From Paludibacteraceae bacterium (GTDB lineage Bacteria > Bacteroidota > Bacteroidia > Bacteroidales > Paludibacteraceae): a DNA stretch of 36,559 nucleotides. The notes beneath the pieces were generated by a model. The model was given only the letters and a program-made list of their open reading frames with translations. It searched no databases and was not told where the DNA came from. The stretch is taken from positions 1-36,559 of the forward strand of contig JAFPNK010000052.1 in NCBI GenBank assembly GCA_017401985.1. The letters are read 5' to 3'. Of this stretch, positions 1 to 36,559 are shown piece by piece. Both the position numbers and the translations under genes were made by a program. The stretch's first letter is position 1. Each line of letters begins with the position of its first letter.

Positions 1-300
1 GTTGCCTATCAGCACAAAAGCGAGTAACAGCAGGAAGGCATTGATGCCCATAACCCAGTAAGAGAAGGTATCTGCCGTGCCACCAAACAGGGTATTGAGC
101 ACGATGGAAAGACCGGAGATGGAACCAACGATCAAATGGCTCGGCATTAAGAAATAATAGACGGCAGCCGCACCGAGACTCATACCGAGTGTCATGAGTA
201 CCAGTTCTTTCCAGAACTTCTTCGTACACAGAGCGTGTAAGAAAGCGTGTACCAGGTCACTCCAATACGTTAACGTAAAATATTGTTTAAGGTGTTCCAT
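1..300 (-). CDS. YitT-family membrane protein (N-terminal 100 residues, truncated by window edge)
   Basis: This is an open frame read on the minus strand from the ATG at 298-300 to the window edge, so the C-terminal part is missing. After a polar N-terminus of about 32 residues, hydrophobic segments follow at roughly 33-50, 55-72 and 82-100. The segment LGMSLGAAAVYYFLMP followed by GSISGLSIVLNTLFG matches the first helices of the YitT (DUF161) family. These are multi-spanning inner-membrane proteins, often with a cytoplasmic C-terminal DUF2179 domain; their substrate is not established. The gene lies 37 bp downstream of lysC on the same strand and is probably the next gene of that operon. The family call rests on the N-terminus only. 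Confidence 0.7.
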   Translation of the reverse strand, partial: MEHLKQYFTLTYWSDLVHAFLHALCTKKFWKELVLMTLGMSLGAAAVYYFLMPSHLIVGSISGLSIVLNTLFGGTADTFSYWVMGINAFLLLLAFVLIGN

Positions 301-337
301 TAAATCATTTACTATTTAGTCATTTGCCATTTGGCAT

Positions 338-1600
338 TTAGTCTTCCTCTTTGACGACGAGTCGAGCTGTGCGGCGTGTGGTCTGGCTGAGCATAATTGT
401 TCGGCCGGCTTTGGCACGAGCTAATATATTCGGCGTAGTACCGCGGATAGTCAGCAGGGACAAGTGGTCGTTATAGCTAACATTGAAATGCACCCGCAGC
501 TCTTCGATTGCAGCCGGCACAAAGCGCGTATTATCCACGCAGACGGAAATCGTGACTGCGGAGGATTGAATGAGCGACACTTTGAGACGATGACGATGAA
601 TGATATCAAAGATCTCACTCAAGCTCTCCTCGAGAACGAACGCAAAATCTTTCGCGCGCATGGTAATAAGGATTTGATTTTTGCGCCATATGTACACCGG
701 CACATCAATCGGTCCTACTCCATCCGCTGCGATGCGTGAACCGGCCGCCGTCGGGTCGCCGAAGGGCTTCACATAGAGCGGAATCTGCTTATTCTCAAGC
801 GGACGGATGGTTTTCGGGTGAATGATCTGCGCGCCCGAATAGCTAAGTTCAACGGCGTCTTGGTAGCGCAGGGACGGGATCAGCACGGTGTTGGGCTCCA
901 GACGCGGATCGGCATTAAGGATACCCGGCACGTCTTTCCAGATAGTGACCGATTCGGCATCCAAGTAATTGCCTAACAGCGCAGCCGTGTAGTCGGAACC
1001 TTCCCGACCCAGGGTCGTACGTTTGCCATCCGCGGTGCCGCCAATGAATCCTTGCGCGACGACCACCGTCGGACGATTCGGTCTATCCCACCCTGCACGA
1101 ATAACGGCACGACTGGTTTCGTTGTCCACCACTGCCTCGCGCCAGGTCGTATCGGTTCGCAGCAGTTTAGGCATGTTCCACCACTCGACGGACAAGCCCT
1201 GCTTGAGCAGATAGACTGCGATGATCTGGGTAGAGAGCAGTTCGCCCATGGAAACGATCTGGTCGTAGTTCTCATCGAACGAGCACGCCGGATCGTACGG
1301 GATCTCTCCATGCAGACGGATGTCAATGCCTGGCTGCAGCCCCAGCTCTTTCATGATAGTCACATGGAAATCGATAATATCGATCCATTGGTTCAGCGCT
1401 TTGTCTTCCTGTCCGGCGGCACAGAACTCCACCACCCGCTCGAGCGCGTTGGTGGTCTTTCCCATGGCCGAGACAACGACCATTAAGTCGTTTGTCGTTG
1501 GTCGTTGGTCGTTAGTAACAGCCAAACGGACTATCTTCTCCAGGTTCCGAACGCCTGCTGCGTCCTTCACGGAGGCTCCGCCGAATTTATAGACTTTCAT
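338..1600 (-). CDS. lysC: Aspartokinase, monofunctional
   Basis: This enzyme phosphorylates L-aspartate with ATP, the first step towards lysine, threonine, methionine and diaminopimelate. The amino-acid kinase domain opens with KFGGASV (residues 5-11), followed by VVVSAMGKTTN (41-51), then GREGSDYTA and the ITIWKDVPG-like segment VTIWKDVPGILNADPR near residue 220. The C-terminal 120 residues look like the paired ACT regulatory domains. At 420 residues it is the usual size for a monofunctional enzyme, with no homoserine dehydrogenase domain. Residues 29-38 (TNDQRPTTND) are an oddity: they are encoded by four copies of a 7-bp repeat and sit in the loop before the VVVSAMG strand. The gene is 27 bp downstream of ribH and probably in the same operon. 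Confidence 0.95.
   Translation of the reverse strand: MKVYKFGGASVKDAAGVRNLEKIVRLAVTNDQRPTTNDLMVVVSAMGKTTNALERVVEFCAAGQEDKALNQWIDIIDFHVTIMKELGLQPGIDIRLHGEIPYDPACSFDENYDQIVSMGELLSTQIIAVYLLKQGLSVEWWNMPKLLRTDTTWREAVVDNETSRAVIRAGWDRPNRPTVVVAQGFIGGTADGKRTTLGREGSDYTAALLGNYLDAESVTIWKDVPGILNADPRLEPNTVLIPSLRYQDAVELSYSGAQIIHPKTIRPLENKQIPLYVKPFGDPTAAGSRIAADGVGPIDVPVYIWRKNQILITMRAKDFAFVLEESLSEIFDIIHRHRLKVSLIQSSAVTISVCVDNTRFVPAAIEELRVHFNVSYNDHLSLLTIRGTTPNILARAKAGRTIMLSQTTRRTARLVVKEED
1487..1514 (+). repeat. 7-bp tandem repeat (x4) inside lysC
   Basis: Four consecutive 7-mers (GTCGTTT, GTCGTTG, GTCGTTG, GTCGTTA on the plus strand) lie within the lysC reading frame. They encode most of the polar insert at residues 29-38. 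Twenty-eight bases is not a multiple of three, but the array reads through in frame. A gain or loss of one unit would shift the frame of lysC. Confidence 0.85.
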
Positions 1601-1627
1601 GAGTGGTTACGGGTTATGGGTGACAGG

Positions 1628-2104
1628 TTACAGATTCGCCATGCGGATGGCGGTGTATGCACCCTCGATGCCTTTGTTGCCCAGCTTGCCGCCACAGCGG
1701 TCGAGTGCTTGTTGCTTGTTCAGGACAGTGAGAACCGAGAAGATAACCGGCACTTTGCCTTGCGCATTGAGCATAGCGACACCTTGCGTCACCGACTGGC
1801 ATACATAGTCAAAATGCGGTGTATCGCCTTGAATCACACATCCGATCACGATGACTGCGTCAATACGTTCTTCGCGCATGATACGCGCCGCACCGTAGGT
1901 CAGTTCGACTGCTCCGGGCACGTGCAGCACATCGATGTTATCCTCCGATACGCCGTGTTTGAGGAAGGTCTCGATGGCACCTTGCGCCATGGCGTAGGTG
2001 ATTTCGCTGTTCCAATCCGCTACAATAATAGCATAACGCTGACGCCCGAGGACATCAGCGTTAGGCAATTGATTGGCGTCGTATTTAGACAAATCGGTTG
2101 TCAT
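1628..2104 (-). CDS. ribH: 6,7-dimethyl-8-ribityllumazine synthase
   Basis: This is the penultimate enzyme of riboflavin synthesis. It condenses 5-amino-6-ribitylamino-uracil with 3,4-dihydroxy-2-butanone 4-phosphate to give lumazine. The 158-residue length is normal for the subunit, which assembles into pentamers or 60-mer capsids. Visible motifs in order are IIVADWNSEIT (substrate-binding N-terminal loop, about 25-36), VPGAVELTYGA (about 61-71), and GCVIQGDTPHFDYVCQ (about 88-103) with the conserved histidine of the active site. The gene starts 2 bp after the stop of the TPR gene, so the two are almost certainly cotranscribed. No other riboflavin genes are in the window. Confidence 0.95.
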   Translation of the reverse strand: MTTDLSKYDANQLPNADVLGRQRYAIIVADWNSEITYAMAQGAIETFLKHGVSEDNIDVLHVPGAVELTYGAARIMREERIDAVIVIGCVIQGDTPHFDYVCQSVTQGVAMLNAQGKVPVIFSVLTVLNKQQALDRCGGKLGNKGIEGAYTAIRMANL

Positions 2105-2106
2105 AA

Positions 2107-2799
2107 TTATTCAGCAGACGCGATAGCGATATATTTGTCAATATCCTGAGCCTCGGCAGAGGTCGGATATTTCTCTTTGATCGCCTTGAATGCTTTCAGT
2201 GCTTTGGCCTTGTTGTCCTCATGGAGATAAACGAGACCGGCTTTCTTTAAGCTCATCGGAGCAATGATCTCATTACCCGATTTAGCAGCAGCCTCGAATG
2301 CTTTGGCAGCATTGTCGTAGTCCTGCAGCTCTACATAGGCATCACCCAACATTTGTTTAGCAGCCGGAGCGATAGTCAGGTCGTCTGCTTTGAATTTCTT
2401 GAGATACTCAACTGCGGATTCGTATTCGCCCTTCTCGTAGTAGCAGATACCTGCATACAGCGCAGCGAGTTTACCCTCCTGGTACCAGCTGTAGTCCTCA
2501 GCCGTAGCCTCAAAACCAATGCACTCGTCCGTGTTGTCACCGTTGAGAGCTTTGTCATAATCGCCCTGCATGAAATACACAACAGCGGTAGCATTCTGGT
2601 CGCTGGCAGCTTGGGAATGCGGTTTGGACACATACTTGTTAAATAAGAAGATACCGAAAATAACCACAACGATTCCGAGCACGATCCACTCGAGTGTGTT
2701 AGCATGCTCCTCGATCCATTTACCGGCACCGGTAAGGGTTTGATTTACCGACTCCAATTGTTCGTCTTGTTTCTCAAATTTTTGATTTTTCTTTGCCAT
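2107..2799 (-). CDS. Membrane-anchored tetratricopeptide-repeat protein (YfgM-like)
   Basis: This 230-residue protein has a charged cytoplasmic N-terminus, one membrane segment at about 38-56 (WIVLGIVVVIFGIFLF), and then TPR-type helical repeats filling the rest. The repeats are recognisable from units such as AGICYYEKGEYESAVEYLKKF, AYVELQDYDNAAKAFEAA and GLVYLHEDNKAKALKAFKAI. The layout of one N-terminal helix plus TPRs matches the YfgM/tetratricopeptide family, whose members in other bacteria work with the Sec translocon and periplasmic chaperones. That role is inferred here, not shown. The gene is the first of the ribH-lysC operon and has a strong promoter upstream at 2850-2881. Confidence 0.8.
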   Translation of the reverse strand: MAKKNQKFEKQDEQLESVNQTLTGAGKWIEEHANTLEWIVLGIVVVIFGIFLFNKYVSKPHSQAASDQNATAVVYFMQGDYDKALNGDNTDECIGFEATAEDYSWYQEGKLAALYAGICYYEKGEYESAVEYLKKFKADDLTIAPAAKQMLGDAYVELQDYDNAAKAFEAAAKSGNEIIAPMSLKKAGLVYLHEDNKAKALKAFKAIKEKYPTSAEAQDIDKYIAIASAE

Positions 2800-2849
2800 A
2801 ATATTTTAATTTTTATTATTTTCAATAATACTTTATTCAAAAAAGCGTG

Positions 2850-2881
2850 CAAAATTACGAAAAAAAAATGAATTGTGCAAA
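2850..2881 (-). promoter_or_regulatory. Bacteroidota sigma promoter for the TPR-ribH-lysC operon
   Basis: On the minus strand TTTG (2878-2881) is followed by 20 bp and TAATTTTG (2850-2857), a perfect match to the Bacteroidota -33/-7 consensus. Transcription should start near 2843, leaving a leader of about 44 nt before the TPR gene. Confidence 0.85.
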
Positions 2882-3023
2882 TATTTTTAATAAATAATTA
2901 GAAATTATTCATTATTCTCTCGCGATTGAGGATGCAAGAGTTGCAAACAGCCCCTTTAACGAGTGTTGGATGCATAGGCAATGGGACCGGGAATGATTAA
3001 CAAACCAATAACGAATATATAAC

Positions 3024-3073
3024 GAATCACTAAGAATGACTAAGAATCACCAAGAATATCTAAGAATATCTAA
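3024..3073. repeat. Five head-to-tail 10-bp repeats (GAATNNCTAA type)
   Basis: Five units follow without gaps: GAATCACTAA, GAATGACTAA, GAATCACCAA, GAATATCTAA, GAATATCTAA. A looser AACGAAT copy lies on the left. The spacing is close to one DNA helical turn. No gene covers it. Confidence 0.85.
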
Positions 3074-3081
3074 CGCTGCAT

Positions 3082-3104
3082 TTTCGAACAGAGCGTTCGA
3101 AAAA
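3082..3104. repeat. Perfect hairpin in non-coding DNA
   Basis: TTTTCGAAC and GTTCGAAAA form 9-bp arms around a 5-nt loop (agagc). Neither strand has a convincing T-run after it, so it is not called a terminator. Confidence 0.7.
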
Positions 3105-3148
3105 TTTCCTTATAAGACGAAAATTTGGTCATGGCAAAAAAAAATAAC

Positions 3149-3209
3149 AAAAAAATGATGTGAGACTATGAGATTTTGAGACTTTGAGTCTCATAGTCCC
3201 AAAGTCTCA
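3149..3209. repeat. Palindromic module 1 (leader motif plus GAGACT-type arms)
   Basis: The A-rich leader AAAAAAATGATGTG (3149-3162) is followed by a stretch built from the words TGAGACT and ATGAGA and their complements. Two mutually exclusive 10-bp pairings are visible: 3164-3173 with 3189-3198 (GACTATGAGA/TCTCATAGTC) and 3177-3186 with 3200-3209 (TGAGACTTTG/CAAAGTCTCA). Confidence 0.8.
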
Positions 3210-3210
3210 T

Positions 3211-3336
3211 TGCAAAAAAATGATGTGGCACAGTTGGCACAGTTGACACAATCAAGGTTATTGGGAAGGGTGTCAACTTTTTTAGGATGGATGTAAACAA
3301 ATTTAGGAAAGTGTGCCAAGTGTGCCAAGTGTGCCA
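3211..3336. repeat. Palindromic module 2 (leader motif plus GGCACA-type arms)
   Basis: The leader TGCAAAAAAATGATGTG (3211-3227) is followed by TGGCACAGTTGGCACA on the left (from 3226). The near-complement TGTGCCAAGTGTGCCA is on the right, ending at 3336. An inner pair GTTGACAC (3242-3249)/GTGTCAAC (3270-3277) is perfect. The right arm has three copies of an AAGTGTGCC-type word. Confidence 0.8.
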
Positions 3337-3410
3337 GTGCAAATTTTTGATGTGGCGATATTGGCGATGATGGCGATATCGCCAATATCGCCAGTCTCGC
3401 CATGCAAAAA
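3337..3410. repeat. Palindromic module 3 (leader motif plus GGCGAT-type arms)
   Basis: The leader TGCAAATTTTTGATGTG (3338-3354) is followed by a perfect 16-bp inverted repeat (3353-3368 with 3378-3393) around a 9-nt loop. The arms are made of TGGCGATAT words. The module ends in another TGCAAAAAAAA, the start of a fourth leader-like copy. Confidence 0.85.
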
Positions 3411-3422
3411 AAAGATGAAGAA

Positions 3423-3664
3423 CGGCAATCCAATTGCCGAGTAAAAGAAGAAAGGGCGGAGCTGACGCTCCTTGTCAGTGATGTAATCCACTTGTCCGGC
3501 AGACGGGACAATACAAAGAATGGCGGAATGACATTCCGCATAATGAACAAAATAGAAAAACCGCTTGGCAGGGGTGCTGCCAAGCGGGGAGAATTGCTAG
3601 TCGTCCTAGGAGTCCTAGACCGCTACGCTATCCTAGGATACTATGGTATCCGGATATATCCGGA
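3423..3664. repeat. Cluster of short perfect hairpins
   Basis: Within 242 bp there are at least eight hairpins: 3423-3439 (CGGCAAT/ATTGCCG), 3458-3471 (GGAGC/GCTCC), 3492-3511 (TTGTCC/GGACAA), 3523-3539 (GCGGAAT/ATTCCGC), 3561-3587 (an 11-bp stem, CCGCTTGGCAG), 3606-3618 (CTAGGA/TCCTAG), 3636-3651 (GGATAC/GTATCC) and 3649-3664 (the palindrome TCCGGATATATCCGGA). No T-runs follow, so these are not ordinary terminators. No protein gene is supported here. Confidence 0.8.
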
Positions 3665-3680
3665 ACAATGAACAAAGCCT

Positions 3681-5825
3681 TTATCTTATCTCTTGTCCGG
3701 TGAGGGTGTAAGTCTTGTCACCGCGGAGGATGAGGATTTGACCGTTGCGGAGGAGTTTGCGAGATCCGCCAAAATTGGCGGATACATCTTCTACTCCTTG
3801 TTCTCCTCCAGTTGTAATAAATGACATTGTATTCTCTTGCAATGTAGTACCATTAGTATCTTTAGCTGTCATTGTTAGGTCGTAGCCCGTTCCGCTTTCC
3901 AGACCAGTGACAGTAAAGGAGAAACCAGTAGATTGAGTTTGTTGTGGGGCATTATCACGGGCAGGCGCACCGAAGGCGATTTGCGTGAGTTGACCTTGGG
4001 CATTGAAGATGAGCGTGCAAATGACATTTCCATCCTTATCTCTGATAACCAGTTCGTATGTAGCAGCGCCGGAAACGGCAGGCCAAACAACCTCGGCAGT
4101 AGTTTCTGTAGGAGTTACTTTTATATCATCTGTCTCTGCGCTTGTTGCACCTAACGGACGTACATCATATAATCCCCATGCATCGTGCATTTTATAGGTA
4201 TTCAAGTAATCTGCAGGCACATATACAATTGTGCTGTAATCCAATCTGTACAACGCGTAGTTATTTACCGTAGGAGGACGCTGGCTATAACAGGTGATAG
4301 TCTCTATATTGTAGCAATTATAGAAAGCATATTCTTCCAACACTTTTACAGATATGCCAAGGGTTACATTTTTCAGATTATTATAATCACCGAATGCATA
4401 GCCTCCAATAGATGTAACTTCATTGCCGATGGTCACTGACTCAATATACTTACCATAAGTATAATTCTCAGAAAGCGCGCCCTTACCAGTGATATTCAGT
4501 GCCATCGTAGCAGTGTCCAACTTCCATGTGAGCACACTGTCTTTACCGCATTTACCTTCCAACAAATAGTCAAAAATGGCTTCCATCGTGGTGTCTTGGG
4601 TGATCTCGATAGTACGCGGGTTGTCGGTGTTACCATCTGCCCAACGAACGAATTGATAGCCACGTTTAGGAGTTGCGGTACATGTTATATTTGGCGAGTC
4701 TGAACGGACTACAGTTGGACCATCAATTGTTCCCCTTTGTGCATCAAATATATAGTTACAACTAAAAATGTCACAGTTCACAAAACCTGTAAATCCTATT
4801 TCTTGATATATGGCATTAATAACCATACTGCTATTTGCAACATTAAAGCTTTGGTCCCATCCTAAAAATTCATATCCATCAATAACAGGAGGCGTAGGAG
4901 CTACAATAGCCTCCCCATTTTGAAGGTAAAGTGTTCTTAGGCTATAATCAAATGCTTGAAATGTAATTTTGTAATCGTATGTTCCTGTATTTCCTTCAGC
5001 ACATTGACGCCACCGAGTATTCTGCGACAAATCCAATGATATATTTGTATCAATGCAAAATCGATTTTGGAATGACGACGGTTCTCCATATGCATGAAGG
5101 TCGTTAGCCCATCCATTTTCAGCACTAGCAAACGTAAATGCGTCAAAATCAGAAGCTTGTACGACAGCCGTATAAGTGTTGCCATTAAGGTGAGTCATAG
5201 TATAGGATTGCGAATCCCAATCATTAAAGCTACCGACGATTGTAGGCGTTTCCATTCCACATTCAGGAAATGTTACTGTAATCGTACGTTGTTTTACTGC
5301 TGCAGTGGCACATTGGGACTTGTTCCACAAAAAAATATGCGCGTAAATAAGACCACTCGATTGAATTTGGATTTGTTTATCATTTGAGAGGCTGTGACTA
5401 GCAGTACAGTAATCTTCAAGGAATTCAAAGGAAGCTGCTTGACCGTCCCAAATTCTGTCATTGTGGTAGATCAAGCAAATCTTACCTGCAAAACGGATTG
5501 CGTCTGCACCCCAAGCCTCAATACCAAGTCTGTAAGTAGCCTTGAACCAACCCTGATAACCCTCAATAGGTTCAAACTTGATGCAAGCATCCGGGCTTAC
5601 ATTCTCAGCGTTCTCACCTACGTAGGTGTCGGTTCCAGAGCAATCAGTCCAACTACCGTTACGAGTACCCTTGAAAGCGATACCGTTACATTCCGTTCCC
5701 AAAGGAATTCTTATGACAAAAGTCACATAACCATCTTGAGGTTCGGGTACAGACGGCACACAGTCTGCTAACATTGTTCCTACGCTTAGTGCAAGCGCAA
5801 GGAAGAAAGTAAAGAGTTTTTTCAT
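3681..5825 (-). CDS. Secreted multidomain protein with InlB-type repeat, BspA-like leucine-rich repeat and type IX-like C-terminus
   Basis: The 714-residue protein starts with a signal peptide (MKKLFTFFLALALSVGTMLA). Residues 22-190 and about 175-290 look like two beta-sandwich, carbohydrate-binding-like regions (GSFNDWDSQSYTMT resembles a family 48-type or starch-binding segment). A Listeria-Bacteroides InlB-type repeat follows (about 285-345, ending in GYEFLGWDQSF), then a divergent copy with RGYQFVRWADG. Next come BspA-type leucine-rich repeats (VTSIGGYAFGDYNNLKNVTL, VLEEYAFYNCYNIETI), and a fibronectin III-like domain (about 570-660). The last 30 residues (RKLLRNGQILILRGDKTYTL) resemble the C-terminal signals of Bacteroidales proteins exported by the type IX system. 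A surface role in binding is likely; the ligand is unknown. I see no standard promoter in the 27 bp before the gene. Confidence 0.75.
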   Translation of the reverse strand: MKKLFTFFLALALSVGTMLADCVPSVPEPQDGYVTFVIRIPLGTECNGIAFKGTRNGSWTDCSGTDTYVGENAENVSPDACIKFEPIEGYQGWFKATYRLGIEAWGADAIRFAGKICLIYHNDRIWDGQAASFEFLEDYCTASHSLSNDKQIQIQSSGLIYAHIFLWNKSQCATAAVKQRTITVTFPECGMETPTIVGSFNDWDSQSYTMTHLNGNTYTAVVQASDFDAFTFASAENGWANDLHAYGEPSSFQNRFCIDTNISLDLSQNTRWRQCAEGNTGTYDYKITFQAFDYSLRTLYLQNGEAIVAPTPPVIDGYEFLGWDQSFNVANSSMVINAIYQEIGFTGFVNCDIFSCNYIFDAQRGTIDGPTVVRSDSPNITCTATPKRGYQFVRWADGNTDNPRTIEITQDTTMEAIFDYLLEGKCGKDSVLTWKLDTATMALNITGKGALSENYTYGKYIESVTIGNEVTSIGGYAFGDYNNLKNVTLGISVKVLEEYAFYNCYNIETITCYSQRPPTVNNYALYRLDYSTIVYVPADYLNTYKMHDAWGLYDVRPLGATSAETDDIKVTPTETTAEVVWPAVSGAATYELVIRDKDGNVICTLIFNAQGQLTQIAFGAPARDNAPQQTQSTGFSFTVTGLESGTGYDLTMTAKDTNGTTLQENTMSFITTGGEQGVEDVSANFGGSRKLLRNGQILILRGDKTYTLTGQEIR

Positions 5826-5852
5826 TGCTTTTAAGATTTTTTATTAGTTGAT

Positions 5853-6515
5853 TTATTTTTTTTCGATTTGTTCTTGCCGATAACTAACGATTAGATTATC
5901 AAATATTTTAGGATATGAGCCTTCAAAAATTCCTCCGATTGGAATTGATGCTGTACCAGGCACATTGTGAAAGAAATCCCACATAGATGTAATAATAAAC
6001 TGAAATTTCTCTTGCTCGTTTTTCGACTTTTTTATTTCATCACGAAAGAAAGTTAAAGTATAAAGATTGTCTATGGGGCAAACCAAATCAGGTAGTATGT
6101 GTGCCAAGGTTTTACTGCCTGATACTATACGAGAAGAACGAGTCGTTGCATCAATATTGAAGCACAAACAAGTAAGACACGAGAGGATAGAATTAAGTGT
6201 TTCTTTTGAAATTGTCTCTATTCTATACTGCCGCAGTTTTTCTATGCAATCTTTATTTCTTAGGATACTTTCTTTAAAAATATTATATGACGGCATTTTA
6301 GCTCCTTTTTCGCCGGATCGATGCATTCCCCATGCGACTAGTACAGCATATATTGCTTGTATATGGTCATCGCTTAAGAAGTCCTTATTCTTTTTATTAC
6401 AAAATGCCATTGCTTTCTCATGAAAAAAGACAGGAGGGGTCATCTCTCGATTCTGTTTAATTGCATGATACTGGCTATAGTTCTGCTTAAGATTCTCAAA
6501 ATTTGACATATTCAT
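5853..6515 (-). CDS. Hypothetical protein, family not recognised
   Basis: The frame is open from 6542, but I prefer the ATG at 6513-6515 (giving MNMSNFENLKQ). The upstream part would overlap the T-run of the 6S-like RNA terminator. The product is about 220 residues, soluble, rich in Lys, Asn and Cys, and predicted mostly helical. The segment VSGSKTLAHILPDLVCPIDN, followed by YTLTFF, resembles a motif (SGSKxLhxxxP-phi-hxPxD) seen in several uncharacterised bacterial proteins. I cannot name a family. It begins only 25 bp after the RNA terminator and has no visible promoter, so it may depend on read-through. Base composition is lower in GC than the housekeeping genes around it, which may mean recent acquisition. 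Confidence 0.65.
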   Translation of the reverse strand: MNMSNFENLKQNYSQYHAIKQNREMTPPVFFHEKAMAFCNKKNKDFLSDDHIQAIYAVLVAWGMHRSGEKGAKMPSYNIFKESILRNKDCIEKLRQYRIETISKETLNSILSCLTCLCFNIDATTRSSRIVSGSKTLAHILPDLVCPIDNLYTLTFFRDEIKKSKNEQEKFQFIITSMWDFFHNVPGTASIPIGGIFEGSYPKIFDNLIVSYRQEQIEKK

Positions 6516-6540
6516 TTTATGATTACATACATAAATACAC

Positions 6541-6572
6541 AAAAAAGCGTGAAAGTCACTTGCTCTTCACGC
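6541..6572 (-). terminator. Intrinsic terminator of the 6S-like RNA
   Basis: On the minus strand GCGTGAA (6572-6566) and TTCACGC (6553-6547) form a 7-bp stem immediately followed by six T (6546-6541). Confidence 0.8.
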
Positions 6573-6831
6573 TAACTGAGGGCTTCGCAATCCCTGTACC
6601 AAGTAGAAAAACAACCGAAATCCACGCCCGATATATACAACCCACCTCGCCCATTACGGGCGTGGGAGTGGATAATACATACCCACGAGGACATTCATTG
6701 TTACTGTCTGGACTTGGTACGAAATGTTGCGAAGATTTCAGTTAGTCGCAAACAACGTTTCAATAAACGCCTTTTATGTCACCGCTTTTTTTACGCTGTC
6801 GGTGCCAGCGGTTTGGTTTCGGAAACCTTTG
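6541..6831 (-). ncRNA. 6S-like regulatory RNA (possibly the Bacteroidales-1 type)
   Basis: The transcript is bounded by a perfect promoter (6838-6869) and an intrinsic terminator (6541-6572). Its 3' two-thirds fold into one long rod closed by three colinear helices: 6738-6745 with 6572-6579 (8 bp), 6727-6733 with 6584-6590 (7 bp), and 6712-6720 with 6596-6604 (9 bp). Small internal loops separate them. Inside are an unpaired central region and an apical GC-rich hairpin near 6629-6670. A rod of about 180 nt with a central bubble is the layout of 6S RNA, which mimics an open promoter and sequesters sigma-housekeeping RNA polymerase. About 80 nt of 5' leader (6749-6831) carry small hairpins and may be processed off. 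The structure is seen directly; the 6S assignment is by architecture only. Confidence 0.65.
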
Positions 6832-6837
6832 CGGGTG

Positions 6838-6869
6838 CAAAGGTACAACAATTTTTTGAAATATGCAAA
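6838..6869 (-). promoter_or_regulatory. Bacteroidota sigma promoter for the 6S-like RNA
   Basis: On the minus strand TTTG (6866-6869), a 20-bp spacer and TACCTTTG (6838-6845) match the consensus perfectly. The predicted start is near 6831. Confidence 0.85.
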
Positions 6870-6966
6870 TAAATATGCAAAAATCTCGCAACTGACGTTA
6901 CGAGCACGGGACAAAGAGAGGATTTCACCCGCATTGAGCCTGTTCCGGGCGGGGCGCACGTTCCTG

Positions 6967-6986
6967 ATCCGCCAATCATGGCGGAT
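6967..6986. repeat. Perfect hairpin in the RNA-rich intergenic region
   Basis: ATCCGCCA and TGGCGGAT form an 8-bp stem with loop atca. It is followed on the plus strand by A residues, not T. The remainder of 6870-7122 is purine-rich with weak short hairpins, and I see no gene in it. Confidence 0.65.
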
Positions 6987-7122
6987 AAAAAAGGAAAGTG
7001 ACGGACGGAAAAGGCGAAGAACCGGCACAGCGGAAGATTTGGCGATGGAGTGCCAGCGAAGCGGTAAGCCGCCTATCCGCGAGCCAACAAAAGAAACGTT
7101 GACGGGGAATGGTTGGAGAAAA

Positions 7123-7154
7123 GCGGAATAACATTCCGCACAACGGACAAAATA
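7123..7154. repeat. Second copy of the GCGGAAT hairpin element
   Basis: The hairpin GCGGAAT-aac-ATTCCGC (7123-7139) and the following CANAANGNACAAAATA tail also occur at 3523-3554 with only a few substitutions. The identity of both stem and flank points to a dispersed repeat family rather than chance. Confidence 0.75.
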
Positions 7155-7204
7155 TAGGCGGCGATGGTATCACCGGAAATGGACGCCACTATCCGCATGG
7201 GCAC

Positions 7205-7434
7205 AAAAAAAAGCGCCGTATAGTTTTTTACTCGTGAAAACTCCTGAGAATAGGATTTGAGGCCTGCTTTTTCCTCTGTAATCCGGCCACCTCATCGCTA
7301 CCCGGGAGTTAGGAATGTAAGCTAACCCAATGCACGGGGTCTCGGCGTAGAGTACCGGCACGCCATTAGTGAAGCATTTGCACTCGGTATTAATTATGTG
7401 TTGAGTTTTCCGGTTCCTATTAGCTATACGACGC
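7205..7434 (-). ncRNA. Candidate structured RNA with pseudoknot, family unknown
   Basis: A perfect 11-bp closing helix (7424-7434 with 7213-7223, one G-U) brackets about 200 nt and is followed directly on the minus strand by eight T (7212-7205). Just inside it, two further perfect helices cross each other: P2, 7415-7421 with 7249-7255 (AATAGGA/TCCTATT), and P3, 7403-7410 with 7236-7243 (GAAAACTC/GAGTTTTC). Reading 5' to 3' the order is P1 P2 P3 P2' P3' P1', a pseudoknot. Smaller stems lie between (7344-7364, 7308-7326, and a GGCC-based stem near 7256-7295). It begins about 27 nt after the stop codon of the outer membrane gene, so it may be released from that mRNA or have its own weak promoter. 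It lacks the conserved sequences of RNase P RNA, tmRNA, SRP RNA and cobalamin riboswitches. Confidence 0.6.
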
Positions 7435-7460
7435 TCGCTTAAACTAAGACTTCGCGTGAC

Positions 7461-8828
7461 TTAATCACTATGCCAGCCGATGGTGACGACGATGCGGTGG
7501 GTGTTGGTGAGGATGTCATAAGGTTCGGCAGCCTCATGCGCAAACAGGTCCACTCGTTGCCAACGGTATTGATACGCCACTTGGCCAATAAAATGTTTTC
7601 CTCTATAGCCGATAGCTGCTGATGCATATTGGCTCCATCGAGGAAGCAATGTGTAGGTGTCTTGTCGCACAAAAGAGGAGTCTAATAATGCCGGTTTGTT
7701 TGGTTTGAATGTACTCTCAAAAGCATATCCGGCATTAATGTACAGTCCCATGACCGGTATGATTTCTATTCCGGTACGCAAGGAGTGCACATCGGCTTGT
7801 GCTTTGCCATGACGATAGTCATACTGCAGGCTGAGCAATCCGTAGCCGCCTACTTGGAAAGCCACGGAAGTGGAGAGGTGCAGCGGCATGTGGAAGGTGT
7901 TGTCATAGAAACTATCGTCTATATCCGAGTAGAGCAAGGTGTCCGTTTGAGAACTGAACTTGCCATACGAAGAAGTTCTCAGTCCTCCCAAGGAGGGTGT
8001 TTGAATTCCGGCACCCAGACGCAGCCACGACAGCGGACGATAAATGAGTCCGGCAGAGAACGTGCAACCTGCTCCGGAGAGGATTAAATCGGTCTCGTTC
8101 TCGTTATCAAAATACTTGCCATCGGCGCTCAGTCGCGCAAATTGCTCGTAGTAATCGCCTTTCGAAGAGAGCAAGTAAGACTGAATCTGCATGCCCAAGC
8201 CAACGTACCACTGGTCGTTGATATTCATGGCATAATCAAACGCATATTCGTCCACATACCCACTTTCGGTCAGGGTCATCTGATTGTTGCGATTGAGCGG
8301 GTCGATGGCATAGGCCATACCGATATTAATCGGATAGCTATCCATCAGCGCTCCTAAGGACGGGTCATCGGTTCCGTACGCCTTGATCAATCGACTATAT
8401 GAATGAAGTCTGCGGTAGGAGACGAGGAAGTTATGGAACTGCACCCCACTCCCTGCATATGTCGGAAAACTGAACACAGCCGAAGCCTGCGGCATCTCAA
8501 ACCGGTTCGTTTGGCACGAGACGGCTTGTCCGCTTTGGAGGGTTCTGTCGAAAGCGTCTCCAAGCGTTAACAGGGCTTCGAAACGACGGTATAAGCCTAA
8601 GCCTGCAGGGTTATCTTGCGCTGCAGAGGGATCTGCTCCGATAGCTGTCATGGCCCCTCCCATACCTACATACCGCGCCGTGCCCATGATTGAACGCTCG
8701 CCCATGCGGGCGAAGTCTTGAGCAAATAGCGCAGGTGCGCTGACTGCGCAAAGCGCTGTCAGACCGACTGCAAGCAGTCTGCAGGACCGCTTCGCTGTAA
8801 GACCTCTATCGTTGTAAGACTGTTTCAT
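7461..8828 (-). CDS. Outer membrane beta-barrel protein, OmpP1/FadL/TodX-like
   Basis: The protein has 455 residues with an unusually long signal peptide region (about 1-36, ending SAPALFAQ). The mature N-terminus MGTARYVGMGGAMTAIGADP followed by SAAQDNPAGLGLYRR is the signature of Bacteroidota OmpP1/FadL-type barrels (hydrophobic-compound or hemin receptor annotations). Alternating aromatic strands continue to the end, and the C-terminus HRIVVTIGWHSD is compatible with a last beta-strand. The transported compound cannot be told. Its start codon overlaps the stop of the upstream lipoprotein gene (ATGA at 8825-8828), so the two are translationally coupled. Residues 1-25 are near-identical to those of that lipoprotein and derive from a DNA repeat. 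Confidence 0.8.
   Translation of the reverse strand: MKQSYNDRGLTAKRSCRLLAVGLTALCAVSAPALFAQDFARMGERSIMGTARYVGMGGAMTAIGADPSAAQDNPAGLGLYRRFEALLTLGDAFDRTLQSGQAVSCQTNRFEMPQASAVFSFPTYAGSGVQFHNFLVSYRRLHSYSRLIKAYGTDDPSLGALMDSYPINIGMAYAIDPLNRNNQMTLTESGYVDEYAFDYAMNINDQWYVGLGMQIQSYLLSSKGDYYEQFARLSADGKYFDNENETDLILSGAGCTFSAGLIYRPLSWLRLGAGIQTPSLGGLRTSSYGKFSSQTDTLLYSDIDDSFYDNTFHMPLHLSTSVAFQVGGYGLLSLQYDYRHGKAQADVHSLRTGIEIIPVMGLYINAGYAFESTFKPNKPALLDSSFVRQDTYTLLPRWSQYASAAIGYRGKHFIGQVAYQYRWQRVDLFAHEAAEPYDILTNTHRIVVTIGWHSD
8754..8827. repeat. Signal-peptide-coding direct repeat, copy B
   Basis: About 74 bp that align with 9041-9114 at roughly 85-90% identity by eye. Both contain GTAAGACC-type words every 15-20 bp (GGTCTTACA on the coding strand). 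This copy codes for residues 1-25 of the outer membrane protein. Confidence 0.85.
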
Positions 8829-9115
8829 CGTTTTATGCGGACGGTGATTGTGGTGTCTTGGACATTAATGAACTCAAGAGAGGGAGTCTTTGACTCAGAG
8901 TTTATGGTCTGAACAGGGGACGAAGTAGTTGCGCTAGGCGAACTAGGGGAAGTAATAACGGGCGTTCTATCATTCCAGATATACGCATCATCAAGGGGAA
9001 TAGAGGCTTTCGTGCCACAGGAAGCGAAAGCGAACGCTATCGCTGTTAGACCGGCAGCAAGCAGCCTGTAGGACCGCTGCGCTGTAAGACCACTATCGTT
9101 GTAAGACCGTTGCAC
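8825..9115 (-). CDS. Small lipoprotein, function unknown
   Basis: This 96-residue protein reads from a GTG start (9113-9115), placed 2 bp after the trpS stop. The lipobox FASCG (Cys at about residue 33) follows a hydrophobic stretch and predicts lipid attachment by signal peptidase II. The mature part is short, rich in Ser, Thr and Pro (SPSSPSATTSSPVQTIN), and ends in a possible beta-hairpin (FINVQDTTITVRIKR). No domain is recognised. It is coupled to the downstream outer membrane gene by an ATGA overlap, which suggests the pair acts together at the outer membrane. Its N-terminus is shared with that gene through a DNA repeat. Confidence 0.65.
   Translation of the reverse strand: MQRSYNDSGLTAQRSYRLLAAGLTAIAFAFASCGTKASIPLDDAYIWNDRTPVITSPSSPSATTSSPVQTINSESKTPSLEFINVQDTTITVRIKR
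9041..9114. repeat. Signal-peptide-coding direct repeat, copy A
   Basis: Partner of 8754-8827. The coding strand holds GGTCTTACA, GGTCTTACA, GGTCCTACA and GGTCTAACA in succession, so the repeat itself has an internal period of about 16-23 bp. Confidence 0.85.
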
Positions 9116-9117
9116 TG

Positions 9118-10107
9118 TTAGATCTTTCTAAAACCGATTATTTCCCGAACCTCTTCGATGGTTTTTTCTGCTCGTGCAGACGCAGCTTCAGCTCCTTGAC
9201 GCATGATGCGGTCGAGGAGTGCATCGTCGGACGAATATGCGAGAATACGCTCACGAATAGGCGCAAGCAGTGTATTCGCGTCCGCAGCCATCTGTTTTTT
9301 CATATCACCATAACGAATGGTCATGTTGTTGTACTGGTCGTTGTAATAGTCCGCCGCTTCTTTTCCGGAGAGCAGTTCGCAGAGCGTGAAGAGGTTCTGG
9401 ATTACCTCCGGTTTCTCCTGATTGAGTTGCGTCGGTCCCTGGTCGGTGACAGCTCGCATAATCTTCTTGGTGACTGTTTTCTCGTCATCGCAGAGGTAAA
9501 GACAGTTGCCTTCGGACTTACCCATTTTGCCGGTACCGTCGAGCCCCGGCACTTTGACCGCCTTGTCAGCAAAATAGAACGAAGCGGGTTCCTTGAAGTA
9601 CTCGACGTTATAGATGCGATTGAAACGACGTGCAAAGAGGCGCGCCATCTCCATGTTCTGCTCCTGATCCTTTCCTACCGGCACTTTGTCGGCCTTGTGC
9701 ATGAGAATATCCGCTGCCATGAGGCAGGGATATGTGAGCAGACCGGCATTGACGTTATCGGGCTGTTTGCGCACTTTCTCTTTGAAAGAAGTGACGCGTT
9801 CCAATTCGCCCAGATACGCGTTCATATTGAGGTAGAGGTACAATTCGAGTACCTGCTTCACATCCGATTGCACATAGATAGGTGCCTTCTCGGGGTCAAT
9901 ACCGCACGCGAGGTATTCGCTGAGGATGGTTTTGACCGAATTGCGGATGTTTTCCGGTGTCGGATGCGTAGTGAGAGAGTGCCAATCGGCGATGAAGAAC
10001 ATACAATCGTACTCATCCTGCATCTTCACAAAACTCTTCACCGCACCGAAATAATTGCCTAAATGCAAGTTTCCGGTTGGTCTGATACCACTAATAACAC
10101 GTTCCAT
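9118..10107 (-). CDS. trpS: Tryptophanyl-tRNA synthetase
   Basis: This class Ic aminoacyl-tRNA synthetase charges tRNA-Trp. The 329-residue length is typical of bacterial TrpS. The HIGH-type signature is GNLHLGNYFG (residues 13-22) after SGIRPTG. The specificity region has VGKDQEQNMEMAR, and the KMSKS loop is KMGKSEGN (about 193-200). The C-terminal helical anticodon-binding part ends with EKTIEEVREIIGF. The gene is 21 bp downstream of the Lrp-type regulator and 2 bp upstream of the lipoprotein gene, so it probably belongs to a four-gene operon. Confidence 0.96.
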   Translation of the reverse strand: MERVISGIRPTGNLHLGNYFGAVKSFVKMQDEYDCMFFIADWHSLTTHPTPENIRNSVKTILSEYLACGIDPEKAPIYVQSDVKQVLELYLYLNMNAYLGELERVTSFKEKVRKQPDNVNAGLLTYPCLMAADILMHKADKVPVGKDQEQNMEMARLFARRFNRIYNVEYFKEPASFYFADKAVKVPGLDGTGKMGKSEGNCLYLCDDEKTVTKKIMRAVTDQGPTQLNQEKPEVIQNLFTLCELLSGKEAADYYNDQYNNMTIRYGDMKKQMAADANTLLAPIRERILAYSSDDALLDRIMRQGAEAASARAEKTIEEVREIIGFRKI

Positions 10108-10128
10108 ATTAGTATTCAGTTTTCAGTT

Positions 10129-10587
10129 TTAGACTTCAATAGGTAATTGACGATAGATCGGTTGTGCGAGTGCGGTCAAGGTGGTGGTGTTGGCCACTCC
10201 CGGAATCTCTTGGATCTTGGTGTTGAGGATAGTTAGCAGGTGCTCGTTGTCGTGTGCATACACTTTGATTAGCAAGCCATACGCACCGAGTGTGTACTGT
10301 GCCTCCACAACCTCCGGAATCTTCTCCAGCGCCTTGATTACCTGATTGTACATCGAAGCCTTCTCCATAGTGATACCGATGTACACACAAAGCTCGTAAC
10401 CTAATGATTTAGGATGCACATGGTAACTGGAACCAGTGATAATACCGTTATCAAACATTTTCTGCACACGCTGATGAATAGCAGCACGACTCACGCCACA
10501 TTGCTCCGCTACATCCTTGAACGGGATACGGGCACTTTTGGTGATAATTTTTAGAATTTTGCGATCTAATTCGTCAATCTTTTCCAT
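10129..10587 (-). CDS. Lrp/AsnC-family transcriptional regulator
   Basis: This 152-residue protein has an N-terminal winged helix-turn-helix (IPFKDVAEQCGVSRAAIHQRVQKM, residues about 22-45) and a C-terminal RAM/ACT-like domain from about 68. Lrp/AsnC proteins bind DNA as dimers and octamers and sense amino acids. Its position as first gene before trpS suggests, but does not prove, control linked to amino-acid supply. Its promoter (10618-10649) is interleaved with the divergent promoter of the O-methyltransferase gene, so autorepression could also affect that gene. Confidence 0.9.
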   Translation of the reverse strand: MEKIDELDRKILKIITKSARIPFKDVAEQCGVSRAAIHQRVQKMFDNGIITGSSYHVHPKSLGYELCVYIGITMEKASMYNQVIKALEKIPEVVEAQYTLGAYGLLIKVYAHDNEHLLTILNTKIQEIPGVANTTTLTALAQPIYRQLPIEV

Positions 10588-10617
10588 TATTTGTAATAAA
10601 ATGATTTAATTTGCCTG

Positions 10618-10649
10618 CAAAATTACAGTTTTTTTTTGATATATGCAAA
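10618..10649 (-). promoter_or_regulatory. Bacteroidota sigma promoter for lrp-trpS
   Basis: On the minus strand TTTG (10646-10649), 20 bp, TAATTTTG (10618-10625). It shares DNA with the opposite promoter at 10635-10665. Confidence 0.85.
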
Positions 10650-10665
10650 TATTTTTGTAATTTTG
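10635..10665 (+). promoter_or_regulatory. Bacteroidota sigma promoter for the O-methyltransferase gene
   Basis: TTTG (10635-10638), 19 bp, TAATTTTG (10658-10665). Transcription should begin near 10672, about 13 nt before the ATG, giving a very short leader. Confidence 0.8.
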
Positions 10666-10684
10666 CAGCAAATTTCGTAACAAA

Positions 10685-11317
10685 ATGACACTTGAGGAGT
10701 ATATTTCGTCTCATTCGACGCCGGAAAATGCCTGTTTAGAGGCCATCACGCGCGACACGCACGTTCATATTCTTAACCCGCACATGTTAAGCGGGCACGT
10801 GCAAGGTCGTGTGCTGAGTATGATGAGTCATATGATTCGTCCGAAGCGCATATTGGAGTTAGGTACGTTTACCGGTTACAGTGCGCTGTGCCTAGCAGAG
10901 GGTCTGGCGGAAGGTGGTCGGTTGATTACCATCGAGCATAATGATGAGTTGGAGGAGACGATAGAACGTAACCTCAATCGTTCTGCTCTGCGAGAGAAGA
11001 TTGACTTACGTATTGGAGATTGTAAATCGGTGATTGGTGATTTGAAAGACGAGCTCTTCGATCTCGTGTTTATTGATGCGGACAAGCGGGAATACTGCGC
11101 TTACTTGGAGTTGGTGTATCCGTTGGTTCCGGTTGGCGGGTTCATATTGGCCGATAACACTTTGTGGGACGGGCATATTATTGACCCAGCCTATGACAAG
11201 GACAAACAGACTTTGGGTCTGCGGGCCTTCAATGACCAACTAAAAGAGGATGACCGTTTTGAACAAGTCATCCTCCCATTACGCGACGGCCTAACGGTCA
11301 TTCGCAAGATTCGATAA
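10685..11317 (+). CDS. SAM-dependent O-methyltransferase, caffeoyl-CoA/catechol type (family 3)
   Basis: This 210-residue class I methyltransferase has SAM motif I at about 57-72 (ILELGTFTGYSALCLAEGL), an acidic residue after strand 2 (TIEHNDE), and VFIDADKREYCAY (about 127-139). The ADNTLWDGHI segment (about 155-164) provides the metal-binding Asp and Asn typical of catechol-type O-methyltransferases. Such enzymes in bacteria methylate small phenolics or, in some cases, tRNA (TrmR-like uridine methylation); the substrate here is open. It is a single-gene transcript with its own promoter, divergent from lrp. Confidence 0.9.
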   Translation: MTLEEYISSHSTPENACLEAITRDTHVHILNPHMLSGHVQGRVLSMMSHMIRPKRILELGTFTGYSALCLAEGLAEGGRLITIEHNDELEETIERNLNRSALREKIDLRIGDCKSVIGDLKDELFDLVFIDADKREYCAYLELVYPLVPVGGFILADNTLWDGHIIDPAYDKDKQTLGLRAFNDQLKEDDRFEQVILPLRDGLTVIRKIR

Positions 11318-11322
11318 GCATA

Positions 11323-12009
11323 TTACATGCTGTAGTTATAGTCGCCTTCTCCATCGCTGTAGAACCAAGCGCTACCAGCGATCTTCACGCGATACACATC
11401 CATGGATGTCTCTCTGAGGGCCTGTTTGAGTGCGCTTGGCACCTCGCCCCAGAATTTATATCCACTCTCGTATACAGCTACCATAGCGTCGGAAGTAACG
11501 CATGCAGCCCAGAGTGCGCCGTAAGAGTCAGCACCTTCCGAAAGCCAATCCTGAATCCAGGAATGAGAAGCTACATAGTACTCTTTACTGATGAGGATCC
11601 ACTTTCCATTATCTTCGAACGTGATGGACGTGATGACATCACCGCGGTCATGGAACTCACGAATTTTTTTCTCCAACGAATACGGAATACCTCTCCAGCG
11701 AACGCCATTGTCACCGTAGAGCACGAGCCACTTGCCGCTCTCTGAGATCTGCACATCATCAATCAGTTCGCCATCATCATGGAGCTCAGTTAATGCATTC
11801 GACAGTCCATCCGGCATACCTGTACCGGCCCAACCGTTACGGCCGTACAGCGCTACATCACCGTTGTACTTGGTGATTGCTACGTTTTTACACTCGCCCC
11901 AGTTACGGATGGCATTACGGATGTACTCGCGCGAGTTTTGCGCGTTCACATTAGCAGCTAAAAGCAATCCAACGATTGCAAAAAGAGAAATAAGGAAACG
12001 TTTTTTCAT
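11323..12009 (-). CDS. Secreted repeat protein, function unknown
   Basis: This 228-residue protein has a clear signal peptide (about 1-23, ending AANVNAQ). The mature part is made of about four degenerate repeats of 40-45 residues. They share the pattern of a hydrophobic strand, GxxWVLxYG, an aromatic residue, GIPxxL and an amphipathic helix, as in KWLVLYGDNGVRWRGIPYSL and SGYKFWGEVPSALKQALRE. The pattern resembles small beta-alpha repeat proteins but I do not recognise a named family. It has a perfect promoter at 12044-12075 and is probably transcribed alone. It converges with the O-methyltransferase gene, with 5 bp between the stop codons. Confidence 0.7.
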   Translation of the reverse strand: MKKRFLISLFAIVGLLLAANVNAQNSREYIRNAIRNWGECKNVAITKYNGDVALYGRNGWAGTGMPDGLSNALTELHDDGELIDDVQISESGKWLVLYGDNGVRWRGIPYSLEKKIREFHDRGDVITSITFEDNGKWILISKEYYVASHSWIQDWLSEGADSYGALWAACVTSDAMVAVYESGYKFWGEVPSALKQALRETSMDVYRVKIAGSAWFYSDGEGDYNYSM

Positions 12010-12043
12010 ATGATTTTAATTTTGGGGTAAGCGTTTTCGGGTG

Positions 12044-12075
12044 CAAAGGTACGAATAATTTTTGAATTGTGCAAA
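12044..12075 (-). promoter_or_regulatory. Bacteroidota sigma promoter for the secreted repeat protein
   Basis: On the minus strand TTTG (12072-12075), 20 bp, TACCTTTG (12044-12051). The predicted start near 12037 gives a leader of about 28 nt. Confidence 0.85.
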
Positions 12076-12092
12076 TAAAATGTCTATTTTTT

Positions 12093-13271
12093 TTATTTTT
12101 TCAGCAAATAGTGTTTCATTTGCTCCAGCGCTTGCGTCAAAATCTCCCGCGAGGTTGCCAAGTTAATGCGGACATAATGTTCTCCTCCGTACATTTCCGA
12201 GGGGTTGAAGAGCACATGGGCATGCGTAGCCAGATCGTGGCAGAACTGCTCAGCCGGTATTCCCAAGGCCTCAATGTTGACCCATGCCAGGTACGTACCT
12301 TCCGTCTCGTGAATCTGCAACATAGGCAATTGCGTATGCAGAAAATCACGAAGATAGCAGAAATTGCCATAGACATATTCGTTCAGTTCATCGAGCCAAG
12401 TTTCCGATTCGTTATATGCCGCCACTTGGGCCACGAGTCCGAACGGGTTGAGACCGTTCACCTCATGCGTCTCCAGGGCATGATTGATTTGCGCAAACAG
12501 TTCTTTGTTCGGCACATAGATATTAGCGCAGAGCAGTCCGGCGATGTTGAATGCTTTGCTGGCCGATGTGCACACACAAAAATCGGTATCATTGATTACG
12601 ATGGAGGCAAACGGGGTATAAGCGTGTTCAGGGAAAGCAAATTCGCAATGAATCTCGTCTGACAAGACAAACAGGTGTTCGCGCCGCATGATATCCGCCA
12701 GGCGCTCAAGTTCATTGCGCGACCACACACGACCGGTTGGGTTGTGGGGGTTGCAGAGCAGGAACACATCCGCTTCTTTGGCTTTGGTTTCGACGTCTTC
12801 CCAATTGATCTCGAAGCGGTTATTGCGCAGCACCAGCGGGGACGGAACCAGTTCGCAGCCCATGTTCTCAATGCTGGAGAAGAAGCAGTTGTAAGCAGGG
12901 GTAAAGGTGAGCACACGTAAGCGTGCACATTGGTTATTGGTAATTGCTGATTGGTGATTTTTGCGATCCTGCAGGGCGGCAAAGATTGCCGAGATAGCCG
13001 GTACTACGGCCGTGGTGTAAAGCAGGTTGTCTCGGTTGATTCCTTTCCAACCGTGACGGCGTTCGAACCATGAGGCGACGGCATCGTAGTTGGCTTGCGG
13101 TACGATCGAATAACCAAACACTCCGTGATCCAAACGGCGCTGCATCGCATCGCGAATCGGTTGAGCCGCTTTAAAGTCCATGTCTGCAATCCACAATGGC
13201 AGACAATCTTGCGCACATTCGGAGTCCCATTTATAGCAATCAGACCCCTTACGATTTACATATTCAAGCAT
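12093..13271 (-). CDS. PLP-dependent aminotransferase of the MalY/PatB type (probable cystathionine beta-lyase)
   Basis: This 392-residue fold-type I PLP enzyme carries the family N-terminus (CLPLWIADMDFKAAQPI, residues 25-41), HNPTGRVWSR (about 175-184), LSDEIHCEF (about 203-211), and SASKAFNIAGL (about 239-249), whose Lys should bind PLP. MalY/PatB enzymes split cystathionine or cysteine C-S bonds, and some also act as regulators. A polar insert near residue 109 (NHQSAITNNQ) is encoded by low-complexity DNA at 12929-12960, where family members have a short loop. The gene start overlaps the thioesterase stop region by 16 bp, so it is the last gene of the DUF2723 operon. Confidence 0.88.
   Translation of the reverse strand: MLEYVNRKGSDCYKWDSECAQDCLPLWIADMDFKAAQPIRDAMQRRLDHGVFGYSIVPQANYDAVASWFERRHGWKGINRDNLLYTTAVVPAISAIFAALQDRKNHQSAITNNQCARLRVLTFTPAYNCFFSSIENMGCELVPSPLVLRNNRFEINWEDVETKAKEADVFLLCNPHNPTGRVWSRNELERLADIMRREHLFVLSDEIHCEFAFPEHAYTPFASIVINDTDFCVCTSASKAFNIAGLLCANIYVPNKELFAQINHALETHEVNGLNPFGLVAQVAAYNESETWLDELNEYVYGNFCYLRDFLHTQLPMLQIHETEGTYLAWVNIEALGIPAEQFCHDLATHAHVLFNPSEMYGGEHYVRINLATSREILTQALEQMKHYLLKK
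12929..12960. repeat. Low-complexity TTGGTNATT-type repeat inside the malY-like gene
   Basis: Degenerate 7-8 bp units (ATTGGTTATTGGTAATT, then TGATTGGTGATTT) lie in the coding sequence and encode a polar loop. Composition and period resemble the repeat in lysC. Confidence 0.65.
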
Positions 13272-13759
13272 TCTTCAAAGGTATAATCTTTTTCTTCGGT
13301 TAAAGAGGGAATATATCCCATCGTTTCTTTGGCTTTGTCTTGCGGGAAAGTGAAGTACGTGCAGGTGCATTCGCACAGCAGTTCTCCTTCGGCTGAATAG
13401 AGTTCCCCCGCCACGATAGCCACGTTCCTGCGCATCTCTTTGAGATAGCCCCGCAGTTTGATGTACGATTGGAGCGTAGAGACGGGTTTATGGTAACGCA
13501 TCTCCATCTTAGCGGTCACTCCGGCTGTTTTGAGTTTATGAAAAACGACCCATCCGCACACTTCGTCCAGCAGCACCGCCTGAATACCTCCGTGGAGTGT
13601 ATTGAGCCATGACTGGTGGTTTTGCGTCGGGCGCCAGATGGAGATTATATCGTCTCCGTCTTCAAAGAAGCGCATACGGGTTCCGATTGGATTATCCGGG
13701 CTACAACCGAAGCAGTTGTAACCCGGATAGGAAGTCCATGGATTGATGATTCGTTTCAT
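13256..13759 (-). CDS. PaaI-like hot-dog thioesterase
   Basis: The protein has about 167 residues from the ATG at 13757-13759, which overlaps the GTPase stop as ATGA. An in-frame ATG 9 bp further upstream is less likely. An N-terminal GYNCFGCSPDNPIGTRMRF motif is followed by a hot-dog domain with SWLNTLHGGIQAVLLDEVCG (about 55-75). The HGG and Asp/Glu of that segment are the acyl-CoA thioesterase active-site region, and a cysteine pair lies near the C-terminus (LLCECTCTYF). Related proteins hydrolyse acyl- or aryl-CoA; the substrate is unknown. Confidence 0.85.
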   Translation of the reverse strand: MKRIINPWTSYPGYNCFGCSPDNPIGTRMRFFEDGDDIISIWRPTQNHQSWLNTLHGGIQAVLLDEVCGWVVFHKLKTAGVTAKMEMRYHKPVSTLQSYIKLRGYLKEMRRNVAIVAGELYSAEGELLCECTCTYFTFPQDKAKETMGYIPSLTEEKDYTFEECLNM

Positions 13760-14979
13760 TGCAAACAATTATCTAAAGCGGCTTTGAGCGCCTGTTTGTC
13801 GAGGTGCTGGCCGATGAACACCAGTTTCTGCATACGGTCGCCGTATTGGTCGTTCCAGTCATGTCGCAGTTGTGCATCGTCCGCCATGAGTTGCATGAGT
13901 TCCTCTTTAGGCATGGTAGCAAACCATTCTCCGGCTTTACGGATATTGAATTGCCGTCCTGCTTGTTCGAACAGATAACACATATCATACTCTTCTGCAA
14001 AATAGCACATACCTTTGCAACGAATAACATTCTTCGGCCAGTGGGCTGCCACAAACTCATCGAACATACCTAAATCGAAGGGCCTACGCTCGAAATAAAC
14101 ATAGGTCTCAATACCGAATTCCGCGAGGTGGTCATGGTCGCCATGCTCGTGATCGTGGTCATGGTGATGATGATGTTCGTGCTCGTCGTCATCTTCGTCA
14201 TCATCATCGTCGTGATGGTGTGATGCGTCCTCCACTTCTTGAATCCACGCCGCTGAAGTAGCAGTTCTGTCGAAGTCGAACAGACGGGTGTTCATCAGTT
14301 TCTCTAAGTCTACATCGCAGTAGTTCGTTTCTATGATTTCCGCCGTGGGTTGTATTGCGCGAACGATGGATTTTATTCGCGCAAGCTCATCTTCGCTAAC
14401 TTCGGAAGCCTTATTTAATAAGATGAGGTTGCTGAATTCAATCTGCTCAATAACCAGTGCAGCGAGGTCTTCTTCTTTCGGAACATAGTGTGCCAAATCC
14501 TCTCCGGCATTGAACTCATCACGCAGACGTAATGCATCTACAACGGAGCAGATACAATCGAGTACCGGCAGTCCGTCGGTAGCGAATTGCGGCACCATTT
14601 GAGCATACGAACAGAGCGTTTGGGCAATCGGAGCCGGTTCGCAAATACCAGAAGCCTCGATGACAATGTAGTCGAAAGCTTTCTGCGCGCAGAGGTCATG
14701 GAGCTGAGAGATCAGATCCATCTTAAGCGAGCAGCATATGCAACCGTTTTGAAGGGCTACCAACGAATCGTCTTGCTGGCTTACTACCCCGCCCTTTTGA
14801 ATAAGCGAAGCATCGATATTCACCTCGCCGATATCATTGACGATAACGGCGAAGCGAATACCTTTTTGATTTGTCAGGATACGATTGAGCAGAGTTGTCT
14901 TTCCGCTGCCCAGATATCCTGTTATCAACAATACAGGGATATTATTAATTGTATTTGGCATCATAAGCGGCAAATTCAT
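13756..14979 (-). CDS. CobW/COG0523-family GTPase (putative metallochaperone)
   Basis: This G3E-family GTPase of up to 407 residues has Walker A GYLGSGKTTLL (about 18-28), the CxCC metal motif NGCICCSLKMD (about 74-84), and LLNKASE as the NKxD-type guanine motif (about 171-177). A CobW_C domain starts at about 290 (YVYFERRPFDLGMFDEFV). Between the domains lies a region of about 30 residues made almost only of His, Asp and Glu (about 251-282), a likely metal-binding linker. The family inserts or moves Zn, Co, Ni or Fe. Start choice is uncertain: ATGs at 14979, 14964 and 14961 are all possible, and all overlap the end of the upstream gene. Confidence 0.9.
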   Translation of the reverse strand: MNLPLMMPNTINNIPVLLITGYLGSGKTTLLNRILTNQKGIRFAVIVNDIGEVNIDASLIQKGGVVSQQDDSLVALQNGCICCSLKMDLISQLHDLCAQKAFDYIVIEASGICEPAPIAQTLCSYAQMVPQFATDGLPVLDCICSVVDALRLRDEFNAGEDLAHYVPKEEDLAALVIEQIEFSNLILLNKASEVSEDELARIKSIVRAIQPTAEIIETNYCDVDLEKLMNTRLFDFDRTATSAAWIQEVEDASHHHDDDDDEDDDEHEHHHHHDHDHEHGDHDHLAEFGIETYVYFERRPFDLGMFDEFVAAHWPKNVIRCKGMCYFAEEYDMCYLFEQAGRQFNIRKAGEWFATMPKEELMQLMADDAQLRHDWNDQYGDRMQKLVFIGQHLDKQALKAALDNCLQ

Positions 14980-17900
14980 TATAATACTTATCCACTATTT
15001 CGGTATGGTCATTGTGGTCAAGAATCTGGAGCACGTATCCCAAGATAGCCAATTCCCGTTTGGACGTCTCCGTCATTAACGAGCGTTGTCTGCGCTTGAG
15101 CGAATCGGCAAAACGCAGATATTCGAGGCTAGTGTTCGCTACGTTTTCCAAGATAGCCACTGCTTTCTCGTCCTCACCGAGCAGGAAATACATAGACGCC
15201 ATGGACGCAGATGTATAATCGTACGGAATATTGTATCCTGGCAGTTGCTCCTCTGAGTAGTCCAGTACTTCAAGCGCTTTGTCGCGTTGGTTCTCACGAA
15301 TGAGTTGTTCCGCCAATTGGGCAAACATCATTCGGTGCGTACGACACATACGCATTAGGTTCTCGTCGATATAGATGCCCGGGATATTCATGTTGCCGTA
15401 TTTGAATTGATGCATCATGTTCTCGTACATTTTCTCGGAGTTGACACGAGGTTGACCGTCGCGGCTGCGGGTCGGAGTGATCTGGTAAGCCAGACCTGTC
15501 AGTTCCATGTACGGTTCAAGTCCAAGATAATAGTCGTTTCCTACTGTTGCGCAGAAATACATCGGGCGTTGCCACTTGTTGGTGGACAGCATTTCCATGA
15601 TCATCATCTCCGAACGGTTGTACATATTCTTACGCTTGAGGTAAATACGTTCTCCGCTCGGGGTCTCCACATAGAGTTGATTGGTCGGCAGGTACGAATA
15701 GCCTTCGCGTGTTTTGAATCGCGGATCACGTAGGAAAGCGAACGCAGTTTCAACTGAAATCGGTTGATCGGAGCGGTTCTCGACACGCGCAATCTCGTTC
15801 TGTCCCGGCATGAAATCCTTGTACTCCCAAGAAATAGGCAGTGCTGCGGATTCATAGTACGGACGCTTCATTTGGCTGATGTACCAATCGGTCTGGAGAT
15901 ACGACAGGTTGCAGACACGAAGATCCGTTCCTACTTCTTCTACCTCCTGGTTGTACCACAAGGGGAAGGTGTCGTTATCACCGTTGGAGAAAAGGATAGC
16001 CTGCGTCTCGCACGACTTGAGGTAGTTTGCGCCGAAATCGCGACACGAGTAGCGTTGGGAACGGTCATGGTCATCCCAGTTTTGCGAAGCCATTTGTGCC
16101 GGTACGAGCAGACAAACCAGCGCAGCTAATACGGCAAAGGTGGTCTTCATCCACTGCTTACTGAACAAATGGTTGAGCAGGTCGATGATAGCCAACGCAC
16201 CGAGACCGATCCAGATACAGAAAGCATAGAACGAACCCGCATACGCGTAGTCACGTTCACGCGGCTGGTAAGGAGTCTGGTTGAGGTACACCACAATAGC
16301 CAAACCGGTCAGGAAGAAGAGCAGGAAGGTCAGTGCAAAGCTCTTCAAACCAACGGCTTCGCTGTTCTTGTTAAACTTGAACAGTTGCCATAAGATACCG
16401 ATGATACCGAGCAGCAAAGGCAACATGTAATAGACGTTATGTCCTTTGTTCTCTTTCAGTTCGGTCGGCAGTTTGGATTGGTCACCCAGCATCGCGTTAT
16501 CAATGAACGAGATTCCGGTTATCCAGTTACCTTTGGTAATCTCGCCATAGGACTGGAGATCGTTCTGACGGCCGGAGAAGTTCCACATAAAGTAGCGCCA
16601 ATACATGAAATTCACCTGATAGCGGAAGAAGAAACGCATGTTCTCCATAAAGGTAGGGCATTGCTCTACCCGCTTCTGTCCGCAGTAATCATACTTGATG
16701 CGTCTGCCCTTCACATGTGCCCATTCTTTGTACGCCTGCACGTGGCTACCGTTGGATGAGTACATACGGGGGAAGAACATGCAGAACTTGGACATATACT
16801 TATAGTTGGTCTTATGTCCGGTGATCACATATTTATCGGGTTCACCTTCCACACTCGGAGCCGGCGCATACTGCGCATGACCGACTTTCTCGACCGGCAC
16901 GCACATGTTGCCCTCTACACGCAGTTCCACCGGAGCGTTGTAGGTCTGGCCGTACAGCAAAGGACGGTCGCCATACTGCTCACGGTTCAAATAATACTTG
17001 AGCGAGAACACATTGTCCGGGCTGTTCTGATCCATCGGTGTATCTGCGTTTGAGCGGATCACCAGGGCTGCATACGAGCTGTAACCGATCAAAATGACAG
17101 CCAGCATCAACGCACCTGTATTGAGCCAACGCCACAGTTCGCTTTCGCTGCGCTCAGCTTTTATGTGCGTGAAGATGATAAATGCGGTCATTAAGATGGT
17201 TGTCAGGATAATACAAACAGCCAGACCGGTATTGAACGGGCAGTGGAAACTGTTGACGAACAGCAGTTCGAACCAACCGAGCACGGTCGGGACACCCGGA
17301 ATAATACCGTACAGGATAACAGCCAGCACAACGCAGGAAGCGATGAATGCCAGGATCAGTCCCCATACGGTGAACTTGTAGCGACGGAAATAGTACACAA
17401 GGCCTATTGCCGGAATGGTCAGCAAGTTCAGCAAGTGAACACCGATACTCAAGCCCATCAGATAAGCAATAGCGATGAGCCAGCGGTCACTTCCCTCTTC
17501 GTCCGCATGTTCGTCCCACTTCAGGATAAGCCAGAAAACGACAGCGGTGAACAGAGAGGACGAGGCATACACTTCACCTTCCACAGCGGAGAACCAGAAC
17601 GTGTCCGAGAAGGTATAAGCCAGCGCGCCAACGGCACCTGCTGCCAATATACCGATTCCTTTCCACAATTGGTCCGGTTCAACCAGCTTCTTTGCCAAGG
17701 CCGTAATGGTCCAGAACAGGAACAGGATAGTGAATGCACTGGCCAGTGCAGACAAGGCATTGACACACATCGCCACATGCGCGGTGTCCGAAGCAAACAG
17801 ACTAAAGAAATGGCCCATAAGCATGAAAAACGGTGCTCCGGGCGGGTGTCCAACGTCCAGTTTCCAGGCGCTGGAAATGAACTCGCCGCAGTCCCAGAAG

Positions 17901-17995
17901 GACGCCGTGGGCTCAATTGTAAGGAGATACGTTGCTGCCGCGATAGCAAAGACTATCCATCCGCAGAGCGCATTCCAAAATTTGAATTTTTTCAT
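14945..17995 (-). CDS. DUF2723 polytopic membrane protein (GT-C-type, TMEM260/GT117-like)
   Basis: The preferred start is the ATG at 17993-17995 (MKKFKFWNALCGW), since the promoter at 18070-18100 leaves no room for useful leader before the earlier in-frame ATG. The protein has about 1016 residues. Its first 560 contain roughly a dozen membrane helices, with the hallmark TASFWDCGEFISSAWKLDVG plus HPPGAPFFMLMGHFF in the first loop. The Asp/Glu of that loop fit the GT-C catalytic position. The C-terminal third is soluble and helical, with TPR-like sequence near the end. Eukaryotic TMEM260 proteins with this domain are O-mannosyltransferases, so this protein may glycosylate exported proteins; that is inference. 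It heads the operon with the GTPase, thioesterase and MalY-like genes. Confidence 0.88.
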   Translation of the reverse strand: MKKFKFWNALCGWIVFAIAAATYLLTIEPTASFWDCGEFISSAWKLDVGHPPGAPFFMLMGHFFSLFASDTAHVAMCVNALSALASAFTILFLFWTITALAKKLVEPDQLWKGIGILAAGAVGALAYTFSDTFWFSAVEGEVYASSSLFTAVVFWLILKWDEHADEEGSDRWLIAIAYLMGLSIGVHLLNLLTIPAIGLVYYFRRYKFTVWGLILAFIASCVVLAVILYGIIPGVPTVLGWFELLFVNSFHCPFNTGLAVCIILTTILMTAFIIFTHIKAERSESELWRWLNTGALMLAVILIGYSSYAALVIRSNADTPMDQNSPDNVFSLKYYLNREQYGDRPLLYGQTYNAPVELRVEGNMCVPVEKVGHAQYAPAPSVEGEPDKYVITGHKTNYKYMSKFCMFFPRMYSSNGSHVQAYKEWAHVKGRRIKYDYCGQKRVEQCPTFMENMRFFFRYQVNFMYWRYFMWNFSGRQNDLQSYGEITKGNWITGISFIDNAMLGDQSKLPTELKENKGHNVYYMLPLLLGIIGILWQLFKFNKNSEAVGLKSFALTFLLFFLTGLAIVVYLNQTPYQPRERDYAYAGSFYAFCIWIGLGALAIIDLLNHLFSKQWMKTTFAVLAALVCLLVPAQMASQNWDDHDRSQRYSCRDFGANYLKSCETQAILFSNGDNDTFPLWYNQEVEEVGTDLRVCNLSYLQTDWYISQMKRPYYESAALPISWEYKDFMPGQNEIARVENRSDQPISVETAFAFLRDPRFKTREGYSYLPTNQLYVETPSGERIYLKRKNMYNRSEMMIMEMLSTNKWQRPMYFCATVGNDYYLGLEPYMELTGLAYQITPTRSRDGQPRVNSEKMYENMMHQFKYGNMNIPGIYIDENLMRMCRTHRMMFAQLAEQLIRENQRDKALEVLDYSEEQLPGYNIPYDYTSASMASMYFLLGEDEKAVAILENVANTSLEYLRFADSLKRRQRSLMTETSKRELAILGYVLQILDHNDHTEIVDKYYNEFAAYDAKYN

Positions 17996-18069
17996 AAATG
18001 TGTTGTTTATTTTTGTATTAATGTGTTTGTGTTTTTTTGCAAAAGGCAAACAATACCCCAAATTCGGTG

Positions 18070-18100
18070 CAAAATTACAACATTTTTTTCAGATTTCAAA
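18070..18100 (-). promoter_or_regulatory. Bacteroidota sigma promoter for the DUF2723 operon
   Basis: On the minus strand TTTG (18097-18100), 19 bp, TAATTTTG (18070-18077). Confidence 0.85.
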
Positions 18101-18167
18101 TTTCAAATATCAAATTTTACGTTTTTAAGCCCTATACACACTTTTTTAAAAAAAAAGCACGCGCGCA

Positions 18168-18199
18168 CTTGCGTATATAAAAAAAATATTGTATCTTTG
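18168..18199 (+). promoter_or_regulatory. Bacteroidota sigma promoter for the surface-glycan operon
   Basis: CTTG (18168-18171, one mismatch to TTTG), 20 bp, TATCTTTG (18192-18199). The predicted start near 18206 leaves about 39 nt before the ATG at 18245 and argues against the in-frame ATG at 18215. No other promoter of this type is evident in the operon. Confidence 0.8.
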
Positions 18200-18244
18200 C
18201 GGGCTTTTTTCAAAATGAAGAACAATAAACAAAATAACAAAATT

Positions 18245-19000
18245 ATGATTAAAGTTGGAATTATTGGATGCGGCTTCGTGGGAGGAGCCTTGAAGAACTG
18301 GTTGGAGAACAACAACCCGGATTGTAAATTGTTTATCAGCGATCCGTACAAAGGTTACAATGATGATTTGAGTGACATTGATGTAGCGTTTTTGCAGATT
18401 CACGTACCGACGGAAGAGGATGGCACGCAGGATTTGCGTTTGATGAAAGAACTGATTAAGAACCTGCCGGACGTACCGGTATTCGTTCGTACGACGATCC
18501 TGCCGGGCACGAGTGCCATGCTGACCAAAGAGACCGGACACAACGTGTACTACATGCCGGAGTTCCTGACCGAGCGTACGTTCATTGAGGACTTCAACAA
18601 GCAGACCATGGTCTTCACCGGTGCACAGGAGTTGTTGACGAAGATTTTTGTGGGCAAGAAATTCACGGTGATGAGTCCGCTGGAGGCTGAGTTGACCAAG
18701 TACATGCACAATGTGTTTGGCGCATACAAAGTGACGTATTTCAATGCCTGCAAGGAGTACTGCGATAAGATGGGTGCTGATTGGCGTAAGGTACACACCG
18801 GTGTTCTGCTGTCGGGTTATATCAACGACACGCACACCTATGTTCCGGGACCTGACGGCAAGTACGGTTACGGCGGTAAGTGTTTCCCGAAGGATGTGAA
18901 TGCGTTCGCTAAAATGACGGAAGGCACCTCGCTTGGCACATTGCTTGAACATTTGCATGAACTCAACGTCCACTTCCGTGGATTCGAAGAAAAAATCTAA
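18245..19000 (+). CDS. Short UDP-glucose/GDP-mannose dehydrogenase-family protein
   Basis: This 251-residue protein contains the N-terminal Rossmann NAD domain ([16 protein letters not shown]) and the central helical domain of UDP-sugar 6-dehydrogenases. It ends soon after the catalytic-cysteine motif [15 protein letters not shown] (about 219-233). The usual C-terminal UDP-binding domain (about 120-150 residues) is absent, and no frameshifted remnant follows because the next gene starts 1 bp later. Catalytic residues look intact, including PEFLTERTF and the Lys/Asn of [19 protein letters not shown]. It may pair with a partner supplying the UDP-binding part, act on a different nucleotide sugar, or be regulatory. 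It is the first gene of the glycan operon. Confidence 0.8.
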
Positions 19001-19001
19001 T

Positions 19002-20240
19002 ATGAAAATTGCAGTTGCTGGAACCGGGTACGTAGGATTAAGTATCGCTACACTACTCGCTCAACACAATGAGGTAACGGCCGTGGATATCGTACCCGAA
19101 AAGGTAGCGATGATCAACCGTCGTCAGTCGCCTATTCAGGACGAGTACATTGAGAAATACTTGGTCGAGAAAGACTTACATCTGACCGCTACGTTAGATG
19201 CGGAGGCTGCGTATAAAGATGCGGAATTTGTTGTGATTGCCGCTCCGACGAACTATGACAGTCGGTTGAACTATTTCGACACCAGTGCCGTAGAGAACGT
19301 GATTGAGACCGTGTTGCGTGTCAATCCAAAGGCAATCATGGTCATCAAATCGACCATTCCAGTCGGCTATACCAAATCTGTACGCGAGAAGTATCATTGC
19401 GACAACATTATCTTTTCGCCGGAGTTCTTGCGTGAGAGTAAGGCACTCGAGGATAACTTATACCCAAGTCGAATCATTGTCGGGACAGTCCTAAACAATA
19501 CTCGACTCAAGCACGAGGCAGAGCGCTTTGCGGAACTGCTGCGACAAGGGGCCATTAAGGAAAACATCGAAACGCGTATCATGGGATTGACGGAGGCAGA
19601 GGCTGTGAAGTTGTTTGCCAATACGTATCTGGCGCTTCGTGTCAGTTACTTCAATGAGCTGGACACGTACGCAGAGATGAAAGGGCTGAACACGCAGGAT
19701 ATCATCGATGGCGTGTGTCTCGATCCGCGTATCGGTACGCACTATAACAACCCTTCCTTCGGTTACGGTGGTTACTGCCTGCCCAAAGACACGAAGCAGC
19801 TGCTAGCGAACTACCAGGACGTACCGGAGAACCTGATTGAGGCGATTGTGGAGAGTAATCGTACGCGCAAAGATTTTATTGCTGACCGTGTGCTGGCGAA
19901 AGCCGGATACTACGATTATTACCACAAGGGTGATTTTGATGCCAAGCAGGAGCACGATTGCACGATTGGTGTGTATCGTTTGACAATGAAATCGAACTCC
20001 GATAATTTCCGTCAATCGAGTATTCAAGGCATCATGAAACGCGTGAAAGCCAAAGGTGCGCAAGTGATTATCTACGAGCCGACATTGGAAAACGGAAGCA
20101 CGTTCTTCGGCAGCGAAGTGGTAAATGATTTGGCGCAATTCAAACTTCGCAGCCAAGCTATCATTGCCAACCGGTATGATACCAGCTTGGATGACGTGAA
20201 AGAGAAAGTCTATACACGCGATATTTTCCGTCGGGATTAA
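19002..20240 (+). CDS. ugd: UDP-glucose 6-dehydrogenase
   Basis: This 412-residue enzyme oxidises UDP-glucose to UDP-glucuronate with two NAD+. The N-terminal Rossmann motif is [16 protein letters not shown] (4-19). KSTIPVGYT and FSPEFLRES lie in the NAD domain, followed by the central domain with [15 protein letters not shown], the catalytic cysteine in [13 protein letters not shown] (about 253-265), and a full C-terminal UDP-binding domain ([19 protein letters not shown], from about 325). It supplies the uronic acid or its derivatives for the glycan. The ATG at 19002 follows the stop of the short dehydrogenase by 1 bp; an upstream in-frame ATG would lie inside that gene. Confidence 0.93.
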
Positions 20241-21596
20241 GTGGCAGAGAAGATAGAACATATTGGGAAGAAGGAGATTATCTGGAGTTATGCCGGCACG
20301 GCTTTTATGATTGGTGCCGGGGTGATTTTGTTGCCGTTCATTCTCCATAAGATGCCCCAAGAGACGGTCGGTATATGGAATATATTCCAGACGATCACGG
20401 CCTTGGTGCTGCTGTTGGATTTCGGTTTTCGTCCTTCTTTTGCCCGTAATATCAGTTATATCTTCTCCGGCGTGAAGACGCTTCAGAAAGACGGTGTGGC
20501 ACATACAACGAGTGACGCAGCCGTTGATTACGGTTTGCTCAAAGGCACTCTTATCGCCATGCGGCGATTCTACCGATGGATGGCGCTGGCCGTACTCGGC
20601 ATATTAGCAACTGCAGGCACGGCGTATTTCTGGTATATATTGCAGAAATACAGCGGAGACCGTCAAGACGCGCTGATTGCATGGATTTTGCTCATCGGTA
20701 TCAACTGCTATAACTTGTACACGTTCTATTACGAAGCGTTGTTGACGGGAAAGGGTTATGTGAAGCGTAATCAGCAGATTAACATGTTCGGTCAAGCAGT
20801 GTACATCGGTTTGGCGATCGGGTTAATCTATGCCGGGTTGGGTTTGACGGCCATTGTGGCATCGCAATTGGTATCCACCATCATCCGTCGTGTGTTAACG
20901 TACCGTGTGTTCTTTACCAAGGACTTGAAAGCCCATTTAATCGAAGCAGTGGCACAGGAACCGAAACAGATCTTAGGTACCATCACACCGAATGCAATTA
21001 AGATTGGTTTGACGCAGTTAGGCGGGTTCCTGGTGAACAAGTCGGCGGTGCTGATTGGTTCCGCGTTCTTAAGTTTGGAAGAAGTGGCTTGTTATGGTAT
21101 CACGATGCAAGTCATGGATATCCTGGCGCGTTGTGCGACCGTGTTCTACCAGTCCTATATGCCTAAGTTAGCGCAGTGTCGTGCTGAGAAGGACTTGACA
21201 GGTCTGAAACGCTACTACCTACTCTGCACCGGCAGTCTGCTGTTGGTTTACATCCTAGGCGGTGTAGTGTGGATCTTCTTAGGCAATTGGGCGCTGGATC
21301 TCATTAGCAGCCAGACACATTTTGTGCCGACGGTTATGTTGCTTGTGATGTTGATTATCAGCACGTTGGAACATAACCATGCGGTGTCTGCGGGCTTCAT
21401 CATGGCAGATAATAAGATTCCGTTCTTCATTCCAAGTCTGGTGAGTGGTGCAGCTACGGTGCTGCTTCTGTGGATATTCTTGGGACCGCTGCATTGGGGT
21501 ATATGGGGATTGATCTTGGCACCTGGTCTCGCTCAATTGGCTTACCAGAACTGGAAATGGCCGAGTGTGGTGATTAAAGAATTATGGGGAAAATGA
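20241..21596 (+). CDS. wzx: Wzx-type polysaccharide flippase (MOP superfamily)
   Basis: This 451-residue membrane protein reads from a GTG codon placed directly after the ugd stop. About 12-14 hydrophobic helices are spread evenly through the length. The N-terminal part (SYAGTAFMIGAGVILLPFIL, then DFGFRPSFARNISYIFSG) is typical of the polysaccharide biosynthesis/MATE-like flippases. It should move the undecaprenyl-linked glycan across the inner membrane. The loop at about 78-100 is longer and polar. The gene overlaps the next by an ATGA at 21593-21596. Confidence 0.85.
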   Translation: MAEKIEHIGKKEIIWSYAGTAFMIGAGVILLPFILHKMPQETVGIWNIFQTITALVLLLDFGFRPSFARNISYIFSGVKTLQKDGVAHTTSDAAVDYGLLKGTLIAMRRFYRWMALAVLGILATAGTAYFWYILQKYSGDRQDALIAWILLIGINCYNLYTFYYEALLTGKGYVKRNQQINMFGQAVYIGLAIGLIYAGLGLTAIVASQLVSTIIRRVLTYRVFFTKDLKAHLIEAVAQEPKQILGTITPNAIKIGLTQLGGFLVNKSAVLIGSAFLSLEEVACYGITMQVMDILARCATVFYQSYMPKLAQCRAEKDLTGLKRYYLLCTGSLLLVYILGGVVWIFLGNWALDLISSQTHFVPTVMLLVMLIISTLEHNHAVSAGFIMADNKIPFFIPSLVSGAATVLLLWIFLGPLHWGIWGLILAPGLAQLAYQNWKWPSVVIKELWGK

Positions 21597-22405
21597 AAGC
21601 GTTGTCGGTTGTCATAGTAACGTATAACTCGGAGCCGGACATCTACGGATGTCTGGACGCTTTGTTTGCCCATAACGATCTTGGTGATGCGTTGGAAGTG
21701 ATTGTCGTGGATAACAACAGCCGCGATTTTGCGCATATGGAGAGCGAATTGGACCGTTTGTACGGCAAGCGTATTACCCTACTCCGTAACACACAGAACG
21801 GCGGTTACGGACAAGGCAATAATATCGGTATCGCCCATTGTACTGCACCGATTGTGATGATCATGAATCCCGATGTAAGACTGATAAGGGCTTCACTGAG
21901 CGCCATCGTCGCGCGGTATCAGCAAGACGAGCAATTGGCAATCGTGGGATTCAAGCAAGTCATCAACGATGCCGGCAAACGGGGTTTGTCGTTCTCGATT
22001 TTGAATCACTACCCCGGTTGGGTTCGACTGATAGGTGGTGTGATGGCCAAACGTCTGGATTGGTTCCATTGGAGACACATGTATTTCTGTGGAGCCTGTT
22101 TCTGTGTCCGCAAAGCGATGTTTGAAAAAGCCGGTTTGTTTGATGAACACATCTTTTTGTATGGAGAAGAGAATGACATTCATTATCGCATCCATCAAAC
22201 CCATCCGCAGGCGCACGACTTGTATATGCGCCAAACGGTTTATCTGCATCCGACAGAGAATCGTCCGACCACAGAGGAAGCGTACCAAATGCGCATACAG
22301 TCCAATGAATACGTAATGAACAAACAAGGCCGCAAGCCGGGCACGTACCTTCGCAGCGAAGAACAACGGCTACGATGGTCCAAACGAATATTCGGGAATG
22401 CTTGA
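21593..22405 (+). CDS. Family 2 glycosyltransferase (rhamnosyltransferase-like)
   Basis: The protein has about 270 residues from the ATG at 21593, which overlaps the wzx stop as ATGA. The GT-A fold is seen from SVVIVTYNSEPDI at the N-terminus, VIVVDNNSRD (about 35-44), GGYGQGNNIGI (about 65-75), and MNPDVRL in the DxD position. YFCGACFCVRKAMFEKAGLFDE follows in the acceptor half. The pattern fits inverting transferases of the WcaA/rhamnosyl type. Donor and acceptor cannot be assigned. Confidence 0.88.
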   Translation: MKALSVVIVTYNSEPDIYGCLDALFAHNDLGDALEVIVVDNNSRDFAHMESELDRLYGKRITLLRNTQNGGYGQGNNIGIAHCTAPIVMIMNPDVRLIRASLSAIVARYQQDEQLAIVGFKQVINDAGKRGLSFSILNHYPGWVRLIGGVMAKRLDWFHWRHMYFCGACFCVRKAMFEKAGLFDEHIFLYGEENDIHYRIHQTHPQAHDLYMRQTVYLHPTENRPTTEEAYQMRIQSNEYVMNKQGRKPGTYLRSEEQRLRWSKRIFGNA

Positions 22406-23645
22406 CAGAGAACGCATAATAGGATATCTGCAGTGGTTTATACTACTGGCACTCTTCTCGTACGACGGGTTTACCTACCTGCCGGAAGAGAGTAATTTTG
22501 CACTCCTTAAGAGCGCCTATTATGTAGCTATTTTTGCGGCATTTGCATTATTGGTTGGTTTGCAAACCAAGCAAGGCAAAGTTTCTCAGCAACCAATGGG
22601 TGCTATTTCGTATGCGGTACAGATCTTCATGTGGCTGTATTTTGTTCGGTTGTTTTATGATTTCATGATCTCCGGCGTTAATCAAGCCATCGTAACCAAT
22701 CCTTTCGCAGCGGTCTTTCTATACGTCAATGCCTCTATTGTGCCCTTCTACGGATTCCTGTTCTTCCGCTGGGATCTGATTAATCTACGCAAACTCAACA
22801 CGGCCATCCTTTTGATTATGCTGACAATGGGAATGGTCAGTATGTACTATATTTTCACCGGCAAAGCATTCGAGTACCTTGGTTCGGACGGACGATTTAT
22901 GGGAAATGAATCGATGGATACGATTGCTTTCGGACATTTAGGAACCACGATTGTGATTATGGCAATCGCGCTGTTCTATCAGGACGGTATTCGCTGGTGG
23001 CATAAACTACTCAGCATAGTTTCTATCCTATCCGGACTATTCATTTCCGTAGCCGCCGGTTCACGTGGCGCGTTGGTGGCATTGGTAGTATGTTTCATCG
23101 CCTATCTGTACGTCAACGGACATAAGATGAAGATTCTGATCGGATTGCCGATTATCGCCATACTCTTCCTGGCCTTGTTGCCTATTCTGAACGATATTCT
23201 AACCTCGTTCGGGAACCAAGCCTTGGATCGTTTATACGCATCTATTTACGACCCCAATAGTATGGAAGCCGGTGTGACCAGCGGTCGTAATCTGCTGTAC
23301 GAAAAAGCATGGCACAATATTACGGATAGTCCTTTCCTGGGTTCATCCTTGTTTGTGGACGGCGAGTATGTGCATAATAGTATCTTCGAGTCCTTCCTGG
23401 GCTTGGGATTGTTAGGCGGAGTACTGTTTGTTACCATTCTCATCTATACGCTCGTTCAGGCTATTCGATTGGCGGAGAAGGACAAGCGGTATTTGTTCTG
23501 CATGTTGCTGTTTGTGCAGTACTTGTCTTACAGTATGTTCTCACGCACCTTGAGTATGCTACCGCTCTTTTGGCTGTCGCTGTTCTTGGTTCTTAGTTTA
23601 AAGAGTTATCATGACGAAAGTATCCATCATAATACCCTGCTATAA
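22398..23645 (+). CDS. O-antigen polymerase/ligase-like membrane protein (Wzy-like)
   Basis: This 415-residue protein has about 11-12 hydrophobic helices and a large polar periplasmic loop at about 280-315 (SMEAGVTSGRNLLYEKAWHN). The helix pair with SVAAGSRGALVALVVCFIAYLYVNGH and the motif NSIFESFLGLGLLGG near residue 320 match the O-antigen ligase/polymerase family (PF04932). It should polymerise the repeat unit, or transfer the glycan to a lipid or protein acceptor; sequence alone does not separate these. It overlaps both neighbours (8 bp and 35 bp). Confidence 0.8.
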   Translation: MLDRERIIGYLQWFILLALFSYDGFTYLPEESNFALLKSAYYVAIFAAFALLVGLQTKQGKVSQQPMGAISYAVQIFMWLYFVRLFYDFMISGVNQAIVTNPFAAVFLYVNASIVPFYGFLFFRWDLINLRKLNTAILLIMLTMGMVSMYYIFTGKAFEYLGSDGRFMGNESMDTIAFGHLGTTIVIMAIALFYQDGIRWWHKLLSIVSILSGLFISVAAGSRGALVALVVCFIAYLYVNGHKMKILIGLPIIAILFLALLPILNDILTSFGNQALDRLYASIYDPNSMEAGVTSGRNLLYEKAWHNITDSPFLGSSLFVDGEYVHNSIFESFLGLGLLGGVLFVTILIYTLVQAIRLAEKDKRYLFCMLLFVQYLSYSMFSRTLSMLPLFWLSLFLVLSLKSYHDESIHHNTLL

Positions 23646-24519
23646 TCAGGCAGCTTTCCTGCCTAAGGCCATTGCTTGTCTGCAAGCTCAAACGCTTGCG
23701 GAATGGGAGTGTATTGTGGTAGATGACGGTAGTACGGACAACACGGCAGAGGTGGTTTCCAATGCGGCGCTGAAAGATGCACGTATCCGATTGGTACAGC
23801 AACTGAACGGAGGTAGCGCCAGTGCACGTGACAAAGGGCTGCAAGAGGTACGAGGGGAATATATTCAGTTCTTAGATGCGGACGACACGATTGCTCCGGA
23901 GAAGTTAGAGCGGCAAGTGGCGCAAATGGACAAAGATGGACTGGATATTAGTTATACGGCCTTTTGCTCTGAGAATGCACGCGGGCAACGCTCGAAAACA
24001 ACATTCGCACCTCTGACAATACGGCGGATCTTGGTTCTATGGGGTTTAGGAGCTTCTACGCCTATTCATGCATTCCTATACCGCACAGATTTTGTTTGCA
24101 AAAATCAATTAGTCTTTAAAAGCAATTGTCGCTATCGGGAAGATTGGAAGTGGCATATTCGGTGTTTTGCTGCGCAACCCAAACACGCTGCTCTACCCGA
24201 CTATTGTGGCGCGATATATTATCAGAACGAAAGCGGCAAAACCGGTTCGTATATCAAAATGCAGGAAGGCAATTTTGCCTTTATGGCATATATGGCAGGT
24301 CGATTGAAAGGATGGAAGGAATTTCTGTGGTCGTATCGGCTTTCCGAAGAACTATGGATCTGGTTGCTACGTATGCTGAAATACCGCAGTACTGCCAGTG
24401 CCAAAACCATCCAACATGTAGTACTCCGAACCGGCTATTTGTTAGGTGCGATCCTGTTGATGCCCGTTTCGCTGTTTAGCGTGCTAGGATACTTTATTAA
24501 AATGTATATCAAGCAATGA
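23611..24519 (+). CDS. Family 2 glycosyltransferase
   Basis: This 302-residue GT-A transferase begins KVSIIIPCYNQAAFLPKAI and has CIVVDDGSTDNTAEV (about 33-47) and EYIQFLDADDTIAP (about 82-95), the DxD metal site. The C-terminal 60 residues end in a hydrophobic helix (VLRTGYLLGAILLMPVSLFSV) that may anchor it to the inner membrane. It starts inside the polymerase gene (35-bp overlap), so expression is probably coupled. Sugar specificity is unknown. Confidence 0.88.
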   Translation: MTKVSIIIPCYNQAAFLPKAIACLQAQTLAEWECIVVDDGSTDNTAEVVSNAALKDARIRLVQQLNGGSASARDKGLQEVRGEYIQFLDADDTIAPEKLERQVAQMDKDGLDISYTAFCSENARGQRSKTTFAPLTIRRILVLWGLGASTPIHAFLYRTDFVCKNQLVFKSNCRYREDWKWHIRCFAAQPKHAALPDYCGAIYYQNESGKTGSYIKMQEGNFAFMAYMAGRLKGWKEFLWSYRLSEELWIWLLRMLKYRSTASAKTIQHVVLRTGYLLGAILLMPVSLFSVLGYFIKMYIKQ

Positions 24520-25247
24520 AGAAGATTCTGCTCATATGTGTCACCTACCATTCAGACAAAGAGCTCCACGCCTTTGTGGAGTCCATTCGCCGTGCAGCAG
24601 AACGGGTGAAGGGGCAACTGCAAGTGGATATAGAGGTAGCAGACAACGGGCAAGATAACAAAGGCTATTTAGGTGGTGCACTGCCCATTTATAATGCCAA
24701 AGCACAAGGATACGATTATGTGTCCATCTCTAATGTGGATTTGGAATTAGCAGAGGATTTCTTTGAGCAGTTAGTAGCGGTTGACACAACTAATGTCGGC
24801 TGGATAGCACCGGACATATACACCGATAAGATCAATCGGCATGAAAACCCCTATATGATAACTCGACCGACCAAACGGAACTTCTTCATATGGAATACGA
24901 TTTATAGTTGCACATGGTTGTATCGTTTGTATCATCGCTTATACCTTATCAAAAATAAGCAGCAGAAAGTTTACACGGCGTGTACGATTTATGCAGGGCA
25001 CGGATCGTTTATGCTGTTTACTCATAACTTTATTGCGAAAAATCCCGAACTGTCTTTCCCTGGCTTTATGTACGGGGAAGAAATATACATGGCAGAACGG
25101 GTTCGTGCCGCGCAACTGACTGTGCAGTACCAACCTACCCTGCGTATCGCTAATGTCGGAAATATCAGTACGGGTTTGGTAAACCAGGCACAGAAATCCG
25201 CTTGGAGTAAAGAGAGCTTGAATGCCATTAAAAAGATTTTCTTTTAG
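24516..25247 (+). CDS. Family 2-like glycosyltransferase
   Basis: The 243-residue protein starts ILLICVTYHSDKELHAFV and has EVADNGQDNKG (about 40-50) and DYVSISNVDLELAEDFF (about 68-84), a variant of the GT2 nucleotide- and metal-binding sites with NVD in place of DAD. YAGHGSFMLFTHNFIAKN and FMYGEEIYMAERVRA (about 190-204) match the acceptor half of rhamnosyltransferase-like GT2 enzymes. It overlaps the previous gene by 4 bp (ATGA) and ends immediately before the acyltransferase gene. The sequence is more AT-rich than the start of the operon. Confidence 0.82.
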   Translation: MKKILLICVTYHSDKELHAFVESIRRAAERVKGQLQVDIEVADNGQDNKGYLGGALPIYNAKAQGYDYVSISNVDLELAEDFFEQLVAVDTTNVGWIAPDIYTDKINRHENPYMITRPTKRNFFIWNTIYSCTWLYRLYHRLYLIKNKQQKVYTACTIYAGHGSFMLFTHNFIAKNPELSFPGFMYGEEIYMAERVRAAQLTVQYQPTLRIANVGNISTGLVNQAQKSAWSKESLNAIKKIFF

Positions 25248-26324
25248 ATGAGGAATAGCACAATTGACATAGCGAAAGGTATTGCCATCATTCTCATGGT
25301 GGTCGGACATTCATGCTGCCCAGATGAACTATATAAATTCATATATAGTTTTCATATGCCGCTATTCTTTATACTAAGTGGTTACTTTTTGTCGGAGAAA
25401 TCTCTTATAGACACACGCTCTTTCGTACTGAATAAGTGGATGAAATTGGCACTGCCTCTCCTTATATGCGGCATTATATCGCTGCTCTTGCACAATGTAT
25501 TTTTCCACTGTGGTCTCATTAATGAGTTTTATGGTACACGCACTGGAGATGTAGCACATTTGTTTGGGCTGAAGGAGTATTTATTGCGTTTTGGTTTGCT
25601 TATTGGATTTTTAGAAGTATATGATGATCCTTTCTTAGGAGCTTGCTGGTTTATACAATGCATGTTTTTTGCATATGTAGGCATAGCTCTCATTCATGCA
25701 GTTTTCAGGAAACACCCATGGCAAAAGCAATGCTTTATAGGGGGTAGTATATTTATCGGTGTAAGTCTCACATTAACCACAATACATTGGATCATACCGT
25801 CCTTGAATACCGTTTTTGTTACTCGCGTATTTATGGCCGGAGTCTTTATATATCTTGGTTTATTCTTACGCAATTTCATAGACAAATGGAACGTTCGCTG
25901 GTGGCATATATGTTTATTGGCATTACCCGCTTGTTTCGCGATATATTCTCCATTTTCAATTGATATGTCCGAACAAATCAATCCGATTCAATATGTATTG
26001 CTACTGATTACCGGCTCTACCGGAACTTTGTGGATATACGGAATAAGCAAATATATCAGTCAATTAAAAATCTCGTCTGTCACTTTGCAAACGTTAGGTA
26101 TATCTTCGATTTACATTCTTTTCCTACACATGTTCATGTTTAAGCCGATTTCATATTTGTTTATCAAAATATACGGTTTAAATCCTCTTTGGTTAGGATG
26201 CAGACCTACAATATATCAGATTGCAAACTCGTGGCATTGGATTGTATATACAATAGGAAGCATTTCATTGTGTCTAATCATTGCGTTTATCAACCGAAAA
26301 ATCAAATTTAATGGAACTCGTTAG
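25248..26324 (+). CDS. Acyltransferase family 3 membrane protein (O-acetyltransferase-like)
   Basis: This 358-residue integral membrane protein has about 10 helices. The N-terminus RNSTIDIAKGIAIILMVVGH and FIYSFHMPLFFILSGYFLSE (about 33-52) hold the conserved His and the FHMPLFF motif of family 3 acyltransferases. These enzymes acetylate or otherwise acylate sugars of O-antigens and exopolysaccharides. The gene is clearly AT-rich compared with ugd or serB, a hint of exchange within the locus. It overlaps the next gene by 14 bp. Confidence 0.88.
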   Translation: MRNSTIDIAKGIAIILMVVGHSCCPDELYKFIYSFHMPLFFILSGYFLSEKSLIDTRSFVLNKWMKLALPLLICGIISLLLHNVFFHCGLINEFYGTRTGDVAHLFGLKEYLLRFGLLIGFLEVYDDPFLGACWFIQCMFFAYVGIALIHAVFRKHPWQKQCFIGGSIFIGVSLTLTTIHWIIPSLNTVFVTRVFMAGVFIYLGLFLRNFIDKWNVRWWHICLLALPACFAIYSPFSIDMSEQINPIQYVLLLITGSTGTLWIYGISKYISQLKISSVTLQTLGISSIYILFLHMFMFKPISYLFIKIYGLNPLWLGCRPTIYQIANSWHWIVYTIGSISLCLIIAFINRKIKFNGTR

Positions 26325-27078
26325 TATCATAATGCCCACGTATAACTGCGGACGATTCATCGCTGAATCGATTCGTAGCGTACTTGCCCAGACATATACC
26401 AACTGGGAGTTGCTCATCGTGGATGACTGCTCAACCGATAACACGGCGCAAGTAGTGGGTTCTTTTAATGATCCACGTATCCATTATCTACGAAACGAGC
26501 AGAACAAAGGAGCCGCTTTGACACGCAATAAAGCTTTGCGCGAAGCCAAAGGACGCTATATTGCTTTCTTGGATTCAGATGACTTGTGGCTTCCTGCCAA
26601 GTTGGAGCACCAGATCGCCTTTATGCAGCAGAACGGCTATGCGTTCTCCTATCATGAGTACACGGAAATAGATGAAGATGATAAGCCAACAGGCATTATT
26701 GTAACCGGTCCGAGACTTGTAACAAAAATAGAAATGTATGCTTTCTGTTGGCCTGGGTGTCTGACAGTTATGTATGATGCAACAAAGGTAGGGCTCATAC
26801 AGATTGAAGATATAAAGAAGAATAATGACTACGACATGTGGCTAAAAGTTTGCAAAAAGACTGATTGTTACTTGTTAGAGGAGAACTTAGCCAAATATCG
26901 GCGTGGTAGGAATGGATCAATAAGTAGTCATAGCATATTAACTATGATACAATGGCACTACAAACTATGGCATGAAGCAGAGAAAAAAAATGCGATAGTC
27001 TCTATATGGTATACCGGCCTCAACCTTGTGTGTGGATTGTACAAAAAACTAAAATTTGTAAAACGAAACAAGATATGA
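26311..27078 (+). CDS. Family 2 glycosyltransferase
   Basis: The product is about 255 residues from the ATG at 26311 (MELVSIIMPTYNC); an earlier in-frame ATG at 26281 would add ten residues that do not fit the family start. VSIIMPTYNCGRFIAESI, LLIVDDCSTDNTAQ (about 33-46) and YIAFLDSDDLWLPAKLEHQI (about 83-102) give the GT-A nucleotide site and the DxD. Residues 190-205 (NNDYDMWLKVCKK) are the typical ED/D catalytic-base region. Specificity is unknown. It ends in an ATGA overlap with the initiating transferase. Confidence 0.88.
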   Translation: MELVSIIMPTYNCGRFIAESIRSVLAQTYTNWELLIVDDCSTDNTAQVVGSFNDPRIHYLRNEQNKGAALTRNKALREAKGRYIAFLDSDDLWLPAKLEHQIAFMQQNGYAFSYHEYTEIDEDDKPTGIIVTGPRLVTKIEMYAFCWPGCLTVMYDATKVGLIQIEDIKKNNDYDMWLKVCKKTDCYLLEENLAKYRRGRNGSISSHSILTMIQWHYKLWHEAEKKNAIVSIWYTGLNLVCGLYKKLKFVKRNKI

Positions 27079-27683
27079 TACTCAAATGGCTTTTTGATAG
27101 AACAATGGCGCTGATCGGCCTGCTATTTTTATGGCCTGTTCTGCTGACTGTGGCGCTGCTGATTAAGTGCAAGATGCCCGGACCGGTGCTCTTCGTTCAG
27201 CAGCGAGTCGGCAAGGACGGCAAACTATTTGCTTGCCATAAGTTCCGCTCGATGACCGTCGGACATAACGGCAGTAGTGTGAGCGTAGCAGGAGAAGCAC
27301 GTATCACCCCATTAGGAGCCAAATTGCGCAAGTACAAATTAGATGAACTACCTGAATTATGGGATGTGTTCATCGGAAACATGTCGTTTGTAGGCCCCAG
27401 ACCGGATGTGCCGGGATATGCGGACAAGTTAGCAGGAGAAGACCGGATTATTCTTTCGCTTCGCCCAGGAATAACCGGACCGGCTACACTCAAATACCGC
27501 AAAGAAGAGGAACTGCTGGCACAAGTGGGAAACCCGCAGCAATATAATGACGAAGTCATTTATCCCGATAAAGTACGCATCAATCGCTATTATGCGGAGC
27601 ATTATTCGTTTGCTACGGATATAAAGATGATTTTATGCACCGTACTCGGAAAAAATATGATATATAACGGAGAAATAATCTAA
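27075..27683 (+). CDS. PglC-type initiating phosphoglycosyl transferase
   Basis: This 202-residue bacterial sugar transferase (PF02397) moves a sugar-1-phosphate from a UDP-sugar to undecaprenyl phosphate, the first step of the glycan. The N-terminal re-entrant membrane helix (RTMALIGLLFLWPVLLTVAL) is followed by FVQQRVGKDGKLFACHKFRSM, the catalytic Asp-Glu dyad in KLDELPELWDV (about 92-102) and FVGPRPDVPGY. The short length puts it with monotopic PglC-like enzymes rather than long WbaP/WcaJ types. With the DegT aminotransferase next door, a diamino or acetamido-trideoxy sugar could be the first residue, by analogy with pgl loci. Confidence 0.92.
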   Translation: MILKWLFDRTMALIGLLFLWPVLLTVALLIKCKMPGPVLFVQQRVGKDGKLFACHKFRSMTVGHNGSSVSVAGEARITPLGAKLRKYKLDELPELWDVFIGNMSFVGPRPDVPGYADKLAGEDRIILSLRPGITGPATLKYRKEEELLAQVGNPQQYNDEVIYPDKVRINRYYAEHYSFATDIKMILCTVLGKNMIYNGEII

Positions 27684-27686
27684 ATT

Positions 27687-28937
27687 ATGGAAAGAAAAAC
27701 TATATATCTATGCTTGGCTCATATGTCTGAAGAAGGCTGGGAGCAAAAGTATATTAAAGAGGCTTTTGATACCAACTGGGTAGTTCCGTTGGGACCTAAT
27801 GTCAATGCGTTTGAGAAAGACCTGGAAGCATTCGTGGGGCAAGACAAGAAAGTCGTTGCGCTGTCGGCAGGTACAGCAGCGGTGCATCTGGCGCTTATCG
27901 GTTGCGGTGTAGGTCCAGGCGATGAGGTGTGTGTGCAGAGTTTCACTTTCTGCGCCAGTTCCCACCCCATCAAGTACCTCGGTGCCACACCCGTGTTCAT
28001 TGACTCGGAGAAAGACTCATGGAATATGGATCCGGAACTACTCGAGCAAGCCATCTTAGACCGTAAAGCCAAAACCGGCAAATATCCGAAAGCTATCGTT
28101 CCGGTAGCCCTCTACGGCATGCCGTACGACTGTACCCGAATCATGGAGATCGGTAATAAGTATGGAATTCCTGTTATCGAAGATGCGGCAGAAGGGTTCG
28201 GTAGTTGTTTCAAAGGACAAGTACTCGGTACGTTCGGTAAGTATGGTGTACTGAGTTTCAACGGCAATAAGATGATCACCACCTCTGGTGGTGGTGCGCT
28301 CATCTGTCAGGACGAGGAGCAGAAGAACAAGATCATGTGGTATGCCACACAAGCTCGTGAAGCCTACCCGTATTACCAGCACGAAGAGATCGGATATAAC
28401 TACCGTATGTCCAATATATGTGCCGGTATCGGTCGCGGTCAGATGTCCATCGTCAATGACCACATCGCACACCACAAGCATGTACAGGCACGCTATGCGG
28501 AATTGCTCAAAGATGTGCAAGGTATTCATTTGCATTGCGCACCCAATGCCGATTATGATGCCAACTATTGGTTGTGCGCCATTACCATTGATCCGGAAGT
28601 ACGTATTCAAGGACAAGAAAATGCGTATAAAGAGACTGTTAAATCGGCCGTTGGCGGTGCAGCGGGCGTGATCCACGAAGTGGATTGTCCTACTACCGAT
28701 TGTCAACCGAATGACAATGTGGAAGCCTTGCGTGTCTTCCTATTGGCGAAAAAGATTGAAGCCAGACCGGTTTGGAAACCGATGCACAAACAACCAGTTT
28801 ATGCAGACAGCCCAGCCTATGTGAACGGAGTAAGTGAGGCTGTTTTCCAAAAAGGCATGTGCCTCCCAGCCGGTCCTATGGTGACGGACGAAGATATCGA
28901 ATATATTGTAGAATCCATTAAAGAAGCTATCATATAA
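27687..28937 (+). CDS. DegT/DnrJ/EryC1/StrS-family sugar aminotransferase (PglE-like)
   Basis: This 416-residue PLP enzyme transfers an amino group, usually from glutamate, to a 4-keto or 3-keto nucleotide sugar. VALSAGTAAVHLALIGCGVG (about 56-75), VCVQSFTFCASSHPI (about 82-96), PVIEDAAEGFGSCFKG (about 158-173) and SFNGNKMITTSGGGALI (about 190-206, with the PLP lysine) are all present. The family and its place directly after a PglC-like transferase suggest synthesis of a 4-amino-4,6-dideoxy sugar, but no dehydratase or acetyltransferase partner is in this window. Confidence 0.9.
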   Translation: MERKTIYLCLAHMSEEGWEQKYIKEAFDTNWVVPLGPNVNAFEKDLEAFVGQDKKVVALSAGTAAVHLALIGCGVGPGDEVCVQSFTFCASSHPIKYLGATPVFIDSEKDSWNMDPELLEQAILDRKAKTGKYPKAIVPVALYGMPYDCTRIMEIGNKYGIPVIEDAAEGFGSCFKGQVLGTFGKYGVLSFNGNKMITTSGGGALICQDEEQKNKIMWYATQAREAYPYYQHEEIGYNYRMSNICAGIGRGQMSIVNDHIAHHKHVQARYAELLKDVQGIHLHCAPNADYDANYWLCAITIDPEVRIQGQENAYKETVKSAVGGAAGVIHEVDCPTTDCQPNDNVEALRVFLLAKKIEARPVWKPMHKQPVYADSPAYVNGVSEAVFQKGMCLPAGPMVTDEDIEYIVESIKEAII

Positions 28938-28938
28938 T

Positions 28939-30162
28939 ATGGAACGAGAATTTATACTGATTAACATCATCGGTTTTGACAAGCCGGGAGTAACGGCTGC
29001 GATTACGGACGTGCTGGGAAAATACGGCGCCTTCGTACAAGATATGGGACAATCCAACCTACACCACCAACTCAACCTCAGTATTCTCATTCGAGTTGAC
29101 GACCCGTCCACGAGTGGCGAGATGATCAAAGAAGTGCTCTTCTGTTGTTCCAAACTGGAGATGATTGTGCGCTTCACGCCGCTGAGTGAAGAGGAATATG
29201 CTGCATGGGTCGGACGTCAGGAGCAGGACCGGTATGTGGTCACCTTGTTGGCACGTGAGATCAATGCACGCCACATTGCCCGTGTAACCGCTTTGTTAGC
29301 CGGTCGCCAACTTAATATTGATAATATCTTGCGTCTGAGTGACCGACCGAGTGTAGATGTGCCGGTAGAGAAACGGCATAGTTGCATTGAGTTCTCGCTG
29401 CGAGGCAACCTACCCGACCGCGAAGCGCTGCAGCGCGAGCTGATGGAGGTGTCACGCGAAGAAGGTATCGATATCTCGTTCCAACGCGATGATGTATTCC
29501 GTCGTAACAGACGACTCATCTGTGTCGATATGGATTCGACGTTCATTCAGACCGAAGTGATTGATGAGTTGGCTGAACGAGCCGGCGTGGGTGAACAAGT
29601 ACGCGCCATCACCCTTTCTGCCATGCGCGGAGAGATTGATTTCAAAGAGAGTTTCACGCGCCGTTGTGCATTACTCAAAGGCCTTGATGTGTCTGCCAAG
29701 CAGGATATCATCGATCATCTGCCCATCACCGAAGGAGCCGACCGCCTATTCCATATTCTCAAGAAATGCGGATTCAAGATTGCCATTCTCTCCGGCGGAT
29801 TCACGTTTGTAGGCAAGTATCTGCAGCAACGCTTCGGTGTTGATTATGTCTATGCTAACGAATTGGAAGAGCAGGACGGTAAGTTCACGGGTCGTTATCT
29901 GGGCGAAGTGGTGGACGCCAAACGCAAAGCGGAATTGCTGGAACTGATTGCGCAAGTGGAGCATATTGATTTGGCACAAGTAATCGCCGTCGGTGATGGC
30001 GCCAATGACCTCAATATGCTTGGCAAAGCAGGACTCGGCATCGCTTTCCACGCCAAACCCAAAGTGAAAGAGAGTGCGCAACAAGCTATCTCAACCGTTG
30101 GACTGGACGGTATTTTGTACTTCCTCGGATTCAAAGATTCATTCCTCAAAGAGACACACTAA
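28939..30162 (+). CDS. serB: Phosphoserine phosphatase with N-terminal ACT region
   Basis: This 407-residue protein dephosphorylates phosphoserine in the last step of serine synthesis. Residues 1-180 contain an ACT domain (ILINIIGFDKPGVTAAITDV) and a second degenerate ACT-like region. The HAD domain follows with motif I VDMDSTFIQTEVIDELAERA (about 194-213, DxDST), motif II AILSGGFTFVG (about 282-292) and motif III/IV VGDGANDLNMLGKAG (about 353-367). Two-ACT SerB proteins of about 400 residues are common in Bacteroidota and actinobacteria. It starts 1 bp after the DegT gene, so it shares the glycan operon, which is unusual for serine synthesis. Confidence 0.93.
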   Translation: MEREFILINIIGFDKPGVTAAITDVLGKYGAFVQDMGQSNLHHQLNLSILIRVDDPSTSGEMIKEVLFCCSKLEMIVRFTPLSEEEYAAWVGRQEQDRYVVTLLAREINARHIARVTALLAGRQLNIDNILRLSDRPSVDVPVEKRHSCIEFSLRGNLPDREALQRELMEVSREEGIDISFQRDDVFRRNRRLICVDMDSTFIQTEVIDELAERAGVGEQVRAITLSAMRGEIDFKESFTRRCALLKGLDVSAKQDIIDHLPITEGADRLFHILKKCGFKIAILSGGFTFVGKYLQQRFGVDYVYANELEEQDGKFTGRYLGEVVDAKRKAELLELIAQVEHIDLAQVIAVGDGANDLNMLGKAGLGIAFHAKPKVKESAQQAISTVGLDGILYFLGFKDSFLKETH

Positions 30163-30944
30163 TGGAGAACAAACATTTTGCCATCGTCACCGGTGCTTCA
30201 TCCGGAATGGGAGTTGAGTTCGCGCGGCAATTGGCGCAACGCGGTTATTATCTGCTTATTGTCAGCAATGAGGAACGTATCACCGAAGTGGCATCAAACA
30301 TCCAGCAGCAGACACCGAACATCAAAGTAATCGGTTTAGTACTTGATTTGGGCAAGCAGTCATCCGCGCGCGAATTATATGAGTACACGCACGCGCACGA
30401 GATGGAGATTGAAGTGCTGGTGAACAATGCCGGTGTATATCATGACCGCGATATACTGGACGATAGCGAAGGCTTCACTTCGCTCATCATGAACCTGCAT
30501 ATGTACACACCGGCGATGCTCTGTTACCTGTTCGGACAGGACATGAAAGCGCGTCGCAAAGGATATATCCTTAATGTCTGCTCGGTAACAGACCACATGG
30601 CCGCACAGCGTTTAGGTACTTACGGCGGCACCAAAGCATTCCTTAGTCATTTTACGCGTGCACTGCACATCGAATTGCGTAAGTACGGCGTACATGTAAC
30701 CAATGTTAGTCCGGGCGCCGTGGATACGGGCTTGTATAATATCAAACCGGTCTTTACCAAAATCGGTAAATGTCTCGGTATCATCGTTTCGCCGCAGACC
30801 TTAGCACGCCGCGGACTACGAGCTATGTTCCGCGGACGGGCAAAAACAACAGTGCCCACCCTTTTCTGGCGAGCACTGACGTTCATCATCACGCTTATAC
30901 CTACTTGGCAGCTGCGTTTGATCAGAAGATTTGGATGGTTCTAA
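30162..30944 (+). CDS. Short-chain dehydrogenase/reductase
   Basis: This 260-residue classical SDR has the NAD(P) glycine motif TGASSGMGVEFARQLA (residues about 10-25), LVNNAGVYHD (about 86-95), the catalytic Ser region (CSVTDHMA), YGGTKAF (Tyr-x-x-x-Lys, about 153-159) and SPGAVDTGL (about 185-193). The extended C-terminus has a hydrophobic helix (RALTFIITLIPTWQLRLIRR) that suggests peripheral membrane contact, as in lipid-active SDRs. The ATG overlaps the serB stop by one base. It is the last gene of the operon, and its stop codon sits in the loop of the terminator hairpin. Confidence 0.85.
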   Translation: MENKHFAIVTGASSGMGVEFARQLAQRGYYLLIVSNEERITEVASNIQQQTPNIKVIGLVLDLGKQSSARELYEYTHAHEMEIEVLVNNAGVYHDRDILDDSEGFTSLIMNLHMYTPAMLCYLFGQDMKARRKGYILNVCSVTDHMAAQRLGTYGGTKAFLSHFTRALHIELRKYGVHVTNVSPGAVDTGLYNIKPVFTKIGKCLGIIVSPQTLARRGLRAMFRGRAKTTVPTLFWRALTFIITLIPTWQLRLIRRFGWF

Positions 30945-30959
30945 AGACCATCCTTTTTT
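30933..30959 (+). terminator. Intrinsic terminator closing the glycan operon
   Basis: GGATGGT (30933-30939) and ACCATCC (30947-30953) form a 7-bp stem with a 7-nt loop, followed by six T (30954-30959). The stem overlaps the last codons of the SDR gene. Confidence 0.85.
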
Positions 30960-31644
30960 AATCCAGGAAATAATCGACGGTCGTTACAACGCGTACGTGT
31001 TTGATCCAAGGTTGGTATTCATCGCTCTCAATGGAGAACTGACCTTGGCTGGCACGACGAATCGAACCCAATGAACATTTGGCGTCATCCGCAAACTTCT
31101 GTGCTACCGCACGGGCGTTACGTGTTGCCTCTTCGATCATGGCCGGCTTCAACTCAGGCAGACCGTTGAACTGATAATCCAGATTCCAACTGTTGCTTGT
31201 CACAATGATTCCCTCTTTGAGCAGTTCGGATTCTTTGCCTTGAGAAGCTACTACAAGAGCCACTTTGTCTGTGGATACAATCAAGGAAGTGCTCAGCGTA
31301 TATTTGTATTCCGGACGAGCGCCGTAATAGCTGGCCCAGTTATTGTTCACCGAGATAGAACCTTGACGAATATCCGCCTCCTCAAAACCAAGGGATAACA
31401 AATGCTGCTTCACGCGCGCAGTCACTTGTTCCAACTGAGCGTACAACGCCGGCAGATCATTTCCACTCCACGCGTACGACAGCGGCCAAACCGCATAATC
31501 CGCTTCCACTTCACGAGTACTCAGACCTTTGACTGAAACCGCACGATCTTTGTTAGAGAACTTGCTGATACCCAAATAGATGAACATGCCACTAAGGCAT
31601 ATACCGATGGCGATCAATGCGCCTGCTAAAATGTTATTTTTCAT
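30958..31644 (-). CDS. SIMPL-domain (DUF541) protein
   Basis: This 228-residue protein has an N-terminal membrane anchor (about 5-26, ILAGALIAIGICLSGMFIYLG), then the SIMPL domain. The opening VKGLSTREVEADYAVWPLSY, the central QGSISVNNNW and ARNARAVAQKFADDA-type helix (TRNARAVAQKFADDAKCSLG, about 175-194) are characteristic. Bacterial SIMPL proteins form periplasmic oligomeric rings or protect against oxidative stress; a precise role is not known. It lies 36 bp downstream of the Na/phosphate transporter on the same strand. Confidence 0.88.
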   Translation of the reverse strand: MKNNILAGALIAIGICLSGMFIYLGISKFSNKDRAVSVKGLSTREVEADYAVWPLSYAWSGNDLPALYAQLEQVTARVKQHLLSLGFEEADIRQGSISVNNNWASYYGARPEYKYTLSTSLIVSTDKVALVVASQGKESELLKEGIIVTSNSWNLDYQFNGLPELKPAMIEEATRNARAVAQKFADDAKCSLGSIRRASQGQFSIESDEYQPWIKHVRVVTTVDYFLD

Positions 31645-31665
31645 ATACTTAGAGTTTTTTTGCCT

Positions 31666-31680
31666 CCGGATGCCATCCGG
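31666..31680. repeat. Hairpin between the transporter and SIMPL genes
   Basis: CCGGAT and ATCCGG form a 6-bp stem with loop gcc, immediately after the transporter stop codon on the minus strand. It is followed there by A residues, so it is not an intrinsic terminator in the direction of the genes. It may stabilise the upstream mRNA. Confidence 0.55.
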
Positions 31681-33381
31681 TTATTTATCGTGTTTGTGCT
31701 CGTAAACTGCTTCCTCTACATTGATGATATAATCACCCATCTTCTCCAGTTCAAGAATGATATCCATGTAGTTAACGCCAGTGGTGTAATCGTACTCCTT
31801 ATCCGTGATGTGTTGCATGTTCTGCATCTTCAGTTCATCGCGGAAATTATTGATCTCGTTCTCCATATTGGTCATCTCCAGGAACTCATCTTGGGTGATA
31901 TTCACGCGCTCCAGTGCTTCCACCATCTTCGTCTCCGCTCCGCTCAGCAGATACATCATCATCTCTACATTCTTGTCCTGATACTCCGTGTATTGTATCT
32001 TATTCTCGTGCTTATGCTTGATGTATCGCGACAGGTTGTAGTTCGCATCACCTACAGACTCCAGCTCACTCACGATACGAAGCATCTTGTGCACTTCGTG
32101 CTTGGACTGATCGGACAGACGACCATCTGCCACGTTGTTCAAGTACTGCGCAATCTCGTACTCCATACGGTCGCATATACCTTCGTATTTCTCAATACGC
32201 GAGAAGATCTTCGTAAATTGCGTCTCGTCCTGCTCGCCGTACAAGTCATGAATCATGCCCACCATCCGTTGCGTACGTACAGCAAAGACATGAATCTCTT
32301 TCCAAGCCTGCAAGATAGACAACTCGGAAGTGGACATAAGGCCACCGGAGATGAAACGAAGTTGACTGTCTGTATCTTTCTGTTCCGGTTTGGACGGAAT
32401 GATAATCATCACTAATTTCTCCAGATACTTAATAAATCCAATCAAGATGCAGGTGTTGATGACGTTGAACGTGGTGTGGAAAGTAGCCAGGATAGCACTC
32501 AGTTTGAGCGGGTCTACCCCATTCGTACTGTTCAGATCCACGCCCCACCAACTACAAACCATCGAAACGAAGGGTCGGAACACGCACAGCACCCAAACCA
32601 CGCCGAAGAGGTTGAACACCAAGTGCGCCATGGCAGCGCGTCTGGCCTGAACGGAAGCGGAAAGCGCTACGATATTTGAGGTAATCGTTGTACCAATGTT
32701 CTCACCAAGCACTAACGCAATTCCCATGTCGATAGGCAATACACCCACCGAACAGAGGGTCATCGTAATAGCCATGATGGCCGCTGAAGACTGCACGGCA
32801 AAGGTCAGCACACCACCTATCAGCAAATACAGAAAATAGCTACCGTAGCCCCAACCGGAAGTGGATTGAAAGAAATTATGCACACTCTCAATCTCGTCCA
32901 GTTTCATCTCGGTGGCATTCAACTTCAGCGTTGTAAGACCCAAAAGCATCAATGCCAAACCAATCAGAAAATCACCCAGATTAGCATTCTTCTTGGTATA
33001 AATGAGCGCCACGGCCAATACGATGGTTGCATATACGACCAATCGCATATCGAACGAAGCACCACCTAACACCATGATCCAGGCCGTGAAGGTGGTACCG
33101 ATATTGGCACCCATGATAACCGAGATGGCTTGTGCCAGACTCAGAATACCGGCCGAAACGAAGCTGACCGTCATCACGGTAGTGGCCGTAGAAGACTGCA
33201 CTGCTGCAGTGATTCCTGCACCGGTCAGCACGCCCATGAAGCGGTTCGTGGTCATCGTACCGAGCACATTGCTCAGTTTGCTACCTGCCATCTTCTGCAG
33301 GCCTTCACTCATCACCTTCATTCCGTACATCAACATCGCTACGGAACCGATCAGCGTGATAATTGATAATGCTAAATTCAT
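31681..33381 (-). CDS. Na+/phosphate cotransporter family protein with PhoU-like domain (NptA type)
   Basis: This 566-residue protein has two inverted Na_Pi_cotrans repeats in its first 310 residues, each with the QSS signature (TAAVQSSTATTVMTVSFV at about 58-75 and FAVQSSAAIMAITMTL at about 205-220). The cytoplasmic C-terminal half (about 350-560) is helical and PhoU-like, with E/DxxxD-type repeats (RIVSELESVGDANYNLSRYI; LELEKMGDYIINVEEAV) that bind metal in PhoU. It should take up phosphate with sodium or regulate phosphate balance. It starts 13 bp after the upstream gene. Confidence 0.92.
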   Translation of the reverse strand: MNLALSIITLIGSVAMLMYGMKVMSEGLQKMAGSKLSNVLGTMTTNRFMGVLTGAGITAAVQSSTATTVMTVSFVSAGILSLAQAISVIMGANIGTTFTAWIMVLGGASFDMRLVVYATIVLAVALIYTKKNANLGDFLIGLALMLLGLTTLKLNATEMKLDEIESVHNFFQSTSGWGYGSYFLYLLIGGVLTFAVQSSAAIMAITMTLCSVGVLPIDMGIALVLGENIGTTITSNIVALSASVQARRAAMAHLVFNLFGVVWVLCVFRPFVSMVCSWWGVDLNSTNGVDPLKLSAILATFHTTFNVINTCILIGFIKYLEKLVMIIIPSKPEQKDTDSQLRFISGGLMSTSELSILQAWKEIHVFAVRTQRMVGMIHDLYGEQDETQFTKIFSRIEKYEGICDRMEYEIAQYLNNVADGRLSDQSKHEVHKMLRIVSELESVGDANYNLSRYIKHKHENKIQYTEYQDKNVEMMMYLLSGAETKMVEALERVNITQDEFLEMTNMENEINNFRDELKMQNMQHITDKEYDYTTGVNYMDIILELEKMGDYIINVEEAVYEHKHDK

Positions 33382-33394
33382 ATTAAGTATAATT

Positions 33395-36325
33395 TTATTT
33401 CTTCACAATGGCTTTATTGGCAAAGCCATCAATGTACATCTCCAGTGGTTTATCCAGCCGCACATGGCGCACCAGTTCGGTCTCTTCAATAGCCGGCAGC
33501 CTATCCAACCATTCGCTATCAAACAAGTCTTCCGGACGTGCCCAAGGGTCGATATTCATATATCCCACATTGAAGGACGTCAGGTTTTGAAAGAAGTGAC
33601 TTCCCTGCGAAGGCTCGATGCGGAAGTTGATTAATGAGCATTCGGCTATTGCTTTCGCTTCACTGATGTCTGCCCATTGAACCGGAACACCCAATGTGGA
33701 GATCTGCGAACCCCAACGACCGTAACCAATCAGCAAGTACTGTTTGCCTTCCTGACGCAGTCGGTTATTCCACTGACGAATCGTCTCCGCCATCTCGCGC
33801 GTACGCAACACATCGAACGCCTCCCTGCGCAGATAAATGATGTCACACACATCGTCTATCTTACCGACACCTAATGCATTCCCGCTCATGAGGAACGCGC
33901 CTTGTTCATCAATCGTGTTCCAATCGACCTTAGCGTTCAAGCTGTCAGCCGATATCGGACGTATCTGCAGCACGTGGAAGATCTGCGGGTCGTGCTCTAT
34001 ATTGACTGCGAACTCAATCTCCACCGGACATTTGATCTCCTCTTGCGCCATCACCAGCAGTTGTTGGATAATATCGGCCAGAGGGAAAGTCTTGAATTTC
34101 AGTTGCGGAGCAAAAGTCACTATTCGCGGGCCATCCGGATAACAGGAATCCACGATGCGCATGTTTTCTCGGTCATACGTGGAAGCAATCAGCTTCAGCG
34201 ATTCGAATTGGTCGCACTCATGTATAGCGATTCGCTCCAGATTGACTGCATCGTCAATAGAAGTCTTGAATTTCTCCGGGCTCATGGACAAGGCTAACAT
34301 CGACTGCTGCGTCTCGCGCATTGCCAGATCGACAGTCGAGGTCTGCAGCACATTCTTCGGGTACTTAGGGCTGAAACGTAACACCTGTTCGCCATCCACT
34401 ACTACTTTACCCAAACCATAAGCCACTTTGACGATGCCGTCTTCCGGTTTCTCTTTGCCGACCGGATAGAAATTGATGCTCCGCGCCACACCGGAGATTA
34501 CAGGGAAATAATAGTTACCCTCTTGTTCACCGCACACTTCCTGCAGCACGATCGCCATTTTCTCCTCACTGAGCACATTACCGGTAGAGGTGATATATCC
34601 TCTTGAAGCCGCATAATACACACTCGCATAAACGGATTTGATGGCTTTGCTAAGCAAACGCAGCTGCTGATCCTCATTCTCCGTATGCGGAATCATATAG
34701 GTACTATACACGCCCGCAAAGGGTTGATAATAAGAGTCTTCCAATTTACTGGACGAACGAACGGCAAGCGGACGGTTCGTCACCCGAATAAAATGACGCA
34801 GCGCGTGAACCAAGTCTTGCGGCAACGCAGCCGATACGAATTCCGACAAAATTTCCTCATCATTCAGATCCGCATTAATCACATATTGCAATCCGTTGTC
34901 ATGAATGAATCGGTCGAAATACTCTGTGGTGAGCACCATTGTACGCGGCACCAGCACACGTATATCCTCCCAATGGTCATACAAGTCGTTCTTCTGCAGC
35001 ACATGGTTGAGGAACGCCAGTCCTCTACCCTTTCCTCCCATAGCACCGTCTCCGCAACGTGCAAACCAAATTGTGTCATTATACGTCTCCGGCGAATACT
35101 TAGCGACCACACCCAATGCCTGATTGATGCGATAGTCATGTATCAGGCGAATATTCGTTTGGCGAATGTGCTCGATATCCGTTTCGTCTTGAATCTTGAG
35201 AATATTCACCTGCTTACCGATAGCAAACAGACCGCGCGCGAAAAGCCACTTACTCAAGTAGTTGTTATCGCTCAATCGTCTGAACGCAGCCGGAGAGATA
35301 GTGGAGATGATTCGCTCGAATCCTTCCAGATCACTGGCACGGTCAATCTCCTTACCCGTTCTCGGATCACGAGCAATAAAATCACCAAAACCGAACTCCC
35401 GCTCGATATATTCGCTCACCTCTTGCGTCAGTGTCTTGGATTTCTTAACCACAAAACCGACCTTCAACTTGTGCGCCACCGTCCGCATCGATTCTTGTGA
35501 ACTCTGCATTAGGAACGGCATCGTCGGGTTGTCCTCACGAATGAGTTGACATAATTCAATACCTGCGTCTAACTTCTCGGAAGAAGACGGATCGCCTTTG
35601 TGCAACACAAACCCGATGTCCGAGATGACGCCGATCATGTTCTTGCCGTAGTGCTGGTACAGTTCTACCGCTTCGTCGTAGCAAGTAGCCATCAGCACTT
35701 TGGGACGAGCACGCTTACGCAACAATTGCTGCTTCTCGTTCAGCGCATCGCGAATAGCGATGGTATTCTGCTGCAGCACCAGTTTGTACAACAGCGGCAG
35801 ATACGTGGAATAATAGCGCACACTGTCCTCCACCAACAATATCGCACGAACACCCTCTTCGAGAATGTCGTGCGGTGCGTTCATTCGATCCTCAATCAAC
35901 TTGATGATCGCAATAATCAGATCGGTGGAGTTGTTCCAGTTAAAGAAATAATCGATATCGGAGCGGTCGTGCTGCTCGATGCGGTTATAAATCTCTTTGC
36001 TGAAGGCGGAAAGCAATACGATCGGGCAATTGGGCAGCAAGCCTTTGGCTTGTTTGGCGAACTCAAACACATCCAGTTCGCCGACACTATACATCGTGAT
36101 GATGAGGTCGAAAGGCTCTTGGCTTTCACACAACGCCAGTGCCTCTCGTGTCGTTTCAGCACGCACAATCGCCGGAGGATTACTCAGATTCAACTCTGCG
36201 TACTCCTGCGCGATCTGCACGTCAATGCGACCGTCCTCCTCGAGTGCAAAACTGTCATAGTTATTGCACACCAGCAGGATTCGCCGCACCCGCTTCGCCA
36301 TCAACGATGTAAAATTGCTGTCCAT
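33395..36325 (-). CDS. PEP-synthase/PPDK N-terminal-domain protein with two receiver-like domains
   Basis: The protein has 976 residues. Residues about 13-125 look like a degenerate response-regulator receiver (RILLVCNNYDSF; the phosphoacceptor position reads DLIITMYSV without the usual Asp). Residues about 160-305 form a second receiver with an insert that keeps LLVEDS, the acceptor in VISDIGF, a Ser in MQSSQES and a Lys in VVKKSKT. The PPDK_N ATP-grasp domain follows, with GDGAMGGKGRGLAFLNHVL (about 430-448) and RPLAVRSSSKLEDSYYQPFA (about 520-539). I find no swivelling phosphohistidine domain and no C-terminal PEP/pyruvate barrel, so it cannot be a complete PEP synthase. The ATG at 36323-36325 directly abuts a 43-bp tandem repeat. 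First gene of the transporter-SIMPL operon. Confidence 0.8.
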   Translation of the reverse strand: MDSNFTSLMAKRVRRILLVCNNYDSFALEEDGRIDVQIAQEYAELNLSNPPAIVRAETTREALALCESQEPFDLIITMYSVGELDVFEFAKQAKGLLPNCPIVLLSAFSKEIYNRIEQHDRSDIDYFFNWNNSTDLIIAIIKLIEDRMNAPHDILEEGVRAILLVEDSVRYYSTYLPLLYKLVLQQNTIAIRDALNEKQQLLRKRARPKVLMATCYDEAVELYQHYGKNMIGVISDIGFVLHKGDPSSSEKLDAGIELCQLIREDNPTMPFLMQSSQESMRTVAHKLKVGFVVKKSKTLTQEVSEYIEREFGFGDFIARDPRTGKEIDRASDLEGFERIISTISPAAFRRLSDNNYLSKWLFARGLFAIGKQVNILKIQDETDIEHIRQTNIRLIHDYRINQALGVVAKYSPETYNDTIWFARCGDGAMGGKGRGLAFLNHVLQKNDLYDHWEDIRVLVPRTMVLTTEYFDRFIHDNGLQYVINADLNDEEILSEFVSAALPQDLVHALRHFIRVTNRPLAVRSSSKLEDSYYQPFAGVYSTYMIPHTENEDQQLRLLSKAIKSVYASVYYAASRGYITSTGNVLSEEKMAIVLQEVCGEQEGNYYFPVISGVARSINFYPVGKEKPEDGIVKVAYGLGKVVVDGEQVLRFSPKYPKNVLQTSTVDLAMRETQQSMLALSMSPEKFKTSIDDAVNLERIAIHECDQFESLKLIASTYDRENMRIVDSCYPDGPRIVTFAPQLKFKTFPLADIIQQLLVMAQEEIKCPVEIEFAVNIEHDPQIFHVLQIRPISADSLNAKVDWNTIDEQGAFLMSGNALGVGKIDDVCDIIYLRREAFDVLRTREMAETIRQWNNRLRQEGKQYLLIGYGRWGSQISTLGVPVQWADISEAKAIAECSLINFRIEPSQGSHFFQNLTSFNVGYMNIDPWARPEDLFDSEWLDRLPAIEETELVRHVRLDKPLEMYIDGFANKAIVKK

Positions 36326-36559
36326 TATACTAAACCTTGTTCGAACGCCAAAAGACTTTCTCGCGGTTTATACTAAACCCTGCTCGAACGCCAAAAGACT
36401 TTCTCGCGGTTTATACTAAACCTTGCTCGACCGCCAAAAGACTTTCTCGCGGTTTATACTAAACCCTGCTCGAACGCCAAAAGACTTTCTCGCGGTTTAT
36501 ACTAAACCCTGCTCGAACGCCAAAAGACTTTCTCGCGGTTTATACTAAACCCTGCTCGA
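36326..36559. repeat. 43-bp tandem repeat array, about 5.4 copies, running off the window
   Basis: Units start at 36326, 36369, 36412, 36455, 36498 and 36541 (partial) and differ at only a few positions (for example CCTTGTTCG, CCCTGCTCG, CCTTGCTCG). Each junction contains the palindrome GGTTTATACTAAACC, first complete copy at 36365-36379. There is no variable spacer. The array sits in the 5' region of the receiver-PPDK gene, ending right at its start codon. Confidence 0.95.

What the first reader, a model, noticed from the sequence alone, without database searches (positions are those of the whole stretch)
7205..7434. Pseudoknotted RNA of about 230 nt with no recognisable family
Three perfect long-range helices (11, 7 and 8 bp) occur in the order P1 P2 P3 P2' P3' P1', which a plain inverted repeat or transposon end cannot give. 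Eight T follow the closing helix on the minus strand, giving both polarity and a 3' end. The P1-P2-x-P2'-x'-P1' topology recalls the core of RNase P RNA, but the size is too small and the conserved CR-I and CR-V sequences are not in place. It lies between an outer membrane gene and a 6S-like RNA in a gap without protein genes. This is the best candidate for an undescribed element in the window.
Basis: partly seen in the sequence, partly recalled or inferred. Interest (0 to 1): 0.75.

Follow-up and report, generated by a model that had tools for sequence, protein, structure and literature searches.

The report
Divergent 6S RNA of Bacteroidales
This stretch encodes a divergent member of a known RNA family of Bacteroidales bacteria (Bacteroidales-1) that is likely their 6S RNA, predicted to hold RNA polymerase in check, so it is not a new kind of RNA, although the knot-like fold in its lineage may be a new variation.

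Summary
The three helices are really there on the minus strand, in the stated order, and beyond chance (0 of 1000 shuffles). But the RNA has a family: Rfam RF01693, Bacteroidales-1, matches end to end (43.4 bits, E 1.6e-5, gathering score 60). RF01693 is found in 113 of 121 genus, 180 of 200 family and 79 of 295 order genomes. P1 covaries strongly; P3 is nearly invariant with covariation at two pairs. The crossing helix P2, which makes the pseudoknot, is not a family feature: it occurs in one lineage (32 of 106 genus sequences) without compensatory change there. Bacteroidales-1 and 6S-Flavo occupy the same loci in 5 of 5 genomes with both, and a model built without them finds 18 of 20 further 6S-Flavo loci. 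The fold is closing stem, central bubble, apical arm. So it is most likely this bacterium's 6S RNA. Verdict: new, divergent member of a known kind; the lineage pseudoknot is the novel part and only suggestive.

The parts
7213..7434 (-). Bacteroidales-1 / 6S-like RNA gene, 222 nt from P1 to P1' (RF01693 match 7208-7433)
   Evidence: Rfam RF01693 43.4 bits, E 1.6e-5, model 1-179 of 179; the only match in its own genome
7424..7434 (-). P1 5' strand (closing stem)
   Evidence: 11 of 11 P1 pairs show both-side changes over 117 sequences, 80.5% and 91.0% of cells paired in its two halves; own-versus-swapped test
7213..7223 (-). P1' 3' strand (closing stem)
   Evidence: as for P1
7205..7212 (-). run of eight T after P1', likely terminator
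   Evidence: sequence
7415..7421 (-). P2 5' strand AATAGGA, lineage-specific pseudoknot strand
   Evidence: ATAGGA-type P2 in 32 of 106 genus sequences (one search lists the rows); no both-side change in its lineage
7249..7255 (-). P2' strand TCCTATT; in other lineages its TCCT is the 5' half of a local hairpin
7403..7410 (-). P3 5' strand GAAAACTC (inner closing stem)
   Evidence: 97.6% of cells paired over 117 sequences, both-side changes at 2 of 8 pairs
7236..7243 (-). P3' strand GAGTTTTC
7386..7402 (-). central bubble, 5' strand
   Evidence: the stretch after P3 is unpaired in the consensus folds of 6 sequence sets
7244..7258 (-). central bubble, 3' strand with a small hairpin (TCCT..AGGA)
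   Evidence: consensus folds; hairpin counts
7335..7385 (-). apical arm, 5' side (GAG of P4 to the base of the variable tip)
   Evidence: helices 4 to 9 of the nested model each hold at least one pair with both-side changes
7259..7304 (-). apical arm, 3' side, with the conserved GATTACA
   Evidence: GATTACA mostly invariant in A1
7305..7334 (-). lineage-variable tip hairpin, longer than the Rfam consensus
   Evidence: alignments A1 and A2

Best explanation
The minus-strand element at 7213-7434 is a divergent member of the Bacteroidales-1 RNA family (RF01693), which in intermediate genomes shares its loci with 6S-Flavo and is therefore likely the 6S RNA of this bacterium, predicted to bind RNA polymerase holoenzyme by mimicking an open promoter. 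Shown here: the family match, near-universal presence in the genus, the covarying rod (P1 and P3 closing stem, central bubble with a small hairpin on its 3' strand, apical arm), and homology with 6S-Flavo through relatives. Inferred from established 6S biology: the bubble would lodge in the polymerase active site and the enzyme would be released when it transcribes a short product RNA from the bubble. In this lineage the 3' bubble strand is predicted to pair with the closing-stem loop (P2) as well as, or instead of, forming its local hairpin.
For: RF01693 matches end to end (own genome E 5.8e-6). RF01693 is found in 113 of 121 genus (E up to 1; the weakest best matches are 0.48 and 0.02), 180 of 200 family (E up to 0.01) and 79 of 295 order genomes (E up to 0.001); over the cut-off in 19 of 121, 142 of 200 and 55 of 295. 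Nested model on 117 sequences: 89.7% of cells paired against 78.9% shuffled, 40 of 53 pairs with both-side changes, covariation 0.322 against 0.165 (0 of 500 shuffles), slid versions at most 0.097 (the structure comes from a consensus of part of these sequences, which favours it over the slid versions). 6S-Flavo (RF01685) matched 27 of 295 order genomes; 5 of the 27 also have RF01693, and in 5 of 5 the matches overlap on the same strand. On the family relative L034 both models align end to end at one place. Model R1, built from 117 Bacteroidales-1 sequences, hits 18 of 20 loci (20 of the other 22 were fetched) where 6S-Flavo but not RF01693 had matched, all 18 overlapping on the same strand. 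Rfam's own text says '6S-Bacteroidales RNA suggested'. Bacteroides 6S RNA and product RNAs were seen by dRNA-seq (PMC7366714, passages).
Against: The window copy is below RF01693's gathering score (43.4 against 60). The canonical 6S model RF00013 does not match it: 2 of 295 order genomes match, not the own genome nor the other three genomes of its genus and family in that draw. No 6S-Flavo match anywhere is over that family's cut-off (0 of 295), and the window matches it only weakly (19.7 bits, E 2.1), so the 6S link runs through relatives. Two of 20 6S-Flavo loci were missed by R1, and four of the 18 hits have E above 0.001. No expression, polymerase binding or product RNA was tested. I could not check that the B. 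thetaiotaomicron 6S RNA of PMC7366714 is this RNA.
Confidence: 0.87

Rival explanations
1. Bacteroidales-1 RNA is a trans-acting RNA of unknown action, not 6S; the resemblance to 6S-Flavo reflects a shared rod shape or a distant common origin with changed function.
For: Canonical 6S (RF00013) does not match; the original survey left its role open (PMC2864571, passages: RNA 'Y', cis-regulation '?', switch '?'); no functional data here.
Against: Same locus and strand for the two families in 5 of 5 genomes; end-to-end alignment including ACUCAAC and GGAGUUU; R1 bridges 18 of 20 loci; one match per genome in 79 of 79; closing stem, bubble and arm.
Confidence: 0.11
2. A new family with a conserved pseudoknot P1-P2-P3.
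For: All three helices are present and beyond chance; P2 is kept in 32 of 106 genus sequences and in 95.2% of cells in A2, 30 sequences; over A1, 3 of 7 P2 pairs have some both-side changes.
Against: RF01693 match; P2 own versus swapped partners 10.4 against 10.5 in genus, 8.3 against 9.0 in family, 9.0 against 9.0 in order (six of the seven pairs within the strands compared); only 63.2% of P2 cells paired over 117 sequences; no both-side change in P2 in its own lineage.
Confidence: 0.02
3. A cis-acting element in the 3' region of the upstream outer-membrane gene (attenuator or 3' stability element).
For: In the genus it lies next to the ORF 7461-8828 homologue in 90 of 106 loci, 82 of them with the gene upstream on the same strand; the promoter motif TAnnTTTG is found upstream in only 2 of 27 P2-bearing and 15 of 64 other genus sequences.
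Against: In 8 of those 90 loci the gene is on the opposite strand and the other side, and 16 of 106 show no match to it in the DNA held, some of it short; outside the genus the RNA has its own upstream TAnnTTTG (25 of 25 family, 23 of 25 strong order sequences; shuffled 1.0 and 1.8).
Confidence: 0.03

Closest known systems
Bacteroidales-1 RNA (Rfam RF01693)
   Same: Full-length match; conserved ACUCA, AAUGGCG, GGAUUACA, CUCAAAUC and GGAGUUU; same core helices; one match in the genome
   Different: Below the gathering score; longer (226 nt matched against 179 model positions), chiefly at the tip; P1, P3 and the GAG/CTC helix found here are unpaired in the Rfam consensus; P2 is lineage-specific
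6S-Flavo RNA (Rfam RF01685)
   Same: Same loci in intermediate genomes, same P3 strands and bubble, same overall rod
   Different: Window itself only 19.7 bits; the 6S-Flavo model runs from one P3 strand to the other and not beyond
Canonical 6S RNA (RF00013, E. coli ssrS)
   Different: No match by the RF00013 model in its genome
RNase P RNA
   Different: No RNase P match at E up to 10

Membership tests
Bacteroidales-1 (RF01693) | significant covariance-model match over the whole model | tested here: met
   43.4 bits, E 1.6e-5 in 1301 bases, 5.8e-6 in its genome, model 1-179 of 179
Bacteroidales-1 (RF01693) | score over Rfam's gathering cut-off (a database threshold, not a structural feature) | tested here: not met
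   43.4 against 60; 19 of 121 genomes of the same genus do pass
Bacteroidales-1 (RF01693) | core helices keep pairing with covariation between window lineage and typical members | tested here: met
   117 sequences, 40 of 53 pairs with both-side changes
6S RNA, Bacteroidetes type (6S-Flavo, RF01685) | homology with 6S-Flavo | tested here: met
   for the family: 5 of 5 shared genomes overlap on the same strand; R1 hits 18 of 20 6S-Flavo loci. For the window alone inconclusive, E 2.1
6S RNA | closing stem, large central bubble, apical stem-loop | tested here: met
   consensus folds and pair counts; RNAalifold itself predicts P1 in only some of the sets
6S RNA | match to canonical model RF00013 | tested here: not met
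   none in own genome nor in the three other genus and family genomes drawn; 2 of 295 in order; 6S-Flavo is also a separate model
6S RNA | binds RNA polymerase holoenzyme | not testable with these tools
   needs pull-down
6S RNA | template for product RNA (pRNA) | not testable with these tools
   reported for Bacteroides 6S in PMC7366714 (passages); identity with this RNA not checked
New pseudoknot RNA class (reader) | crossing helix P2 conserved with compensatory changes | tested here: not met
RNase P RNA | Rfam RNase P match | tested here: not met
   none at E up to 10

The most novel reading that the evidence does not exclude
In one lineage of this genus the 6S RNA has gained a pseudoknot: the 3' strand of the central bubble (TCCTATT), which elsewhere folds into a local hairpin, pairs with a new AATAGGA in the closing-stem loop, so that product-RNA synthesis through that strand would break P3 and P2 together and let the hairpin form: a built-in release switch that I know from no described 6S RNA.
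Probability: 0.3. Interest if true: 0.5.

Novelty: new member of a known kind. Interest (0 to 1): 0.27.

Why it matters
It settles a candidate 'new RNA' as a divergent copy that Rfam's cut-off misses, and it gives sequence evidence that Bacteroidales-1 and 6S-Flavo are one RNA, which supports Rfam's tentative 6S label. It also adds pairings (P1, P3, the GAG/CTC helix) that the Rfam consensus lacks; a model with them scores the window at 187.6 bits (the window was among the sequences it was built from). If the lineage-specific pseudoknot is real, it would be a natural experiment on how 6S RNA lets go of RNA polymerase.

Tried and rejected
Single-sequence folding did not separate the RNA from shuffles. 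Paper searches for a published 6S identity of Bacteroidales-1: 'Bacteroidales-1' (3 papers; one is only a taxon label); '6S RNA' with Bacteroides and pseudoknot (3 papers, listing), with B. thetaiotaomicron and sRNA, at least two of Bacteroidales, 6S RNA, RF01693, with Bacteroidetes, with Bacteroides and pRNA; Wehner 2014 by title; 6S structure terms. Wehner 2014 is not held, so I cannot say whether it already makes the link. PMC9723704 (passage) lists 6S RNA among RNAs detected in a flavobacterium; PMC7160235 (passage) had no bearing. At gathering level, 20 loci (18 distant, plus L033 and L034) gave RF01693 in 6 and two tRNAs in L034.

The P2 lineage was tested harder. Local hairpin of at least 4 bp: 21 of 32 P2-bearing against 71 of 74 other genus sequences (Fisher p 8.5e-5, not corrected for relatedness). 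On a tree from the rest of the RNA, P2 changes 4 times and the hairpin state 8 times within P2-bearing rows and 3 times in the others, but only 2 supported independent pairs exist, too few for a test. P2 duplex energy -7.5 against -3.2 kcal/mol in non-bearers; hairpin -2.2 against -3.5. So P2 stays suggestive.

Rows dropped: of 111 genus sequences (109 loci, L033, the window) 4 were not parsed (L111, L115, L200, L203), and L153 (partial RF01693 match, anchored wrongly by my pattern) was removed, leaving 106. L039 was dropped before because my pattern had found the wrong place in it. One search used 167 of 168; its family set counts two genomes twice (L034/L102, L035/L100), which the later 95% filter removed. 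Nonredundant set: 179 of 206. In A3 the row L217 had wrong coordinates and is garbage.

Full report
What is in the sequence. On the minus strand of 7205-7434 there are three helices in the order P1 P2 P3 P2' P3' P1', followed by eight T. P1 is 11 bp with one G-U pair; P2 (7 bp) and P3 (8 bp) are Watson-Crick throughout. None of 1000 dinucleotide shuffles held all three in this topology. Single-sequence folding energy is unremarkable (z -1.25), so comparison with relatives had to decide.

Family. With an E-value threshold the region matches RF01693, Bacteroidales-1, from the first to the last model position (43.4 bits, E 1.6e-5, gathering score 60). It is the only RF01693 match in its genome, a draft of 1.95 Mb, 82% complete. 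RF01693 is found in 113 of 121 genus genomes (E up to 1; 19 over the cut-off), 180 of 200 family genomes (E up to 0.01; 142 over) and 79 of 295 order genomes (E up to 0.001; 55 over). In those three searches the control Bacteroides ihuae alone rings, over the cut-off. In the own-genome search at the loose limit of E 10, 9 of 14 controls rang, one of them over the cut-off. In the genus the RNA lies next to the homologue of ORF 7461-8828 in 90 of 106 loci, 82 with the gene upstream on the same strand and 8 with it on the opposite strand on the other side. That ORF is a likely outer-membrane protein (only weak BamG and PorV matches, below their cut-offs). In the window and in many of the longer loci trpS (TIGR00233) lies further upstream.

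Structure by comparison. For 167 loci I asked whether each RNA's own strands pair better than strands swapped between relatives. P1: 28.6 against 15.8 in the genus (n 69), 29.2 against 21.9 in the family (n 32), 27.4 against 17.0 in the order (n 65). P2 (six of its seven pairs): 10.4 against 10.5, 8.3 against 9.0, 9.0 against 9.0, so no support. P3 is close to invariant (17.9 against 17.3, 18.9 against 16.1, 16.4 against 15.2). On the MAFFT alignment A1 of 117 sequences a nested model with P1, P3, a GAG/CTC helix and the apical arm has 89.7% of cells paired (shuffled 78.9%), both-side changes at 40 of 53 pairs and a covariation score of 0.322 (shuffled 0.165, 0 of 500; slid by 1-3 columns at most 0.097). 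All 11 P1 pairs vary on both sides. Shuffles do not keep relatedness, and the structure came from a consensus of part of these sequences, so the counts lean towards it; the size of the gap and the spread of pair types in P1 and the arm are what persuade me. The Rfam consensus shows P1, P3 and the GAG/CTC strands as unpaired. Consensus folds of six sequence sets agree on one rod of P3, bubble and arm; RNAalifold predicts P1 in only some of the sets, probably because of indels.

The pseudoknot. P2 is not a family feature but may be a lineage feature. 32 of 106 genus sequences carry a P2 strand of the ATAGGA type before P3, and all 32 keep TCCTAT (rows). In that lineage 95.2% of P2 cells pair, yet no pair changes on both sides. 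In the other genus sequences the TCCT strand forms a local hairpin of at least 4 bp in 71 of 74; in the P2 lineage in 21 of 32. This looks like a change of partner, but the tree offers too few independent cases.

6S identity. Rfam's line for RF01693 reads '6S-Bacteroidales RNA suggested'. I tested it. RF01685 (6S-Flavo) over 295 order genomes matched 27, none over its cut-off. Five of these (G041, G079, G176, G183, G197) also had RF01693 matches, and in 5 of 5 the matches overlap on one strand; G041 is in the window's own family. There both models align end to end at the same place, sharing the ACUCAAC and GGAGUUU strands of P3. I then built R1 from A1 and searched 20 of the remaining 22 6S-Flavo loci, all from genomes without an RF01693 match and none used for R1: 18 of 20 were hit (14 at E 0.001 or better, 4 between 0.0014 and 0.016), all over the full model and on the 6S-Flavo match (with positions). 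In the order scan R1 finds 85 of 295; part of those genomes gave sequences to R1. The canonical 6S model finds 2 of 295 and neither is in the window's genus or family, of which that draw holds four genomes. The 6S architecture (closing stem, central bubble, terminal loops), its mimicry of the open promoter and its release by product RNA are as described in PMC3847290 (passages). Bacteroides 6S RNA and two classes of product RNA were seen by dRNA-seq in B. thetaiotaomicron (PMC7366714, passages). 6S-flavo and Bacteroidales-1 come from the same 2010 survey (PMC2864571, passages). One Bacteroidales-1 RNA per strain is annotated in P. gingivalis (PMC5771137, passages).

Expression clues. TAnnTTTG, the -7 element of Bacteroidetes promoters (recalled), lies within 70 nt upstream in 25 of 25 family and 23 of 25 strong order sequences (shuffled 1.0 and 1.8), on the same strand, but in only 15 of 64 and 2 of 27 genus sequences without and with P2. 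Together with its place 26 nt after a stop codon, this suggests, untested, that in this lineage the RNA is cut from the upstream transcript or uses a changed promoter.

Neighbour. Its terminal stem changes on both sides between copies from different genomes. It deserves its own look.

Verdict. A divergent 6S-type RNA of a known family; ordinary in kind, with an unproven structural variation in its lineage.

Noticed in passing
window 6545-6745 (minus): Strongly folded element (z -7.19) with its own terminator-like hairpin and a conserved 5' flank; matches in 36 of 61 genus genomes, up to 6 per genome including pieces, three near-full-length copies in each of two genomes. Its terminal stem differs between copies with changes on both sides (CTAACTGA/TCAGTTAG, CTCAATG/CATTGAG, CATCTTGA/TCAAGATG, CTCCTTGA/TCAAGGAG). 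No Rfam family that fits. A candidate undescribed multi-copy structured RNA, arguably of more interest than the finding given.
   Followed up: partly
upstream of Bacteroidales-1 RNAs in distant order members (L036-L072): GTTCTTT, resembling a boxA antitermination element (recalled), lies within 70 nt upstream in 9 of 36 sequences (0.2 expected from shuffles).
   Followed up: partly
window 7435-7463: The RNA starts 26 nt after the stop of a likely outer-membrane gene, and in this genus it mostly lacks the upstream TAnnTTTG motif found in the rest of the family: possible loss of its own promoter.
   Followed up: partly
L034 (window's family), L229-L248: Rfam RF01693 and RF01685 detect the same RNA in intermediate genomes, yet neither shows a clan in the Rfam output; they could be put in one clan.
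   Followed up: yes
window 7305-7334: The tip of the apical arm varies in length and sequence between close relatives (A1 and A2), a fast-evolving hairpin.
   Followed up: no
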